From Fervidobacterium changbaicum (GTDB taxonomy: Bacteria > Thermotogota > Thermotogae > Thermotogales > Fervidobacteriaceae): a stretch of 64,000 bases of DNA. The DNA is taken from assembly GCF_004117075.1 (NCBI RefSeq), contig NZ_CP026721.1:558001-622000 (forward strand), given 5' to 3'. Positions 1 to 64,000 of this stretch are shown here, piece by piece. The notes below the pieces were generated by a model that worked only from the letters and a program-made list of their open reading frames with translations, was not told the origin of the DNA and ran no database searches. Positions within the stretch are counted from its first letter, which is position 1. Each line of letters starts with the position of its first letter. The position numbers were made by a program, and so were the translations under genes.

Positions 1-1
1 A

Positions 2-964
2 AAAGTTGATTCGATAAGAATACCCGCGTTTAGCGGCAACGAAAGTGCACAGTTGGCGGTTGCAAACGGTGAAATCGACTGGGCTGGTATTAACTTCCCA
101 CAGATCGAGAAACTTGTTCAGCAGAGGAAAGAACTGAACTATTGGTTTGCAGAGGGTAATCCAGTGTTCTTGTTCTTTAATCTTGCAAAAGACCCATTCA
201 AGGATGCGACCTTGAGGAAAGCATTTGCATATGCAATTAATACTGACATGTTGATCAAAATCGGAATGACCGGTTATGCTGCCCCAGTGAATCCGGTTGT
301 TATTAAGTCTGGATACGAGTATCTGATAAGCGAAGATTTGAAGAATTTGTGGTGGAAGTATGACCCAAAGACTGCAGAGAAGCTTTTTGCTCAGGCCGGT
401 TTCAAGAAAGGAAAAGATGGAATTCTTGCGAAGGGTAATATTAAGCTTAGTTACGAATTATTAGTTCCAGCAGGATGGACAGACTGGATCGCCGTCTGTG
501 AGTTGCTATCACAACAAATGGCGAACTACGGAGTTGAGCTAAAAGTTACACCTATAGATTACGGTGAATATTTGCAAAGAATTCGGAACAAGAACTTCGA
601 CGTAGTTCTGAGCTGGTCAAATTACGGCGCTACTCCGTACAATTTCTACGATAACCATCTGAACTCTGCAAATGCATACGTTGGTAGTAACAGAGGCGGA
701 TGGATAGATAAGACAACCGACGAACTTTTGGCGAAGATAAAGGAAACAGCAGACATATCTGCAAGGAAGGTTATCATGTCAAGGTTACAAAGAATCCTTC
801 TTGAAAACGTACCAGCTGTTCCTTTGTATTACAATCCAGTTTGGTTCATTTACTCGACGAAGAACTTTACAGGCTGGCCAAATGAAAAAAAGCCTTACGT
901 AGAACCAAGAATTACCGGTATGGATAAAATTTATCTCATCATGAACTTGGAACCTGTTAAATAA
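2..964 (+). CDS. ABC transporter substrate-binding protein, family 5 (5' end outside window)
   Basis: The reading frame is open from base 2, so only the C-terminal 320 residues are present; the gene is cut by the window edge, not broken. The fragment shows features of SBP_bac_5 (OppA/DppA-type) proteins: the LRKAFAYAINTD segment that lines the ligand pocket, a lobe-II region with a YGVELKVTPIDYGEYL stretch, and the late PLYYNPVWF element. These proteins capture oligopeptides or, often in Thermotogota, oligosaccharides outside the membrane and hand them to the permeases. The permease and ATPase genes follow on the same strand. The ligand cannot be told from sequence. Confidence 0.92.
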   Translation, partial: KVDSIRIPAFSGNESAQLAVANGEIDWAGINFPQIEKLVQQRKELNYWFAEGNPVFLFFNLAKDPFKDATLRKAFAYAINTDMLIKIGMTGYAAPVNPVVIKSGYEYLISEDLKNLWWKYDPKTAEKLFAQAGFKKGKDGILAKGNIKLSYELLVPAGWTDWIAVCELLSQQMANYGVELKVTPIDYGEYLQRIRNKNFDVVLSWSNYGATPYNFYDNHLNSANAYVGSNRGGWIDKTTDELLAKIKETADISARKVIMSRLQRILLENVPAVPLYYNPVWFIYSTKNFTGWPNEKKPYVEPRITGMDKIYLIMNLEPVK

Positions 965-1013
965 TAAAATGAGTTGATAATTTTTGAAATTCTAAAAGGA
1001 GTTTCATCAAATT

Positions 1014-1091
1014 AACAGCAACGCACGATAATTACTTCCTGCTGTTGACTCAGGGATTTTGTAAGAAACACGACAGTGCGTTGCTGTTTTT
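1014..1091 (+). terminator. Long-loop hairpin with T-run between binding-protein and permease genes
   Basis: A perfect 13-bp inverted repeat (AACAGCAACGCAC at 1014-1026, its complement at 1076-1088) runs into five T residues at 1087-1091. The 49-nt loop holds a smaller hairpin (TTCCTG 1036-1041 with CAGGGA 1051-1056). It could be a partial terminator that keeps binding-protein mRNA above permease mRNA, or an mRNA-stabilising 3' structure. The large loop is unusual for a simple intrinsic terminator. Confidence 0.6.
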
Positions 1092-1121
1092 ATAAAGAAA
1101 TCTTGTCTTGAGGTAAGGAAG

Positions 1122-2105
1122 GTGAGAGGTTTGAAGTACGTTGCCAACAGATTGTTTTTCTTTGTTATAACTCTTTTCTTCGCTCTCACGATTAATTTTG
1201 TTCTTCCCAGGCTTATGCCAGGTGACCCTGCAGAAAGGATCCTTTCACGCTTTGGTCCAAACGTGGATGAAAAAGCTATAGAGGCAATGAGAATAGCCCT
1301 TGGTGTAGAAAAAGATAAAAATTTATTATCACAGTTCGTTGATTACTTAAAAAACACGATCACAGGGAACTTCGGTATATCTTATCTTCACTATCCCGTC
1401 CCGGTGTCACAGGTTCTGAGAAATTCGATTCCATGGACTCTAGGGCTAGTCGGAACTTCAACAATTTTGAGCTTCTTGCTTGGAACTTTTCTTGGTATAT
1501 ATGCAGGATGGAATAGAGATAAACTGAGTGGCTCTGCGTTACTGGTATTTTCACTTTCGTTAAGAGCAATTCCATACTTCTGGTTAGCGATGATAATATT
1601 GTACATTTTCGGCTATAAACTTGGATGGTTCCCGTTATCGAATGCTTACTCTACAACAGAGATTCTAACAGGTTTCAGTTTAGTCTTAAGTGTAATATAC
1701 CACGCGATACTGCCTAGTATAACACTTATCGTTGCATCCCTTGGAAGCTGGATACTGACAATGAGAAACAACATGGTGTCTGTTCTTTCAGAAGATTTCA
1801 TCACCCTAGCGGAAGCAAAAGGTTTGGACGAGAGATATATAATGGTGCACTACGCGGCAAGAAATGCAATATTGCCGAGTATTACTGCATTTGGTATATC
1901 ACTCGGTTTCGTCGTCAGTGGAGCCCTATTAACAGAGATAGTGTATTCATATCCAGGTGTAGGTTATCAACTTTACAGAGCTGTCCTTAGCCAGGATTTC
2001 CCGTTAATACAGGCTATATTCTTCTTTATTTCTCTCTCTGTGCTTTTAGCGAACCTTATCATGGACTTTGTCTATGCCTTTTTGGATCCACGTGTTAGGG
2101 GGTAG
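1122..2105 (+). CDS. ABC transporter permease, DppB/OppB type
   Basis: Inner-membrane permease of 327 residues. It starts at GTG behind a GAGGTAAGGAAGG ribosome site. The N-terminus has the OppB-type first helix followed by the periplasmic PRLMPGDPAERIL segment. Several hydrophobic helices follow, then the cytoplasmic EAA coupling loop (LAEAKGLDERYIMVHYAARN, about residues 229-248) that docks on the ATPase, and it ends with DPRVRG as is typical of the family. It pairs with the DppC-type permease 5 nt downstream. Confidence 0.95.
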   Translation: MRGLKYVANRLFFFVITLFFALTINFVLPRLMPGDPAERILSRFGPNVDEKAIEAMRIALGVEKDKNLLSQFVDYLKNTITGNFGISYLHYPVPVSQVLRNSIPWTLGLVGTSTILSFLLGTFLGIYAGWNRDKLSGSALLVFSLSLRAIPYFWLAMIILYIFGYKLGWFPLSNAYSTTEILTGFSLVLSVIYHAILPSITLIVASLGSWILTMRNNMVSVLSEDFITLAEAKGLDERYIMVHYAARNAILPSITAFGISLGFVVSGALLTEIVYSYPGVGYQLYRAVLSQDFPLIQAIFFFISLSVLLANLIMDFVYAFLDPRVRG

Positions 2106-2110
2106 TTACC

Positions 2111-2917
2111 GTGAAGTGGAAAATAGGGACTGCTATTATTCTCACGTTCATACTTATGGGAATCTTCGCACCTTTTCTTACAAAGTACGAGCCAAATAAA
2201 ACGGTTGGAATGCCATACCAACCACCAACCCGGGAGCATCCGCTGGGAACTGACAGAATGGGGCGTGATATACTCTCTCAGGTCTTCTACGGTGCTCGCC
2301 TTTCTCTCACGATAGGCATTTCTACAGGTTTGATAATGACAACAATAGCAACTACCGTCGGTATGATAGCGGGTTATTACGGTGGTATTGTAGATAGAAT
2401 CTTGTCAACTCTAACTGATATATTTCTTGTTATCCCAGGATTGCCGTTAATGATCGTAATAAGTTCGTACATGCGCGTGAGAGGACCTCTGATGGTGATT
2501 TTGGTCATAGCGTTCACAAGCTGGGGTTCTGGTGCAAGGATTATCAGGTCTCAAATGTTATCGCTCAAGAATAGGGAGTTCGCTCTTGCTTCGAAGGTTA
2601 TCGGCGAGAATGATTTCTACACAATATTCGTTGAATTGCTTCCGAACATGCTTTCGCTCGTTGCCTCTATTTTTTTCAGTTCCGTTCTTTATGCGATAAT
2701 CGGCGAAGCTTCTTTGTCTTTCTTGGGCCTCAGTGATGTGAGTAAAATTACGTGGGGGACGATGTTATATTGGGCGCAGAATGCAAATGCGTTGTTAAAC
2801 GGCATGTGGTATTGGGTTCTTGCCCCTGGGCTTTGCATACTACTCCTTGGTACAGCGTTCGCACTTATCAGTTTTTCGATAGATGAAATCACAAATCCAA
2901 GGCTAAGGGCCAGATAA
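2111..2917 (+). CDS. ABC transporter permease, DppC/OppC type
   Basis: Second permease subunit, 268 residues, GTG start. It has one N-terminal helix, the HPLGTDRMGRDILSQVFYGAR signature that opens the core domain of OppC-type permeases, about five more helices, and the EAA loop near ASKVIGENDFYTIFVELLPN. It forms a heterodimeric channel with the preceding product and sits in the same operon as the two ATPase genes. Confidence 0.95.
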   Translation: MKWKIGTAIILTFILMGIFAPFLTKYEPNKTVGMPYQPPTREHPLGTDRMGRDILSQVFYGARLSLTIGISTGLIMTTIATTVGMIAGYYGGIVDRILSTLTDIFLVIPGLPLMIVISSYMRVRGPLMVILVIAFTSWGSGARIIRSQMLSLKNREFALASKVIGENDFYTIFVELLPNMLSLVASIFFSSVLYAIIGEASLSFLGLSDVSKITWGTMLYWAQNANALLNGMWYWVLAPGLCILLLGTAFALISFSIDEITNPRLRAR

Positions 2918-2953
2918 GGTGGAAAGAATAAAGAATTGAGTAGAGGTGATACT

Positions 2954-3907
2954 GTGTTTGAAATAAAAGAGCTCAACGCTGGATATGAGTTCAGGAATAG
3001 GTTCGTACACGCTGTTAGAAATGTCTCACTTACTGTCGAAGAAGGGGACTTCTATGGGATCGCAGGCGAGTCAGGTTGCGGAAAATCTACGTTAGTGCTG
3101 GCCGCACTGAAATTGCTAAAAAAACCTGGAAAAATACTGTCCGGTCAGGTTTTGCTGGATGGTGTAGACGTTCTGTCTTTACCGGACGAAACGTTAAGAA
3201 AAATACGATGGAAGAGGCTTTCACTGGTTACACAGAGTTCTATGAATTCGCTGAACCCTGTCAAAAGGATAAAAGACCAAATGGCGGATGTGCTAATTAG
3301 GAACCATGGTTTTTCGAAAAGTGATGCATATAACTTGGTAAAAGAGAAATTGCAGTTGGTTGGGATTACCGCTGACCGCATGGAAAGTTATCCGCACCAG
3401 TTGTCTGGTGGCATGAGGCAACGTGTAGTTATTGCCATGGCACTGCTCTTATCACCGAGCGTTGTTGTAATGGATGAGCCGACAACAGCTCTCGATGTTG
3501 TGGTGCAAAGGTCTATACTTCAGCAAATCGAAGAGCTTAGAAAAAAGGAAAATTTTTCAACAATTTTTATCACACATGATATATCTCTATTATTCGAGCT
3601 TGCGAGTAAGATATCAATCATGTACGCAGGAGAACTTGTCGAGATCGGCCTTGCCAGAGATGTTTACACAAGACCGATGCATCCCTACACAAAAGGGCTT
3701 ATCGAAGCATTACCAAGCATTTCAAAAGATTTGGATTCCTACAAGAGCATACCTGGTCGACCTGTCGACCTAGCAATACCAATACAAGGATGCCCATTCA
3801 AGGAACGATGTCCTTACGCTTTCGAACGTTGTGCAGTTGAAAAACCGCAGATGAGATACATTGAACTCGACGGAAATGGCAGGTGGGTTTCGTGTCATCT
3901 GTACTGA
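2954..3907 (+). CDS. ABC transporter ATP-binding protein, DppD/OppD type
   Basis: Nucleotide-binding subunit of about 317 residues. It has Walker A GESGCGKST, the LSGGMRQR signature, Walker B VVVMDEPTTALD and the switch histidine in FITHD. The C-terminal oligopeptide-transporter extension carries spaced cysteines (GCPFKERCPYAFERC). I chose GTG at 2954 because AGAGGTGAT lies just upstream; a TTG at 2936 would add six residues. Its 3' end overlaps the next ATPase gene, indicating translational coupling. Confidence 0.94.
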   Translation: MFEIKELNAGYEFRNRFVHAVRNVSLTVEEGDFYGIAGESGCGKSTLVLAALKLLKKPGKILSGQVLLDGVDVLSLPDETLRKIRWKRLSLVTQSSMNSLNPVKRIKDQMADVLIRNHGFSKSDAYNLVKEKLQLVGITADRMESYPHQLSGGMRQRVVIAMALLLSPSVVVMDEPTTALDVVVQRSILQQIEELRKKENFSTIFITHDISLLFELASKISIMYAGELVEIGLARDVYTRPMHPYTKGLIEALPSISKDLDSYKSIPGRPVDLAIPIQGCPFKERCPYAFERCAVEKPQMRYIELDGNGRWVSCHLY

Positions 3908-4839
3908 AGGTAGAAAACCTAAAGAAAGAATTTTCAATTAGAAAGGGATTTAATATACTTACAGTAAAAGCACTTAGAGGTGTCGATCTGGACCTTAAAG
4001 AAAATGAGATAGTCTCAATAGTTGGGGAAAGTGGATGTGGCAAGACCACCCTACTAAGAGTTTTGGCAAGGATATATGAACCAACAGCTGGAAAGATTTT
4101 CCTATTTGGTAGAGAATTACCTAAAAAGCTTGGAAGGAAAGAGGAACTCGAATTCAGAAAGAACGTACAAATGGTTTTTCAAGATCCCTTTGCCTCTCTC
4201 AACCCCACAAAAACCATTGCACATATGTTGGAAAGGCCTCTGAAGATTCATAAGATACAAAATAAGCAGCAAGTTATCGAGGATGTACTCCACGAAGTTG
4301 AACTGACACCTGTTGAGAGCTATCTGGAAAAGTATCCACATGAACTTTCTGGGGGGCAAAGGCAACGCGTTGTGTTTGCGCGAGCTATTATAACTAAACC
4401 GAGAATAATCTTGGCAGACGAACCAACTTCTATGTTAGATGTCTCCATAAAGTCAGGTATTTTAAATCTGATGTTGAAACTTAGGAATGACTATAAGATA
4501 GCGTTCCTACATGTTACGCATGACCTAGCCGCAGCAAAATATGTATCCGATAGGATAATGGTTATGTACGCAGGTATCGTCGTTGAAGAAGGCAATGCAA
4601 AAGAAGTCGTGAATAACCCACTGCATCCTTACACAAAATTGTTGAAAGAGGCGGCACCCGACCCTGAAAAAGTTTCGGCCACTAATTTTATCGATGCAGG
4701 TGAACCTCCGAGTTTGATAAATCCCCCGCCTGGATGTCCTTTCGCGCCACGATGTAAGTTCGCCAGACCTGAATGTAGCAAAGAGGTAGATTTTGTGGAA
4801 GTTGAAGGAAGAAAAGTTAGGTGTGTGCTTTATAGATAG
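3892..4839 (+). CDS. ABC transporter ATP-binding protein, DppF/OppF type
   Basis: Partner ATPase of about 315 residues with Walker A GESGCGKTT, the Q-loop MVFQDPFASLNP, signature LSGGQRQR, Walker B ILADEPTSMLD and the cysteine-bearing C-terminal extension GCPFAPRCKFARPEC. GTG at 3892 follows AGGTGG at a good distance; GTG at 3883 is a three-codon longer alternative. It overlaps the end of the preceding ATPase gene and is the last gene of the operon. Its stop codon abuts the stop codon of the convergent kinase gene with no base between them. Confidence 0.93.
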   Translation: MSSVLKVENLKKEFSIRKGFNILTVKALRGVDLDLKENEIVSIVGESGCGKTTLLRVLARIYEPTAGKIFLFGRELPKKLGRKEELEFRKNVQMVFQDPFASLNPTKTIAHMLERPLKIHKIQNKQQVIEDVLHEVELTPVESYLEKYPHELSGGQRQRVVFARAIITKPRIILADEPTSMLDVSIKSGILNLMLKLRNDYKIAFLHVTHDLAAAKYVSDRIMVMYAGIVVEEGNAKEVVNNPLHPYTKLLKEAAPDPEKVSATNFIDAGEPPSLINPPPGCPFAPRCKFARPECSKEVDFVEVEGRKVRCVLYR

Positions 4840-5715
4840 TTAATGAGGTTCTTCCGCAAAGAACTTCACGTTGAGTGCCAGCTCAACGTGAAGTTTTTTA
4901 TCAACAACCTCGGTATTGAAATCTTCGAGCTTTTGCTGAAAAGTGTTTTTGAAATACTCATTCTTGAACATTCCACCGAAGAGGTATATATCCTTAATGT
5001 TCTCTTTCTTAGCAAGTTGACGTACTTTTAACGTAAAACGGTTTACCTGGGACTCGATAACGTGTTTTGTAAGATCAGTCAACGGTATCGAAGATGCAAA
5101 CGATGCGATTTTCGATTTGAAGTCCTTTCTCAGTTGTAGATTCGTCAATTCATATGGTGACGAAAAACCGTAGAAAAACTTTAGGCTATCAAAAACAGGG
5201 TCGTAGTCGTGTATACCGTCGATATAATCACAGTATCGTTCTATTATTTCCAAGACAATTCTAAAAGCTCCCGCTTCGTCTCCGAATAGATGGCCCCATC
5301 CACCTACACGTGTTCCTTTATTCGAAATAGCAATGCTGCCTGTGCCGCAAACGACAATTATCCCCGGCTTTTCTCTCAACAACAAAAGTCTAAGTGCTTC
5401 TATATCGGATAATACAATAACACGCACTTTGAAAAGGGCTTTCACAAGATTTTCGAAATTTTTCTTTCTCTTCTCATTGCCCGCCCCTGATACCGAGCAT
5501 ATAACTGTGCTTATATCATTCTGCGTTTCAAAAAAATGATTAATTCGATTTTTTATTTCATTCAAAACAATCAACTGTTGCTTAATTGTAGTTGCAGTTA
5601 AGTTAAGACCATATTCAACAATGGATTCGTAAACAATTTTGTTGTTTTGACTTTCCAGTAAACAAAACTTTGTGGTCGTTCCCCCACCGTCTATTGACAA
5701 GACCAGCTTTGACAT
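4840..5715 (-). CDS. murK: BadF/BadG/BcrA/BcrD-family sugar kinase, probable MurNAc/GlcNAc kinase
   Basis: ASKHA-fold kinase of about 291 residues. Visible motifs are the phosphate-1 loop LSIDGGGTTTKF at the N-terminus, the CGTGSIA segment, GGWGHLFGDEAGAF in the substrate/adenosine region and FGGMFKN near the C-terminus. In this family, Clostridium acetobutylicum MurK phosphorylates MurNAc and GlcNAc at O6, and this gene is the last of an arm with namZ-like, nagZ, murQ and a GntR regulator. That context makes MurNAc/GlcNAc the likely substrates. The ATG at 5715 has AGAGG upstream; a TTG at 5724 would sit almost on that site. The symbol is by context and family. Confidence 0.8.
   Translation of the reverse strand: MSKLVLSIDGGGTTTKFCLLESQNNKIVYESIVEYGLNLTATTIKQQLIVLNEIKNRINHFFETQNDISTVICSVSGAGNEKRKKNFENLVKALFKVRVIVLSDIEALRLLLLREKPGIIVVCGTGSIAISNKGTRVGGWGHLFGDEAGAFRIVLEIIERYCDYIDGIHDYDPVFDSLKFFYGFSSPYELTNLQLRKDFKSKIASFASSIPLTDLTKHVIESQVNRFTLKVRQLAKKENIKDIYLFGGMFKNEYFKNTFQQKLEDFNTEVVDKKLHVELALNVKFFAEEPH
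4862..4899 (+). terminator. Intrinsic terminator of the upstream ABC operon, inside the convergent kinase gene
   Basis: AACTTCACGTTGAG (4862-4875) and its exact complement (4882-4895) form a 14-bp stem with a 6-nt loop, running into TTTTTT at 4894-4899. On the plus strand this terminates the ABC operon that stops at 4839. The same bases encode the C-terminal residues of the minus-strand kinase (HVELALNVKF). Confidence 0.85.
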
Positions 5716-5736
5716 TACTATCAAACCTCTTTTTCT

Positions 5737-6456
5737 TCATTTCCGGATAACTCTGAATTTGTATTCGTCTCCTCTGTATACTGACAGAACATATTCAACA
5801 CATTTGCCTGTCTCGGTGTACGTGTATCTTTTTCTCAGTATCGCACACTCACCATGTTTGATGTTCAAAAGTTGTGCTTCCTCTTTTGAAACCTTAGTAA
5901 CTTCAAGGATCTCTTCTGCGTAAGAAAGCATGATTGAAAGTTCGTCTTGCAAAAAGTGGTAAAGCGAAGAAGTTTCCATGTCTTTGTGGAGAATATTGAG
6001 TATCCTGAGATCTACAGAAGGGTTTAGATACGCCGATTCTATCGCTATAGGTTTACCATCGATGTACCTGACACGTTTTAACAGAACTACCAAGGTTCCG
6101 GCTGGTAAACCGAACTGCTCTTGAGCTTCCAGAGGAACACTCACGAGCTTGTTTTCCAAAACTTTCGAGCTTACTTTCTTTCCTTTCATCTCGTCCGTGA
6201 AACCCGTCAGCCTGGTCAATTCTTCTTCACTCTCTACTCTCTTGATAAAAGTACCACTGCCTTTGGAACGAACAATCAAACCTTCGCGTCTGAGCTGTTC
6301 TAACGCATTCCTTACCGTGATTCTACTTGCCTTGAACTCTTTGCACAACTCCATTTCAGGAGGTAGTTTTCCATCTTTATAATACCCGTTAAGAATCCTT
6401 GTTCTTAACTCAGAATAAATCTTGTAATACAAAGGAAGCGCAGGATTGTTTATCAA
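5737..6456 (-). CDS. GntR-family transcriptional regulator (HutC/UTRA type)
   Basis: 239-residue regulator. Residues about 10-75 are a GntR winged helix (LPPEMELCKEFKASRITVRNALEQLRREGLIVRSKGSGTF). Residues about 95-235 look like a UTRA ligand-binding domain. Relatives such as NagR/DasR sense amino-sugar phosphates, so an effector such as GlcNAc-6-P or MurNAc-6-P is plausible here. It starts at TTG in a TTGA overlap with the murQ stop, behind GGAGGAGAG that is itself inside murQ. It probably controls both arms of the salvage island. Confidence 0.9.
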   Translation of the reverse strand: MINNPALPLYYKIYSELRTRILNGYYKDGKLPPEMELCKEFKASRITVRNALEQLRREGLIVRSKGSGTFIKRVESEEELTRLTGFTDEMKGKKVSSKVLENKLVSVPLEAQEQFGLPAGTLVVLLKRVRYIDGKPIAIESAYLNPSVDLRILNILHKDMETSSLYHFLQDELSIMLSYAEEILEVTKVSKEEAQLLNIKHGECAILRKRYTYTETGKCVEYVLSVYRGDEYKFRVIRK

Positions 6457-7418
6457 GATCTCTCCTCCTTTTTAATATTTTGAGCTTCTTCTACTTGGCT
6501 TGTGCTTATGTGTCTCATCACATGTGTAATACTACCGTAGTTTTCCAAAAGAACTTCACATTCTTTTTTGGATTTTCCAGTTAATATCATTAAGATAGCT
6601 ACTTTCGTATTATTATCGGCAATTTTCAGATGTTCAGAAGCAGTTCTGTAATCCACACCCGTTACTTTCATAATTATTCGGATCGCCCTTTCTTTCAGCT
6701 TTTCATTGAGAACAAGAACGTCAACCATCTGATTTTTGTAAACTTTCCCAAGCTTAACCATCGTTGTCGTACTAATCATATTCAAAACCATCTTCTGCGA
6801 TGTTCCAGCCTTCATCCTTGTACTGCCGGCTATTACCTCTGGGCCTGTTTTAATTGAAATCACGATGTCCGCATACTCCGCTAAGGCTGGTTTTGAAACG
6901 TTGCAAATTAAAACCGTTCTGGCGCCATGTTCTCTTGCAACATCGAGCACACCTCCGACGTAAGGTGTTCTTCCACTTGCTGTAATACCTATGACTACAT
7001 CTCTACTCGATATAGTAACTTTTCGAGCATCCTCCCTACCAAGTTCGAAGTTGTCCTCAACAGCTTCGACTGATCTTTTCAAAGCTTCCTCGCCTCCAGC
7101 AATTAATGGAACAAATACATCAGGTGGCATTCCGAAGGTGGGAACCACTTCAACTGCGTCGAGGTAGCCTATCCGACCGCTTGTTCCCGCACCCGCGTAT
7201 ATTACTCTTCCCTTATCCTTTATCGCTTCAACGCAAAAGTCGACGACTTTCGCAATTTTATCAAGAACCTCCGAAACAGCCAATGCAACCTTCCTGTCCT
7301 CATCGTTTATTATCCTCAATATGCTGAGTGTGTCAAGTTGGTCTATGTTTTCTGTCAAAGGATTTGGTTTCTCTGTTTCCAGTTCTTCAAAGGATGACTT
7401 TTTTGAAAAATTTATCAT
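6453..7418 (-). CDS. murQ: N-acetylmuramic acid 6-phosphate etherase MurQ
   Basis: Cleaves the lactyl ether of MurNAc-6-phosphate to give GlcNAc-6-phosphate and D-lactate in the cytoplasm. The 321-residue product has the SIS-domain glycine loop AGAGTSGRIGYLDAVE (about residues 75-90), with the conserved glutamate that acts in catalysis, the GGEEAL...VEDNFELG region, GITASGRTPYV for sugar-phosphate binding, and GSTRMKAGTSQK. Length is normal for the family. The start overlaps the nagZ stop (ATGA) and the stop overlaps the regulator start, so all three are translationally coupled. Confidence 0.96.
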   Translation of the reverse strand: MINFSKKSSFEELETEKPNPLTENIDQLDTLSILRIINDEDRKVALAVSEVLDKIAKVVDFCVEAIKDKGRVIYAGAGTSGRIGYLDAVEVVPTFGMPPDVFVPLIAGGEEALKRSVEAVEDNFELGREDARKVTISSRDVVIGITASGRTPYVGGVLDVAREHGARTVLICNVSKPALAEYADIVISIKTGPEVIAGSTRMKAGTSQKMVLNMISTTTMVKLGKVYKNQMVDVLVLNEKLKERAIRIIMKVTGVDYRTASEHLKIADNNTKVAILMILTGKSKKECEVLLENYGSITHVMRHISTSQVEEAQNIKKEERS

Positions 7419-8917
7419 AAAAGCACCTCTCTTTCTTTAAAAGGTAGAATTCCTGTAGCTTTTACTTTACCAGTTAAAACTTTCAGAAGAGCTTCTTGCT
7501 GTACCACAAGGTTTCCGTACGTAGCTATCGAATTTCTAACAAGCAGTGCATCGTAAGGATTTCTCAGAGCAACCAAAAGAACGTTGGCATATTTCTCCAG
7601 TTCCATAATAAAGTGTTTTAGAACGTCGCTTCGATAGGCATCGTAAGTGAATAACAAAATATGTTTTCCTTTCATCTCCTCTAAACTTGGCAAATTTTTC
7701 TCAGAGAACCACGAATACCTTACAGTGAAGTGTTTTGCCAGTTCCAGAACAATCTTCGGTACATTGTCATCCGGATTATCGCTGACAGGCGAGAACGGTG
7801 GGTTGACCATTGTAAGTATAGCATCTACCTCATTCAAAGGAATCTCCAAATTCTCTTGTCGAACGAATGTAACCGACCTTTCTGCAACTGTTTTCATTAA
7901 ACTTTGATGTTCCTCGCAATTTACAATCTCAATTGATGGACGGTTTATATTCTGGACAGACTCTATAACTCTTATAACCTTTTCAAGTGTTTTAGATAAC
8001 TTTGTCCTTAATGTCTGGTCACGATTTACAATTTCTTTGAAACCTTTAAACGCACGCAGCTGTAACTCTGGTTCATGGCAGATGGCCAACACATCGTTTC
8101 CAGCATCAAATGCCAACTTTACCCTATCTTCAACAGAGAATTTGCTCACACCACCCATCAACAAATCGTCAGACACTATAAGGCCCTGAAAGTTTAGCAC
8201 CTTTCTGGCAATTCCTTCTACAACCTCTTTTGACAACGATGCAGGAAGTGCGTCACTTTGGATCGAACGTACGTAAACGTGCGACGGCATTAGTGCATCA
8301 GCGTTTAATTTTTTAAAAGGTAATAAGTCGAAACTGAAAAGTTCATCGTACGACTTGTCGAGAACTGGTAAATCGTAATGAGGGTCGACAGAAACACTAC
8401 CAAGCCCTGGAAAATGTTTTAAGCAGGTCACGACATCTGCATTTCTTGAACCTTCTAAGAATGCTGAGGCAAAAGCTATTACAGTACTGGCATCGTCCCC
8501 GAAAGACCTCGTACCTATCACAGGATTGAACGGATCGGTGTTGATATCGACAACCGGTGCCAAGTTGAAATCGATACCTACCGCCTTTAATTCTAAGGAC
8601 ATTGCATTTACTGCACGCTCAACTAATTGAAGATCACCGGTTGCAGCACAAGCCATAGCACTTGGCAACGTTGAAAAACCGTCCTTGAGTCTGAGAACAC
8701 TACCACCTTCCTGGTCTACGGCAAAAACAGGACGGTAACCGAGAAAATTTGAAATATCCTCCGTTAATTTCTTTACTTGCTCCGGCGTTGAGATATTTCT
8801 TGAAAAAAGAATAACAAATCCAGGTCTAATTTCATTCAGGACCTTTTCTATTTCTTTGGTTAGCTCTTTTCCGTATATTCCTATCATAAAAACCTTGCCT
8901 GCGTCTGCTTCCAACAT
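7415..8917 (-). CDS. nagZ: Glycoside hydrolase family 3 beta-N-acetylglucosaminidase (NagZ-like)
   Basis: 500-residue GH3 enzyme expected to remove non-reducing GlcNAc from muropeptides or GlcNAc-MurNAc. The first ~330 residues are the barrel: VDQEGGSV (about 68-74), KHFPG (167-171), the DPH dyad (178-180) that serves as acid/base in NagZ enzymes, and SDDLLMG with nucleophile Asp about 250. A C-terminal ~170-residue domain follows, as in Gram-positive-type NagZ. No signal peptide is visible (the N-terminus is MLEADAGKVFMIG), so it is probably cytoplasmic. In KHFPGLG, Leu replaces the usual His after KHFPG. Good GGGTGG ribosome site upstream. Confidence 0.93.
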   Translation of the reverse strand: MLEADAGKVFMIGIYGKELTKEIEKVLNEIRPGFVILFSRNISTPEQVKKLTEDISNFLGYRPVFAVDQEGGSVLRLKDGFSTLPSAMACAATGDLQLVERAVNAMSLELKAVGIDFNLAPVVDINTDPFNPVIGTRSFGDDASTVIAFASAFLEGSRNADVVTCLKHFPGLGSVSVDPHYDLPVLDKSYDELFSFDLLPFKKLNADALMPSHVYVRSIQSDALPASLSKEVVEGIARKVLNFQGLIVSDDLLMGGVSKFSVEDRVKLAFDAGNDVLAICHEPELQLRAFKGFKEIVNRDQTLRTKLSKTLEKVIRVIESVQNINRPSIEIVNCEEHQSLMKTVAERSVTFVRQENLEIPLNEVDAILTMVNPPFSPVSDNPDDNVPKIVLELAKHFTVRYSWFSEKNLPSLEEMKGKHILLFTYDAYRSDVLKHFIMELEKYANVLLVALRNPYDALLVRNSIATYGNLVVQQEALLKVLTGKVKATGILPFKEREVLL

Positions 8918-8964
8918 AGTTTTCCACCCACTACTCGCGAGATTAATTTGTTCTTTTCCTCATA

Positions 8965-10059
8965 CTAATCTTCGTTTTTGTAGAGGAGCACATCAGATAT
9001 GAATTCAAAATAGTCATTCAAATTAAAATTCAGTAACTGATCCTTGCTTTCCATAAAATTCTCGACACCAGCAAGCATGTCTATCCTCTTATTGTTCACC
9101 TCAAATTCTTCGTAGCCTTGCAAGTATTCAAGAATAGCAACTGCTACTTCGAAAAAATTATCTTCCGGACTGGGAACAAATTCCAAACCGTTACAAACTT
9201 GATACGCATACTCTCGGAACTGCGGAATGAATTGCCTTTTTCTAAAGAGCATATTCGGAAACTTACCCTTAAGATAAGTGTACATTTCATCTTCGTCCAA
9301 CCAAGGAGCACCGATGAATTCAAAAGGTTTAGTTGTACCCCTACCAACACTGAGGTTGGTAGCCTCAAAAAGACACAACCCAGCATAACAAATAAGTGAA
9401 GAAAAAGTTGGTAAGTTTGGGGACGGAACATTCCAAAAAGTATCAATTTTTGAAAAGTCTTCTCCGCTCCAGCCGACACATTTGATAATATCGATTTCCA
9501 CGTCAAGTCCAAAGAACTTTTTATAGTACAGTGCCAATTCACCTGTTGAAAGACCATATCTAACTGGCAGCTCATAAGCGCCTACAATAGAATTAAGTGT
9601 TTGTGGAATCCTTGGACCGAAAAACCTCCTGCCAAGCGGATTAAATCTATCGAGCACTACTAATTTCTTTCTACACTTTGCACACTCCTTAACAACCTCA
9701 GCCAGCGCATAGATGAAAGTGTAGTATCGTAAACCTACGTCTTGAATGTCGTAAATAACCACATCTACATCGTGTAACAAATCACAGTCCAAGGTGAACC
9801 TGGAACCGTAAATACTTGTGACCGGGATCCTGTAGCGAGGATGTATGAAATCCTCTATCTTTTGCCCATCAGCATTTAAGAACAATCCGTGCTCTGGAGT
9901 AAAAATTCTAACAACTTTTATTGCAGAGCGCATCAGTATGTCAAGCAAATGTTCCCCTTTTTGATTTACTGATGAGTAGTTAATTACGAGCGCTATATTG
10001 GATGCTTTGAGTTTTTCAATGTCTAATACATCGATACCGTTTAAAACTCTTTTCTTCAT
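8965..10059 (-). CDS. namZ: DUF1343 family protein, NamZ-like exo-beta-N-acetylmuramidase (GH171)
   Basis: Family known from Bacillus subtilis NamZ (YbbC), which releases MurNAc from the non-reducing end of MurNAc-GlcNAc. Seen here: an N-terminal Rossmann-like half with FTPEHGLF, VTSIYG and DVVIYDIQDVGLRYYTFIYAL, then DRFNPLG, VRYGLSTGELA, SPNLPT and the EATNLSVGRGTTKPFEFIGAPW block, all typical of DUF1343. I chose ATG at 10059 (364 residues) because GGGTG lies 5 nt upstream; an upstream start in frame exists at 10113. No signal peptide, unlike the secreted Bacillus enzyme. First gene of the minus arm, divergent from the transporter operon. Confidence 0.88.
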   Translation of the reverse strand: MKKRVLNGIDVLDIEKLKASNIALVINYSSVNQKGEHLLDILMRSAIKVVRIFTPEHGLFLNADGQKIEDFIHPRYRIPVTSIYGSRFTLDCDLLHDVDVVIYDIQDVGLRYYTFIYALAEVVKECAKCRKKLVVLDRFNPLGRRFFGPRIPQTLNSIVGAYELPVRYGLSTGELALYYKKFFGLDVEIDIIKCVGWSGEDFSKIDTFWNVPSPNLPTFSSLICYAGLCLFEATNLSVGRGTTKPFEFIGAPWLDEDEMYTYLKGKFPNMLFRKRQFIPQFREYAYQVCNGLEFVPSPEDNFFEVAVAILEYLQGYEEFEVNNKRIDMLAGVENFMESKDQLLNFNLNDYFEFISDVLLYKNED

Positions 10060-10155
10060 GACATCACCCATTCGAAAGGACTTATTTAAGAAGCTATATA
10101 AATGATATAACAAAGAAGCATATGTACAATATGTTGTTTTTATGATATTACAGCA

Positions 10156-10175
10156 AATATTGGCGAATAATATTC
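10156..10175. promoter_or_regulatory. Candidate operator in the divergent region of the salvage island
   Basis: Two AATATT hexamers (10156-10161 and 10169-10174) sit 13 bp apart, and the second lies within an imperfect palindrome, GAATA-A-TATTC (10165-10175). The site lies between the divergent namZ-like and transporter arms, where the GntR regulator should bind. AT-rich sequence makes chance likely. Confidence 0.25.
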
Positions 10176-10216
10176 CTTAAGTGATCTATTCTACAGCTTT
10201 CTCATTTTTTCTGATT

Positions 10217-10244
10217 TTGCAAAAAACAAACAAAGTTCTATAAT
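10217..10244 (+). promoter_or_regulatory. Sigma-A-type promoter for the salvage transporter operon
   Basis: TTGCAA (10217-10222) and a consensus TATAAT (10239-10244) are separated by 16 bp and lie 33 bp before the binding-protein start codon. This fits a housekeeping promoter for the plus arm. Confidence 0.7.
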
Positions 10245-10277
10245 TTTGGTGGACACTTCCAAGGGGGTGAGTAGAGT

Positions 10278-12050
10278 ATGAGAAAGTTGCTTGTATGGTT
10301 TTTGGTAGTTCTATCGGTTGTATTACTTGCCACAGAATTCTTCACCGAAGACAAGATGCTATGCAGTTCCTCACAACCAAAGACCGGAGGAACACTTAGA
10401 TTGGCTTTAGCTTCAACACCAGAGTCCTTCCTTCTGTATGGTTCGCTGGATAGCTCAGCGTACACTGTTATAATGGGACCTCTTATGTCGCCACTTGTCG
10501 AGTACCACCCAATAACAAACGAGATTAGACCCGGGCTTGCCAAGTCTTGGACAGTCTCCAGTGATGGTAAGCAGGTTTGGTTCTACTTAAGGGATGCGTT
10601 ATGGTCTGACGGAAAACCAATCACAGCAGACGATGTCATATTCACCATGCAGTATTTTGTGATGAACAAATATGCGCGTGGTAACTCAGTTGACAGATTT
10701 ACGATCCCCGACGAAAAAGGTGTAAACAAGCCAATCACATGGACAAAGATAAACAACAAGGTTGTCAGAGCTGAACTCCCATCACCATACGGTGCGTTTT
10801 TAACAGTTTTGACAGCTGTTTACATCTATCCAAAGCATAAACTCGAACCTCTGATTGATAAGAACGATTTAGCTTCTGTGAACAAACTCTGGCTAACTAA
10901 CGTTTCGCCGTCTGAAATCGTTGTAAACGGTCCTTACAAGTTGTCGCAGGTAATTGTGGACCAAAAAATTGTTTTGGAAAGGAATCCGTATTTCTGGAAG
11001 AAGGATCCATATGGTAACCAGCTACCGTACTTCGACAAGCTCGAGTACTTAATCATTAAAGACCCAGAAATTAGGCTTGCTAAGTTTATAGCCGGCGAAA
11101 TTGACTACATGGCCATATCTGCCGCAGACTACCCAAGACTCAAGCAAATTGAGGTTGCAGGGAATGCTCCTTATGTGACATTCGCTTCTAAACCAGTCGG
11201 TTCTACACCAAGCCCTGTACATATCTCGTTCAATTTTGACACAGCAAACCCCAAACTGAGAGAGATATTTAGGAAGCTTGAATTCAGAGAGGCTATGGAA
11301 TATGCTCTGAACAGGAACAGAATAATTGAGGAAGTTTACAACGGGCTTGCTATTCCAGGCGGTGGTCTCATGCTGCCAACTAACAAGGCGTTCTACAACC
11401 CAAAAGTGGAACAGCTCATGAGACCGTTTGATTTGAAAAAAGCAGCCAGCATTCTTGACTCACTTGGACTTGTCGACAAGAACAAAGATGGCCTTAGAGA
11501 CTTTCCAGATGGCACAACTTTCGAATTCACAATTTTGGTGCAGAATCAACCAAAGGATTATCAACAAATCGCGTACATATTTAGCGAAGAACTGAAGAAA
11601 ATAGGTGTGAAAACAAATCTCCAGATACTTGATTCCTCGGTCGTTGGGCAGATGTTTGGAGCTGGTAACTTTGAATGCGGTATCAGGGCTTTCGGAAATC
11701 AACCAGATCCGCAGTTAAGAAAGGCTATATGGCAACCTGGCCAGCAACTGTACTACTGGCACTATTCTACAATGAACAGAAACACAAATCCTCCATCACC
11801 TGTTTTCTCGGAGATGTTTGATTGGGAGAAGCGGATTTGGGAAATCTTTGAAAAAGCCCAGATAGAAATGAATCCGAAGAAGCGAAAGGCGCTCTACGAT
11901 GAATGGCAGGAATTATACTACAAATACTTGCCGGTCATATTCGTCGCGAGACAGATGAACTTCTTTGGTGCTCATAAATCTCTTGGAAACGTTGTTCAGT
12001 CACCCGAAGGACTACCTACTTTCACTGTCTGGACAACCTTCAGAAAATGA
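10278..12050 (+). CDS. ABC transporter substrate-binding protein, family 5 (candidate muropeptide/amino-sugar binder)
   Basis: 590-residue SBP_bac_5 protein with an N-terminal signal segment (MRKLLVWFLVVLSVVLLAT) and no clear lipobox. GGTLRLALASTPESF opens the mature protein, SDGKPITADDVIFTMQYF and REAMEYALNRNRIIEEVYNG are family landmarks. AGGGGGTG precedes the ATG. It heads the plus arm of the peptidoglycan-salvage island, so muropeptides, GlcNAc-MurNAc or released peptides are plausible ligands; MppA and YejA show that family-5 proteins can bind murein peptides. The ligand is inference from position. Confidence 0.93.
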   Translation: MRKLLVWFLVVLSVVLLATEFFTEDKMLCSSSQPKTGGTLRLALASTPESFLLYGSLDSSAYTVIMGPLMSPLVEYHPITNEIRPGLAKSWTVSSDGKQVWFYLRDALWSDGKPITADDVIFTMQYFVMNKYARGNSVDRFTIPDEKGVNKPITWTKINNKVVRAELPSPYGAFLTVLTAVYIYPKHKLEPLIDKNDLASVNKLWLTNVSPSEIVVNGPYKLSQVIVDQKIVLERNPYFWKKDPYGNQLPYFDKLEYLIIKDPEIRLAKFIAGEIDYMAISAADYPRLKQIEVAGNAPYVTFASKPVGSTPSPVHISFNFDTANPKLREIFRKLEFREAMEYALNRNRIIEEVYNGLAIPGGGLMLPTNKAFYNPKVEQLMRPFDLKKAASILDSLGLVDKNKDGLRDFPDGTTFEFTILVQNQPKDYQQIAYIFSEELKKIGVKTNLQILDSSVVGQMFGAGNFECGIRAFGNQPDPQLRKAIWQPGQQLYYWHYSTMNRNTNPPSPVFSEMFDWEKRIWEIFEKAQIEMNPKKRKALYDEWQELYYKYLPVIFVARQMNFFGAHKSLGNVVQSPEGLPTFTVWTTFRK

Positions 12051-12074
12051 TTACTCCTTGACAAAAATCATCAC

Positions 12075-12107
12075 AAGCGAGTGGGAGCTTTGCTCCCCTC
12101 GCTTTTT
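12075..12107 (+). terminator. Hairpin with T-run between binding-protein and permease genes
   Basis: AAGCGAG-T-GGGAGC pairs with GCTCCC-CTCGCTT around a TTT loop (one bulged T) and ends in TTTTT at 12103-12107. It lies between the binding-protein stop and the permease start, as expected of a leaky terminator that reduces downstream expression. Confidence 0.8.
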
Positions 12108-12131
12108 AAAATTCCACACGGGGGGAACAAG

Positions 12132-13109
12132 ATGGAGAACCTGGTTAGCTTTATCGTACGAAGGATATTGATAATGATACCAATGATGGTTATAGTGTCG
12201 ATAATATGTTTCACGATCACCGAGCTCCAACCTGGAGATTTCCTTTCACAGTATCTCGATAACCCAAGAATTTCACCTGAACAGATCGAAGCTTTAAAGC
12301 GTGAACTCGGGCTTGATAAACCAGCGTATTACAGGTACTTTTTGTGGGTCAGGAACATCGTTACAAAGCTCGATTTTGGTTATAGTTTTTCCTATCAGCG
12401 ACCTGTCTTTGAGTTAATTTGGGAGAGAATGGGTTGGACTGTAGGAATATCGCTAATGACCATTCTTCTTCAATGGCTTATCGCTATACCCCTTGGTATC
12501 TTTTCAGCATTTCGTCCTTACAGCTTCTGGGATTACACATTCGCTGTCATAGCCTTCATAGGTATATCAATACCGGAATTCTTTTTAGCCTTGATTTTGA
12601 TGTACTTCGCTTTAAATGCAGGATATACGTACATAGGGGGCCTATTTTCTCCTGAATTTATCGGAGCACCCTGGTCGCTTGCCAAATTTATAGACTTGTT
12701 AAAGCATCTTTGGATACCGCTGATAGTGATAGGTGTGAGTGGTGTAGGTGGGTTATACCGCATCATGAGAGCGAACTTGCTGGACACCATCGGTTCACCT
12801 TTCATAACAGCACTAAGGGCAAGAGGTTTGGACGAAGCTGTGATAAAAAGACACGCAGTTAAGAACGCACTTAATCCATTGGTAAGTATTGCGGGTATGG
12901 AGCTGCCAAATGTTTTTAGTGGCACTATCATAGCCTCAATCGTCTTAAACCTTCCAACAATAGGTCCATTTTTTTACAACGCGCTTTTGAATCACGACCA
13001 ATACTTGGTTATGTCGTTTCTGATGTTTATAGCGTTCATAACACAGATAGGCAATTTGTTGGCTGATATAGCTTTGGCGCTCCTGGATCCAAGAATAAGG
13101 ATAGCGTAA
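12132..13109 (+). CDS. ABC transporter permease, DppB/OppB type
   Basis: 325-residue permease. ATG at 12132 follows a GGGGGGAA stretch; the frame is open further upstream but that part covers the terminator hairpin. The first transmembrane helix is followed by TELQPGDFLSQYLDNPR (periplasmic), with further helices and the EAA loop ALRARGLDEAVIKRHAVKNALNP. It ends with the usual DPRIRI. It works with the downstream DppC-type permease. Confidence 0.94.
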   Translation: MENLVSFIVRRILIMIPMMVIVSIICFTITELQPGDFLSQYLDNPRISPEQIEALKRELGLDKPAYYRYFLWVRNIVTKLDFGYSFSYQRPVFELIWERMGWTVGISLMTILLQWLIAIPLGIFSAFRPYSFWDYTFAVIAFIGISIPEFFLALILMYFALNAGYTYIGGLFSPEFIGAPWSLAKFIDLLKHLWIPLIVIGVSGVGGLYRIMRANLLDTIGSPFITALRARGLDEAVIKRHAVKNALNPLVSIAGMELPNVFSGTIIASIVLNLPTIGPFFYNALLNHDQYLVMSFLMFIAFITQIGNLLADIALALLDPRIRIA

Positions 13110-13121
13110 GGGGTGGAAGTA

Positions 13122-14201
13122 ATGATTTCGAAGAGGATCATAAGACAATTTAAAAAACATAGACTTGGCGTCTTTGGTTTTTGGGTGGTGGTGATACTTT
13201 ATGTGGTAATGATATTCAGCGATTTCATAGCACCATATAGCTACCAAACAACACACTCGAAATTTTCCTACGCTCCTCCCTCAAAGATACATTTTTATCA
13301 CGAAGGCAAGTTTGTAGGTCCATTCGTTTATGGAGTAAAAAAAGAACGCGATCCTGTGACGTTCCTCCTGAAATTTGAGGAAGACAAGACTCAGATGTAT
13401 AGGATTAAACTCTTTGTAAGAGGGGAAGAATACAGCTTTTTTGGTATAAAAAGCAACATACATCTCTTTGGTTTGGAAGCAGATCCCCAGGAAGCGATGC
13501 TCCTTCTCTTTGGCGCAGACAGATTCGGACGTGACCTTTTTTCCCGCACACTTATAGGTTCGAAGGTTTCTCTCACTGCGTGTTTACTTGGAACTTTTAT
13601 CAGTTTGGTTATCGGTGCAATAATTGGTGCAATTTCTGGGTACTACGGCGGATGGGTCGATATTATCATACAAAGGATAATTGAGGTATTACGGTCCTTC
13701 CCACGAATTCCACTGTGGCTCGCACTTTCTGTTATATTGCCACCAAATTGGCCTAGTACATGGGTTTATTTCGGAATAATAATCGTTTTGTCGTTTATAG
13801 GATGGATGGGTGTCGCGAGAGTAGTTCGCGGGATGACACTTAGTTTAAAAGAAAAGGAGTTCGTAGTAGCTGCAAAGGTATGCGGTGTTAAAGACTTTAA
13901 GATTATAACAAAGCACATAATACCTAACTTATCCAGTTATTTGATAGTTGTCGCAACCCTGTCAATTCCAGGAATGATACTTGGTGAAAGTACCATAAGC
14001 TTCCTCGGGCTTGGAATTAAAGAACCAATGACGAGCTGGGGTCTTCTTTTAAAGGATGCACAATCACTGTCAGAAATAGCGATTCACCCCTGGTTAATCA
14101 TTCCAGGAGCTTTCATAATGATTTCCGTACTCGCATTCAACTTCATGGGTGACGGTTTAAGGGATGCTATTGATCCCTACAGAACCGTCGAAAAGGTGTA
14201 A
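13122..14201 (+). CDS. ABC transporter permease, DppC/OppC type, with extracytoplasmic insert
   Basis: 359-residue permease, about 80-90 residues longer than the DppC-type subunit at 2111. The extra sequence, about residues 45-120, lies between the first helix (FGFWVVVILYVVMIFSDFIAPY) and the LFGADRFGRDLFSRTLIG core signature. It is predicted to be outside the membrane and has many charged and aromatic residues. EAA loop: AAKVCGVKDFKIITKHIIPNL. ATG at 13122 with AGGGGTGG upstream. Confidence 0.93.
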   Translation: MISKRIIRQFKKHRLGVFGFWVVVILYVVMIFSDFIAPYSYQTTHSKFSYAPPSKIHFYHEGKFVGPFVYGVKKERDPVTFLLKFEEDKTQMYRIKLFVRGEEYSFFGIKSNIHLFGLEADPQEAMLLLFGADRFGRDLFSRTLIGSKVSLTACLLGTFISLVIGAIIGAISGYYGGWVDIIIQRIIEVLRSFPRIPLWLALSVILPPNWPSTWVYFGIIIVLSFIGWMGVARVVRGMTLSLKEKEFVVAAKVCGVKDFKIITKHIIPNLSSYLIVVATLSIPGMILGESTISFLGLGIKEPMTSWGLLLKDAQSLSEIAIHPWLIIPGAFIMISVLAFNFMGDGLRDAIDPYRTVEKV

Positions 14202-14213
14202 GAGGTGTTCAGC

Positions 14214-15212
14214 ATGGAGACTATCAACCAAAAAGCGGAAATGCTGGAAAATGTGCTTGAAGTTGAAAACTTAAAAGTTCATTTTCGAACCCCTGAGGGT
14301 ATTGTGAGAGCGGTCAATGGAATATCTTTCACGCTCAAAAAGCAAGAAACGCTGGCCCTAGTTGGAGAATCTGGTTGTGGGAAAAGCGTTACCGCTCAGG
14401 CGATAATGGGTTTACTAAAATCTCCGCCTGCGATAATTTCCGGAGAAATCAAATTTAGATCTAAACCAATCACCGAGACGATGTTAATCAGCAGTATACG
14501 GGGTAAAAATATAACAATGGTTTTCCAAGAACCTATGTCGTCTTTCGATCCTCTTTACACGATTGGATATCAAATCGCTGAAGTAGTCGAAAAACATCTT
14601 GGTATAAAGAAGAAGGACTCAAAAGAGCTTATTATTTCAATGCTGAGGAGGGTACATATCCCTGATGCAGAACGTCGTTACAATGAATATCCTCATCAAA
14701 TGAGCGGAGGAATGCTTCAAAGAATAATGATAGCCTTGGCGCTTATAACAAACCCGGAGATCCTAATTGCAGACGAGCCAACCACAGCTTTAGATGTAAC
14801 CATACAGGCGCAGGTACTAAAACTGATGAACGAATTGAAACAAGAGATGAAAATGTCCACGATATTTATTACGCACGACCTTGGAATTGTTGCGGAGATC
14901 GCAGACCGAGTGATTGTCATGTATGCTGGTAGGGTTGTGGAGCGAGGAAGCGTCTACGACATATTTGAATCTCCGTTACATCCTTACACAAAAGGGTTGC
15001 TTGAGTCAAAAATCAAATCTGCCATAAGAGGTAGGGAATTACCTTACATCCCCGGATTTGTTCCGTCTTCAACGCAGATACCCGAAGGTTGTCCATTCCA
15101 CCCAAGATGCAAATATGCAATGGATATTTGCAGAAAACAAGAACCTGGTACTTTCGAGCTGGGTTCTCATGTTGTTAATTGTCATCTTTATGCTGAAGAA
15201 AACAGAGCTTAA
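14214..15212 (+). CDS. ABC transporter ATP-binding protein, OppD type
   Basis: 332-residue ATPase with Walker A GESGCGKSV, Q-loop MVFQEPMSSFDP, the signature MSGGMLQR (Met for the usual Leu), Walker B ILIADEPTTALD and FITHD. C-terminal cysteine-rich extension GCPFHPRCKYAMDIC. ATG at 14214 is placed behind AAGAGGTG; a GTG at 14205 is an alternative. It follows the permease by 12 nt. Confidence 0.94.
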   Translation: METINQKAEMLENVLEVENLKVHFRTPEGIVRAVNGISFTLKKQETLALVGESGCGKSVTAQAIMGLLKSPPAIISGEIKFRSKPITETMLISSIRGKNITMVFQEPMSSFDPLYTIGYQIAEVVEKHLGIKKKDSKELIISMLRRVHIPDAERRYNEYPHQMSGGMLQRIMIALALITNPEILIADEPTTALDVTIQAQVLKLMNELKQEMKMSTIFITHDLGIVAEIADRVIVMYAGRVVERGSVYDIFESPLHPYTKGLLESKIKSAIRGRELPYIPGFVPSSTQIPEGCPFHPRCKYAMDICRKQEPGTFELGSHVVNCHLYAEENRA

Positions 15213-15242
15213 AGCTTGCAGAGCTTCGCGAGGTGAAAACAA

Positions 15243-16241
15243 ATGAATTTTGATAGTCCTCAAAACAAAATAATTGATTTGGTGAATCTCAAGAAGTATT
15301 TCCCAATAAGAGCGGGCGTTTTTTTACAAATAAAGGGTTGGGTAAAAGCTCTTGAAAATGTTTCTCTGTCAATTCAAAAAGATAAAGTGATTGGAGTTGT
15401 GGGTGAATCAGGGTGTGGTAAGACAACTTTAGCAAAGCTGATCGTTAAAATCCATGAACCTACTGAGGGGAAGATTCTGTTCTTCAAAGACGAAAAAGAA
15501 TATGATGTTACACGCAAACTTGGAGATGTGAGTTCCGCTTTCAGAAGAGACATTCAGATGATATACCAAAATCCGTTTGATTCACTTGATCCGAGAATGA
15601 GCATATATGAAGTCATCGCAGAACCACTGCGAGCACATCGCATTTTTGAAAACAGGAAAGAAGAGCAAGAGTACGTAAAAGAACTTATGCAAAAAGTAGG
15701 TTTAAACCCGGATATGTTGAGTCGATATCCTCACGAATTCTCAGGCGGTCAAAGACAGAGAATAGCCATCGCACGTGCTATTGCTTTAAAACCAAGACTT
15801 ATAGTTTGCGATGAACCGACCTCCGCGCTGGATGTATCGGTTCAAAACCAGATAATCAATTTACTTGCCAGCCTGAGGTCCGAGTATCATATGAGCTACC
15901 TGTTCATCTCACATAACTTAGACGTTGTAAGATATTTGAGTGATCGGATTTACATTATGTACCTTGGGAATGTGGTTGAAGAGGGAAACTCAGACGAAGT
16001 ATTTTCAAGACCTCTTCATCCCTACACCATCTCTTTGATGCAAGCTATTCCAGACTGGAATCCAAAAGCTCGGAAATTTCATAAATTGACACTCGAGGGA
16101 GAGCCACCAAGTCCAATAAATCCACCTTCCGGTTGTCCGTTCCATCCACGTTGTCCATACGCTCAAGACGTATGCAAAAAAGAAAAACCTCAACTAACAG
16201 GAGTCGAACACAAAGTGGCTTGTCATTTTCCACAAGGATAG
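15243..16241 (+). CDS. ABC transporter ATP-binding protein, OppF type
   Basis: 332-residue partner ATPase: Walker A GESGCGKTT, Q-loop MIYQNPFDSLDP, signature FSGGQRQR, Walker B LIVCDEPTSALD, FISHN in the switch region (Asn where His-Asp is usual), and the GCPFHPRCPYAQDVC extension. It completes the five-gene transporter of the salvage island; the enzyme genes follow at once on the same strand. Confidence 0.94.
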   Translation: MNFDSPQNKIIDLVNLKKYFPIRAGVFLQIKGWVKALENVSLSIQKDKVIGVVGESGCGKTTLAKLIVKIHEPTEGKILFFKDEKEYDVTRKLGDVSSAFRRDIQMIYQNPFDSLDPRMSIYEVIAEPLRAHRIFENRKEEQEYVKELMQKVGLNPDMLSRYPHEFSGGQRQRIAIARAIALKPRLIVCDEPTSALDVSVQNQIINLLASLRSEYHMSYLFISHNLDVVRYLSDRIYIMYLGNVVEEGNSDEVFSRPLHPYTISLMQAIPDWNPKARKFHKLTLEGEPPSPINPPSGCPFHPRCPYAQDVCKKEKPQLTGVEHKVACHFPQG

Positions 16242-16278
16242 AACTTGAAAACAGTTATAGTCAGAAGGAGTGTTAGAA

Positions 16279-17286
16279 ATGAGTAAAACGAATTTTTGGA
16301 AGAGGGTTGACGAGATTATATACTCAGGTATTGACGAGAAAGTGTTTCCAGGTGCAGTTCTGTTAGTAGGAGATCTTAACGGTGTCATTTACGAAAAGGC
16401 TTACGGCACGTTAGATGAAGAAACTCCAGTGGAACTTTCAACCTTGTACGATTTGGCAAGCATTACAAAAGTCATAGCAACGACGACCGCTGTCATGAAA
16501 CTTCTCGAAGAAGGTCGCCTTACATTAAGCGATAGTGTGGGACTTTTTCTCGATGTGCCTGAGGAAAAGGAAAAGGTCACGATATTTGAATTACTAACGC
16601 ACACTTCAGGTATTCAGCCTTACAGTGACCTGTGGAGAATATTAAGAGGAGAGCAATTAAAGAATGAAGTGATACGCATACAGCCAACTTGTCGCGGTAA
16701 GATGCAGTACTCATGCTTGAACTTTATTACATTGATGGCCATCGTTGAACAGATAACCAGTCAAAGTTTTGATACCTATGTACTAAGTTTGCTCAACCTA
16801 CCGAATACTTTGTTCAGACCTCGGGAAGTAGAGAGATGTGCCCCCACAAGTGTGAGAGACGGAAAAAGGTTAAGGGGCGAACCCGACGATGAGTTGGCTT
16901 ATTACATAGGCGGTGTTAGTGGAAATGCTGGTTTATTTTCAACCGCAAGGGACATACACACATACGTTCTTCGACTCCTCAAAGGTGAGTATGTTACAAA
17001 AAACGTTTTAAAACTTTTCACTGAAACACTTGTCCAAGATCCATCCGATCCGAATACCAAAAGACACTTGGGATGGATGGCCCCAGTTAAAGGAGGAAGC
17101 TCAGGGGATTTTGGCAACGAGCGAATGTTTGGGCATACTGGCTTCACAGGTACCAGCCTCTGGATAACTCCAGAAGGTCTTCATGTAATCTTGTTAACAA
17201 ACAAATGTTTTTACGATCGCTGGGACCAGCGTATACAAAGAATAAGGATGCTTGTACATAACGTTATCTTTGCAAATTTGTTGTGA
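16279..17286 (+). CDS. Serine beta-lactamase-family hydrolase, probable AmiE-like MurNAc-L-Ala amidase
   Basis: 335-residue class-C-like serine hydrolase. SITK (about residues 61-64) is the SxxK nucleophile motif, YSCLN (144-148) occupies the YxN position, and GHTGFTG is the KTG/HTG equivalent. B. subtilis AmiE (YbbE), which strips the peptide from MurNAc, belongs to this family and is encoded with nagZ and namZ, as here. No signal peptide is visible, so it would act in the cytoplasm. The family also holds esterases and D-Ala peptidases, so amidase activity is inferred from context. ATG at 16279 has AAGGAG upstream. Confidence 0.8.
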   Translation: MSKTNFWKRVDEIIYSGIDEKVFPGAVLLVGDLNGVIYEKAYGTLDEETPVELSTLYDLASITKVIATTTAVMKLLEEGRLTLSDSVGLFLDVPEEKEKVTIFELLTHTSGIQPYSDLWRILRGEQLKNEVIRIQPTCRGKMQYSCLNFITLMAIVEQITSQSFDTYVLSLLNLPNTLFRPREVERCAPTSVRDGKRLRGEPDDELAYYIGGVSGNAGLFSTARDIHTYVLRLLKGEYVTKNVLKLFTETLVQDPSDPNTKRHLGWMAPVKGGSSGDFGNERMFGHTGFTGTSLWITPEGLHVILLTNKCFYDRWDQRIQRIRMLVHNVIFANLL

Positions 17287-17305
17287 GATTGCTGGGGGTG
17301 AATGG

Positions 17306-18442
17306 TTGGAAAAATTGGTCAAATTGTGGGATTGGAGTAAATTCTTGCAAGATTTAGAAAAACCAGAACACACAATTTTGGGTCTGATGTCCGGAACATC
17401 TGCTGATGGACTGGATATCGCCAACGTTACTTTTAAGTACGAGGATAATAACTTAACGTTTCAAATCAAGAAGGCGGTCACCGTTTCGTACGAAAAAGAA
17501 TTTCAAAAGAGAATTTTGGAATCATACGACAAAAGATTGGCGGATGTTGAGTACGTTACCCGCATCAATTTTGAGTTGGCTAGACTTCATGCACGTATGG
17601 TGAAAGACTTAAATTTGAACTTTGATTTTATCGCATACCACGGTCAGACTGTGTACCACTTACCTTCGGAAGGTGCGACTCTTCAGTTAGGCGAAGCCGA
17701 CGTGCTTGCCGTAGAGCTGGGTAAACCTGTGGTATTTGATTTTAGAAAGAAAGACGTGGCACTTGGTGGCCAAGGTGCGCCCATAAGCGCTTATTTCGAT
17801 TCTTTGTTTTTAATAAGAGACGAACAGACTGCGGTCCTCAACGTTGGTGGGATTTCTAACATAACAACGCTTAACAGTGATGGAAACCTAATAGCTTTCG
17901 ATACCGGACCGGGGAATTGTCTGGTGGACTTGGTCTGTCAAAAATATTTTAATGTGAAGTACGATGTGAACGGTGAAATATCAGGTCAAGGTAACCTTGA
18001 CGAGAATTTACTCAAAATCTTTATGGAACAAGACAGAGTTTACGCGGAAAAGAAGCCCCCGAAAACAACGGGTCGTGAAGTTTACAACGACGAATTCTTA
18101 AATAACGCACTTGCCAAAGCAGGGAAAATTGATTACTTGGACTTACTAAGAACACTTGTAAGGTTTACCGCACAAAGCATCGAAAAAAACATTAGATTAC
18201 ATGCACTTCAAGTAAAAAGATTGGTTGTTGTTGGAGGAGGTGCTTACAATAGGACGCTAACAAATGATTTAAGAGACTTAGGTTTCGAAATCATCGTTCC
18301 AGATGAAACGCTGATCAACTTTAGAGAAGCAATCGCTATTGCACTACTTGGCGAACTCTTCTTGAGGGGACTTGCACACTATAGTACGGTCACCGGAGCT
18401 ATCAAACCTTCGGTTCTTGGTAAGTTAGCACTTCCAGTTTAA
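17306..18442 (+). CDS. anmK: Anhydro-N-acetylmuramic acid kinase AnmK
   Basis: Opens and phosphorylates 1,6-anhydroMurNAc to MurNAc-6-phosphate, which MurQ then uses. About 378 residues with the ASKHA signatures GLMSGTSADGLD, HGQTVYHLP, GGQGAPISAYFD, NVGGISNIT, FDTGPGNCLVD, KTTGREVYN and GGGAYN. I place the start at TTG 17306, 5 nt after GGGGGTG; the frame stays open upstream but runs into the previous gene. 1,6-anhydroMurNAc is made by lytic transglycosylases; none is encoded in this window. Confidence 0.96.
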   Translation: MEKLVKLWDWSKFLQDLEKPEHTILGLMSGTSADGLDIANVTFKYEDNNLTFQIKKAVTVSYEKEFQKRILESYDKRLADVEYVTRINFELARLHARMVKDLNLNFDFIAYHGQTVYHLPSEGATLQLGEADVLAVELGKPVVFDFRKKDVALGGQGAPISAYFDSLFLIRDEQTAVLNVGGISNITTLNSDGNLIAFDTGPGNCLVDLVCQKYFNVKYDVNGEISGQGNLDENLLKIFMEQDRVYAEKKPPKTTGREVYNDEFLNNALAKAGKIDYLDLLRTLVRFTAQSIEKNIRLHALQVKRLVVVGGGAYNRTLTNDLRDLGFEIIVPDETLINFREAIAIALLGELFLRGLAHYSTVTGAIKPSVLGKLALPV

Positions 18443-18468
18443 ATTTGAAACTTCGGAGGGATTTAAGC

Positions 18469-19404
18469 ATGTCGAGTTTCAAGACTTACGATGAAATAAC
18501 GAAAGTAGGCAAGCTCTTTGAAATCGTCGATGAGTTAACACCCCCACAGTTTGAAAGTGGAAAAAGATACATATTCATAGGCTGTGGTAGTTCGTATAAC
18601 GCCGGACTAATAGTATCGGAAGTTATGACCAGGTACGGTTTCACTGCAAAAGCCATAACAGCCGGTGAGGTATTGATCAAAGAAATGGTCGAAGAGTTAG
18701 TTAGTAATTTTGACCATGCCATTTTGATTTCCCGAACAGGTTTTACAACCGAGACAGTAAAGGTTGCTAAAATGCTGAAGGGAAGGATTCGAACGCTTGG
18801 AGTCACATGCGATAAGAACACGCCGTTAGCTGCTGCTTGTGACTCAACGTACGAACTGGATTTCGCTCATGAAGAATCCGTAATCATGACCGCAAGTTTT
18901 TCGGCAATACTTAGGCTCTTTTTGAACGCTATTAAGCAAATTGACGTCAACCCTGAAGAATATCTTAAGAAATTCGATGAAAAGACCTCCGAGCAGATAG
19001 TTTCTAACAAGAGCCATTTTGTGTTCTTGGGTTATCGAGAACGTTACTATATGGCCAGAGAGAGTGCTTTGAAGGTCCAAGAGCTATCGCTTGATCACAC
19101 CGAATTTCACGAAACACTCGAGTATCGTCACGGTCCGATCGCACTACTTTCCGAAAAATCCCACGTTGTGATTTTCTCCGAATTCCGAAATCCAAGTCCA
19201 CTTGAAGAAGATTTAGCTAATGACATCATCAACCGTGGGGCGAGTGCTGAAATTATAACCTCATGCACGGACGAATCGCTTTTTGAAGTACAGGTTCTAA
19301 ATTTATACAGCCAAATTCTAGGATACAAACGGGCCATACACAAAGGTCTGAACCCTGACAAACCTCACGGACTCACAAAGTTTGTCTCACTTGAAGACTT
19401 ATGA
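18469..19404 (+). CDS. SIS-domain glucosamine-6-phosphate deaminase (NagB-II type)
   Basis: 311-residue protein with two SIS domains resembling the isomerase half of GlmS without the glutaminase domain. GCGSSYNAG (about residue 40) and SRTGFTTETV bind the sugar phosphate; ESALKVQELSLDHTEFHETLEYRHGPIAL is the second-domain signature. Such proteins (NagB-II) convert GlcN-6-P to fructose-6-P and ammonia, and their genes commonly adjoin nagA, as here. ATG at 18469 has CGGAGGG upstream. A related aldose-ketose isomerase (AgaS type) is the main alternative. Confidence 0.88.
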   Translation: MSSFKTYDEITKVGKLFEIVDELTPPQFESGKRYIFIGCGSSYNAGLIVSEVMTRYGFTAKAITAGEVLIKEMVEELVSNFDHAILISRTGFTTETVKVAKMLKGRIRTLGVTCDKNTPLAAACDSTYELDFAHEESVIMTASFSAILRLFLNAIKQIDVNPEEYLKKFDEKTSEQIVSNKSHFVFLGYRERYYMARESALKVQELSLDHTEFHETLEYRHGPIALLSEKSHVVIFSEFRNPSPLEEDLANDIINRGASAEIITSCTDESLFEVQVLNLYSQILGYKRAIHKGLNPDKPHGLTKFVSLEDL

Positions 19405-19438
19405 ATAAATCAAAAATTCGATGAAAAGGAGTGAACAT

Positions 19439-20494
19439 ATGATAATTGAAAACGTGCTGATAGTAGATCCGTTGGACGGTGAATACGTAGGCAGTGTGGA
19501 GTTTGAAGACGTAATTTTAGACGTTAAGAAATCAAATAAATCAACTTATGATAATATCCTCATGCCAGCGTTTGTTGATCCACATATACATGGGATAAAA
19601 GGTATCGACACGATGACGGCTTCACAAGAAGATTTCAAAAAGTTCAAAGAATTCGAAGCTCTGGAAGGAGTTTGGTATTTTCAACCAACAACAGTTACAT
19701 GCCCTTTAACCAAATTGAGTGAAATTAACCTTCCTTCGGACTTGAAACTGCACATAGAAGGCCCGTTCATAGCCAGTAAAAGAAAAGGCGCACACAACGA
19801 AGCGTATATTCAACCGCCACCAAGGGATGTTCATGAACTTGAAAGATATCTTCCTTTATCCTACATTGGAATGATAACCGTTGCTCCGGAATACGACACC
19901 TTTATGGAATTTGCCAGAAGCTGTGAAGTGAAAGGCATCAGAATATCGTTGGGGCATTCCGATGCGACTTTTGAGCAGGTCAAATCGGCGTTTGAGAATG
20001 GTTTCAAAAGGATCACACACTTTCCAAATGCACTCAGCCCGCTACATCACAGAGAACTCGGTGTGACAGGTGCAGGATTGTTGTTGGATTTCACACTAGA
20101 GATTATAGCAGACGGCATTCATTGTTCACCAGATTTTGTGAGATTGGTTTACAAAATCAAAGGTGCACAGCGAATAATACTTGTAACAGATAGCATAAGT
20201 GCAGCCGGACTAAAAGATGGCAGTTACATGCTTGGAGACCTGCATGTAAGAGTTGAGAACGGTATAGCTAAACTCCACGACGGAACGTTGGCTGGAAGCA
20301 CTTTGAGATTTTCTCAGGCTATAAAGAACTTTGTGAAGTTCACGGATTGTTCGCTAAAAGAATTAGCCATGGTCAGTTCATACAACGCCTGCAAAGACCT
20401 GAATTTGAACGGTGGCAGGATAAAAAAAGGACACCCCGCAAAGCTAATCCTACTTGATAAAGATTTGAACATCAAGAAGGTCTGGAATTTCTGA
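19439..20494 (+). CDS. nagA: N-acetylglucosamine-6-phosphate deacetylase NagA
   Basis: 351-residue amidohydrolase that makes GlcN-6-P and acetate. Visible residues: HIHG metal-binding motif (MPAFVDPHIHG), LHIEGPF with the metal-ligand glutamate, GHSDA, HFPNALSPLHHRE and the catalytic aspartate in LVTDSISAAG. ATG at 19439 lies 5 nt after AAAAGGAGTG; an ATG at 19421 precedes it but overlaps that ribosome site. Last enzyme gene of the plus arm, immediately after its pathway partner. Confidence 0.95.
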   Translation: MIIENVLIVDPLDGEYVGSVEFEDVILDVKKSNKSTYDNILMPAFVDPHIHGIKGIDTMTASQEDFKKFKEFEALEGVWYFQPTTVTCPLTKLSEINLPSDLKLHIEGPFIASKRKGAHNEAYIQPPPRDVHELERYLPLSYIGMITVAPEYDTFMEFARSCEVKGIRISLGHSDATFEQVKSAFENGFKRITHFPNALSPLHHRELGVTGAGLLLDFTLEIIADGIHCSPDFVRLVYKIKGAQRIILVTDSISAAGLKDGSYMLGDLHVRVENGIAKLHDGTLAGSTLRFSQAIKNFVKFTDCSLKELAMVSSYNACKDLNLNGGRIKKGHPAKLILLDKDLNIKKVWNF

Positions 20495-20564
20495 GTGGTG
20501 TGAGTTATAATTTATTGTAGACTTGGTAAATAAATTGGAAAAACAGCAAACGGGGGGAATTTCG

Positions 20565-20771
20565 ATGCCAGCAGGATGTCCATCTTTGGAAAAGAACCTC
20601 AAAAATTGTACCTGCACGTACCTTTCGTGTAATAAACGAGGAAAGTGCTGCGAATGTGTAGCATACCACAGAAGCCTCGGAGAAATCCCGGGTTGCTTTT
20701 TCACCAAAGAAGGAGAGCGCACTTGGGATAGGTCTATAGAAAACTTCATCAGGGATAGGGGAAGAAAATAA
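20565..20771 (+). CDS. Small cysteine-rich protein, DUF6485-like
   Basis: 68-residue soluble protein with eight cysteines, seven of them between residues 5 and 32 (CPSL, CTCTYLSC, CCECV) and one at about 43, then a charged tail. It resembles DUF6485 small proteins, which may bind metal; function is unknown. ATG at 20565 follows GGGGGGAA. Its stop codon shares one base with the moxR-like start (TAATG), so the two are coupled. Confidence 0.8.
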   Translation: MPAGCPSLEKNLKNCTCTYLSCNKRGKCCECVAYHRSLGEIPGCFFTKEGERTWDRSIENFIRDRGRK

Positions 20772-21715
20772 TGGAGAAAACTCAAAAGAAGTTGCACGAA
20801 AGAGTTATCGAAAACGTTGAGAAAGTTATCAAGGGCAAAAGTGAGCAGATAAAAATCGTGCTCGCTGCCATGTATGCGGGCGGTCACGTTCTGTTGGAAG
20901 ACGTTCCCGGTGTTGGTAAAACCATACTTGCCCGGTCACTTGCAATATCTCTTGGCCTTAACTTTAAGCGCGTACAATTCACACCAGATTTACTTCCCAC
21001 AGATTTGACAGGTTTGTCAATTTACGACAGGAAGACGGAAACGTTTGTTTTTAGAGAAGGCCCTGTATTTACCGATATTCTTTTAGCTGATGAAATCAAC
21101 CGTGCTACACCAAGAACGCAATCGGCACTATTAGAGGCTATGGCGGAAAGGCAGGTCACGGTGGATGGTGTAACACATAAATTGTCAAACAACTTCTTCG
21201 TAATAGCGACACAAAATCCAATAGAATACGAAGGAACTTTTCCGCTTCCGGAAGCCCAGCTAGATAGATTTACAATAAGAATAAGTCTTGGGTATCCTGA
21301 CAAAGAAAGCGAGATGGAAATCCTTGAATCTCAAAAAGTGAGGCATCCCATTGATGAATTGAAAGCGGTTGGAACATCAGAAGAATTTTCGAACGAGAAA
21401 CTTAGAGTTAGAGAAGTCAAGATAAGTCAAGAAGTCAAGGAATACATCGTAAATATCGTCGATGCAACAAGGCGTCATGAATCGCTTAAGTATGGTTCGA
21501 GTCCGAGAGGAAGCCTTGCATTAATGCATGTCAGCATGGCGTGGGCGTATATCAACGGAAGGGACTTCGTGCTTCCAGATGATGTGAAGAAAGTAGCCCC
21601 ATATGTTTTGATTCATAGAATTATTCAAAACACGGAATCGAAGATTCTAAGAGAGTCAAAAGAAGACATTCTAAACGACATTCTTGAAAAAGTACCGGTT
21701 GTTGTGGAAAAATAA
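20771..21715 (+). CDS. MoxR-family AAA+ ATPase
   Basis: 314-residue AAA+ ATPase: Walker A GVGKT (DVPGVGKTILA), Walker B ADEINRATPRTQSALLEAMAE, sensor ATQNPIEYEGTFPLPEAQLDRF, and the C-terminal lid (AAA_lid_2). MoxR proteins act as chaperones with DUF58/vWA partners, often in envelope processes. Here the DUF58 gene is on the opposite strand and the partners converge tail-to-tail, with one base between this stop and that of the DUF4129-like gene. Confidence 0.94.
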   Translation: MEKTQKKLHERVIENVEKVIKGKSEQIKIVLAAMYAGGHVLLEDVPGVGKTILARSLAISLGLNFKRVQFTPDLLPTDLTGLSIYDRKTETFVFREGPVFTDILLADEINRATPRTQSALLEAMAERQVTVDGVTHKLSNNFFVIATQNPIEYEGTFPLPEAQLDRFTIRISLGYPDKESEMEILESQKVRHPIDELKAVGTSEEFSNEKLRVREVKISQEVKEYIVNIVDATRRHESLKYGSSPRGSLALMHVSMAWAYINGRDFVLPDDVKKVAPYVLIHRIIQNTESKILRESKEDILNDILEKVPVVVEK

Positions 21716-21716
21716 A

Positions 21717-23177
21717 TCATTTGTCTTGCTTTGAAAGTATTCGTTGAAACAACTTATCTGCGTGTTCAACAAGCTTGATGAAGTCCGACTTTATGTTCTC
21801 TATATCTTTTTGCGTTACTTCTATCTTAAACGCATACTCCACATCGACGTACTTGACAGTTAAATCCCTGAGTTCTGGAATATCAAACTTATCCAAAAGT
21901 TCATAAGGCGTTAAATGGTCGAGACCTTTGAAGAGATTTTGCCTAACAAAATGGTACGCATGGTGCACAAACTCGGCCCCAGAAAGAGTGAGAATTTCGT
22001 CGTACGAAAGATGGGTTTGATAGACTATTGGTTGATTTACAAGCGTGTTCTCGGTTTGCTCTTCCTCGGTAGTTTTTTGAATTAGGAAATCGTAGTACAG
22101 CTTTCCAAGAAGTAATACGGCAAAAAGACCTGAAACAGTTGCCAAAATCTGGAAAATGAAAAGAGCGTCATCAAAATTGGTTTTAGGTGCGGTTGCTGAT
22201 GTTCTTGCCTCTTCTGGAATAACTACACTCGTTGCATACCCTTGCTGGTAAGACGAATTACCAGCCATAGATTCAGATTTCAATGTGCCTTGTGACTTTA
22301 GATTGCCGATGATATCAAAAATCGTGGGGGCAAGCACAAACATGAAAAAGAGCAAAACAACCACAGTAACCCAAAAACTGGAAATTATCGACCCTCTTTG
22401 GTCTTTCGGAGCCTTCATTGTGATAGTTAAAACATAGAGCAAACCTATCGTTATAGCTACCATCGACAAAGTTTCTAACAACTTGAATAATCTCTCTCTT
22501 GTTAAATTTTCTATTTTCTCAACGAAACTGGAGTTGTTGCTCTCAACAGTTTCAGATGCTTGATTGGAAAGATTCTTACTACCGTTAACTGGAACTCTTA
22601 TGGTGTACTCTTCTTTTTGCTGGACAGAATTCTCAGATACAGCACTTTCTCTTGATTGCACTACCTTGACTATGTCAAATCTCACATCAGGGAGTGGTAG
22701 TAAAAGGAATACAGCGAATATAACTATAATGAGACTCACCTTTTTCGCACGCAATTTGTCCTCGAAAATGTTCTTGAATTGCGGAAGGTCTGCAAAATTA
22801 AGTAGCACGAAGGAAATGACGAAGATGAAAGACAGATAATGGTTAAAAAATGCCAGCGCTGAAAAATAAAGTGCTGTTGTTAACCATCTGTTTTGAATCC
22901 GCTCTTTAATGCTTAAAGCCAAAAGAACTATCACGAATAGATATTTTATGGAATCTGTTTTAAAAAAAGAAAGTGCGTACAGTGCTGAAAGAGCAAGAAA
23001 AATTCGAGAGATTATTTTAGATTTCAATAGAGCGTAAATAGCAAGCAACATGGTGAGGACCCAAAAATGCAAGTCCCTAAACAGTTCAGCACTTGGCATA
23101 GTTAACGAAAAGACTATCGAGGCCAAAATTAATATATTTCTTAGTGTTTCATTCATCTTCTTGTACTTTCCCATCAT
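21717..23177 (-). CDS. Multi-pass membrane protein with DUF4129-like C-terminus
   Basis: 486 residues. About six N-terminal hydrophobic segments are followed by a polar extracytoplasmic stretch (about 165-230), one helix near 240-260, one near 275-295, a Ser/Thr-rich linker, a last helix near 360-375 and a cytosolic tail. The tail (LTPYELLDKF...ELRDLTVKYVDVEYAF) resembles DUF4129, commonly encoded with moxR and DUF58 genes. No transglutaminase Cys-His-Asp triad is seen, unlike the related TgpA-type proteins. It follows the DUF58 gene by 22 nt. Confidence 0.75.
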   Translation of the reverse strand: MMGKYKKMNETLRNILILASIVFSLTMPSAELFRDLHFWVLTMLLAIYALLKSKIISRIFLALSALYALSFFKTDSIKYLFVIVLLALSIKERIQNRWLTTALYFSALAFFNHYLSFIFVISFVLLNFADLPQFKNIFEDKLRAKKVSLIIVIFAVFLLLPLPDVRFDIVKVVQSRESAVSENSVQQKEEYTIRVPVNGSKNLSNQASETVESNNSSFVEKIENLTRERLFKLLETLSMVAITIGLLYVLTITMKAPKDQRGSIISSFWVTVVVLLFFMFVLAPTIFDIIGNLKSQGTLKSESMAGNSSYQQGYATSVVIPEEARTSATAPKTNFDDALFIFQILATVSGLFAVLLLGKLYYDFLIQKTTEEEQTENTLVNQPIVYQTHLSYDEILTLSGAEFVHHAYHFVRQNLFKGLDHLTPYELLDKFDIPELRDLTVKYVDVEYAFKIEVTQKDIENIKSDFIKLVEHADKLFQRILSKQDK

Positions 23178-23199
23178 TTCACCTCAGTTAAGTTCTGAA

Positions 23200-24483
23200 C
23201 TAAATCTGTGCACTGTCCGTGAGTTTCAACAAGCCTTCCATAAAGCTCGTATTTTCATGCCACACTTGAACGATAACATTTTCTTCCCGCAAGACCTTCG
23301 CGTACTGGTACAATTCCCTTATTTCAATCGGAACGTCAAAATACGACTTGAACTTCTTACTCGTTGCCTCTCTGTATCCATATGGCATAATCAAAACGAT
23401 AACTCTTCCGCACCTTGTCCTTAATCTCAGCAGGCGGTCAACCTCAGACTTTGTTAAGAACATACCTATTAACAAGACCGTATCCGTTGGTTGAACAACA
23501 TCTATGATGTGCTCTAAGAGTTCAGAAGTGTACTGTTCATTTTCGAGTGTTCCTTCGACTTCCGCCAAGTAATCGAAGTAAAGTACGTAATCTGCAAATG
23601 AAAGGTCGTACGTCCCCTTTGCATGAGATATCAGCAAATTTGTTTTTTCGTGCCTGTCAGAGAAGTACTTAAGTAGTCCTGCAGTCGCTTTTATTGCTTC
23701 TTCTTGGTACTTTTTGTGTATGAACTCCCAAGCCGCTTTTGAATATATGCCAGCAGGGAGGTTTAAATCAAGAAGAATGTAATTCCTTGTTGTTCCTACG
23801 TATTCGTACTCTTTAACCATCAATTCTCCCATCTTAGCACTTTGCTTCCAGTGGATCCTATTTAGTGGCTCACGTTCGTACTCTCGCACATTTCTGATAT
23901 ATGATATATCCTCAACAAGCTTGTGTTTGCTCTTCACAACAGGGAGCATTTCCAAAATCCTTTCCACCTCAGCTTCAGCGTGTTCAAGTCTTGGAAAGAC
24001 CTTAACTTTGAAAGGTGTCGGTTCTGTGATTAGAATTTGGAACAAACCTGTGAAACTTTCAATTTTTATCGTGTAATACCCTAAGTCTTTCGTTCCACGT
24101 GTTCCAAAAAACGTATCGAATGGGAGAGAAACAGACTCTCCGGGATTGATAACTAAACGTGTCGGAGCTTTCTTAACAACCGCCGGTGGAACAACCTCTA
24201 TGGTCAGTGCCTTTTTACTTTCAGAAGAGATTGTTATCACTATGTCAAATCGTTCATTGATAAACACACGCGTTCTCCCAGCAACGTCGGTCTTCAGCGC
24301 TTTGGAATGGAATTTCAGGGCCAAGTAGTCGAAAATCACCCAACCTGATAAGATATCGAGTAGCCACACGTACTTGTTGTAAACAAAAGCACTCAGAATA
24401 ACTGAAAGAATGATTATAACATAAAACGCCGGACTCACCTTTGACCATGTTCTTCGATTTTCCTTCTTTTCCGTGCTTTTCAT
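23200..24483 (-). CDS. DUF58 domain-containing membrane-anchored protein
   Basis: 427 residues with two close N-terminal transmembrane segments (VSPAFYVIIILSVILSAFVY and a second), a beta-rich domain, and the DUF58 signature YIRNVREYEREPLNRIHWKQSAK, followed by a vWA-like fold (YILLDLNL). DUF58 proteins partner with MoxR ATPases. It is first in a two-gene minus operon with its own candidate promoter upstream. Confidence 0.9.
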   Translation of the reverse strand: MKSTEKKENRRTWSKVSPAFYVIIILSVILSAFVYNKYVWLLDILSGWVIFDYLALKFHSKALKTDVAGRTRVFINERFDIVITISSESKKALTIEVVPPAVVKKAPTRLVINPGESVSLPFDTFFGTRGTKDLGYYTIKIESFTGLFQILITEPTPFKVKVFPRLEHAEAEVERILEMLPVVKSKHKLVEDISYIRNVREYEREPLNRIHWKQSAKMGELMVKEYEYVGTTRNYILLDLNLPAGIYSKAAWEFIHKKYQEEAIKATAGLLKYFSDRHEKTNLLISHAKGTYDLSFADYVLYFDYLAEVEGTLENEQYTSELLEHIIDVVQPTDTVLLIGMFLTKSEVDRLLRLRTRCGRVIVLIMPYGYREATSKKFKSYFDVPIEIRELYQYAKVLREENVIVQVWHENTSFMEGLLKLTDSAQI

Positions 24484-24529
24484 ATTCTCCGCAACCTCGC
24501 ATCAAGTTATTGTTTGCGCACTTTTAATA

Positions 24530-24559
24530 ATATTAAACCACGGTTTTTCCAAAGTTCAA
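24530..24559 (-). promoter_or_regulatory. Candidate promoter for the DUF58 operon
   Basis: Read on the minus strand, TTGAAC (24559-24554) and TAATAT (24535-24530) are 18 bp apart, about 47 bp before the start codon. The predicted transcript start falls next to a GTTTGCGCA copy at 24512-24520. Confidence 0.5.
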
Positions 24560-24596
24560 ACATACAAAATAGATAAGTTTTCGCCATAGATGGGAG

Positions 24597-24602
24597 TATA
24601 AT
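24597..24602 (+). promoter_or_regulatory. Candidate -10 element for the WD40 gene
   Basis: Consensus TATAAT sits 80 bp before the chosen start codon; no clear -35 hexamer is seen. A 10-bp palindrome, TTTGCGCAAA (24618-24627), lies just downstream of the expected transcript start, where an operator could act. Confidence 0.45.
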
Positions 24603-24682
24603 AGTGATAAAGAATAGTTTGCGCAAATCACATTTCAACGTTGCGTGGCGACTCATATATTAGTCACAAAGGAAGTGAAAGT

Positions 24683-27274
24683 TTGAAAGCTATTCTCTTC
24701 TATATCGGATTATTCAGTGTCTTATTCTTTGAAATGTTCCAGAATGTAGTTTTTACATTAGACTTTACTCTTTACGGTCACAACTCTGCGGTTTGGGATT
24801 TGAAAATCGATAACGACAAGCTTTATTCAGTTGGTGCAGATGGAACACTAAAAGTGTGGAACAAAGAGCTCCTGCCACTACAGAGTATCACAACTCACGG
24901 TAGTTGGGCAAGGTGCGTTACCGTTAACGACAAATACGTTGCTGTAGGAGGCTATAAGCCTGATAACACGATCAAGATTTACGATAAACATACGATGAAG
25001 CTACTCCACACTCTGAAAGGGCACGCTGGCTCGGTCTTTTCTCTCAATTTTCATAACACCATGCTTATCTCGGCTGGTTCTGACAATACAATAATCATCT
25101 GGAAGGATTTCAAATTGTTCAAATCTCTTAAAATCCACGACGGATGGATTAGAAAAATTGTCGTCTTCGGTAACTACCTCATCTCAGGTGATGAGAACGG
25201 AAGAATCGCTTTTTCTTCACTCGAAGACTTCAATCTCAAGCAGTCCTTCGAATTTGGTTCACAGGTGCTATCACTTCACGCGTTTAAAAATGTTTTGTAT
25301 TCTGGGTTTTCTGATGGTTCAATGTACAGATTTCGTATAGAAAAGAACACAATAAGAGCTGAGAAGGTTTTATCTTTTCAATCCGCTGTTCAATCGATAG
25401 TTGATGATGGGAAATTTTTGTACGTATCAGTTGGAGGTAAAGTTATAGTTCTCAGCGGCGAGAAAAACATTCTAAAAGTAGTGAAAGATTTGGACGTTTC
25501 TGTTTCGGAGATCACAGCATTGCAGATAACTGACAACATGATATTTGCTTCGAACAGGGAAGGAGAAATACTCAAGTACTCAACTGACGGAAAATATATA
25601 AAAAAAGCTCCCAAGCATTTTTTGTCATCTGCGAAAATTCACGCAAACAAAGATACACTTGTTGCTGGTAGAGAAGATGGAACTATTGAAAGCTACAACG
25701 TATTCAGCGGTTTGATGAGGTGGAACTACAAGAATGACGGTAGTTTGAGATGTATCCTCGCACTGAATGAATCAGTTATCGTTGGAGATGCGCTTGGGAA
25801 ATTGCTTGTATTAAGAAATGGCAAAGTCGAAGGCTCCTTTAGCAACGAAGATGCGATTATAAGTTGTGTCCCTGACCTTTCAGGAAAGAACGTAATCTAC
25901 CTTGGCAGCCGTGGAAAGATCTTAACTTTGGAAAACATCAATGACAAATGGACACTGAAGACGATTTCGAAAATTCCAGAAGAATGGGCCACGTCAATAT
26001 ACGTTGATGGAGAAATCCTTTACTTTGGCACCAATATCGGTAATGTTTACGTGCTTGACAAAAAGAATTACCAAGCGAAATTGATAAAGTTTTATCCCAG
26101 CGCTGTTGTAAAGATCGCCAAAACTGGCAATCATATTTTTGTCTTCTATTTTGATGGGACATATGCTTTGTTTGATGGTAAGTCTTGGAACGTTCAAAGA
26201 AGTGACGTATTTCCTCTGTACAGCGGGTTGGTTGCAGATTCACAGATGTACTTAGGTGGTTCGAAATTGAGAATTGGCAACGACACTTTGGAATTCGAAG
26301 CCTTTGTAGTTGACCTTGCAAATTTACCGGGAACTCGTCACAGTTTCTTTGCAAGCTTATCAAACGGTGTTGTTCTTCAAATTGAAAATGGGAATGTAGT
26401 TCGAAGATTTTCAGGTCAATTAGGTGCAATTTCAACAATTTACGCAAATGGTGTGGTTGCTTGCGGTCATGAAGACGGAAAGGTGACATTGTGGACTTAC
26501 AATGTTAAGCAAAACACATTTCAGTTAACGATGGTCCTTGATGACCACATTGATTCAGTGAAGAGTGTTGCAAGCTACAAAAACTATGTAATATCTGCTT
26601 CGAACGATAGAACTATTAAGATATGGGATTTCAAAACCGGAAAGCTGGTCAATATGCTTATAGGTCATAGTGGTTATGTGTGGAGTATATTAGTAGTTGG
26701 TGATATACTTGTAAGTGGTGGGTGGGATGGAAAAGTCATCTTGTGGGATTTGAAGACCTTTCAAAAGCTGAAAACTTACGAATTCCCAAAACTTTCTTTC
26801 ACCGATATTTTTGCTCTGTCGGAAGAGGAGATATATTTAACAACACTGGAAGGTTTCGTTGTTAGGATTTACAAAGGTCAAACGAAGAAGGTTAAAATCT
26901 CCGAACAAACCTTATGGTCTATTGACAGTAACTACGTGGGCAATTTGGCATCATCTAAAGTCAGGATATACACTGCTGGTTGGGATGGCAGGGTGTATAT
27001 TCTCGATAAGGAACTAAAGAAAATTGGTGAATTCAGATGTCATAACTCGACTATATTTAAAGTCATACATTTTGACCAAAAACTTTTCACAGCTGGGACT
27101 GACAATCTGATTAAAGTATGGGACTTGACTGGAGATGAACCAAAAAATATTGGTGTTCATTCGAAATTCCGGCAGTCGATACTCTCCGTTGCACTTTCGA
27201 AAACGCTTGGAAAATTGATAACAACCGATGGTAAGAATCTAGTTTCTGTGGATTTGGGAGACATTCCTAAATAA
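24683..27274 (+). CDS. Exported WD40-repeat beta-propeller protein
   Basis: About 863 residues. An N-terminal hydrophobic stretch (KAILFYIGLFSVLFF) looks like a signal peptide or anchor. The rest is WD40-type repeats, clearest at both ends: GHNSAVWDLKI...DGTLKVWN, GHAGSVFSLNF...SDNTIIIW, DRTIKIWDFKTGKLV, GHSGYVWSI...DGKVILWD and TDNLIKVWD. The length would hold two propellers of about seven blades. No catalytic domain is seen, so a binding or scaffold role outside the membrane is likely. TTG at 24683 follows AAAGGAAGTGA; the frame extends to 24641 without a better start. Flanking genes give no function. Confidence 0.85.
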   Translation: MKAILFYIGLFSVLFFEMFQNVVFTLDFTLYGHNSAVWDLKIDNDKLYSVGADGTLKVWNKELLPLQSITTHGSWARCVTVNDKYVAVGGYKPDNTIKIYDKHTMKLLHTLKGHAGSVFSLNFHNTMLISAGSDNTIIIWKDFKLFKSLKIHDGWIRKIVVFGNYLISGDENGRIAFSSLEDFNLKQSFEFGSQVLSLHAFKNVLYSGFSDGSMYRFRIEKNTIRAEKVLSFQSAVQSIVDDGKFLYVSVGGKVIVLSGEKNILKVVKDLDVSVSEITALQITDNMIFASNREGEILKYSTDGKYIKKAPKHFLSSAKIHANKDTLVAGREDGTIESYNVFSGLMRWNYKNDGSLRCILALNESVIVGDALGKLLVLRNGKVEGSFSNEDAIISCVPDLSGKNVIYLGSRGKILTLENINDKWTLKTISKIPEEWATSIYVDGEILYFGTNIGNVYVLDKKNYQAKLIKFYPSAVVKIAKTGNHIFVFYFDGTYALFDGKSWNVQRSDVFPLYSGLVADSQMYLGGSKLRIGNDTLEFEAFVVDLANLPGTRHSFFASLSNGVVLQIENGNVVRRFSGQLGAISTIYANGVVACGHEDGKVTLWTYNVKQNTFQLTMVLDDHIDSVKSVASYKNYVISASNDRTIKIWDFKTGKLVNMLIGHSGYVWSILVVGDILVSGGWDGKVILWDLKTFQKLKTYEFPKLSFTDIFALSEEEIYLTTLEGFVVRIYKGQTKKVKISEQTLWSIDSNYVGNLASSKVRIYTAGWDGRVYILDKELKKIGEFRCHNSTIFKVIHFDQKLFTAGTDNLIKVWDLTGDEPKNIGVHSKFRQSILSVALSKTLGKLITTDGKNLVSVDLGDIPK

Positions 27275-27306
27275 AAACAAATAAAGTATGGGAGGTAAAG
27301 ACAGCT

Positions 27307-27843
27307 ATGGAAAGGACGATAACAACAGAGGTGATTTTCAACGGCATGTTGCTTACAGTACTGAGAGATGAAGTAGTTTTAGAAAACGGTGCGATGAGTA
27401 TTCGCGAACATGTTCTTCATCCCGGTGCGGTCGCGGTGGTTCCTGTAACAAGCGATGGAAAAGTTATTCTTGTTGAGCAATATCGGTATCCGATAAAGCA
27501 AAAGCTCTTGGAAATTCCCGCTGGAAAATTTGACAAACCAGGTGAAGATGTATTAGAATGCGCTAAGCGCGAGCTGGCAGAGGAGACTGGATATACGGCA
27601 AGAAAGTACACGTATTTGGGTTATATTTACACGACACCTGGTTTTTCAAACGAAATCATTCATCTTTACCTTGCACAAGACCTGGTTCCCGGAGATTCGA
27701 ATCCAGACGAAGACGAAATTCTTGAAGTTCGAATTGAGGATTTGGAAGAGGTCGTGAAGAAATGTATAAATGGGGAGATAACGGATGCAAAAACAGTAGC
27801 TGGAGTACTGAGAGCATACTTCAAGTTAAGAGGTGAAAAGTGA
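27307..27843 (+). CDS. NUDIX hydrolase, ADP-ribose pyrophosphatase type
   Basis: 178-residue NUDIX protein; the NUDIX box spans about residues 78-102 with the catalytic core RELAEETGY. The N-terminal HPGAVAVVPV...ILVEQYRYP and the downstream TTPGFSNEIIHLYLA follow the NudF/ADP-ribose pyrophosphatase pattern, which hydrolyses ADP-ribose to AMP and ribose-5-phosphate. GGAGGTAAAGACAGCT precedes the ATG. Its stop overlaps the next start (TGATG). Confidence 0.9.
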   Translation: MERTITTEVIFNGMLLTVLRDEVVLENGAMSIREHVLHPGAVAVVPVTSDGKVILVEQYRYPIKQKLLEIPAGKFDKPGEDVLECAKRELAEETGYTARKYTYLGYIYTTPGFSNEIIHLYLAQDLVPGDSNPDEDEILEVRIEDLEEVVKKCINGEITDAKTVAGVLRAYFKLRGEK

Positions 27844-29150
27844 TGGTAAGAGTTGTTGTAAACGGTGAAGAGAAACTTTTCAGCGCACAGGATTTTGAGA
27901 ATTTTGGTACACTTTTGAAAGTTCTCTTGTCGGAAGGTCAAGTTCTAAAGAGCCTAAAAATCAACGGTAAAGAAATACCTGTTGCTTATGTGGAAGAACT
28001 CAAAAGCGCAAGATTGGATGAAGAATTGTTAATAGAAGTCGAAACGCAAGATGCGGTTTCTTTTTTGGAAGATACACTTCTAGATGTGTTAGGTTACATC
28101 CAGCATGTTAAAGAACTTCTGCCACAAGTAGCAAGTAACATAAGAAAAGGAAGAGAAGAAGGTTGGAAAGCAATAGAGGACCTTTCTGAGGGTTTATCAT
28201 CAATCGAAAATCTAAGGAGTTCGACAGTTCAAATTACAAAGCTGAATGAAACAGAATTACTACTCTCGACAGAAAGAGCAGACGTTTCAAATATTCGCAG
28301 AGAAATGGAGGAAGCACGTGATAAAAATGATGCTTCTGAAGCTTCTAACATTGTAGAAAACAAAATTCCCATTGTTTTGGATTACTATATAGAGTATTTT
28401 TCAAAAGTGCTGAAGGCACTCTTAAAAGCTAGACTTCTAGATGCGTTAAGTTACATCCAGCATGTTAAAGAACTTCTGCCACAAGTAGCAAGTAACATAA
28501 GAAAAGGAAGCGAGGCTGGTTGGAAAGAAATAAAAGACCTTTCTGAGCATTTATCAGTATTCGAAAATCTAAGGAGTTCGACAGTTCAAATTACAAAGCT
28601 GAATGAAACAGAATTGGCACTCTCATTAGAAAGAACAGAAGTCTCGAATATTCTCAGAGAAATGCTTGAAGCTCTTGGTAAAAAAGATGCATTTGAAATT
28701 TCTGATATCGTAGAGAATAGAATGCCAGTTGTTTTGGATTTCTATATAGAGTATTTTTCAAAAGTGCTGAAGGCACTCTTAAAAGCTAGACTTCTAGATG
28801 CGTTAAGTTACATCCAGCATGTTAAAGAACTTCTGCCACAAGTAGCAAGTAGCATAATAACAGGAAGCGAAGCTGGTTGGAAAGCGATAAAAGACCTTTC
28901 GGAAGGTTTAGCGGCGATCGAAAACCTCCGGGGCTCAACGGTCCAAATAACGAAGCTCAACGAAACAGAATTAGCTCTTTCAACGGAAAGAACAGAAGTA
29001 TCGAATATTCTCAGAGAACTTTTGGAAGCACTCGATAAAAGGGACGCATTTGAAATCTCTGATATTGTAGAGAACAAAATCCCCATTGTTTTAGATTACT
29101 ACATAGAGTATTTCTCAAAAGTATTGGAGGCAATAGGGAAAGTAAACTAA
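27843..29150 (+). CDS. Hypothetical protein: N-terminal domain plus three tandem 119-residue repeats
   Basis: 435 residues: a 78-residue N-terminal domain (MVRVVVNGEEKLFS, probably a small beta-rich fold) followed by three units of exactly 119 residues that end at the stop codon. Each unit runs from LLD(V/A)L(G/S)YIQHVKELLPQ through STVQITKLNETEL to PIVLDYYIEYFSKVL and looks all-helical. I do not recognise the family. It follows the NUDIX gene with a TGATG overlap and precedes fliS by 33 nt, so a motility link is possible but unproven. Confidence 0.85.
   Translation: MVRVVVNGEEKLFSAQDFENFGTLLKVLLSEGQVLKSLKINGKEIPVAYVEELKSARLDEELLIEVETQDAVSFLEDTLLDVLGYIQHVKELLPQVASNIRKGREEGWKAIEDLSEGLSSIENLRSSTVQITKLNETELLLSTERADVSNIRREMEEARDKNDASEASNIVENKIPIVLDYYIEYFSKVLKALLKARLLDALSYIQHVKELLPQVASNIRKGSEAGWKEIKDLSEHLSVFENLRSSTVQITKLNETELALSLERTEVSNILREMLEALGKKDAFEISDIVENRMPVVLDFYIEYFSKVLKALLKARLLDALSYIQHVKELLPQVASSIITGSEAGWKAIKDLSEGLAAIENLRGSTVQITKLNETELALSTERTEVSNILRELLEALDKRDAFEISDIVENKIPIVLDYYIEYFSKVLEAIGKVN
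28077..28433 (+). repeat. Intragenic tandem repeat, unit 1 (357 bp)
   Basis: First of three in-frame 357-bp units (119 codons), the most divergent in protein sequence in its second half (ADVSNIRREMEEARDKNDASEASNIV). Its first ~75 bp and a block in the middle match unit 2 almost base for base. Confidence 0.95.
28434..28790 (+). repeat. Intragenic tandem repeat, unit 2 (357 bp)
   Basis: Second unit, same length and phase. The block across the unit 1/unit 2 junction (28397-28505) matches the block across the unit 2/unit 3 junction (28754-28862) almost base for base, a sign of recent duplication or gene conversion. Confidence 0.95.
28791..29147 (+). repeat. Intragenic tandem repeat, unit 3 (357 bp)
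   Basis: Third unit, ending at the base before the TAA stop. Its start matches unit 2 at DNA level, but the middle (about 28920-28990) encodes nearly the same peptide (STVQITKLNETELALS) with many different synonymous codons. Confidence 0.95.
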
Positions 29151-29183
29151 TTCTCAATACGTTTTTTGAAGGAGGTATCCTGA

Positions 29184-29591
29184 ATGGATTACATGGAACA
29201 AATGGTTTTAACCGCAAGTCCTGCAAAACTTATCGAGTTGCTTTTACAAAAAGCAATAAGCGTAATTGATGAAGCAAAGAACTTCATAGACTCAAAAGAC
29301 TACAACAACGCAAATGCCAAGATCGTCAGGGCGCAGGATATAATTATGGAACTCAATCTCTCGCTTGATATGGAAAAAGGTGGAGAGATAGCCAAGAACT
29401 TGAGAGCACTTTACAACTATATGTACAGAACACTTGTTGAAGCCAACATCAAAAAAGATAAGAAAATGCTCGATGATGTCAAAGTCTTGCTTGAAGACCT
29501 ACTTTCAACCTGGCGAGAAGCTATGAAACTGGCCGGAAGTACTGCCAGCCAAATAGATGTCAATAAACCAAAGATAAACCTCACATATTAA
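29184..29591 (+). CDS. fliS: Flagellar export chaperone FliS
   Basis: 135-residue helical protein matching FliS, which binds flagellin in the cytoplasm and prevents early polymerisation. Seen: the MVLTASPAKLIELLLQKAI start, the ANAKIVRAQDIIMELNLSLD segment and YNYMYRTLVEANIKKD, all family landmarks. A strong GAAGGAGGTATCC ribosome site lies upstream. The usual neighbour fliD is absent here. Confidence 0.95.
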   Translation: MDYMEQMVLTASPAKLIELLLQKAISVIDEAKNFIDSKDYNNANAKIVRAQDIIMELNLSLDMEKGGEIAKNLRALYNYMYRTLVEANIKKDKKMLDDVKVLLEDLLSTWREAMKLAGSTASQIDVNKPKINLTY

Positions 29592-29628
29592 CCATTTTTG
29601 AAAAACCATAAAGAGAAAGGTGTGTCGA

Positions 29629-29841
29629 ATGAAAATCTCGTACATCATTTCGAATGTACTTTTTATTGCTTTTGTTGTCAGTCTGCTGGTAGCCATAATA
29701 TTTTTCGAAATAGGGCTAAGGGCTTTCAGAAAACAGAGCGAAAGGAAGTCAAAAGAGAGCAATTCGCTAGGTTTTAGATGGCTTTTATACGCAGGAGTAT
29801 TGCTCCTGTTATCTATTGTTTTTTCGTTGATAAAGTTTTAA
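29629..29841 (+). CDS. Small two-helix membrane protein, hypothetical
   Basis: 70 residues with two hydrophobic segments (SNVLFIAFVVSLLVAIIFF and WLLYAGVLLLLSIVFSLI) joined by a basic loop (RKQSERKSKESN), suggesting a hairpin in the membrane with the loop inside. ATG at 29629 follows AAAGGTGTG. It lies between fliS and cheW. No family recognised. Confidence 0.7.
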   Translation: MKISYIISNVLFIAFVVSLLVAIIFFEIGLRAFRKQSERKSKESNSLGFRWLLYAGVLLLLSIVFSLIKF

Positions 29842-29851
29842 GAATCCTTTG

Positions 29852-29880
29852 TTGGTGTTCACTGAAAGATGTAGTATAAT
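29852..29880 (+). promoter_or_regulatory. Promoter for cheW
   Basis: TTGGTG (29852-29857), 17-bp spacer, TATAAT (29875-29880), ending 37 bp before the cheW start codon. Confidence 0.6.
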
Positions 29881-29917
29881 AGATATACGACCAGAAAAAT
29901 GAGTTGGGGGTGAGTTT

Positions 29918-30373
29918 ATGGAACTCAAGTTCCTCACTTTTTATTTAGGTGAAGAAGTGTTCGCAATCAACATTATGAAGGTTGAACGTGTTAAGGAGTA
30001 CGAAAAGACTACGAAAATACCGAACATTGCAGATTACGTTGAAGGAATAATAAATTTAATGGGCGAAATTGTTCCTATAATCAATCTAAGGAAGAAGTTT
30101 TTGATGGAGGATTTTGAAAACAAGGAGAAATCGAAAATTATAGTAGTTAAGCTTGAAAATGGTAAGAAGGTTGGCTTCCTAGTGGATGATGTGAGGGAAG
30201 TTCTAACCGTTACCGAAGATACGATAGATGAACCTCCAGCACATGTGGCAGGAATGGCAAATGCAAAATTCATCTCAGGTGTCATCAAATTGGAAAATGA
30301 AATGGTACTAACTCTCGAAGTTGATAATCTGCTAACTAGCGAAGAAAAGATTGCCTTGGCAAACATAGGCTGA
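29918..30373 (+). CDS. cheW: Chemotaxis coupling protein CheW
   Basis: 151 residues, a single CheW domain that links chemoreceptors to the CheA kinase. Family landmarks: FYLGEEVFAINIMKVERVKEYEKTTKIPN, VEGIINLMGEIVPIINLRKKF, KIIVVKLENGKKVGFLVDDVREVL and FISGVIKLENEMVLTLEVDNLL. GGGGGTGAG precedes the ATG. It has its own promoter and is followed by a tRNA gene. Confidence 0.95.
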   Translation: MELKFLTFYLGEEVFAINIMKVERVKEYEKTTKIPNIADYVEGIINLMGEIVPIINLRKKFLMEDFENKEKSKIIVVKLENGKKVGFLVDDVREVLTVTEDTIDEPPAHVAGMANAKFISGVIKLENEMVLTLEVDNLLTSEEKIALANIG

Positions 30374-30414
30374 CAAAACCTTGTTGAAAGCAGTAGAGTA
30401 TTTCAACCGGGGAC

Positions 30415-30442
30415 TTGCAAAAATCCGAAGTTATGATAAAAT
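30415..30442 (+). promoter_or_regulatory. Promoter for tRNA-Val
   Basis: TTGCAA (30415-30420), 16-bp spacer and TAAAAT (30437-30442), 26 bp before the mature tRNA 5' end. Confidence 0.55.
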
Positions 30443-30468
30443 CTATGTTGCGCTTAGCAATTACAAGT

Positions 30469-30543
30469 GGGTGTGTAGCTCAGTGGAAGAGCACTTCCCT
30501 CACGAGGAAGGGGTCGTAGGTTCAATTCCTACCACACCCACCA
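30469..30543 (+). tRNA. tRNA-Val, anticodon CAC
   Basis: 75 nt with encoded CCA. The acceptor stem GGGTGTG pairs with CACACCC; the D-arm contains AGCTCAGTGGAAGAGC; the anticodon stem CTTCC/GGAAG encloses loop CTCACGA with anticodon CAC, reading GUG valine codons; the T-arm is GTAGGTTCAATTCCTAC. All arms pair well. Confidence 0.96.
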
Positions 30544-30574
30544 AAAAGAGCGGCTAAAAGAGCCGCTCTTTTTT
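30543..30574 (+). terminator. Intrinsic terminator after tRNA-Val, probably bidirectional
   Basis: AAAAAGAGCGGCT and AGCCGCTCTTTTT form a 13-bp stem around an AAAAG loop. The A-run and T-run on either side would let it also serve the convergent minus-strand operon that ends at 30582. Confidence 0.92.
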
Positions 30575-30581
30575 CTTATTT

Positions 30582-31850
30582 TCATTTCTTGTTTGTCCAA
30601 ACAAGCCAAAGACTTCTCATTACAGAGAAAAGCAGATATATGACCAAAGTAACAAGCACAGTTGTAATTTCCCTGTAAAACACAGTGTATATGGGCGTTT
30701 TAACATGACAGAACGAATTGAATATCGATATAAACCCAAATGTACCGAAAAATGTTAAAACTCCGCTTATGAATTCATTCTCAACATCGTTTGCAATAAA
30801 AAACATCGGTAGGAAGAAAAGTTCCTTGAACCTTGGTCGTATAATAAATATGTTTTCAAGAGTTAATCTTATTTTTTCTTCGAAATCAAGCACGTATCCG
30901 TAATTCCCACTACGCATAAGCATATAGGTTATAGCCACTGCGCCAAGTACGCCCGCTGTTATAACATGCCATCGTTTTATACTATGTTTCTGGTACATGT
31001 TTCTAAATATGAGAAGACCAACGATTAGCGGCAAAGTGACTAAAGAGATTTTAACCCCCCGATAGACTTCCAAATCGTTCAAATATTCGTACGAATATAG
31101 TGAAAAGTTGGTGAGCAGTCCTAATACGAAAATATTAGCAACCTTCGTGAACTTGTTGTTGGATGCAAAGTACGCGGCCAATGTACCTAAAATGCTCATA
31201 ACGGAAACAAACAACCAGTAATTGTTGAAAAAGGCAAAAGCAAGTATACTGAACGGTGCTTGTAAGCCAACGTAGATTCCAAGCAACACTCCGAAGACTT
31301 TCGAATTCCAACTGGTATTATCCGGACTAGGAACTTCCGAGGAAACCTGGAAAAAGTCTTTGAACGATTTTAATGCCTCGTCAACAACTTTCGATCTTGG
31401 TAAGACTATGACCTCAATACTTCTTTCCACCACCGCACGCCAGAGACGTTTGAAAAGCGAGAACGAATCGTATCTTGGTAACTCTTTCGGTTTCACATAA
31501 TGTACTTTCACTATTTTCTTGTAACCAGTAATCTTGTAGAAAGCTCGGACAAAATTGGGGTCTCCATAAAACTCCATTATTCCAACATACCGTTCGCCTA
31601 TCTTTTTGTAAAATTCTTCAGGTTTTTCTTCGACCCCTTCCAAAGGTATCACGAGTCTCACATCGTCGTTAATCTTCTCATGACCTGTGTAAAACAGTAT
31701 CGAAGGATCATCGGTGAAAAAAACGGAAACAGTCAAATTATTCTTATCGTTTGGTATTCTAAGAAGTACGAGAACTGAAACCAAGAGTGCGAAAACGGTG
31801 AGAACTATGTTGATATATTTCTCGTTCCTCGGAAAGAGGGGAAGCTTCAA
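30582..31850 (-). CDS. DUF5693 family membrane protein
   Basis: 422 residues. One N-terminal helix (IVLTVFALLVSVLVLL) is followed by an extracytoplasmic domain of about 150 residues and then roughly seven or eight hydrophobic segments. The stretch MRSGNYG...EEKIRLTLENIFIIRPRFKELFF matches the RTGN...RxxL...VRPRTKE pattern I recall from DUF5693 proteins of Firmicutes. Function unknown; last gene of the long minus-strand run. Confidence 0.75.
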   Translation of the reverse strand: MKLPLFPRNEKYINIVLTVFALLVSVLVLLRIPNDKNNLTVSVFFTDDPSILFYTGHEKINDDVRLVIPLEGVEEKPEEFYKKIGERYVGIMEFYGDPNFVRAFYKITGYKKIVKVHYVKPKELPRYDSFSLFKRLWRAVVERSIEVIVLPRSKVVDEALKSFKDFFQVSSEVPSPDNTSWNSKVFGVLLGIYVGLQAPFSILAFAFFNNYWLFVSVMSILGTLAAYFASNNKFTKVANIFVLGLLTNFSLYSYEYLNDLEVYRGVKISLVTLPLIVGLLIFRNMYQKHSIKRWHVITAGVLGAVAITYMLMRSGNYGYVLDFEEKIRLTLENIFIIRPRFKELFFLPMFFIANDVENEFISGVLTFFGTFGFISIFNSFCHVKTPIYTVFYREITTVLVTLVIYLLFSVMRSLWLVWTNKK

Positions 31851-31852
31851 AA

Positions 31853-32803
31853 TTAATCACCTTCCGCTTCTAAGAGTTTCAAAACAAGCTTTAAATCCTG
31901 GCTCAGACTAGCTTCAAACCTGTAATGCTTCCCATGGAAATCAAAAGACATAGACTTGCAATGCAAAAAATGTCTTTTCAAGTTGTACTTTTTTGAAAAG
32001 GCTCTGTTCAGCCTAAAATCACCGTAGTCGTTGTCACAAACTATCGGGAATCCTTTTGCTGCTAGGTGTTTACGAATTTGATGCTTCCTCCCAGTTTCTA
32101 TGCTCACGTCAAGCAATGTCAAACTTATATCTTTCCCGTCAAGTTTTGTTCTAAATTTCCGAACGGGTTTTATATGTGTTATTGCTTCCTGACCGTCAAC
32201 AGGTATGTCTATTCTCTCCATTCTTGGGGAACCGAAAGCTAAAGCAACGTAGTTCTTTTCCACATCGCGTGAAGAAATTTTCTCGCTGAGTTCCCTTGCG
32301 ACTTGTCTATTTTTCGCAACGATCAGAACACCTGATGTCTCCTTGTCGAGTCTGTGCACAAGAAAAGGTTCAAATCCCTTCTGTGAACCATAGTACTTTA
32401 ACCCTTCTATAAGCGACGGTTTATTAATGTTTTTCCCCGGATGAACAGAGATACCAGCTGGTTTGTTAACGACTAGGATATCTTCATCTTCAAAAAGGAT
32501 ATCCAAGCTAATCTTTGCAGGTTTTATTTCTTTATATTCGCGAGTGTATTTCGAGAGGTCTTCATTTCTAACTTCAACCCTATCGCCAATTTCTAATTTC
32601 GCAGATGGTTCTTTAACACGCTTTTCGTTAAGATATACTTTCCCTGTTCTTATCAGTTTGTATATTACACTGAGCGGAACATTTTTCAAAGCATTTCTCA
32701 AAAACTTATCGATCCTTGAGAAGTAATTATCCTGGTCAACTATCCAAGAACTTTGCACTGTATTTTTCAAAGAATTTTCCTTGCTTTGAGGTGTTTTATC
32801 CAT
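31853..32803 (-). CDS. RluA-family 23S rRNA pseudouridine synthase (RluC/RluD-like)
   Basis: 316 residues: an N-terminal S4 RNA-binding domain (about 28-90) and the RluA catalytic domain with HRLDKETSGVL (catalytic Asp), then THIKPVRKF, ETGRKHQIRKHLA and the C-terminal HFLHCKSMSF. It isomerises specific uridines in rRNA; which ones cannot be read from sequence. It follows the nucleosidase gene by 25 nt. Confidence 0.93.
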   Translation of the reverse strand: MDKTPQSKENSLKNTVQSSWIVDQDNYFSRIDKFLRNALKNVPLSVIYKLIRTGKVYLNEKRVKEPSAKLEIGDRVEVRNEDLSKYTREYKEIKPAKISLDILFEDEDILVVNKPAGISVHPGKNINKPSLIEGLKYYGSQKGFEPFLVHRLDKETSGVLIVAKNRQVARELSEKISSRDVEKNYVALAFGSPRMERIDIPVDGQEAITHIKPVRKFRTKLDGKDISLTLLDVSIETGRKHQIRKHLAAKGFPIVCDNDYGDFRLNRAFSKKYNLKRHFLHCKSMSFDFHGKHYRFEASLSQDLKLVLKLLEAEGD

Positions 32804-32828
32804 GCTTCACACTTGCTCCTTCCCAGTT

Positions 32829-33467
32829 TCACAACAAATGCTTATCGAGTAATTCTGAAATAATGGCAGAGGGCAAACTCGAGAATTTTCTGAAATTCTG
32901 CTCATATTCGATCTGAGCTTGCTCTTCACTTGTGTCAACTATAACCTTCAGTGCGCAAAACTCAACACCGTTTTGATAGCACACCTTCGCTATAGCTGCA
33001 CTATCCATATCAACTGCGAACGCCCCGTACTTTTCGTACAACTTAGTCTTAGTCTCCCTATCACTTACTATGACGTCACCACTTACAATTGGTCCAAAGT
33101 TTATCTTATCGTAAACATCCGATATTTTTTCTAAGAGCTTAGACGAACTCTCTATCTTAAGTGTGGTGTAAGATTGAAAATCATGTTCGTAAAAAACCGT
33201 CCCACAGACTAAATCTCCAATCTTCAATTGTGGATGGATAGCCCCCGCCGAACCACAGTGTATAATGTAGCTTGGCCTAAACTTGTCGATTATGGCTTGT
33301 GCTATCATGGCACTCTCGACCTTACCAACAAAACCGTATATCGTAACCACTTCATTACCCCCAACTATGCCTCTCGAAAAGTTCCTTTTCACCAATTCAC
33401 CATTTTCAAGTAGAGGTAACATTTCGCGGAAAACACCAATTATCTCCTCGAACGCCAGTAACAACAA
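32829..33467 (-). CDS. MTAN-type nucleosidase (5'-methylthioadenosine/S-adenosylhomocysteine family), 5' end uncertain
   Basis: 212-residue PNP/UDP-type phosphorylase-fold protein: CGSAGAIHP, IVSGDVIVSD, AFAVDMDSAAIAKVCYQNGV and VIVDTSEEQ follow MTAN enzymes, which cleave adenine from MTA and SAH. The canonical ribose-binding Met-Glu pair reads Met-Asp here, so the substrate may differ. The listed start is TTG at 33467. A better-placed ATG at 33471, behind GAGGTG, is in another frame and would give a canonical N-terminus if one G were absent near 33457; a frameshift or sequencing error is possible. Confidence 0.75.
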   Translation of the reverse strand: MLLLAFEEIIGVFREMLPLLENGELVKRNFSRGIVGGNEVVTIYGFVGKVESAMIAQAIIDKFRPSYIIHCGSAGAIHPQLKIGDLVCGTVFYEHDFQSYTTLKIESSSKLLEKISDVYDKINFGPIVSGDVIVSDRETKTKLYEKYGAFAVDMDSAAIAKVCYQNGVEFCALKVIVDTSEEQAQIEYEQNFRKFSSLPSAIISELLDKHLL

Positions 33468-33571
33468 CCATAAAATTCACCTCGATTAACTTTCGACGTG
33501 CACACAGACTCTATTCAAATAATTCAAAATCGGTATATCATACAACCACCTTTGTAGTGCACCTAAGATAC

Positions 33572-34039
33572 CTACTTTCCACCTCTAATAGCGATGTGCA
33601 ATTCCACATCTTCAGTAACAAACAAGCTAACTGGTAGCTTTATTATTAAACCTTCCGCAGTTATTTTCATGTCTCTACCGGTTATCACTGTAGGAGGTGT
33701 AATATCAATTTTATATCCAAGTTTTTCAAGATTCATCGCGATGCTTCCAGACGTCATGTTACCAAGTTCACCTATAGCGCTTAGTGAAAGTTCGTCAAGT
33801 GTGTTATATTCCATCATCATCATTTTTGAGACTATTTTTAACGCTGTTTCTTCATTGAACGAATAAACAAAGTTACCTTCGATATCTCCTATAAAACCTA
33901 TCACGGTCACTATATTGTACTTTGGTGTGATGTCTTTAACAGCCTGAGGCTTTCCAAATTGCGCCTGCATTTGTAGAACGGACTCGTAAGTTCCTTGTGC
34001 CGCTGCCAGAACTGAGTTAACGATCCTCACATCAACCAT
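33572..34039 (-). CDS. cheX: CheX-like chemotaxis phosphatase
   Basis: 155-residue CheC/CheX-family protein. The single ExxN active-site motif is in the helix SLSAIGELGNMTSGSIAMNL (Glu and Asn three apart), as in CheX, which removes phosphate from CheY-P. The length and single motif favour CheX over CheC. Its ATG overlaps the end of the rbgA-like gene by 8 nt. Confidence 0.88.
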   Translation of the reverse strand: MVDVRIVNSVLAAAQGTYESVLQMQAQFGKPQAVKDITPKYNIVTVIGFIGDIEGNFVYSFNEETALKIVSKMMMMEYNTLDELSLSAIGELGNMTSGSIAMNLEKLGYKIDITPPTVITGRDMKITAEGLIIKLPVSLFVTEDVELHIAIRGGK

Positions 34040-34844
34040 CTCTTAACACCTCCCAAAATCTTTCAAATTGCGTATCATAAGTTAACTTCCCATGCTTTCC
34101 TTCTGAAACTTCTTTAAAGAAGAGGATTTTTGCTCTCTCGTAATCAATTTGCCCACCTTTCTTTAACAGTCCACGGGAACGTCCAAATTCTTCCAAGAAT
34201 TGGTACAAATCTTTCTGGACTCCAGAAGCTAATGCGTAAACGCTGAATGCATGATCAAAAATTTCATCATCGATGTTCTCCAGAGGCAGCGAACCAATAA
34301 GCAAAAGCTTTGCTGCAATATCTTTTGAAAATATCTCAGAGAACAAAATTCCCGGAGAATCCAAAACTGTGAATCCCTCAACGTTAACCCACTGAACACC
34401 ACGTGTGATACCGGGTTGTGCACCAGTTTTCGCTTTATGCTTACCCAGTATTTTATTTATTATCGTTGACTTTCCAACATTAGGAACACCAACAACCGCT
34501 ATCCTCGGATTTGCGTACTTTGTAGGAATCGACTTTAGAAAGTTTAACAGTTCTCTTCTGTTCGTCTCTTTATTTACCAACAAAGTCGGGTAAGATTTCG
34601 ATATTTCAGAAACCCATTCCTTGTTGTACTTTGGATCTGCTAAATCGGATTTATTGAGCAAAAAAACACACTGCTTGTCTTTAAAAATCTTCAGCTCAAA
34701 GCTTGTCGTTGCAACGGGGGCACGTGCATCAAGAACGATAATAACGATATCTATCTTCTTAAGATTCTCCTTGATCTGCCTTTTCGCCTTTTGAACATGA
34801 CCTGGATACCATGCTTTGACGTGTTCATTTGGTTGATGTACCAT
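34032..34844 (-). CDS. rbgA: Ribosome biogenesis GTPase RbgA/YlqF
   Basis: 270-residue circularly permuted GTPase: G4 motif NKSDL (about 63-67) precedes G1 GVPNVGKST (about 118-126), G2/T-loop ARTGAQPGITRG-type segment and G3 DSPGI. It assists late 50S subunit assembly. ATG at 34844 lies behind AGGAAGGG. It sits between pyrH and cheX in one run. Confidence 0.95.
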   Translation of the reverse strand: MVHQPNEHVKAWYPGHVQKAKRQIKENLKKIDIVIIVLDARAPVATTSFELKIFKDKQCVFLLNKSDLADPKYNKEWVSEISKSYPTLLVNKETNRRELLNFLKSIPTKYANPRIAVVGVPNVGKSTIINKILGKHKAKTGAQPGITRGVQWVNVEGFTVLDSPGILFSEIFSKDIAAKLLLIGSLPLENIDDEIFDHAFSVYALASGVQKDLYQFLEEFGRSRGLLKKGGQIDYERAKILFFKEVSEGKHGKLTYDTQFERFWEVLRDG

Positions 34845-34873
34845 TTAACCCTTCCTTCCTCTGCTCTCTTCTC

Positions 34874-35578
34874 TTATTTACTTGGTATAACAAGCGTTCC
34901 TACGTTCTCACCACGGATTGCTCTAAGTAAGTTGTTATCCTCAAAAAAGTTCATAACAAGAATTTTCATCTGGTACCTTTTGCAGATAGAAAACGCCTCT
35001 GTATCCATTATTTTCAAATTCTTCTCGATGGCTTCGTCGTAAGTGATAACATTGTATTTTACGGCATCGTTGTAAATTTTCGGATCCTTGTCGTAAATTC
35101 CGGAAACTTTTGTACCCTTTATCAACAGTTCCGCTTTCATCTCAACGGCCCTAAGCGCTGCACCAGTATCCGTTGTAAAGAACGGGTTGCTTGTCCCGCC
35201 TGCAAAAATAACAATGTATCCTGCATCGAAGTAGAGATCTATATCGTCGTAATTTATCAACTTCACACTTGGCAAAGTAACAATCTGAGAAACAACGACA
35301 GTTTTAATTCCTTCGTTCTCAAATCTATCCTTCAAATAAAGTGCATTGATAACCGTTCCGAGCATACCTATTTGGTCTGATATCGTTGGCCTCAATCCTT
35401 CGAAATCTCTACCTCTAAAAAGGTTACCCGCACCAATCACAATTCCCAGTTTCACACCGTACTCAGAAACGGACTTTATCTCCTTGATTAGATAATTGAC
35501 GTGTTCCTCACTAAACCCTTTTTGCGCTTCCCCACTGAGTACCTCCCCACTAAGCTTTAAAAGAACCCGCTTGTACAT
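34874..35578 (-). CDS. pyrH: UMP kinase PyrH
   Basis: 234-residue bacterial UMP kinase (UMP to UDP). Landmarks: KRVLLKLSGEVLSG, GIVIGAGNLFRGRDFEG, DQIGMLGTVINAL, FAGGTSNPFFTTDTGAALRA and the C-terminal GTLVIPSK. Its start lies 22 nt inside the end of the upstream ATPase gene, so the two are coupled. Confidence 0.97.
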   Translation of the reverse strand: MYKRVLLKLSGEVLSGEAQKGFSEEHVNYLIKEIKSVSEYGVKLGIVIGAGNLFRGRDFEGLRPTISDQIGMLGTVINALYLKDRFENEGIKTVVVSQIVTLPSVKLINYDDIDLYFDAGYIVIFAGGTSNPFFTTDTGAALRAVEMKAELLIKGTKVSGIYDKDPKIYNDAVKYNVITYDEAIEKNLKIMDTEAFSICKRYQMKILVMNFFEDNNLLRAIRGENVGTLVIPSK

Positions 35579-38043
35579 CTATCATCCCTCCAAGAGTATG
35601 ACGTTTTTCTTGTTACTGAAAAATTCAAGTATTCTCTTCTATCGCTTGTTAAAAGTATTATCTGCCTTAATTCAGCTTCTTCATCCAGATACTTGCACAC
35701 CCTTTCTAACCTTTCATCATCTAAGCGAATCAACGTGTTATCTATAACTAACGGTAAGCCATCGTCGTAAAAGGCCTTATAAAGTGCGTTCTTTATACAG
35801 AACACCATAAGGTCTTTCGTAGAACCGCTCAAGAATTCCTCCGGATTCTTCATATCACCTTCAATAATCAGTCTCACGGACAGATCTGGTAGGACTAAGA
35901 ATTTCTTTTCAGCACCGGCAAGCCTTGTAAATAATCGAGCAAACTCATCACTGAATAACTTATGGTAGTTTTCAACAAAGCTCATAAGTCTTTCGTTGAG
36001 GAATCTATTTACCTCCGGTATTTCGTTGATTATGCTGGACATTATCCGTGCTTTCAACTTAAGCTCATCTAACTTTCGGAGTAACTGCTGAAGGTGGCTG
36101 GAATCAACATCAATGCTCTGGTAGAGTCCTTTAACTTCTTCAAGTTCTCTTAGGAGAGAATCCTTTAGTGAGGAAAGTTCACGAAGCGTTGCCTTCGTCT
36201 CGCTTATCGAAGGTTGAACGTCTTCGTTCTCTTTTTCTTCCAGTGCCTTTTGTAATTCAGTAGTTAACGTCTTTTTCGTACCTTTGAGTTCCTGATAACG
36301 CTCAAATTGAGACTTGAAGTTTTCGACATCTTCTTTGGTTATTCCAAACCTATTTAAAATCTCATCAAGCGCTTCTGCAATTGCTTTGTATTCTTTTTGA
36401 ATCGATAGATACTCTCCGCGCAATTGTGAAAGTTTTCTTTCAAGTGATTCTTTCTCGTATACGATTTCCTGAACCTCACTAAATATTCTTTGCAGATTCT
36501 CAACAGCTGAAACTATCATCTGCGCCGCACCTGATACTCCAAATTTATTGAGCTCTCTTATGATCTCTTGTTCTATATCTTTCAGCTCATTGAGTTGCCT
36601 TTGCCTTTCTAAATTCTGCGCTCTCCATTCTAAGAACTCTGTGTATTTTTTTCTTAGTTGTCTGATATTCGTTATACCGTATCCAGAAAGTACCTTCCAG
36701 ATGGATGGTTGCTGTGGCTGGTTCATCGAAATCTCGACTAAGCGTTCTTGAAGGATCTCCACAAGCGCTGTTTTTCTTTTCCAGTTCAACATAAGAAACA
36801 CTGCAACTGCAAGGAAAACAGCTGCAGGGACATACATGAAAATAGAAATACTCTTGAAAAGAAGTCCAAGGACAAACAACACAACACCAGCACTGGCAGA
36901 AACTATCGACAAATCCTTCGAGTACTTAGATATCTGTTCATTCCTTTCTATTTCGTTCTGCAAACTCATTTTTGTAGATTCGATCTCACTAAGAGCTTCT
37001 CTGAATCTCTGCTCTTCTTCCTCTGCCCGTTCCAAGATGTTCTCATTTTCCAGGAAAAACCTCCAAAGTGGATCTTCATCGGTCATATTTCCAACTCGCT
37101 CACTATACATCTTAGCAAGCAGTGAAAGGTGCTTTAATCGAAGTCCGACGCTTTCCAAATCATCAATGGAAGAAGCTCCAAGTTGCCTAAGCCTTTCTCC
37201 TATATCCTTGTTCTTCTTCTGAATCACTTCGTTCACTTTCTTTTCCTCGAACTCCAATGTTTCCAGTTGAGCTTTGATGGAGTTCAACCTGTAAATGAGA
37301 TTTTGAGCTTCCTCAACGGCACCAATATCAACTGATTCAATCCATGAATATTTCGACAATTCCAATTCAACAACCTCAATATTTCGCCTTAGTTGCGATA
37401 TTTTAGCCTCAAGCTCTGATTTTCTGGTAGTTCTCAATTCTTCCAGTCTGTTCTCTAAGTTCACAATCTGCTGTTGAACATCTTTGATACGCCTCTGTAA
37501 ATTTTGTACCTTCAGGAACAAGGAGTTCTTTCTTTTTATATTCTCCCCAATAATCGATATCTTTTCTTCTGTGTCCCTAATTTGTCCTGAAATAACATTA
37601 AGGCAGCTATTCATGTCAAGCGTTTGAATTCTCTTTATCGCTTCTCTCAGAATACGACCTTCAGAGGTTTTCTCGGTCTTTTTCTTAAGTCTGCTTTCCA
37701 AAATTCCCCTGTCTATTTTCACTGTTTCAAGTTCATCATCCTCCATTAAGAATGCCACGTTTTCAATTAAATTCAGGTCGTACTTTTGCACCTCTCCACT
37801 GTCTTCACCAAACACATAAGTCCCGTCAGAAGTTTCAAGATAACCACCGAAAACTTCATGCCCCCAGGGTTTAAATTTGATCGCCTCGTTTGTAGGCTTT
37901 GAGAGTGTGTATAGCAAAAACTTTGCCAGCGTGGTCTTCCCACTCTCATTTGGACCATACACAACATTCAATCCGGGTCCAAATTTGAATGCTGCATTGA
38001 TAAACTTTCCAAAGCCATCTATGTGGGCTTTTTTTATAAGCAT
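35557..38043 (-). CDS. SMC/RecF-type coiled-coil ATPase with central membrane hairpin (YhaN-like)
   Basis: 828 residues. N-terminal half-ATPase with Walker A YGPNESGKTT (about 29-38); long coiled coils; a hydrophobic hairpin at about residues 385-425 (ASAGVVLFVLGLLF and FMYVPAAVFLAVAVFLML); more coiled coil; C-terminal signature FLSGSTKDL and Walker B LPLVIDNTLIRLD, where Asn stands in for the usual Glu. The layout matches AAA_27/YhaN proteins, whose roles are poorly known though the ATPase heads resemble SbcC/Rad50. No Mre11/SbcD-like nuclease is encoded next to it. It overlaps the genes on both sides. Confidence 0.85.
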   Translation of the reverse strand: MLIKKAHIDGFGKFINAAFKFGPGLNVVYGPNESGKTTLAKFLLYTLSKPTNEAIKFKPWGHEVFGGYLETSDGTYVFGEDSGEVQKYDLNLIENVAFLMEDDELETVKIDRGILESRLKKKTEKTSEGRILREAIKRIQTLDMNSCLNVISGQIRDTEEKISIIGENIKRKNSLFLKVQNLQRRIKDVQQQIVNLENRLEELRTTRKSELEAKISQLRRNIEVVELELSKYSWIESVDIGAVEEAQNLIYRLNSIKAQLETLEFEEKKVNEVIQKKNKDIGERLRQLGASSIDDLESVGLRLKHLSLLAKMYSERVGNMTDEDPLWRFFLENENILERAEEEEQRFREALSEIESTKMSLQNEIERNEQISKYSKDLSIVSASAGVVLFVLGLLFKSISIFMYVPAAVFLAVAVFLMLNWKRKTALVEILQERLVEISMNQPQQPSIWKVLSGYGITNIRQLRKKYTEFLEWRAQNLERQRQLNELKDIEQEIIRELNKFGVSGAAQMIVSAVENLQRIFSEVQEIVYEKESLERKLSQLRGEYLSIQKEYKAIAEALDEILNRFGITKEDVENFKSQFERYQELKGTKKTLTTELQKALEEKENEDVQPSISETKATLRELSSLKDSLLRELEEVKGLYQSIDVDSSHLQQLLRKLDELKLKARIMSSIINEIPEVNRFLNERLMSFVENYHKLFSDEFARLFTRLAGAEKKFLVLPDLSVRLIIEGDMKNPEEFLSGSTKDLMVFCIKNALYKAFYDDGLPLVIDNTLIRLDDERLERVCKYLDEEAELRQIILLTSDRREYLNFSVTRKTSYSWRDDRCTSGFF

Positions 38044-38582
38044 ATTTCTTCACCCCTGATGAGCTTCAGGACAAAGTATCTCTGGTTAGTTGTTCTTAAT
38101 GAGCTCGTAATTTCTGATTCAAAAAAGTTCCTTGGCATAATCTCAACTTTTAGTGCCTTAAATTTATCTTCCAGATCGCGCTCGGTAAGGTTTTCGAGCA
38201 AGTAAAAACATTTAGTGTATTCGCATTTAAGATTTTTCTCGTCTTCGACGTTTACCAATCCTATCGTTTCAACATTATCGACAACTGCAACCTTCCCATC
38301 AACTCGGATATGAGGTAGGTTATTAACAGGAGAACTATCGAATTCCACAGGTTCTTTTCCAAAGTCTAATTCAAAGTCCTCAAAGATATTCCCCAGAATT
38401 TTGTAGACTTCTTCCAGCACACCAAAACGTCCAAGTGCGTTGTAAAATACGAACTTGGAACCTGCGTACATCTTTGATAGCTGCACCAAGAAGTTCAGCT
38501 TGCACTGAAATATCTGTTCTTGAAAATCCGAAAATCCCTCGTAATATTCGAAAAGTGAAATGTTGTTGACCTCTACAACCAC
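38034..38582 (-). CDS. Hypothetical protein coupled to the YhaN-like ATPase
   Basis: 182-residue soluble protein, GTG start behind GGAGG. No motif recognised; no membrane segment. Its 3' end overlaps the ATPase start by 10 nt, so the two are probably made together and may interact. The N-terminus (LFEYYEGFSDFQEQIFQC) is aromatic-rich; the centre (HIRVDGKVAVVDNVETIGLV) looks beta-stranded. Confidence 0.7.
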   Translation of the reverse strand: MVVEVNNISLFEYYEGFSDFQEQIFQCKLNFLVQLSKMYAGSKFVFYNALGRFGVLEEVYKILGNIFEDFELDFGKEPVEFDSSPVNNLPHIRVDGKVAVVDNVETIGLVNVEDEKNLKCEYTKCFYLLENLTERDLEDKFKALKVEIMPRNFFESEITSSLRTTNQRYFVLKLIRGEEICL

Positions 38583-38618
38583 CGTTTATTCCTCCCAACG
38601 GAATATTTTCGTTAAAAA

Positions 38619-39857
38619 CTACAGCAATTCAGCAGCAAGGCTTGCTAATTCTGACCTTTCACCTTTCTTCAAGAAAACGTGGGCAGCTATTGGCTTCCCT
38701 AGAAATCTCGAGGCTGCGTAAACTAAACCATTGCTACTTTCGTCCAAATAGGGAGTGTCTATTTGATACGGATCGCCTGTCAAAACAACTTTTGTACCTT
38801 CTCCAGCTCGTGTGAGTATTGTCTTGACTTCCAACGGAGTTAAATTTTGTGCTTCATCAATGATTATGAACTGCTTAGGTATAGACCTCCCTCTTATGTA
38901 TGTTAAAGCCTCAAGTTCTATTATTTCCTTTTTCATCAAATCCTTTAAACTTACGCTGTTAAGTCTGCACAGATATTCGAGGTTGTCCATAACTCCACTC
39001 ATCCAAGGCGAGATCTTCTCCTCAAGGGCACCTGGAAGGTATCCGATGTCCTTCCCTCCCATAGGGATGAGTGGCCTTGCAACAATCACGCGTTCGTACA
39101 CACCTTCCACAAGCGTCTTTTCTAATGCTGCGGCAAGTGCAAGAAACGTTTTTCCAGTCCCGGCTATACCGATCAGAGAGACAAGTTTTAACTCATCGTT
39201 GATCAACGCATCTAACGCAAAGAGTTGTTCCTTGTTCCTGGGAGTAATACCAAAGATTTTCATCTTCGAATTTATCTCAACAAAGTCTTGCCCATCAAAT
39301 CTGAAATATCCTTCGTTACACTCAATATACTCATTGACGTACAAACCGGGAATGTTCAGCTTTGATAAAGAATCAGCTGAGATGTAACCTACAGGCAACA
39401 TAGAAAGGTCGCTTTTGTCTGTTAAATAGTCTTCTGCATCCAAACCGATTGCCAAAGCTTTCAAACGCAGGCTTATATCTTTTGAAACTATTATGGTAGG
39501 TTCTGTCCTGGTAGTTCTTAGAAACATTGCATAACTTAATATCCAGTTGTCAACGTACTTTTCAAATAAAAATTTTACCTGATGCCTATCAAAATCGCTC
39601 TCACTCAGTACTGGGATTATCAACCGTCCACCGTTGTTCAACTTAACACCGTCGTGCAAATTTCCCCTGTTTCGAAGCTCTTCCAAAACTCTTATCGCTG
39701 CCCTTGCACTTCTTCCAACTCGCCCTTGTTCCTTTTTCAGCTTATCCAACTCTTCAATAACAGGAAGTGGCACAAAAACGTTGTTATCCTCAAATGAATA
39801 TATAGCCTCTGGATCGTGTATTAAAACATTTGTATCAAGCACGTAATTTTTCACCAT
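38619..39857 (-). CDS. PIN domain-PhoH ATPase fusion protein
   Basis: 412 residues. Residues 1-140 are a PIN nuclease-like domain (YVLDTNVLIHDP at the start, IIVSKDISLR as the second acidic cluster). Residues about 200-400 are PhoH: Walker A GIAGTGKT, VIVARPLIPMG, Walker B FIIIDEAQNLTP and LTGDPYQID. PIN-PhoH proteins are thought to be RNA helicase/nucleases. ATG at 39857 shares one base with the upstream stop (TGATG) behind GGAGGG. Confidence 0.93.
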   Translation of the reverse strand: MVKNYVLDTNVLIHDPEAIYSFEDNNVFVPLPVIEELDKLKKEQGRVGRSARAAIRVLEELRNRGNLHDGVKLNNGGRLIIPVLSESDFDRHQVKFLFEKYVDNWILSYAMFLRTTRTEPTIIVSKDISLRLKALAIGLDAEDYLTDKSDLSMLPVGYISADSLSKLNIPGLYVNEYIECNEGYFRFDGQDFVEINSKMKIFGITPRNKEQLFALDALINDELKLVSLIGIAGTGKTFLALAAALEKTLVEGVYERVIVARPLIPMGGKDIGYLPGALEEKISPWMSGVMDNLEYLCRLNSVSLKDLMKKEIIELEALTYIRGRSIPKQFIIIDEAQNLTPLEVKTILTRAGEGTKVVLTGDPYQIDTPYLDESSNGLVYAASRFLGKPIAAHVFLKKGERSELASLAAELL

Positions 39858-40426
39858 CAATATTCCCTCCCCATCCACCGTCTTAGAAACTCGTGGATCC
39901 TTTCCCAACCAAAAATATCGAAAAACCTAATGAATACGCTTGCTGTCACCATTGCATCATCGTACGCTCGATGTGTAACCTTTTGTTGGATGCCCATCTC
40001 TAATGCCAACGTTTCAAGCTTTTTTCCTCTGCCGTACAACGTCTTTGAAATCTCCAAGGTATCTATGTAGTAAACATCCAACGGCAATTGCCCAACTTCT
40101 TTAGCCGCATAATCAAGAAATGTCAAATCAAAGCGCGCATTGTGGAAAACAAGTATAGTGTCCCTGGAATATTTTCTAACAACAGCCAGCACCTCGTCTA
40201 GTCCTGGTGCGCTTTGAATGTCCCTTGTAGAAATTTTGTGCACACTCTGCGCGTAAGTTTGTATACTTACTTTCGGGTTCACCAGGGATGTGTAAATCCA
40301 CTCTTTTACAATCTTGCCCTTGTATATTGGAATTATTGCAATTTCAATAATACGATCCCCACCGGATGGATCAATACCTGTGGTCTCTATATCAACCGCG
40401 CAGTACACATTGTCATCCCATGTCAC
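39857..40426 (-). CDS. DnaQ-like 3'-5' exonuclease (DEDDh family)
   Basis: 189 residues. The four DEDDh motifs are present: VDIETTG (Exo I), FHNARFDLTFLD (Exo II), and HRAYDDAMVT (Exo III with catalytic His). It resembles the epsilon proofreading subunit of DNA polymerase III or a stand-alone RNase T-like exonuclease. GTG start behind AGAGGAG. Confidence 0.9.
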   Translation of the reverse strand: MTWDDNVYCAVDIETTGIDPSGGDRIIEIAIIPIYKGKIVKEWIYTSLVNPKVSIQTYAQSVHKISTRDIQSAPGLDEVLAVVRKYSRDTILVFHNARFDLTFLDYAAKEVGQLPLDVYYIDTLEISKTLYGRGKKLETLALEMGIQQKVTHRAYDDAMVTASVFIRFFDIFGWERIHEFLRRWMGREY

Positions 40427-40492
40427 AACTCAGTTCTCCTCTTCTTTTTGATTCGAAGGTTTCTAGCATTCTTATTAACTCGGAAACACAAA

Positions 40493-41497
40493 CTAAGTGA
40501 TTAGCTCTTCTCCTCCACCTCTGGCAATCACGATTTCTCCAGCCTCTTCGAGTCTTCTTATTATGTTTATAATCTTTTGCTGCGCTTCCTCAACATCTTT
40601 CACTCGAACGGGACCCATGAACTCTATTTCGTCTTTGAGCAGCTGTTGAGCACGTTTAGACATGTTATTGAATATCTTTTGCTTTAGCTCTTCAGAAGCT
40701 CCTTTTAAAGCTACTGCAAGGTCTTGCATGTTCACTTCCCTCAAAACAAGCTGAACGGACCTATCGTCGAGTTTCAGTATGTCCTCGAAGACGAACATTC
40801 TTCTTCTGATCTCTTCGGCTAATTCAGGTGCCTCATAAGTAAGTCTCTCCATAATATTTTTCTCAGTCGACCTACCTAAGTTGTTCATAATCTCAGCTGC
40901 TGTGTCCAAACCGCCAACTGCACTGAGCGTTTGCGTCGCAACACCGGCAAACTTCTTCTCAAGCAACTTTTCCACTTCTTTAACAACGTCCGGAGACGCA
41001 CGCTCCAAAAGTGATATCCTCTTAATAACTTCGAGCTGTAGATTTTCGGGAAGCGCACCTAAGACTTGAGCGGCAATTCGCGGGTCAAGGAAACTGAGAA
41101 CAAGAGCAATTGTTTGTGGGTGCTCAGACTGTAGGAAGTTCACGATTTGAACAACATCAGCATTTCGCATGAATTCGAATGGCTTCACGGACAAATTCGA
41201 TACAAGCCTTTCGATTATCTGCATAGCCTTTTCAGGTCCAAAAGCTTTTATAAGCATCTCCTTTGCGTAATCAATACCGCCACTTATTATCATTTCCCGT
41301 GCTTTGGTGAGGTTTTGGAATTCTTCCAAGACAGCTTTGCGTTCCTCGTTTGTCACCTTACCAAGATTGGCTATCTCTATGGTTAACATCTCAACTTCCG
41401 ACTCATCAAGGTTCTTAAGCACTTTTGCCGCCCTTTCTGGTCCCATCGTCACCAATAGTATGGCTGCCTTACGCCTTCCTGTTAACTTTCCAGCCAT
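40493..41497 (-). CDS. fliG: Flagellar motor switch protein FliG
   Basis: 334 residues, the normal length. Seen: RRKAAILLVTMGPERAAKVLKNL (N-terminal FliF-binding domain), the middle-domain EHPQTIALVLSFLDP, and the C-terminal torque helix with charged residues (IRRRMFVFEDILKLDDRSVQLVLREV) that meet MotA. Encoded 4 nt after fliF. The next genes are not fliH/fliI, so the usual cluster is split here. Confidence 0.97.
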   Translation of the reverse strand: MAGKLTGRRKAAILLVTMGPERAAKVLKNLDESEVEMLTIEIANLGKVTNEERKAVLEEFQNLTKAREMIISGGIDYAKEMLIKAFGPEKAMQIIERLVSNLSVKPFEFMRNADVVQIVNFLQSEHPQTIALVLSFLDPRIAAQVLGALPENLQLEVIKRISLLERASPDVVKEVEKLLEKKFAGVATQTLSAVGGLDTAAEIMNNLGRSTEKNIMERLTYEAPELAEEIRRRMFVFEDILKLDDRSVQLVLREVNMQDLAVALKGASEELKQKIFNNMSKRAQQLLKDEIEFMGPVRVKDVEEAQQKIINIIRRLEEAGEIVIARGGGEELIT

Positions 41498-41501
41498 AAT
41501 C

Positions 41502-43109
41502 TCATCCTTTCTCCGCTATCCAGACTTTCAAAACCGTGGCCACATCTTCAGGTGTTGTCTCAGCAACTTGTTGTAAGTAGGCCTTGAGTTGTTCCAAAAG
41601 TGCTTCTTCCTCTGCACCTGCTGGTATTTCCTCTTCCGTAATTGCTTCCAAAGTTCGTTGTGCTTCTTCCTGAAGTGCCCTGTACCTTTGTTCCATCAAT
41701 TTTCTTGCCTTTACTTTCTTGAGTTGTATCAGCCCAAGGTAGGTTGCAAAGAATATAAGAACAGACGCTAACAATATAAGAATAAGTCGAGTTCTCAGTT
41801 TCTGCAATTCTGTGGTGGTTTGAATTTGCTTGTAGAATTCCTCTTGAATTTCCCTGCTGAACGGTAAGAACGCAACTGCATATGTCACAGAACCTTCCGG
41901 TGTATTCGCATCTATGCTCTTTTGAATGATCGAGCTAATGAGCTTCTCAACTTGGTCTTTTGAAGCTTTCTCGAGGACGGTAGATGAGGAATCAATAATC
42001 ACAGAAAGCGTAATATTTTCTATCTCTCCTTCCGAATTTTTCACAATATTTTCAACTATCTGGTTGAGTTCGTAGTTAATTATTTCATGGCTCTTTTGAT
42101 AAGAAGTTTGACCTGAAGAAGAAGTTGTTTCATAGGTTGTTGGGGGGATATTCGATTCAGTTCCAACAGGTCCACCTGTTGTCGGCTGGTTCGTTGAGAA
42201 TTCCTGCTCGGTTTCTTTACTTCTCACAAGTCCCTCTTTCTTGTTCGGTGCGGTATACGTAGTTATTTGTTTTTCTATCTTCTCCCAGTTCAACCTAATA
42301 TCGGGAATAACCTCAACACGTCCTGGTCCAAAGACATTCTCCAGAGGGATTTTTATCTTTTGCTTGTAATAATTCTCTAAATTCACCTTCAACTCCATCT
42401 TCGTTGAGGCAAGCGCAGTAGAAGTATCCAAATTAACCAAACTCGTCAAATCTTGCCCTCTTTGGTCGATTACCTTGATATTCTCCGGTTTAATTCCCTC
42501 GACGGCTCCTTGAACCAGCGAAACAATTCCCCTTACTTGTTCTTTCGTCAAAGAGTAACCTGGCTTCATCACAACCATGACCGAAGCTCTTGGTTCGGAC
42601 ATCTCGCCACGGACGTAGTAAGTATACTTTGGTAAAGTCAGAACCACCCTTGCGCTGTCAACACCTTGAATTGTAGAAATCGTTCTTTCTAGTTCACCTT
42701 GAAGTGCAATTTGGTACCTGACCTGCTTATCAAAACTCGTTGCGCCAAGACTCGTCTGGTCTAAAATCTCAAACCCACGCGTCGTACCAGAAAGTACCCC
42801 GGCAGATGCAAGACGCATACGTACTTCGTAGACATTGTAATTTGAAGGTATCAATATCCTGTTGCCTGCTTCTACTTTATACGGAATTCCCAAAGATTCA
42901 AGTTGTTGCAGAACAGGTCCTGCATCTTCCTCGCTCTTAGCTGTAAGCAGTAGCACATACTTGGGAGCATTAATAATAGTAAGAAAAATTATGGCCATTA
43001 TAACCGAAACGGCCACGATACCAATTATCAACTTTTGAGATTTTGGCAGTTCCTTCCACTTCTGAGGTAGCTTTGTAAACCAGTCCAAGAATTTCCTAAA
43101 CCAATCCAT
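41502..43109 (-). CDS. fliF: Flagellar MS-ring protein FliF
   Basis: 535 residues. First transmembrane segment about 28-47 (LIIGIVAVSVIMAIIFLTII), ring-building motifs (RMRLASAGVLSGTTRGFEILDQTSLGATSFDKQVRYQIALQGELERTI region in order), a low-complexity TTGGPVGTESN linker, and second transmembrane segment about 440-460 (LILILLASVLIFFATYLGLI) before the FliG-binding tail. First gene of its operon. Confidence 0.96.
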   Translation of the reverse strand: MDWFRKFLDWFTKLPQKWKELPKSQKLIIGIVAVSVIMAIIFLTIINAPKYVLLLTAKSEEDAGPVLQQLESLGIPYKVEAGNRILIPSNYNVYEVRMRLASAGVLSGTTRGFEILDQTSLGATSFDKQVRYQIALQGELERTISTIQGVDSARVVLTLPKYTYYVRGEMSEPRASVMVVMKPGYSLTKEQVRGIVSLVQGAVEGIKPENIKVIDQRGQDLTSLVNLDTSTALASTKMELKVNLENYYKQKIKIPLENVFGPGRVEVIPDIRLNWEKIEKQITTYTAPNKKEGLVRSKETEQEFSTNQPTTGGPVGTESNIPPTTYETTSSSGQTSYQKSHEIINYELNQIVENIVKNSEGEIENITLSVIIDSSSTVLEKASKDQVEKLISSIIQKSIDANTPEGSVTYAVAFLPFSREIQEEFYKQIQTTTELQKLRTRLILILLASVLIFFATYLGLIQLKKVKARKLMEQRYRALQEEAQRTLEAITEEEIPAGAEEEALLEQLKAYLQQVAETTPEDVATVLKVWIAEKG

Positions 43110-43129
43110 AGACTCACCACCAAAAGATA

Positions 43130-43138
43130 ATTATACCA
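43130..43138 (-). promoter_or_regulatory. Extended -10 promoter for fliF
   Basis: On the minus strand, TGG directly precedes TATAAT (43135-43130), an extended -10 element about 20 bp before the fliF start codon. No strong -35 is seen. That distance leaves a very short leader of about 14 nt, which still carries the GGTGGTGAG ribosome site. Confidence 0.55.
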
Positions 43139-43179
43139 CACAATCGACGAAAATTTACACTAAAGTAAAGATTTTTGTA

Positions 43180-43207
43180 TTAACAAAACGGAAAAAGGTA
43201 CTATAAT
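43180..43207 (+). promoter_or_regulatory. Promoter for the yceD-rpmF-plsX-glmS operon
   Basis: TTAACA (43180-43185), 16-bp spacer, TATAAT (43202-43207), 29 bp before the first start codon. Confidence 0.65.
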
Positions 43208-43236
43208 TATAGTACCAAAGTTTTGAGGTGATTGCA

Positions 43237-43779
43237 ATGTGGAAAGTTAATTTGAAAGATCTGATAAAAGAACGCAGAAGAGTGATAGAAGGTATATACG
43301 CTCCAGAGTTCGTGGAGCTCCACACGGGGACATACAAAGTTCTACACGGTGGTTTCAAAGTGAAAATGGTCCTTACCTACGCCGATAACAAAGTACTGCT
43401 TGGTGGTTACGCTCGTGGTTATGTTGAGCGACCATGCGACCGATGTTTAAAACTTTCAGAAATGTACATTGACGGAATTATAGAAGCAGTGTATACTTTT
43501 GAGAAGAAACCTCTCCAAAAGAACGAGGAACTTAAAGATCTATCTAACGAAATCTTACTGGTTGGTGATATAATAGACCTTGAGGAACGAATCGTTGAAG
43601 GTATTGTCAGTAGTGCACCTGACGTTTTCGTTTGCAGTCCAGATTGTAAAGGTCTTTGTCCATATTGTGGTGCAGATTTGAATGAGGAACCGGAACATAA
43701 ATGCAAAGCTTCTGAAGAAAAAAACATCGATCCAAGGTTTGAAATATTACTGAAAATAAAGCATACACAGGAGGGATAA
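43237..43779 (+). CDS. yceD: DUF177 (YceD) family protein
   Basis: 180 residues. ERPCDRCLK (first Cys pair) and CSPDCKGLCPYCGADLNE (second cluster) suggest a zinc site; both are hallmarks of DUF177. The gene lies directly before rpmF, the conserved order in many bacteria, and has been linked to 23S rRNA accumulation. ATG at 43237 follows GAGGTG. Confidence 0.92.
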   Translation: MWKVNLKDLIKERRRVIEGIYAPEFVELHTGTYKVLHGGFKVKMVLTYADNKVLLGGYARGYVERPCDRCLKLSEMYIDGIIEAVYTFEKKPLQKNEELKDLSNEILLVGDIIDLEERIVEGIVSSAPDVFVCSPDCKGLCPYCGADLNEEPEHKCKASEEKNIDPRFEILLKIKHTQEG

Positions 43780-43781
43780 GT

Positions 43782-43964
43782 ATGGCAGTACCAAAGCAGA
43801 AGCGTTCAAGAAGCAGAACACATCACAAAAGAGCCAAGATTTACAGAGCTTTCAGCGTTGCAGTAACAACATGCCCAAACTGTGGAGCACCAAAACAACC
43901 ACACAGAGTCTGTTTGAATTGCGGTTACTACGGAAAGAAGCAGGTGTTTGAGGTAGCGAAATGA
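43782..43964 (+). CDS. rpmF: 50S ribosomal protein L32
   Basis: 60 residues, full length. AVPKQKRSRSRTHHKRA N-terminus and a CPNC...CLNC zinc ribbon, the zinc-binding form of L32. GGAGGG precedes the ATG. The stop overlaps the plsX start (ATGA). Confidence 0.98.
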   Translation: MAVPKQKRSRSRTHHKRAKIYRAFSVAVTTCPNCGAPKQPHRVCLNCGYYGKKQVFEVAK

Positions 43965-44962
43965 TTCGCGTAGCCTTGGATGTAATGGGTGGAGACAAAG
44001 CGCCGGAAGAAATAAAAGCCGGCGCTTTAATGTTTGCCGAAGAACTGAAAAAAGCTAAGAAAAACATCCATCTAATACTGATCGGTACAGAAAGCGCTTT
44101 ATCCGATCTGAGAAATCACAGACTTTCAGACTACTTTACGCTGGAAATCGTAAGAGACTACCTCCCTATGGATATAAAGCCCACCGAAGCGCTTCGTAGA
44201 AAAGAAAGTTCCATGTACATTGGTGCTCAACTGCTCAAAGAACATAAAGTAGATGCATTTGTAAGTGCCGGTAATACAGGAGCACTACTTGCTTACGCAA
44301 CACTTGTCGTTGGCAGATTGAGCGGAATAGACCGCCCGGCTTTGGCAGTTCCCATCCCATCTCTCAATGGCTTTACAGTTTTGATAGACGGCGGGGCGAA
44401 TGCGGAAGTTCGTCCAGATTACTTAGTGCAGTTTGCTGCAATGGGTGTAGAATACGCAAGGACACTTGGAAAAAGTTCTCCCAAGGTTGGACTACTGAAC
44501 GTTGGAACTGAAGAGAACAAAGGTACCGATATGCATAAATTAGCCTATCAGATGTTAAGAGAAAAACTCGGTCCCGCATTCCACGGAAACGTTGAAGGGA
44601 ATGATATAAACCTTGGGACTGTTGATGTTGTTGTTACGGATGGATTCACTGGGAACGTTGCGCTGAAAACAATGGAAGGTGTGGCAAAGCTTATCTCTCA
44701 CACAATAAAATCGGAAGCAAAGAAAGGCATTGATGGTTTGATTGGTGCTTTACTTTTTTCCCGAGTTTTGAAAAAACTAAAGCAAAAGTTGGATCCAAGA
44801 ACCTACGGGGGAACATTTTTCTTGGGAGTAGATGGAATAGTAGTTAAGGCTCACGGGAATTCCGATAGAGTGGCTATAAAAAATGCACTGAAAGTTGCGG
44901 TGCAAGGTGTAGAAAAAGATTTAATTAAGAATTTGGAAGCTCAATTAGAGAGGTGGAAGTAA
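43961..44962 (+). CDS. plsX: Phosphate acyltransferase PlsX
   Basis: 333 residues. RVALDVMGGDKAPEEI, VSAGNTGALL, RPALAVPIPS, LIDGGANAEVRP, DVVVTDGFTGNVALKTMEG and YGGTFFLGVDGIVVKAHG are PlsX landmarks. It makes acyl-phosphate from acyl-ACP for phospholipid synthesis. It overlaps rpmF by 4 nt, a classic arrangement. Confidence 0.97.
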   Translation: MIRVALDVMGGDKAPEEIKAGALMFAEELKKAKKNIHLILIGTESALSDLRNHRLSDYFTLEIVRDYLPMDIKPTEALRRKESSMYIGAQLLKEHKVDAFVSAGNTGALLAYATLVVGRLSGIDRPALAVPIPSLNGFTVLIDGGANAEVRPDYLVQFAAMGVEYARTLGKSSPKVGLLNVGTEENKGTDMHKLAYQMLREKLGPAFHGNVEGNDINLGTVDVVVTDGFTGNVALKTMEGVAKLISHTIKSEAKKGIDGLIGALLFSRVLKKLKQKLDPRTYGGTFFLGVDGIVVKAHGNSDRVAIKNALKVAVQGVEKDLIKNLEAQLERWK

Positions 44963-44966
44963 TCCC

Positions 44967-46778
44967 ATGTGTGGAATCGTTGGAATTATCGGCCACGAAT
45001 TCAAAGTTTCTGAACTCATCGAAGGACTGAAAAAATTAGAATACAGAGGTTACGATTCAGCAGGTATAGCAGCAACAAACGGTAACCAAATGATAGTGAC
45101 AAAAAGTGTTGGTCGAGTTGATGCTTTAAAAACCGTTATCGAAGAGGAGAAAGTAGTAAAAAGTGGTATAGCGCATACAAGATGGGCAACTCACGGAGCG
45201 CCAAACGATACAAACGCACATCCGCACACAGACTGTAGTGGAAAAATCGCCGTCGTGCATAACGGCATTATCGAAAACTACCAGGAACTCAAAACAGAAC
45301 TCATCAAAAAAGGTCACAAATTCAGATCCGAAACTGACACAGAAGTAATAGGTCACTTAGTGGAAGAACATTTCAAAGGTGATTTATTCCAAGCTGTGCT
45401 TGATACCTTGAAAATACTTAAAGGTGCATTCGCAATCGCTGTTATTCATTCAGATATGCCCAACATCATGGTTGGTGCAAGAAAAGGTAGTCCTTTAGTA
45501 GTGGGATGTAACGATAAATACTGTGTATTGGCATCGGACGTCACACCAATAATCAAATACACACGCGACGTCATATTCCTCGAAGACGGAGATGTGGTCT
45601 ACATCGAAGGAAATAAACTAAAAATCACGGACTTTTCCGGGAACACAGTTATCAGAAAGCACACGCACATCACTTGGGACGAATCAGCAGCGGAAAAAGG
45701 CGGATTCAAGCACTTCATGTTGAAAGAAATTAACGAAATTCCAGAAGCAATAGAAAGCGCTCTCGTTGGAAGAGTAGAATCAGACTACACTCCTTCCTTA
45801 CACGAACTTGACGAGTTCAATTTAGAAAAGGTAAAGAGAATACTTCTGGTTGCGTGTGGAACGAGTTACCACGCCGGACTTGTCTTTAAGTACTTTGCTG
45901 AAAAATACTTGGATGTTGATGTTTTAATAGACGTAGCTTCAGAATTCAGATACAGACCTATTAGGCTTACCGAAGACACGATAACAATTGCCATATCCCA
46001 ATCTGGAGAAACTGCAGACACCCTTGAAAGCATTAGGGCCGTTAAAAAGGCTGGTGGAAAGGTCATAGCCATTTCCAACGTAGTCGGTTCAACAATCACG
46101 AGAGAGAGTGACGTAACACTCTACATGAACGCAGGTCCTGAAATTGGTGTTGCCGCATCAAAGACATACGTGAATCAGCTCATAGTACTTTATCTCATAG
46201 GGCTCTACATGATAAAAAAACGCGGCTTGTGGCGGCAGGAACATGGCGAGATAGTCAAACAAATTGTTGAATCGCCGAAAACACTTAAAGGAATAATATC
46301 CAATAAAGGCATAGAGACTGTAGCAGACAATTACAAAAACTATCATCACTTCATGTACATAGGCAGAGGCATAAACACCGCAACAGCGCTCGAAGGAGCT
46401 CTTAAATTGAAAGAAATCAGTTACATAAACGCCGTTGGTTACCCCGCCGGTGAGTTAAAACATGGCCCAATCGCACTTTTGGATCCCAAGTTCCCCGTTT
46501 TCGCAGTGGCACCGAAAGATAGCCTGTATGAAAAAATGAGAAGCAACATAGAAGAAACTCGCGCAAGAAACGCAAGAATAGTGGCAGTTGCTACCCAAGG
46601 TGACGAAGAGATAAAGAAGATAGCACACGATGTTATCTACGTACCAGAAGCACACGAAGACCTTTATCCTTTGATTTTTGCTCCTGTCATTCAACTCTTT
46701 GCTTACTACATCGCCGACAAACGCGGATACGACCCAGACAAGCCGAGAAACCTTGCCAAGAGTGTGACTGTGGAGTAG
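44967..46778 (+). CDS. glmS: Glutamine-fructose-6-phosphate aminotransferase GlmS
   Basis: 603 residues. The N-terminal glutamine amidotransferase domain begins MCGIVGIIG with catalytic Cys2; the C-terminal half has two SIS domains (ACGTSYHAG, AISQSGETADTL, GRGINTATALEGALKLKEISYI) and the terminal KSVTVE. It makes glucosamine-6-phosphate for the cell wall, the reverse direction of the salvage deaminase at 18469. No glmS ribozyme is possible in the 4-nt gap before it. Confidence 0.98.
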   Translation: MCGIVGIIGHEFKVSELIEGLKKLEYRGYDSAGIAATNGNQMIVTKSVGRVDALKTVIEEEKVVKSGIAHTRWATHGAPNDTNAHPHTDCSGKIAVVHNGIIENYQELKTELIKKGHKFRSETDTEVIGHLVEEHFKGDLFQAVLDTLKILKGAFAIAVIHSDMPNIMVGARKGSPLVVGCNDKYCVLASDVTPIIKYTRDVIFLEDGDVVYIEGNKLKITDFSGNTVIRKHTHITWDESAAEKGGFKHFMLKEINEIPEAIESALVGRVESDYTPSLHELDEFNLEKVKRILLVACGTSYHAGLVFKYFAEKYLDVDVLIDVASEFRYRPIRLTEDTITIAISQSGETADTLESIRAVKKAGGKVIAISNVVGSTITRESDVTLYMNAGPEIGVAASKTYVNQLIVLYLIGLYMIKKRGLWRQEHGEIVKQIVESPKTLKGIISNKGIETVADNYKNYHHFMYIGRGINTATALEGALKLKEISYINAVGYPAGELKHGPIALLDPKFPVFAVAPKDSLYEKMRSNIEETRARNARIVAVATQGDEEIKKIAHDVIYVPEAHEDLYPLIFAPVIQLFAYYIADKRGYDPDKPRNLAKSVTVE

Positions 46779-46813
46779 AATTCTACACTGAAACGAATTA
46801 ACTAAAAGATAGT

Positions 46814-46852
46814 AAAAAGGGATAAGACGGCTAAAGCCTCTTATCCCTTTTT
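46814..46852 (+). terminator. Intrinsic terminator after glmS
   Basis: AAAAAGGGATAAGA pairs with TCTTATCCCTTTTT around an inner GGC/GCC stem (46829-46831 and 46836-46838). It ends the core operon before the accessory block. Confidence 0.9.
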
Positions 46853-46950
46853 GTTTTCAAGGTGCAAGGTACGTAGGTTGGAAAGAAAAAGAGCTACAAC
46901 GACTTCTGACAAAAAATCTAAGGATCTTTAACGAATTTATTATGCTGATA

Positions 46951-46959
46951 TGTTATAAT
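46951..46959 (+). promoter_or_regulatory. Extended -10 promoter of the DUF499-helicase block
   Basis: TGT followed by TATAAT (46954-46959), 39 bp before the first start codon, with no good -35. TATAA-TTTG-TTATA (46954-46967) is a small inverted repeat that overlaps the -10 and could be an operator. Confidence 0.5.
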
Positions 46960-46998
46960 TTGTTATAGAAAACCACACGAAAGGTGGTGGGTGGGACG

Positions 46999-49900
46999 AT
47001 GAGAACTCTTTACGAACTTTGCGTACCGCGTGAGAGCGTCTTTGACGAAACTAAGCGAGACGACGTTTTGGATTTAAGTGACTTAATCGAAAACAGAATA
47101 GACCCCTACCGATTCTTCGAAGAAACTTACATAACGGATGGTATGAGGGTATTATTCGACACAGCATTTAAACGCTTCCACAGACAGACCGCGGCTGGTG
47201 TCATCAAACTGAGGCAGAGCATGGGTGGTGGTAAGACCCACAACATGATCGCTCTCGGTCTTTTAGCAAGATATCCTGATCTTAGAGAAAAAGTCCTGGG
47301 AGACAAATTCAAAGACAGCCCGCTTGGTAGGATAAAAGTTGTCGCTTTTACCGGTAGAGAAAGCGATGCTCCGTACGGCATTTGGGGTGCGATCGCTGAA
47401 CAACTTGGAAAACGTGAGATGTTTAAAGATTACTACTCACCCTTACAGGCACCAGGTCAGAGTGCCTGGGTGAACCTCTTAAGAGGCGAGCCTCTTCTGA
47501 TTCTTCTTGACGAACTGCCACCGTACTTGGAGAATGCCAAAGCAAAACTAATCGGTGAGTCGAATTTAGCAGTCGTCACCACCACGGCACTGGCAAACCT
47601 TTTCAATGCCTTGAACAAGGAAGAGCTTTCCAATGTGTGTCTTGTTATTTCAGACCTGCGAGCCGTCTATGAAAGCGGAAGTGAACTTTTACAATCCTCA
47701 TTCAGAGAACTTGAAAACGAAGTTAACCGATTAGCCATAGAAATCGAGCCGGTTAGTTTGTCTACGGATGAAATCTATCACATCCTCAGAAAAAGACTTT
47801 TCAAACAACTACCTTCTGAAGAAGAAATAAACGAAGTAGCACTTGCTTACAAAAAGGCAGTGATAGAAGCAAAACAGATGGGTTATACCAACCTCGCGCC
47901 TGATCAAATCTACAATTGGATTAAAGAATCCTATCCCTTCCATCCCTCACTAAGAGACCTGTACGCAAGGTTCAAGGAAAACCCAGGATTCCAGCAAACA
48001 AGAGGCTTGCTAAGACTCATGCGTATAGTTGTCTCACAACTCTACAAGGGCGACAACCCAAAAGCCAAGTACAAATACCTTATACACCCTTACGATTTTG
48101 ATTTGAACGACCACGAAATGCTAACCGCAATAACTCAGATTAAGCCCTCACTTGCCAATGCTATCGCCCACGACATCGCTTCAAACGGACACGCAATCGC
48201 TGAGGAAATAGATTCGACCATAGGAGAGACTCATATGCAAGACCTTGCCAAGCTAATTCTTGTCTCTTCCTTGGCAGACGTTCCGAATGCTCTTCTCGGC
48301 CTTTCGATTCAGGAAACGGTAGGATACCTTTGTGAGCCAGGTAAGGATATTACCCGTGTAAAGAAGGCTTTGGACGAGTTCGTCATGCGGGCTTGGTACC
48401 TTCACACAGACAGGGACGGCAAATTGTACTTCAAAAATACAAGGAACCTAATTGCTGAGCTTAATTCTCTGGTCGAGTCCTATGATAACGAAAGCGCAAA
48501 GAAAGAGCTTAGAAACTTCCTTGAGAAAATATTTGAGCCCAAAATCGGAGATTGCTACCAGAGAGTATTGGTTTTCCCAGCGGTTGATGAGATTAGACTA
48601 TCCGAAGATAAGGTCACATTGGTAATCTTTGAACCGTATATAGGTGGAACCGGCTTACATCCTGACTTGAAAGAATTTTACGATAACGAGAGGTACAAAA
48701 ATAGAGTCATGTTCCTATCAGGTTCCAGAAGCACTATGGAGAAACTTCTGCGAGCCGCCAAGGAACACAGAGCAATTAACGAGATAATCAGCAGAATGGA
48801 GAACGAAGAAAAAGTTCCCGCAAGTGACCCACAGTACCAAAGGGCTCTTGAAAAAAGGGACAGAATAGTCTTAGAGCTTCTGCAAGCAGCGAGAGAAACA
48901 TTTACGCAAATCTATTATCCAACAAAAGAAGGCTTGATCAAGGCTGACTTCCTCATGGAATTCAGGAGCAATGAATACAACGGAGAGAAGCAGATAAGAG
49001 ACCTTCTCGAAAAGCGTCAGAAATTCACTTACGACACCACAAGTGATATCTTTAGAAAGAAATGTGAAGACCGCTTGTTTACACAAAAAGAAATGCGATG
49101 GAGCGACGTAAAAGAAAGGGCAGCTACGAACCCCGCATGGCAGTGGCACCATCCCTCCGCACTTGACAAACTGAAAGATGAAATGCTCAGAAAAGGCATA
49201 TGGCGTGAACACGGTGGTTACATCGAAAAAGGACCGTTCCCAAAGGAGAAGACCAGTGTCCAAATCAGAGAACTTCGCAGAGATGAGCAAACGGGCGAAG
49301 TAATTCTTAAAATCATCCCACTTCACGGAGATAAGGTCTATTACGAAGTGGGTTCTGTGGCTACCACGGCTTCAAATCTCGTGGAGAACCTGAATGAGTT
49401 CAGAACAAAAGAAGTGAAACTTTCCTTCTTGTGTGTTGACAGCACTGGCGAGCATGAAACAGGTGAACCAGTTCTATGGATCAACAAATTAGAACTGAAG
49501 TATCGAACCTACAACAAAGGTTCAGACGAGATTATTGAGTTAAAAGCTGTACCTCCAGCAACCATAAAGTACACAACCGACGGCTCCAATCCAAAGGAAA
49601 ATGGTGGGATATACGAAGGTGAGTTTATCGTTCCTCAGAACTGCACATACGTGCTTGCCGTTGCAGAAAAAGAAGGAGTTTATTCAGACGTTCTTCAAAT
49701 TAAGATAGATAGGGAACGGGGAGTAAAGGTAGATGCCTCAAAGCCTCTTACCCTGAAAAGGCGTATCAAGACAAGCGATACTCGAGAAACGTATGAAGAA
49801 ATCGGATTATTGAAGAAGTGCAACGCAAAGATTAGTGATGCCTCAGTTCTCTTCTTCACGAAAGAAGACTCATCGGATAGAAGGCGCTATGTTGAGGTAA

Positions 49901-50103
49901 CTCTGGACTTGGAAGTGGATATTGACAAGCTTGAAAGGAGCATAGAAAGCATAAGAGAAAACTTTATGAACGATAAGGAAGTAACTATCATCTTCGAATC
50001 TAACAGTATTCACTTTGCAACGGGGCAAGACTTTTTGGATTGGGTCGCAGGAAAGAAACTTGAACTAAAAAACTTTAAACAGGGAGAGATTGTTCAACAA
50101 TGA
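46999..50103 (+). CDS. DUF499 family ATPase with C-terminal Ig/hexosaminidase-C-like module
   Basis: 1034 residues, predicted AAA+/P-loop ATPase of the DUF499 (COG1483) type. Walker A QSMGGGKT at 73-80; Walker B LLILLDEL at about 166-173. The region at about 849-900 (ATIKYTTDGSNPKENGG...YEGEFIVP...VLAVAEKEGVYSD) resembles the small beta-sandwich module found at the C-terminus of chitobiases, here in a cytoplasmic protein. DUF499 genes are recurrent neighbours of DUF1156 methylases in predicted defence loci. ATG at 46999 chosen behind GGTGGGTGG; first gene of a five-gene block. Confidence 0.88.
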   Translation: MRTLYELCVPRESVFDETKRDDVLDLSDLIENRIDPYRFFEETYITDGMRVLFDTAFKRFHRQTAAGVIKLRQSMGGGKTHNMIALGLLARYPDLREKVLGDKFKDSPLGRIKVVAFTGRESDAPYGIWGAIAEQLGKREMFKDYYSPLQAPGQSAWVNLLRGEPLLILLDELPPYLENAKAKLIGESNLAVVTTTALANLFNALNKEELSNVCLVISDLRAVYESGSELLQSSFRELENEVNRLAIEIEPVSLSTDEIYHILRKRLFKQLPSEEEINEVALAYKKAVIEAKQMGYTNLAPDQIYNWIKESYPFHPSLRDLYARFKENPGFQQTRGLLRLMRIVVSQLYKGDNPKAKYKYLIHPYDFDLNDHEMLTAITQIKPSLANAIAHDIASNGHAIAEEIDSTIGETHMQDLAKLILVSSLADVPNALLGLSIQETVGYLCEPGKDITRVKKALDEFVMRAWYLHTDRDGKLYFKNTRNLIAELNSLVESYDNESAKKELRNFLEKIFEPKIGDCYQRVLVFPAVDEIRLSEDKVTLVIFEPYIGGTGLHPDLKEFYDNERYKNRVMFLSGSRSTMEKLLRAAKEHRAINEIISRMENEEKVPASDPQYQRALEKRDRIVLELLQAARETFTQIYYPTKEGLIKADFLMEFRSNEYNGEKQIRDLLEKRQKFTYDTTSDIFRKKCEDRLFTQKEMRWSDVKERAATNPAWQWHHPSALDKLKDEMLRKGIWREHGGYIEKGPFPKEKTSVQIRELRRDEQTGEVILKIIPLHGDKVYYEVGSVATTASNLVENLNEFRTKEVKLSFLCVDSTGEHETGEPVLWINKLELKYRTYNKGSDEIIELKAVPPATIKYTTDGSNPKENGGIYEGEFIVPQNCTYVLAVAEKEGVYSDVLQIKIDRERGVKVDASKPLTLKRRIKTSDTRETYEEIGLLKKCNAKISDASVLFFTKEDSSDRRRYVEVTLDLEVDIDKLERSIESIRENFMNDKEVTIIFESNSIHFATGQDFLDWVAGKKLELKNFKQGEIVQQ

Positions 50104-50678
50104 GCAGGATGGCAGATAAAAAGAATGTTTACGGCTTTGGTTTCATCCCTGAGGAATCTCAACACCATTTCTTGGTAATCATTCCGCGTTCAACTAACGG
50201 AAAAGTTGTCATTTACGAACGTTTCAAATGGCAAGACGGTGTCGAAGAACAGACAATCGACCCAAGAGAAGACAAACCGAAGGTCGCACTCTCAAAGCAC
50301 AAGTGGAGACTTATAGAAGACACTTTAAAGAACGAATTCAACGCACGATTGAGGAAAGAAAAGCTCCCTGCTGGTAAATGGACCGTAGGCCAAGTCCCTG
50401 TCCATCGTCTCTTTGGCAAAGAAATGGTACTTTTAGCCTGGGCGATAGAAGACTGCGATCCTTCGGTGATACCAACGGCAATCAAAAACTGGCTTGGCCT
50501 TTCACCCGAGGAACGCTGGTGGCTTTTCACCATGACTAACGCTGCAACAGGAGGTCTTAACGACAAAAGAGGTTGGAGAAAAGCTATAAGGTACGCACTA
50601 ACCGAGAACCCTGTAGAAGAAACGAACAAACAGTTAGACATATTCGACCTATTAATTCAAAGAAAAATAGACGACTGA
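50100..50678 (+). CDS. DUF3780 family protein
   Basis: 192-residue soluble protein matching DUF3780 as I recall it: YGFGFIPEESQHHFLVIIP at the N-terminus and LAWAIEDCDPSVIPTAIKNWLGLSPEERWWLFTMTNAATG, then GWRKAIRYAL. Function unknown; the family is almost always described beside DUF499/DUF1156 genes. Its ATG overlaps the DUF499 stop (ATGA); ATG at 50109 is an alternative. Confidence 0.85.
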   Translation: MSRMADKKNVYGFGFIPEESQHHFLVIIPRSTNGKVVIYERFKWQDGVEEQTIDPREDKPKVALSKHKWRLIEDTLKNEFNARLRKEKLPAGKWTVGQVPVHRLFGKEMVLLAWAIEDCDPSVIPTAIKNWLGLSPEERWWLFTMTNAATGGLNDKRGWRKAIRYALTENPVEETNKQLDIFDLLIQRKIDD

Positions 50679-50707
50679 TTAATTCAGCAACTGAAGGGGT
50701 GGTAACG

Positions 50708-53596
50708 TTGTTTGACTGGAACAAGTCTTTTATAGAACTGCAATTCCCCGTCTCGAAGCTGTCAAAAGAAAGCTATAAAGAAAGAAAATCAAATTTGGGA
50801 CAAACATTAACAGGACTTGGCAAATGGTGGGGCAGAAAGCCCCTTATTCTTGTTAGAGCGGCGCTGCTCGGATTGTTAATGCCGGTAAGCGACAATCCAA
50901 AAAAAGACATGGAGATGTTCTTAAAAGTAATGATGATGGACGAAGAAGGTCTGTGGCTTCGTAAAAAGCAACCTATCCCTGTCGAAGAAATATACGAAAA
51001 CTTGACCGATGAAGAAAGACAAAAATATTTCGAAACCAACGGTGGTAAACTTAAATACAAGGAAGGTATCACGAAAAGGGAAAGAGATGAGCTGCAAAAA
51101 CTCGTATTTAGCAGGCTTTCGTACGATGAAAAACTGAAGTACTGCCTAAGACCAGAAGAGGTTGACAACCTACCGGAACCATCGTGGGAGGTAATAAACC
51201 AGTATTTTGGAACAAATGCAAAGAACTTTCAGGAGTTCTTTCGGGAACTTGGAATGAAGAGATTTGGGCAAATTCCGACAGTGGGAGATTGCTTCTGCGG
51301 AGGGGGGAGCGTTCCATTCGAAGCCGCGAGGATGGGGTTGAACGTCTTTGCTTCTGATTTGAACCCCATTGCGATGCTCCTCACATGGGCTGCGCTAAAC
51401 ATATTGGGGAGTTCAGAAGAAGAGATTGAAAACTTAAGAGAATTTCAAAAAAAGATATTTGATCTTGCCGATGAACAAGTCACCGAATGGGGAATAGAGC
51501 ACAACGAACAGGGGCATAGGGCTGTTGCCTATCTATACTGCAACGAAACCATCTGTCCTGAATGCGGATGGAAAGTTCCGCTCGCACCTTCCTGGGTAAT
51601 TGGAAAAGGGACAAAAACTGTTGCGATATTGAAAGAAAATCACCAGACCAAGAGCTTCGATATTGAGATAAAGTCGAACGCAACCGCTGAAGAGATGCAA
51701 CTTGCAGAAAAAACAGGGACCGTGAAAGACGGAAATTTAGTATGTCCGCATTGTAAAGTCTCTACACCAATACCAGCCATTAGGAAAGACAGGATAAGAG
51801 AAGATGGCTCAGTAGAGTACGGCCTTCGCCAATGGGAACCTCACGAATTTCTACCCCGTCCAGACGATGTATTCCAAGAAAGACTCTACTGCATTAGATA
51901 TGAAAAACCGGATGGGGAAAGGTACTACACAGCCCCCACAAAAAAGGACTTAGAAAGAGAGGCAAAGGTTGTAGAACTACTTAAAGAAAGATTCACATCG
52001 TGGCAAGAGAAAGGGTATATTCCAAGCAGCAGAATTGAAGAAGGAGAAAAGACTCTCGAGCCTATAAGAACAAGAGGTTGGTCTTATTGGCACCAATTGT
52101 TCAATCCGAGGCAACTTCTTTTGCACGGACTTCTGATGGAACTGATTGACAAGCATGCAAAGACGCAGAAAGAAAAGGTGGTAGGACTACTGGGAGTAAA
52201 TAGGTGTTGCAACTGGAACAGTAAACTTTCTAAATGGAATCCTGCACCAGCTTCAGAAAAGGTTGAGGATACTTTTTACAATCAAGCCCTGAATACATTA
52301 TATGTTTACGGAGCCAGAAGCATGAAGTACTTAGCAAACAGTTGGTTTTTCGAGATATCGAGCTTTGATATAGAGGGTAATTCTGTTTCAATGGTCAGTG
52401 ATGCAAGAAATATTACGCATGTGTCAACAATTTGGCTCACCGATCCCCCTTACGCTGATGCAATCAATTATCACGAGCTTTCCGAATTCTTTCTTGCGTG
52501 GGATAAGAAATTGCTGCTCGATACTTTCCCAGATTGGTATGCCGATAGTAAGCGTGCCCTTGCTATAAAGGGAAGAGGGGAAGATTTTAAGCAGAGCATG
52601 GTGCAAGTCTACAAGAACCTTGCAAAACACATGCCGAACAACGGAATGCAGGTAATTATGTTCACTCACCAAGATGTCAGTGTGTGGGCAGACCTTGCCT
52701 TAATCTTATGGGCAGCAGGTCTCAGGGTCACAGCCGCTTGGAACATAGCAACGGAAACAGAATCTGCAGGTCTTAAGGAAGGCAACTATGTGAAAGGAAC
52801 AGTCCTTCTTGTCCTTCGCAAGCAGACTTCTGAGCAGACAGCGTACCTTGACGAGCTTTATCCCGAAATCGAACGCGAGGTTCAAAGACAAATAGAGATT
52901 ATGAGAGAACTGGACGATAAAGAGGACCCAAACTTCAGCGATCCGGATTACCTGCTTGCCGCTTACGCTGCTTCGCTCAAGGTGTTAACATCTTACAAGC
53001 GAATCGAAGACATTGATATCGAGTACGAGCTTTCAAGAAAGAGACTACCCGGAGAAGAATCGCCTATTGAGAAGATAATATATGAAGCTGTTAGGATTGC
53101 GTACGACTACATTGTTCCAAAAGGCTTTGATTCGTACACATGGAAAACACTCACGCCTGAAGAGAGGTTCTACATCAAAGGCTTAGACCTCGAGAAAGAT
53201 GGGATTTATCAAATCGGAGCTTATCAAGAATTGGCAAAAGGCTTTGGAGTTAAAGAGTACAAGGAGCTTCTTGCATCTACGAAGGCCAACCATGCAAGAT
53301 TGAAAACTGCACTGGAATTTGGAACACGAGGACTCAACAGTGACGATGGATTCAGTAATACCCTTCTAAGAAATGTGCTCGCAGCCTTGCATCAGGCTAT
53401 AAAGGCAGAAGACCCGTCAAGGGGAAAGAACTGGCTCAGAAACGAAGTTCCCAATTATTGGGGCCAGCGAACCACCATTGTTGAGATACTGGAATACATA
53501 TCTTCGTTGGGTAGCATAGACACCATGCCTCATTGGAAGGAAGAAGCAAAATACGCAAGACTCCTGGCAGAACTTGTGAAGAACGACGGAGTGTAA
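50708..53596 (+). CDS. DUF1156 adenine-specific DNA methyltransferase with zinc ribbons
   Basis: About 962 residues. The N-terminus (FPVSKLSKESYKERK...KWWGRKPL) is the DUF1156 module. SAM-binding motif I is DCFCGGGSVPFEA (about 193) with the acidic FASDLNP; catalytic DPPY is at about 578-581 (TDPPYADAINYHELSEFF). CNETICPECGW and LVCPHCK form one or two zinc ribbons. DPPY indicates N6-adenine methylation of DNA. I chose TTG at 50708 behind GGGGTGG; GTG at 50699 is possible. No HsdS-like specificity subunit is present. Confidence 0.9.
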   Translation: MFDWNKSFIELQFPVSKLSKESYKERKSNLGQTLTGLGKWWGRKPLILVRAALLGLLMPVSDNPKKDMEMFLKVMMMDEEGLWLRKKQPIPVEEIYENLTDEERQKYFETNGGKLKYKEGITKRERDELQKLVFSRLSYDEKLKYCLRPEEVDNLPEPSWEVINQYFGTNAKNFQEFFRELGMKRFGQIPTVGDCFCGGGSVPFEAARMGLNVFASDLNPIAMLLTWAALNILGSSEEEIENLREFQKKIFDLADEQVTEWGIEHNEQGHRAVAYLYCNETICPECGWKVPLAPSWVIGKGTKTVAILKENHQTKSFDIEIKSNATAEEMQLAEKTGTVKDGNLVCPHCKVSTPIPAIRKDRIREDGSVEYGLRQWEPHEFLPRPDDVFQERLYCIRYEKPDGERYYTAPTKKDLEREAKVVELLKERFTSWQEKGYIPSSRIEEGEKTLEPIRTRGWSYWHQLFNPRQLLLHGLLMELIDKHAKTQKEKVVGLLGVNRCCNWNSKLSKWNPAPASEKVEDTFYNQALNTLYVYGARSMKYLANSWFFEISSFDIEGNSVSMVSDARNITHVSTIWLTDPPYADAINYHELSEFFLAWDKKLLLDTFPDWYADSKRALAIKGRGEDFKQSMVQVYKNLAKHMPNNGMQVIMFTHQDVSVWADLALILWAAGLRVTAAWNIATETESAGLKEGNYVKGTVLLVLRKQTSEQTAYLDELYPEIEREVQRQIEIMRELDDKEDPNFSDPDYLLAAYAASLKVLTSYKRIEDIDIEYELSRKRLPGEESPIEKIIYEAVRIAYDYIVPKGFDSYTWKTLTPEERFYIKGLDLEKDGIYQIGAYQELAKGFGVKEYKELLASTKANHARLKTALEFGTRGLNSDDGFSNTLLRNVLAALHQAIKAEDPSRGKNWLRNEVPNYWGQRTTIVEILEYISSLGSIDTMPHWKEEAKYARLLAELVKNDGV

Positions 53597-53642
53597 TGGA
53601 TAGTATTTTCCTTAAAAGATTTCAGAGAGTGGGGATTGATGG

Positions 53643-56366
53643 ATGATTTACCGTTATTCGTCAAGAAGAACAAGGCTCGACTCGCACTTTTTAAACGAAA
53701 AGTTGAAAAACGCTGTCAGCTACGATCGAATAGCTGGTTATTTCAGTTCTTCCATCATCGAGGTTGCAGGGGAGGCAATTGAAAATATCGAAGGTGTCTG
53801 TAGGGTGGTGTGCAATTCTGAGCTTCAGAAGGACGACTTTGTAACAATAAGCGCAGCTGTTAACGGACTGCGCAGGGAATGGTGTGCGGCAAAACCAGAG
53901 GAAAAATACAACAACATTCCTGAAAGGCTGAAAAAGCTTTACGAACTTATAAGAAGTGGCAAACTGCAGATAAAGGTCGTCCCAAACGATGTTTTTGGAC
54001 TAATCCATGGTAAAGCGGGTGTGATAACTTTTAAAGACGGTCGGAAAACAGCGTTTATCGGTAGTGTGAATGAAACTCTCACAGGATGGAAGTTGAATTA
54101 TGAGATCCTCTGGGAAGATGATTCGCCAGAAGCTGTAGACTGGGTCCAGGAGGAATTCGACCATTTTTGGAACAGTCCATACGCTGTTGCACTTCCGGAA
54201 TTCGTGGTGGAGGATATCAAAAGAATCTCCGAAAGAAAAGTGATTTACTCCGTAGACGAATGGAAACAATCCCCCGAGCCTGCGTCCACGGTAGTTGAAT
54301 CACCGATTTATAGAGAAGAATTGGGATTGTGGGAACATCAAAAGTATTTCATAAGTCTTGCTTTTGAAAGTCATAAAAAGAACGGGGCAAGGTATGTGCT
54401 TGCAGATACAGTTGGGCTTGGAAAAACTATCCAGCTTGCGTTGGCTGCTCAGCTGATGGCTCTCTACGGTGATAAGCCAATCCTTGTAATTGCACCAAAG
54501 ACTTTAATATGGCAGTGGCAGGATGAATTATACAACCTTTTGGATATGCCTTCAGCCGTTTGGGATGGTAAAGGTTGGGTTGATGAGAACGGTATAAAGT
54601 ACCCTGCTAATGGCTATACAGCCATAAAGAAATGTCCAAGGCGTATTGGTATAGTTCCGCAAAGTCTGATAACAGCGAAATCTGAACAGGTTCAGGAACT
54701 TTTGAATCTTGATTACGAATGTGTAATTGTTGACGAAGCACACCGGGCAAGGCGAAAGAACTTGGGACCGGGAAGAGAGAATGAAAAGCCCATCCCTAAT
54801 AATTTGATGAAGTTCTTGCTTGAGATTTCTAAGCGTACTAAGAGTATGCTTTTAGCAACCGCAACACCTGTGCAACTTTATCCAATTGAAGCCTGGGATT
54901 TACTATATATACTTGCTCAGGGTAGTGATGCTGTTTTAGGGAATGTTTACAGCATGTGGCAGAGGTATCCTCAAAGAGCGTTGGACTTAATCACTGGTAA
55001 AGAAGTAATTGACCGCGCTGATGTTTCGGAGTATTGGGAATGGATCAGAAACCCGTTTCCTCCTGCATCTGAGGATGAAACAACGTTTGGGTTTGTAAGG
55101 AAACAGCTAAGAATGGCGGACAATGAGTTCGTCATAAAACCGGATGCACTTGATAGATTGGATGAGCAAGACCGCTTGCGAATCGAAAAGCGAATTCGCA
55201 GGATTATCGATAACGATTTTTTGATGAATCACAATCCCTTTATCAGGCATATCGTAAGAAGGACGAGGAGTTATCTTGAAAACAATGTAAATCCCGAGAC
55301 AGGAGAACCGTATCTGAAAAACATAGAAGTTGTTTTGATGGGCGAAAGAGACGACGAAGCCATTATCCTACCTCCGTATCTCCAAGAAGCCTATAATTAC
55401 GCAGAAAAATTCTGCGAATTGCTAAAAGAACGTACGAAAATCGTTGGCTTTTTCAAAACTCTGCTTTTAAGAAGAATGGGAAGTACGATGATAGCAGGAA
55501 AGCTCACTGCTGAGAGAATATTGAGTAATTGGCACTATTTATTGGTAGAAGAGGACTATGAAGGTGAAGAGAACGAAGACGAACTGCAAAGTCCATCAGA
55601 AGAACTGAGCCTAACAAATGAAGAAAGAGAATGCCTCGAAAATTTAATTGAGACGCTCAATCTGAACCAAGAAAGAGACCCCAAATACAACCTTGCTTTA
55701 AAGTTACTGCTGGAAGATAAATGGATAGAGCGTGGATGCATTATCTTTTCTCAGTACTACGATTCTGCGTACTGGATAGCTGAGAGTCTATCCGAGGACA
55801 TCCAAGGCATGAAAATAGGACTTTACGCAGGTGGTGAAAAGTCTGGAGTATTTGTTAACGGCGTTTTTGAGAGGAAAGATAAGGAAGATTTAAAACAAAT
55901 GGTTAGAAGACATGAACTGAAAATTTTGGTTAGTACGGATGCCGCGAGCGAGGGATTGAATCTTCAAACATTAGGTACACTTATTAACCTTGACTTGCCC
56001 TGGAATCCAACAAGGCTCGAGCAGCGAAAGGGAAGAATCCAGCGCATAGGACAGGTTTACGATAAGGTGTACATTTACAATATGAGGTACAAAGGGTCGG
56101 TTGAAGATAGAGTCCATCAGTTGCTTAGTCAGAGGTTTGAGAATATCTACAACATGTTCGGACAAATCCCAGACGTTTTGGAAGATGTCTGGGTTCACGT
56201 AGCGCTGAATGAGATTGAGGAAGCGAAAAAGAAAATTGATGCTCTTCCAACAAAACACCCGTTTGAATTGCGTTACCACGATCACATCGGTAGAATTAGT
56301 TGGGAAAATTGCGCTGTTGTGCTCGATAACAAGGAAAGAAAGAAGCACTTGTTATCCGGATGGTAG
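53643..56366 (+). CDS. PLD-like domain fused to SNF2-type helicase
   Basis: 907 residues. The N-terminal ~190 residues resemble a phospholipase-D/HKD fold with His122, Lys124 and the GSVNET segment (140-145); the HKD aspartate is not evident, so nuclease activity is uncertain. Then a Snf2 ATPase: Walker A DTVGLGKT (255-262), DEAHRAR, LATATPV, and the helicase C half with STDAASEGLNLQ...DLPWNPTRLEQRKGRIQRIGQ. It would translocate on DNA. It follows the methyltransferase by 46 nt and is the best candidate effector of the block. Confidence 0.9.
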   Translation: MIYRYSSRRTRLDSHFLNEKLKNAVSYDRIAGYFSSSIIEVAGEAIENIEGVCRVVCNSELQKDDFVTISAAVNGLRREWCAAKPEEKYNNIPERLKKLYELIRSGKLQIKVVPNDVFGLIHGKAGVITFKDGRKTAFIGSVNETLTGWKLNYEILWEDDSPEAVDWVQEEFDHFWNSPYAVALPEFVVEDIKRISERKVIYSVDEWKQSPEPASTVVESPIYREELGLWEHQKYFISLAFESHKKNGARYVLADTVGLGKTIQLALAAQLMALYGDKPILVIAPKTLIWQWQDELYNLLDMPSAVWDGKGWVDENGIKYPANGYTAIKKCPRRIGIVPQSLITAKSEQVQELLNLDYECVIVDEAHRARRKNLGPGRENEKPIPNNLMKFLLEISKRTKSMLLATATPVQLYPIEAWDLLYILAQGSDAVLGNVYSMWQRYPQRALDLITGKEVIDRADVSEYWEWIRNPFPPASEDETTFGFVRKQLRMADNEFVIKPDALDRLDEQDRLRIEKRIRRIIDNDFLMNHNPFIRHIVRRTRSYLENNVNPETGEPYLKNIEVVLMGERDDEAIILPPYLQEAYNYAEKFCELLKERTKIVGFFKTLLLRRMGSTMIAGKLTAERILSNWHYLLVEEDYEGEENEDELQSPSEELSLTNEERECLENLIETLNLNQERDPKYNLALKLLLEDKWIERGCIIFSQYYDSAYWIAESLSEDIQGMKIGLYAGGEKSGVFVNGVFERKDKEDLKQMVRRHELKILVSTDAASEGLNLQTLGTLINLDLPWNPTRLEQRKGRIQRIGQVYDKVYIYNMRYKGSVEDRVHQLLSQRFENIYNMFGQIPDVLEDVWVHVALNEIEEAKKKIDALPTKHPFELRYHDHIGRISWENCAVVLDNKERKKHLLSGW

Positions 56367-56400
56367 TCGAGTGCGCGTACAAAGGAGCGAAAAATACTCA

Positions 56401-56406
56401 TATAAT
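56401..56406 (+). promoter_or_regulatory. Possible -10 for the zinc-finger/PH-like gene
   Basis: TATAAT 30 bp before the start codon; TACAAA (56378-56383) is a poor -35 at 17-bp spacing. It could give this gene its own expression apart from the helicase operon. Confidence 0.4.
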
Positions 56407-56436
56407 AAGAGTCACATTTTTCCGGAGGCGAGGTCT

Positions 56437-57276
56437 ATGGGAGATTGCATTTACTGTGGCAGACCTGCGGGGCTTTTAAGAAAGTTTCATCCAGAGTGTA
56501 AAGAGAGGTACGAAAATACTTGGAACACAATGATCTATAAAGCTAAGAGCTCAGCACTTGGCTTAAGTCAGATGGATAATCTGGAGAACGAACTTCGCAA
56601 TCTGGCAAAGCAAGGCTACGTTCCAGAACATAAAATAAGAGAGGCTATCGTTTCAGGCTGGGAAGAAGCTGTGCAACATTTTCTGGAAGATGGGCAGCTG
56701 GACAAGCAGGAAGAAGAGAAACTACTCAAGTTCATACAGTATTTTGGATTGAGCCAGTATGAATTAGATAAGAACGGAATGTACACCCGTCTTGTTCAAG
56801 CTGCCGTACTGCGCGACGTGTTAGAAGGTAAGGTTCCACAGCGTCTCACGGTAGCTGGGACTTTGCCTTTTAACTTTCAAAAGAACGAAAGCTTGGTTTG
56901 GGTCTTTAAAAGTGTCAAGTATTATGAGCAAAGGACTCGAAGGGAATACGTCGGCGCAAGCCAAGGAGTGAGCATTCGAATTGCGAGGGGTGTCTACTAC
57001 CGTGTTGGAGGTTTTAAAGGCTATCCTATCGAAAAAGTCGAGAAGGTCCACGTAGATACTGGGATGCTCGCAATCACTACGAAACATATATACTTTCACG
57101 GTTCTGTAAAAAGCTTCAGGATACCTTATTCCAAAATTGTTTCGTTCACACCTTACTCGGATGGATTTGGAATTAATAAGGACGCTGCAAGTGCTAAGCC
57201 CCAAATCTTTGAAACAGGAGATGGATGGTTTGTGTACAATCTTGTGGTGAATCTCGCAAGAGGAGATTTCAATTGA
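56437..57276 (+). CDS. Zinc-finger protein with C-terminal PH-like domain, hypothetical
   Basis: 279 residues. The start (CIYCGRPAGLLRKFHPEC) is a short zinc-finger-like Cys2-His-Cys motif. A helical region follows (about 40-130). The last ~130 residues have the beta-rich pattern of a bacterial PH/GRAM-like domain (GMLAITTKHIYFHGSVKSFRIPYSKIVSFTPYSDGFGI). I do not know a named family. GGAGGCGAGG precedes the ATG; a longer in-frame reading frame upstream only overlaps the helicase end. It closes the accessory block and may be a sensor or adaptor. Confidence 0.78.
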   Translation: MGDCIYCGRPAGLLRKFHPECKERYENTWNTMIYKAKSSALGLSQMDNLENELRNLAKQGYVPEHKIREAIVSGWEEAVQHFLEDGQLDKQEEEKLLKFIQYFGLSQYELDKNGMYTRLVQAAVLRDVLEGKVPQRLTVAGTLPFNFQKNESLVWVFKSVKYYEQRTRREYVGASQGVSIRIARGVYYRVGGFKGYPIEKVEKVHVDTGMLAITTKHIYFHGSVKSFRIPYSKIVSFTPYSDGFGINKDAASAKPQIFETGDGWFVYNLVVNLARGDFN

Positions 57277-57349
57277 TTTAATGAATATTCAGGGAATGGT
57301 GCAGCACGTAAAAAAGCCAAATTTTCACCAACTCTTAACTTGATAGAAT

Positions 57350-57378
57350 TTGTAAAAAATAAGATTTTGGTCTATAAT
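57350..57378 (+). promoter_or_regulatory. Promoter for clpX
   Basis: TTGTAA (57350-57355), 17-bp spacer, TATAAT (57373-57378), 68 bp before the clpX start codon. Confidence 0.65.
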
Positions 57379-57446
57379 ATCCTTAAGACTGTAAAAGCGA
57401 CTACTGTTTTAAAAAAACGAACCGCATAAATGTAAGGAGGTAAAGC

Positions 57447-58679
57447 ATGGCACAAAAGTTCTGTTCATTTTGTGGAAGAGCTGCGGATAAGGTAGAAAAG
57501 CTCATCGCAGGACCCGGAAATGTGTATATTTGTAGCGAGTGTGTGGAGTTGTTCCACGATATTCTTCAAAGCGACAAGAAGATAAAACCAACGAAGTTCG
57601 GAACAAGAGACAGAAAAGAGCTTCCAACACCATCGCAGATAAAAAGCGAGCTTGACAAGTACGTTATAGGGCAAGAACGCGTGAAAAGGATTCTTTCCGT
57701 GGCAGTCTATAACCACTACAAGCGAGTGTTCTTCGGAAAAGATACCTCTGATGTCGAAATTGAGAAATCAAATATCATACTCATTGGACCAACTGGAAGT
57801 GGGAAGACACTCATGGCAAGGATTCTTGCAAAGATCTTAGATGTACCTTTTGCAATAGCCGATGCCACACCACTGACAGAAGCCGGATACGTCGGTGAAG
57901 ACGTCGAAAACGTCGTTTTGAGGCTCCTTGAAGTGACAAACTTTGATGTCGAGCGTGCACAGTACGGTATCATATACATAGATGAAATCGACAAGATAGC
58001 AAGGAAATCTCCAAATCCGTCTATCACCAGGGATGTTAGTGGCGAAGGCGTTCAAAAAGGTTTACTCAAAATCGTGGAAGGAACTATAGCCAACGTTCCA
58101 CCACAAGGTGGTAGAAAGCATCCATACCAAGAATTCATCAAGGTTGACACCACAAATATATTATTCATCGTTGGCGGTGCATTCGATGGGTTGGATGAAA
58201 TAATCAAAAGAAGGATAGAAGGCAGTGCGATCGGATTCAACGCACCAGTGAAGAGCAAAGAACAGATGCGACTCGGTGAAATCTTGAAACACGTTACTCC
58301 CGACGACTTGGTCCAATACGGTCTCATGCCAGAGTTTGTAGGCAGGTTCCCCGTAATTGGTACACTCGATGATCTTAGTGTCGATGACTTGGTCAGGATT
58401 TTAAAAGAGCCCAAAAACGCAGTCTTAAAACAGTACAAGAAACTTTTTGAAATAGACGGTGTTGAACTCGAAGTTGAGGAAAGAGCGCTTTACGCAATAG
58501 CCAAGGAGGCTTTGAGGCGAGGAACAGGAGCAAGGGCTCTGAAGAGCGTCTTTGAAGAAGTGATGATTGATATCATGTTTGATATTCCCGATTTGAAAGC
58601 TGTTGAAAAGGTTGTCGTCACGGAAGAGTGTGTCACAAAGCGTGAGCGTCCGAAAATATACATGAAAGAAACAGCTTGA
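57447..58679 (+). CDS. clpX: ATP-dependent Clp protease ATP-binding subunit ClpX
   Basis: 410 residues, full length. N-terminal C4 zinc-binding domain (CSFCGR...[10 protein letters not shown]), Walker A GPTGSGKT, Walker [12 protein letters not shown], the pore loop GYVGEDVE, and the sensor GRFPVIG. It unfolds substrates for ClpP; clpP is not in the window. GTAAGGAGGTAAAGC precedes the ATG. Confidence 0.98.
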
Positions 58680-58720
58680 CGTAGTTGTAAAACTGCTTAC
58701 AGAAGACGAAGGTGTTGTAG

Positions 58721-59737
58721 ATGATAGTGCTTGGAATAGAGACAAGCTGTGATGAAACGTCTGTGGCTTTGGTTGAAGATAACAAGGTTTTAGCAAACCT
58801 TGTCTACTCCCAGATATCAACGCACAAAAAATTCGGTGGTGTGGTACCAGAAATAGCAGCGAGGGAGCATTTGAAAAAGCTCCCCGCTCTTTTTAATCAA
58901 TTACTTACAGAAACGCAAGTCGATATGATGCAAGTGGATGGAATCGCCGTTACAAAAGGTCCCGGACTTATAGGAGCTCTACTCGTTGGTGTGTCATTTG
59001 CGAAGGGATTAGCACTGAGGTATCGAAAAAAACTCGTTGGAGTAAACCACATAGTTGGCCATGTCTACGCAAACCACCTGGTCTACCCTGAACTAAAACC
59101 TCCGTACGTTGTACTTATGGTTTCAGGTGGTCATACTCTAATACTAAAAACTGAAGATGATTTCAGTGTAAAATTGCTTGGTAGAAGCGTCGATGATGCC
59201 GTAGGAGAGGCGTTTGATAAAATCGCAAGACTTTTGGGATTGGGCTATCCTGGAGGTCCAGAGATAGACAAGATAGCCAAGACAGGCAATCCGAAAGCTT
59301 TCAATTTTCCAAGACCAAAAATGCACGATAGCGACTACGATTTCAGTTTTTCAGGACTGAAAACATCTGTGCTGTACGAAATCAAAAGGCTTCAAGCGAG
59401 CAACGTTTCTGAGCTTCCTATAAGTGACCTTGCCGCGAGTGCACAGGAAGCTATGATAGATGTTCTGCTTTACAAAGTCACGAAAGCTGCAAAGGACAAC
59501 GATGTTCGCAAAATCGTACTGGCAGGTGGCGTTGCAGCAAACAGCAGGTTGAGAGAAAAATTGAACGAATATACCTCGGAATTTGAGTTCTACATTCCTC
59601 CGCTTGAATTCTGTTCTGACAATGCAGCGATGATAGCAAGAGCCGGGCTGGAGTTACTAAAAAATGGTGTGGACCACGGCTTGATGCTCGAACCTGTTCC
59701 GAACTTATTTGAGATGGATGAAATAGCGATAGGTTAA
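58721..59737 (+). CDS. tsaD: tRNA N6-threonylcarbamoyladenosine transferase TsaD
   Basis: 338 residues, ASKHA fold. GIETSCDETS at the start, the metal-binding NHIVGHVYANH, VSGGHT, DDAVGEAFDKIARLLGLGYPGGP, and AGGVAANSRLR. It installs t6A37 on ANN-decoding tRNAs with TsaB/TsaE. It follows clpX on the same strand. Confidence 0.97.
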   Translation: MIVLGIETSCDETSVALVEDNKVLANLVYSQISTHKKFGGVVPEIAAREHLKKLPALFNQLLTETQVDMMQVDGIAVTKGPGLIGALLVGVSFAKGLALRYRKKLVGVNHIVGHVYANHLVYPELKPPYVVLMVSGGHTLILKTEDDFSVKLLGRSVDDAVGEAFDKIARLLGLGYPGGPEIDKIAKTGNPKAFNFPRPKMHDSDYDFSFSGLKTSVLYEIKRLQASNVSELPISDLAASAQEAMIDVLLYKVTKAAKDNDVRKIVLAGGVAANSRLREKLNEYTSEFEFYIPPLEFCSDNAAMIARAGLELLKNGVDHGLMLEPVPNLFEMDEIAIG

Positions 59738-59764
59738 TAAACTAAAAGATGTGGTGAATGAGTC

Positions 59765-60880
59765 GTGAATTACATCGTCGATGTTGAAGCCGAAGTGCTG
59801 AAAACTGTAATCAAAAAAGCTGATAAGGTGTGCGGGACATTGGAACCATCCATGAGAAAACTGGTCTTCCTTTCGGAAGACGAAAGGCTGTATATCATCG
59901 CCTCGGACGGATGTTTGAACGGATACTTTCCCGTTTGTTCTTTTTATTCTAAGATATCGGTCCCTTTCGAAATCCCTCTTGATGTCGTAAGACATTTCGT
60001 TTCAGAGCTCACTGGAAAAATTAGCCTCCATTTCCAAGATGGTGTGCTCAGTTTGAAATCTCAAAACGAAACATTACGACTCAGGATCTCACCACTTCAA
60101 AAAGACAGGGAAGAGAAAATATACGTTCCAGTAAACGCACAAGGAACGGCATTCTCAAAAAGGAAACTTCTGGCTGAATTAGATTTCGCATCATCATTTC
60201 TTGAAGAAGGAAGCTACGTAGATCTTTATTTCATCCGAAACACATTGGAGATGATTTCACAGCACTATGGACTTGTCGCTTATTCTCAAGTGGAAGTTGA
60301 GAAGAACAGTGAGGACCCAGGTGCAAAAAACGAGCAGGATATAAACAATTTTTCCATTCGCATACCGTACGTGTCTGCAAGACATCTGATCAAGGTTTTG
60401 GAAATTGAAGAAACCAATCAAGTGCAGATTTCGTTTGACCCAATCACCAACAAGATTCTTATTTTCTCTGGTGATATATTTACACTATGCACGGATGTAC
60501 CTGATGAATCACCTGATTTGGTCAGAAACCTATGTAGCCGGTTCGAACCGAGAATCAGGATCCTTTCTTCATTACTTCAGAGATTGTTGAGAAGGTCGTT
60601 AATAGCAGGAAGGTTCTCAGATGTGGAGATTTATTCACGACACGGAGAGCTCGTTGTCGTTTCCCAACACGGTGCGATTGCCTATAAGGCTTCGATTCCT
60701 GTTCAGAATGAGATGCAAGTCGTTGAATTTTCTTTTCAAACCAAGGCTTACATGTTGCGGAGTGCAATAAACCGAATAGGTAGCCAGTACATCAATATTG
60801 GCACAGTGAGCGAATATGTTCTTTTGACACCACCATCACTCTCCAGATTCCTGATTGTTCGAAATCAGAGAATTCAGTAA
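59765..60880 (+). CDS. Divergent sliding-clamp-like (DnaN-like) protein
   Basis: 371 residues, the length of a DNA polymerase III beta subunit. Three successive stretches follow the clamp pattern: residues 1-120 (LKTVIKKADKVC...LYIIASDG...FEIPLDVVRHFVSEL...LRLRISPL), about 125-250 (KRKLLAELDFASSFLEE...LEMISQHYGLVAYSQVEV...IPYVSARHLIKVLEI), and the last ~115 (LLQRLLRRSLIAGR...VVEFSFQTKAYMLRSAINRI). Usual motifs are weak (no RLaxVATDG in domain II; it ends FLIVRNQRIQ), so it is probably a paralogue rather than the replicative clamp. Its 3' end overlaps flgJ on the other strand. Confidence 0.65.
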   Translation: MNYIVDVEAEVLKTVIKKADKVCGTLEPSMRKLVFLSEDERLYIIASDGCLNGYFPVCSFYSKISVPFEIPLDVVRHFVSELTGKISLHFQDGVLSLKSQNETLRLRISPLQKDREEKIYVPVNAQGTAFSKRKLLAELDFASSFLEEGSYVDLYFIRNTLEMISQHYGLVAYSQVEVEKNSEDPGAKNEQDINNFSIRIPYVSARHLIKVLEIEETNQVQISFDPITNKILIFSGDIFTLCTDVPDESPDLVRNLCSRFEPRIRILSSLLQRLLRRSLIAGRFSDVEIYSRHGELVVVSQHGAIAYKASIPVQNEMQVVEFSFQTKAYMLRSAINRIGSQYINIGTVSEYVLLTPPSLSRFLIVRNQRIQ

Positions 60881-61288
60881 TTGCAACGTTTCGAATCTTT
60901 TCGCCATGTTGTTTTCCGACTTGACCTCTTGCGTCATCATCTTCCCGCCGAGTCCTTTGTAAATCATCTCAGATAAATCTTTCAGATCAGTTCTTGCAGC
61001 TTTCAGAGCGTACTGTTGCAGTAACATTTCTCTAAACCAACGCTCTCCAAAGCTCTCTTGGATGAGCCCACTCTTTTGAACTGTATTGTACATCTTCTTG
61101 AAAATCTCATATATGTACCACGCAGCAAACTCCTCGGAAGCCTTTCTGAGCTGTTTCTGGTATTCTTCCGATTCTGTGTCAATATTAACCTTTTTCTCCG
61201 CATTTAAGTTCTTGTTGACGCCTGCACGATTATTAGATCCGATGTTGTGATTCAGGTTCCAGTTGACCTTATTGAGCTCAATTCCCAT
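60836..61288 (-). CDS. flgJ: Flagellar rod-binding protein, FlgJ N-terminal domain
   Basis: 150 residues with the rod-binding domain (KASEEFAAWYIYEIFKKMYNTV...GFGERWFREMLLQQYA pattern, then LSEMIYKGLG). There is no C-terminal muramidase domain, as in many bacteria with split FlgJ. ATG at 61288 follows GAGGTG. It follows flgI and its last 45 bp overlap the end of the convergent clamp-like gene. Confidence 0.9.
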   Translation of the reverse strand: MGIELNKVNWNLNHNIGSNNRAGVNKNLNAEKKVNIDTESEEYQKQLRKASEEFAAWYIYEIFKKMYNTVQKSGLIQESFGERWFREMLLQQYALKAARTDLKDLSEMIYKGLGGKMMTQEVKSENNMAKRFETLQLLNSLISNNQESGE

Positions 61289-61318
61289 ATTCCACACCTC
61301 GAAGTGCGTATTACGGTA

Positions 61319-62350
61319 TTACATTATCCTCAGCTGTGCGTATATGACACCTGCTTTGTGCAACTCTTGAATGATTGCGATAATATCCTGTGGAGTTGCA
61401 CCGACAGACCTTAATGCCGTTATCAAGTTGCCAATGGTTGCTTGTTTATCACCGATCTGTCCGTTGGATATTACAACGACAAAATTGCCGTACGAAAGTA
61501 CAAAGTCGGAAATCTTCACATCGCCACCGAAAACGACAGTTCCCGTTCTCTCGTTTATAACCACCTGTGCAGGCGTGTCTACCGGTACTTCTATCTCTTC
61601 AAGTAATGCAAGGAACGATATCACATCGTCGGCAAATGCATTTGGAATGGTCACTTTGATACTTGCACCATCGATGGCCTTCGCTATGTTTGTTTTAAAC
61701 GTGGTATTTATCGCAGCAGCTGTTCTGGCAGCCGTCGTAAAGTCAGGCCTATCTAAGAGAATTGTTACGCTATTTCCATCTACAATGCTCATCGGTATTT
61801 CCTTTTCAATAAGCGCACCGTTTGGAATGTAACCAACTACGGTAAATCGCTTTTGCAAACTCGCAGAGCCTTTTGCATCTTCACCACCAACTGAAACCGG
61901 GCCTTGGGCAACTGCATAAATATTACCATCGGCACCGTAAAGTGGTGTTTGCAAGAGTATACCATTTCTTAAGCTCTTTGCGTCGTTTATACTTGCTACC
62001 ACCACGTCTAATCTCATGCCTGGTTTATAGAACGCAGGTATGTCAGCAACAACCATAACAAGAGCAACGTTGCGTGACTTCAAATCGTTTGGATTGACTG
62101 AAACACCGAAATTCTTCAACATATTCGCCAAAAGTGAGGAGTTCAGATTTCCGCTGTCACCGGTGCCATTCAAACCAACAACCAGCCCGATTCCAAACAA
62201 CTGGTTGTCCCTTGCACCACGGAACTTTGCAAAATCTTTGATTCTTACATTTGCTGAGAATAGGTTCGATGAAATCAGCAAGGCAATTAAGAAAAATAAC
62301 AGACCCGCTGAAATCTTTGATTCATTTGCTCTCCTTAGCACATTCCTCAT
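61319..62350 (-). CDS. flgI: Flagellar P-ring protein FlgI
   Basis: 343 residues with a signal peptide (ISAGLLFFLIALLISSNLFSA). RIKDFAKFRGARDNQLFGIGLVVGLNGTGDSG, NPNDLKSRNVALVMVVADIPAF and the C-terminal TPQDIIAIIQELHKAGVIYAQLRIM are family landmarks. P-ring proteins imply an outer envelope layer, consistent with the toga. Confidence 0.96.
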   Translation of the reverse strand: MRNVLRRANESKISAGLLFFLIALLISSNLFSANVRIKDFAKFRGARDNQLFGIGLVVGLNGTGDSGNLNSSLLANMLKNFGVSVNPNDLKSRNVALVMVVADIPAFYKPGMRLDVVVASINDAKSLRNGILLQTPLYGADGNIYAVAQGPVSVGGEDAKGSASLQKRFTVVGYIPNGALIEKEIPMSIVDGNSVTILLDRPDFTTAARTAAAINTTFKTNIAKAIDGASIKVTIPNAFADDVISFLALLEEIEVPVDTPAQVVINERTGTVVFGGDVKISDFVLSYGNFVVVISNGQIGDKQATIGNLITALRSVGATPQDIIAIIQELHKAGVIYAQLRIM

Positions 62351-62379
62351 ACTCCATGCCTCCAGAAATTTACGTTTAT

Positions 62380-63003
62380 TTAGAATTTAAACAAGTTCGC
62401 AATTGCCGAAAGCAGAAGACCCAGCCAAGAACTTTCTTGTGGGTCGTCTTGGAAGACGATCTTCCCGTTTTCCCATATTTGCGCGTTGATAAGGTCCGTT
62501 GAATTGACGATATTTCCTGGTTTTATCGCATCTGGATGAACCCATCCTGTGATAATAATCTCCCTGAGATCGTTCCCTACTTTAATTTGCTTGCGCCCCT
62601 CAAGGAAGAGTTTGCCTTGCTGATCCACTTCCTTCACAACTGCCGTAAGTTCAAGCACTGCATTAGCCTGACTCTTATTGTCCCGCTTATCTGTTGAAGA
62701 GCCACTTGATGGAAGGTACTTACTCAAATCGAGCCCCACCAACTTTGTGCCTGTGTTTATAGCGTTGATGAATGCGTTAGTCAGTGTATTAACTTGCGAG
62801 GAAGTTGAAATCCTTGGGGACTCGTAAACAACTACGGTGACATAATCTCCGACCCTTGAAGGCTTGTATGTACCAAGAATATTCTTAAATTGCGGATTTG
62901 TAGAAGATGTGTAAAGTGAAGTGGCGAATGTCAAAGAAGAAATACTAACAAATAGTAGCACCGATGCGATACTGAGATTTAACAAAGTTCTTTTCATCTC
63001 CAT
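62380..63003 (-). CDS. flgH: Flagellar L-ring protein FlgH, without a visible lipobox
   Basis: 207 residues. RVGDYVTVVVYESPRISTSS, VKEVDQQGKLFLEGRKQIKVGNDLREIIITGWVHPDAIKPGN and the C-terminal SWLGLLLSAIANLF match FlgH, which forms the outer-membrane ring. The signal region (LLNLSIASVLLFVSISSLTFATSLY, in two parts) has no cysteine, whereas FlgH is usually a lipoprotein. ATG at 63003 behind GGAGGTGG. Confidence 0.94.
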   Translation of the reverse strand: MEMKRTLLNLSIASVLLFVSISSLTFATSLYTSSTNPQFKNILGTYKPSRVGDYVTVVVYESPRISTSSQVNTLTNAFINAINTGTKLVGLDLSKYLPSSGSSTDKRDNKSQANAVLELTAVVKEVDQQGKLFLEGRKQIKVGNDLREIIITGWVHPDAIKPGNIVNSTDLINAQIWENGKIVFQDDPQESSWLGLLLSAIANLFKF

Positions 63004-63006
63004 ATC

Positions 63007-63969
63007 TTACTCCACCTCCAGAACGATAACTGTCCCATTTTCTTGCACTGTTCCTTTTACAATGCTGCCATTATCTATGTTTTTAATACTTATGACACTT
63101 CCCACGTATCCATGTTCTAACGCCTGTGCAAGTATCGAAACAGTAACACCCCCCACACGACTGTATGCCTTTACAAACTGACCTTTGATGACAATAGGTA
63201 CATCCTTTGTGTTTCTCATATCAATAATCTCACCTTTTGAAAAGACCTTATCAGCAAGTAATGGGAGGTCATCTTCGAAAACGGGAACTTTGTTGAGTGC
63301 TAAAACATTGTACTCTACGTATTCTACGTCCTTAATACCAATTATCTCTCCCTTCTCTATCTTTCTACTCGCAACTGCGATATTCCTTAACAGAATCGCT
63401 TCATATTGGAACAAAAGATAACCAACGATTCTACCTGCCTTCCTTAACGTAACTTTTACGAAGGGAGATGATTTGTTAGCTATCTGTACCGATACGGAAT
63501 AACTGTCATGATCGAGCAATTGTCCAACCTGGCTTTTTAACTTGAACTCGGTTCCTTGTGGGTACCGTCCTTTGAGCTCTTCCAATATAATCTCTCTCAA
63601 CTTTTCATTTGTCAAAGTCTGGTGCTCAGAGCCCTTTGTTGTGCTTTCTACAGGTTTGGCTTCTATAACGACAGGGACATCGTCTATCCGTGCTTGAACA
63701 TCCCCAATTCTCCTTTTAACCAAATTAAGCAGGTATTTCTTATTAAGTGAAAGAGAACTGTTGACAGGAACGTATGCAACGATGATTTTCTCCAGCACTT
63801 CAATGGGAACATCTGTTTCGGATGCCTCCACGAGTTCAAGCATAGTGACAGGCCCACCGGAGGTGGTTAATGAAGATTTGAAAACAACACTGTATGAAAA
63901 TAGCATTGAAGCATAAACAACGGCTACAAATATCAACAAGCTCAGCCGAAGATTATTTGTAAAAGCCAT
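63007..63969 (-). CDS. flgA: Flagella basal body P-ring formation protein FlgA
   Basis: 320 residues with an N-terminal signal segment (LSLLIFVAVVYASMLFSYSVV) and a C-terminal SAF/FlgA domain (VASRKIEKGEIIGIKDVEYVEY...IVIKGQFVKAYSRVGGVTVSILAQALEHGYVGSVISIKN, seen in pieces). It is the periplasmic chaperone for P-ring assembly. It precedes flgH by 3 nt in the conserved order flgA-flgH-flgI-flgJ. Confidence 0.93.
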   Translation of the reverse strand: MAFTNNLRLSLLIFVAVVYASMLFSYSVVFKSSLTTSGGPVTMLELVEASETDVPIEVLEKIIVAYVPVNSSLSLNKKYLLNLVKRRIGDVQARIDDVPVVIEAKPVESTTKGSEHQTLTNEKLREIILEELKGRYPQGTEFKLKSQVGQLLDHDSYSVSVQIANKSSPFVKVTLRKAGRIVGYLLFQYEAILLRNIAVASRKIEKGEIIGIKDVEYVEYNVLALNKVPVFEDDLPLLADKVFSKGEIIDMRNTKDVPIVIKGQFVKAYSRVGGVTVSILAQALEHGYVGSVISIKNIDNGSIVKGTVQENGTVIVLEVE

Positions 63970-63973
63970 AAAC

Positions 63974-64000
63974 TTACATCACCTTTCCGCGCTGCTGTCT
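63974..64000 (-). other. Possible 3' end of the gene upstream of flgA
   Basis: One minus-strand frame ends RQQRGKVM-stop (TAA at 63976-63974), 4 bp before the flgA start, and another ends at TGA (63981-63979). Either could be the tail of an upstream flagellar gene such as flgG; nine codons are too few to tell. Confidence 0.3.

Follow-up and report, generated by a model that had tools for sequence, protein, structure and literature searches.

Thermotogota carry, in addition to the canonical sliding clamp DnaN, the ring that keeps the replicating polymerase on its DNA, a second and highly divergent clamp protein, which we call ClampB. Its homology to the clamps of the DnaN superfamily is confirmed, and its gene is inherited vertically along family lines across the phylum. 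Judged from alignments, the pocket in which clamps dock client peptides appears to have decayed to background in ClampB, and the surface predicted to face DNA is conserved and basic; in two families the gene sits directly behind polC. Our preferred reading, to which we give somewhat less than an even chance, is that ClampB is a ring-like, DNA-encircling, pocketless accessory of the PolC replicase.

A divergent clamp gene in addition to the canonical dnaN

The window is a 64,000-nucleotide stretch of DNA from Fervidobacterium changbaicum, whose genome is a single contig of 2.27 Mb. The gene and the parts of its product are laid out as follows:

59753..59757, + strand: GGTGA, a likely ribosome binding site, read by eye, 7 nt before the GTG start
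59765..60880, + strand: ClampB (clamp paralogue), three-domain beta-clamp fold; the frame begins with GTG and runs open for 371 aa to its stop codon
59765..60124, + strand: ClampB domain I, about residues 1-120, from the secondary structure of the model (boundary approximate)
60146..60538, + strand: ClampB domain II, about residues 128-258, with remnants of the client pocket, from the predicted model and alignment
60554..60862, + strand: ClampB domain III, about residues 264-366, from the predicted model
60845..60877, + strand: C-terminal strand and tail FLIVRNQRIQ, replacing the canonical VMPMRL-type ending, from sequence and alignment

Taken alone, the window protein matches neither Pfam DNA_pol3_beta nor TIGR00663 and falls below every library threshold; at the curated cut-off it is not a member of the TIGR00663 equivalog (0 families). 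One PHROG and one Pfam match, at E 0.13-0.14, were treated as chance. Its relatives reveal the homology: a profile built on 35 orthologues of the same order, searched against the PDB, finds one sequence at E<=1, the beta clamp 8dt6 (E 3.7e-6), and at E<=0.1 Pfam DNA_pol3_beta is matched by 9 of the 35 orthologues (best 1.1e-5) and TIGR00663 by one. A direct BLASTP of ClampB against the DnaN of its own genome, a single comparison, gives a weak match (E 2e-5).

The predicted structure agrees. An AlphaFold model of the window ClampB, built from only eight sequences, reaches a pLDDT of 86.6 and a pTM of 0.86, and beta clamps make up 50 of 50 among the Foldseek matches listed. The best PDB match is Thermotoga maritima DnaN (TM0262, PDB 1VPK), which aligns (VIA-align) over 346 residues with a Z of 28.5 and an rmsd of 3.8 A at 16% identity. 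Like this protein and E. coli DnaN, ClampB has the three-domain fold over its full length, with the DNA-facing helices in register. The original prediction, made from the sequence alone, had described a divergent DnaN-like clamp with a three-domain pattern that lacks the usual motifs and the MPMR-type ending; the profile, Pfam, Foldseek and 1VPK comparisons bear out the first part and the alignment the second. The structure prediction that it had proposed supports the clamp fold for the single chain.

A canonical dnaN was found in a single copy in the same contig (C1:1155905-1156999), scoring 262 bits against the TIGR00663 cut-off of 138, and the PDB chain closest to its product is 1VPK. Because this separate gene lies in the same complete genome, clampB is a second clamp-like gene, as the original prediction had supposed. 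Within the order, 44 of 45 genomes have canonical DnaN, and across Thermotogota 100 of 103 do. That ClampB might instead be the organism's main clamp was rejected on these grounds, and we consider it next to impossible. Extra canonical-type DnaN copies also occur: one in G028 (L043, on C23; 287 bits, long branch) and a weaker 125-bit match within a 502-aa frame in G055 (G055:C55:30330-31463). These are possibly prophage, mobile or contaminant clamps.

The immediate surroundings say little about what ClampB does. Upstream on the same strand lie clpX and tsaD, the latter separated from the clampB start codon by 27 nt; the 3' end of clampB overlaps a convergent gene for a rod-binding (FlgJ-type) protein by 45 nt (60836-60880), and flgI is also a neighbour. 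The tsaD and flagellar genes highlighted in the original prediction are indeed there, but the arrangement is lineage-specific, being found beside clampB only in genera g1 and g2 of family f1 (11 loci), and does not explain function; a flagellar or tsaD role was rejected. Nor did a shared function emerge from the neighbours in other families (alaS/hslO-like, D-Ala ligase-like and GTPase-like genes, named by eye). The pair clpX/tsaD, which adjoins clampB in the window genus (57447-60880), appears again a few kb downstream of clampB in part of family f10 (L118, L122-L126), perhaps as a remnant of an ancestral neighbourhood.

Two further genes in this part of the window deserve mention. About 3.4 kb upstream of clampB, 53643-56366 (+ strand) encodes a 907-aa protein with PLD and SNF2-type helicase regions (Pfam), which matches the PADLOC model 'PLD_Helicase' over its full length at 812 bits and is a candidate defence gene. 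It is followed by a 355-aa ORF (56209-57276, + strand) for which Pfam and PADLOC searches gave no match; its true start is probably further in, since the beginning of this ORF runs over the helicase gene in a different reading frame.

Pocket, interface and DNA-facing surface

The client pocket is regarded as among the best conserved hubs of bacterial replication. We examined it, the dimer interface and the inner helices in an alignment of 96 ClampB rows, canonical rows and the E. coli sequence; the residues considered are those of the E. coli clamp, transferred through this alignment at an identity of about 14%, with pocket segments that we take to be GHRL-, FPDYRRV- and MPMRL-like. The ClampB rows come from 96 of 98 matching genomes (G048 and G085 were left out, as was a partial second copy in G004). 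The canonical rows are 44 ORFs from 45 loci, L049 having been missed by a coordinate filter; the misframed row L161 is kept in the pocket and conserved-residue counts (44 rows) and dropped from the tree, conservation and charge analyses (43 rows).

The pocket residues P242, R176, P363 and R365 are each present in 43 of the 44 canonical rows, one of which is misframed. Among the ClampB rows, P242 is found in 10 of 96 and P363 in 28 of 96, and R176 and R365 are outside the six commonest residues. The mean frequency of the commonest residue in the pocket falls from 0.85 in canonical clamps to 0.27 in ClampB, compared with 0.62 versus 0.47 for the DNA-facing helices and loops and 0.57 versus 0.31 for the remaining columns. 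The inner columns of ClampB are more conserved than the rest of the protein (0 of 5000 permutations as high); its pocket columns do not exceed the remaining columns in conservation (636 of 5000 permutations as low). Without a QLSLF-type docking site, ClampB could neither recruit the usual clients nor be opened by the loader through the pocket.

The inner helices are also strongly basic. Summed over the six helices, the net charge of ClampB averages +9.5 (range +5 to +17) and is at least +5 in 96 of 96 rows. The same columns carry +7 in the E. coli sequence and a mean of -2.5 in the 43 canonical Thermotogota clamps, none of which (0/43) reaches +5; on these helices ClampB is thus more basic than the DnaN of this phylum. 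The idea that the protein is a scaffold that lost clamp function thus holds for the client pocket but not for the DNA-facing surface, which has been conserved better and is more basic.

A set of residues is nearly invariant in ClampB: G24 and E148 (96 and 90 of 96 rows), R337 (91), and those in the three features below. Positions apparently matching G24, D48, C50, E148, R206, K210 and C242 also show no variation in a set of 11 rows to which the most divergent members belong.

59906..59914, + strand: D48-G49-C50; of the 96 ClampB rows, 94 have D48 and 91 have C50; canonical clamps have D48 in 42 of 44 rows and usually E or Q at position 50
60380..60394, + strand: R206-H207-x-x-K210 within an inner helix predicted in domain II; both R206 and K210 in 96 of 96 rows, H207 in 91
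60488..60490, + strand: C242; Cys in 92 of 96 ClampB rows, canonical clamps being gapped there in the alignment

This near-invariant G/D/C/E/R/H/K/C set is mostly missing from canonical clamps and, together with the basic net charge, the conserved basic surface, the lost pocket and the altered interface, would suit a protein that has taken over the clamp fold but binds DNA as a monomer or without forming a ring, such as a regulator or structural factor connected with the expression of PolC. We think this unlikely: the entire three-domain arc is confidently predicted, and conservation is concentrated on the very surface that would face DNA in a closed ring.

At the dimer interface, the canonical K/R103 is mostly N, S or G in ClampB, position 298 is a gap in 96 of 96 rows, and E304 is Y in 71 of 96; the hydrophobic positions L104 and L106 are retained. 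As aligned, the charged interface residues thus appear to be replaced on both faces. These observations bear on whether ClampB pairs with itself or with canonical DnaN in an asymmetric hetero-ring with one client pocket. The loader could still open such a ring, which would bind one client; the retained L104 and L106 would fit it, canonical DnaN co-occurs with ClampB in nearly all genomes, and heteromeric clamps are known in archaea and eukaryotes (PMC9690074, in extract). In the same extracted source, Sulfolobus heterotrimeric PCNA and the eukaryotic 9-1-1 complex are clamp-fold proteins that are specialised beside a general clamp or serve as distinct subunits; they are PCNA-type clamps, unlike ClampB, for which a heteromer is a hypothesis only. 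The replacement of interface charges on both sides speaks against pairing with DnaN, and because the two faces changed in concert, a private homodimer fits better. We regard the hetero-ring as improbable.

Distribution, inheritance and rate of evolution

With the window protein alone as query, relatives turn up in 38 of the order's 45 genomes. The ClampB profile matches 98 of 103 Thermotogota genomes, one of which (G048) is doubtful: its match covers 68 positions in an 85-aa frame at 18 bits, and a second profile failed to reproduce it. Profile searches found no ClampB in G010, G031, G032 and G047; G076, unmatched in the main profile search, contains a C-terminal ClampB fragment. Two loci have irregular genes. 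G004 has a partial tandem duplicate (L042:5553-7101), in which a copy of 339 aa precedes a C-terminal one of 194 aa, and in G085 (L158:4983-5932) clampB is split into two frames, either because the gene is decaying or through an error in sequencing.

In a tree of 96 full ClampB sequences, 43 canonical clamps and E. coli DnaN, ClampB forms one side of a branch and E. coli falls with the canonical clamps. Each family with several rows forms a single group within ClampB, except f3 (two changes); the deep order is unsure because of long branches. The original prediction had raised the possibility of a clamp belonging to a mobile element, an idea that finds no support in this family-wise inheritance and near-universal presence. 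It was rejected on searches of 50,697 phage and 72,556 plasmid records, which gave no match, and of viral contigs, where one scan found none. As to occurrence outside the phylum, a scan of genome contigs with the single window protein returned no match, and the matches of a second scan, whose patterns were built for f1, were confined to Fervidobacterium, Thermosipho and a single unclassified Thermotogota MAG. The best explanation is an early duplication or acquisition of a beta clamp in Thermotogota, which retained the second copy as a fast-evolving specialist.

That clampB evolves quickly is seen in the comparison of G000 and G015, where ClampB is 79% identical and DnaN 95%, with a dN of 0.135 versus 0.028; ratios based on dN are rough in this pair, since synonymous sites are near saturation. 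Nonsynonymous change in clampB is far below the synonymous difference, and clampB appears to be subject to purifying selection even as it evolves faster than dnaN. This pace is unlike that of a core replisome part and counts against ClampB being a PolC accessory. Separately, between G015 and G013 (L005 versus L006) clampB differs at 10% of synonymous sites and dnaN at 44%; the low figure hints at recent recombination around clampB.

Linkage to polC and a possible role at the fork

In 28 loci polC and clampB lie on the same strand with a gap of -11 to +11 nt, and two further f9 loci (G067 and G071) have the same arrangement by coordinates. The linkage holds for all 16 f9 loci in which the gene is complete and for 14 of 21 f10 loci, the seven exceptions all belonging to genus g32. 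Directly upstream of polC lies ruvC in 23 of the 28 loci (the other five show no ruvC frame in the sequence examined), giving the order ruvC-polC-clampB with clampB last. In a representative operon the two partners were identified as PolC (NF001688, 1732 bits) and RuvC (223 bits). Several f10 genomes also encode another, shorter PolC-like protein (about 965-1025 aa) that scores below the family cut-off (for example G093:C1:1984984-1987356); it may be akin to the additional, exonuclease-less PolC that the extract of PMC3919608 mentions for Thermotogae.

The operon suggests that ClampB is an unstudied part of the Thermotogota replication machine. Together with the clamp fold, near-universal presence, a clade of its own and a conserved basic DNA-facing surface, it suggests a PolC accessory. 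Against this reading, the operon is found in 30 of 98 loci overall and in two families only (f9 and f10), and the clampB of the window is far from polC; because some 0.9 Mb separates the two genes in that genome, the link is invisible in the window itself. Comparing the presence of ClampB with that of polC is uninformative, since PolC is nearly universal (102 of 103 Thermotogota genomes). Three genomes that are each at least 92% complete (G010, G031 and G032) have PolC and no detectable ClampB, so either PolC does not strictly require ClampB, or ClampB has diverged or been missed there.

The presence of ruvC in the operon of two families is the sole positive evidence for a clamp dedicated to repair, for which Bacillus DnaN-2 offers a precedent: a spare clamp with an unequal repair function (PMC3290774, in extract). 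Like clampB, its gene is a chromosomal second clamp gene beside the canonical one; the extracted review gives it about 40% sequence homology with DnaN-1, and ClampB is far more divergent and nearly phylum-wide. A pocketless ClampB could not dock the usual repair clients, and the lack of phage, plasmid or viral relatives and the vertical inheritance weigh against the mobile variant. We consider a repair-dedicated or mobile-element clamp very unlikely.

If ClampB is instead the PolC accessory that we prefer, it would form a ring, or a partial ring, around DNA at the replication fork, where it could add DNA affinity or processivity or mark the strand held by PolC. It would not be a tool belt. Canonical DnaN would remain bound to PolC by way of the PolC tail: QxxLF is present in the PolC tails of 28 of 28 operons, which by sequence should allow this docking. 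Thermotogae are described as pairing PolC with a strongly reduced DnaE3 that has no recognisable OB or C-terminal domains (PMC3919608, in extract).

In the open-access literature we found no published description of a second Thermotogota clamp, and PMC3919608, PMC3290774, PMC3814617 and PMC9690074 are silent on it in the extracts consulted. ClampB offers a testable lead on the source of processivity in the unusual Thermotogota replisome of PolC and reduced DnaE3, and the proteins concerned, being heat-stable, should purify easily. A phylum-wide pocketless clamp tied to polC would mean that a ring is useful independently of client docking. It is conceivable, though we would not expect it, that Thermotogota replicate with two clamps, a normal tool belt and a pocketless ring, private or mixed, co-produced with PolC and acting at the fork; if true, clamps would have subfunctionalised in bacteria in a way that resembles 9-1-1 or heterotrimeric PCNA.
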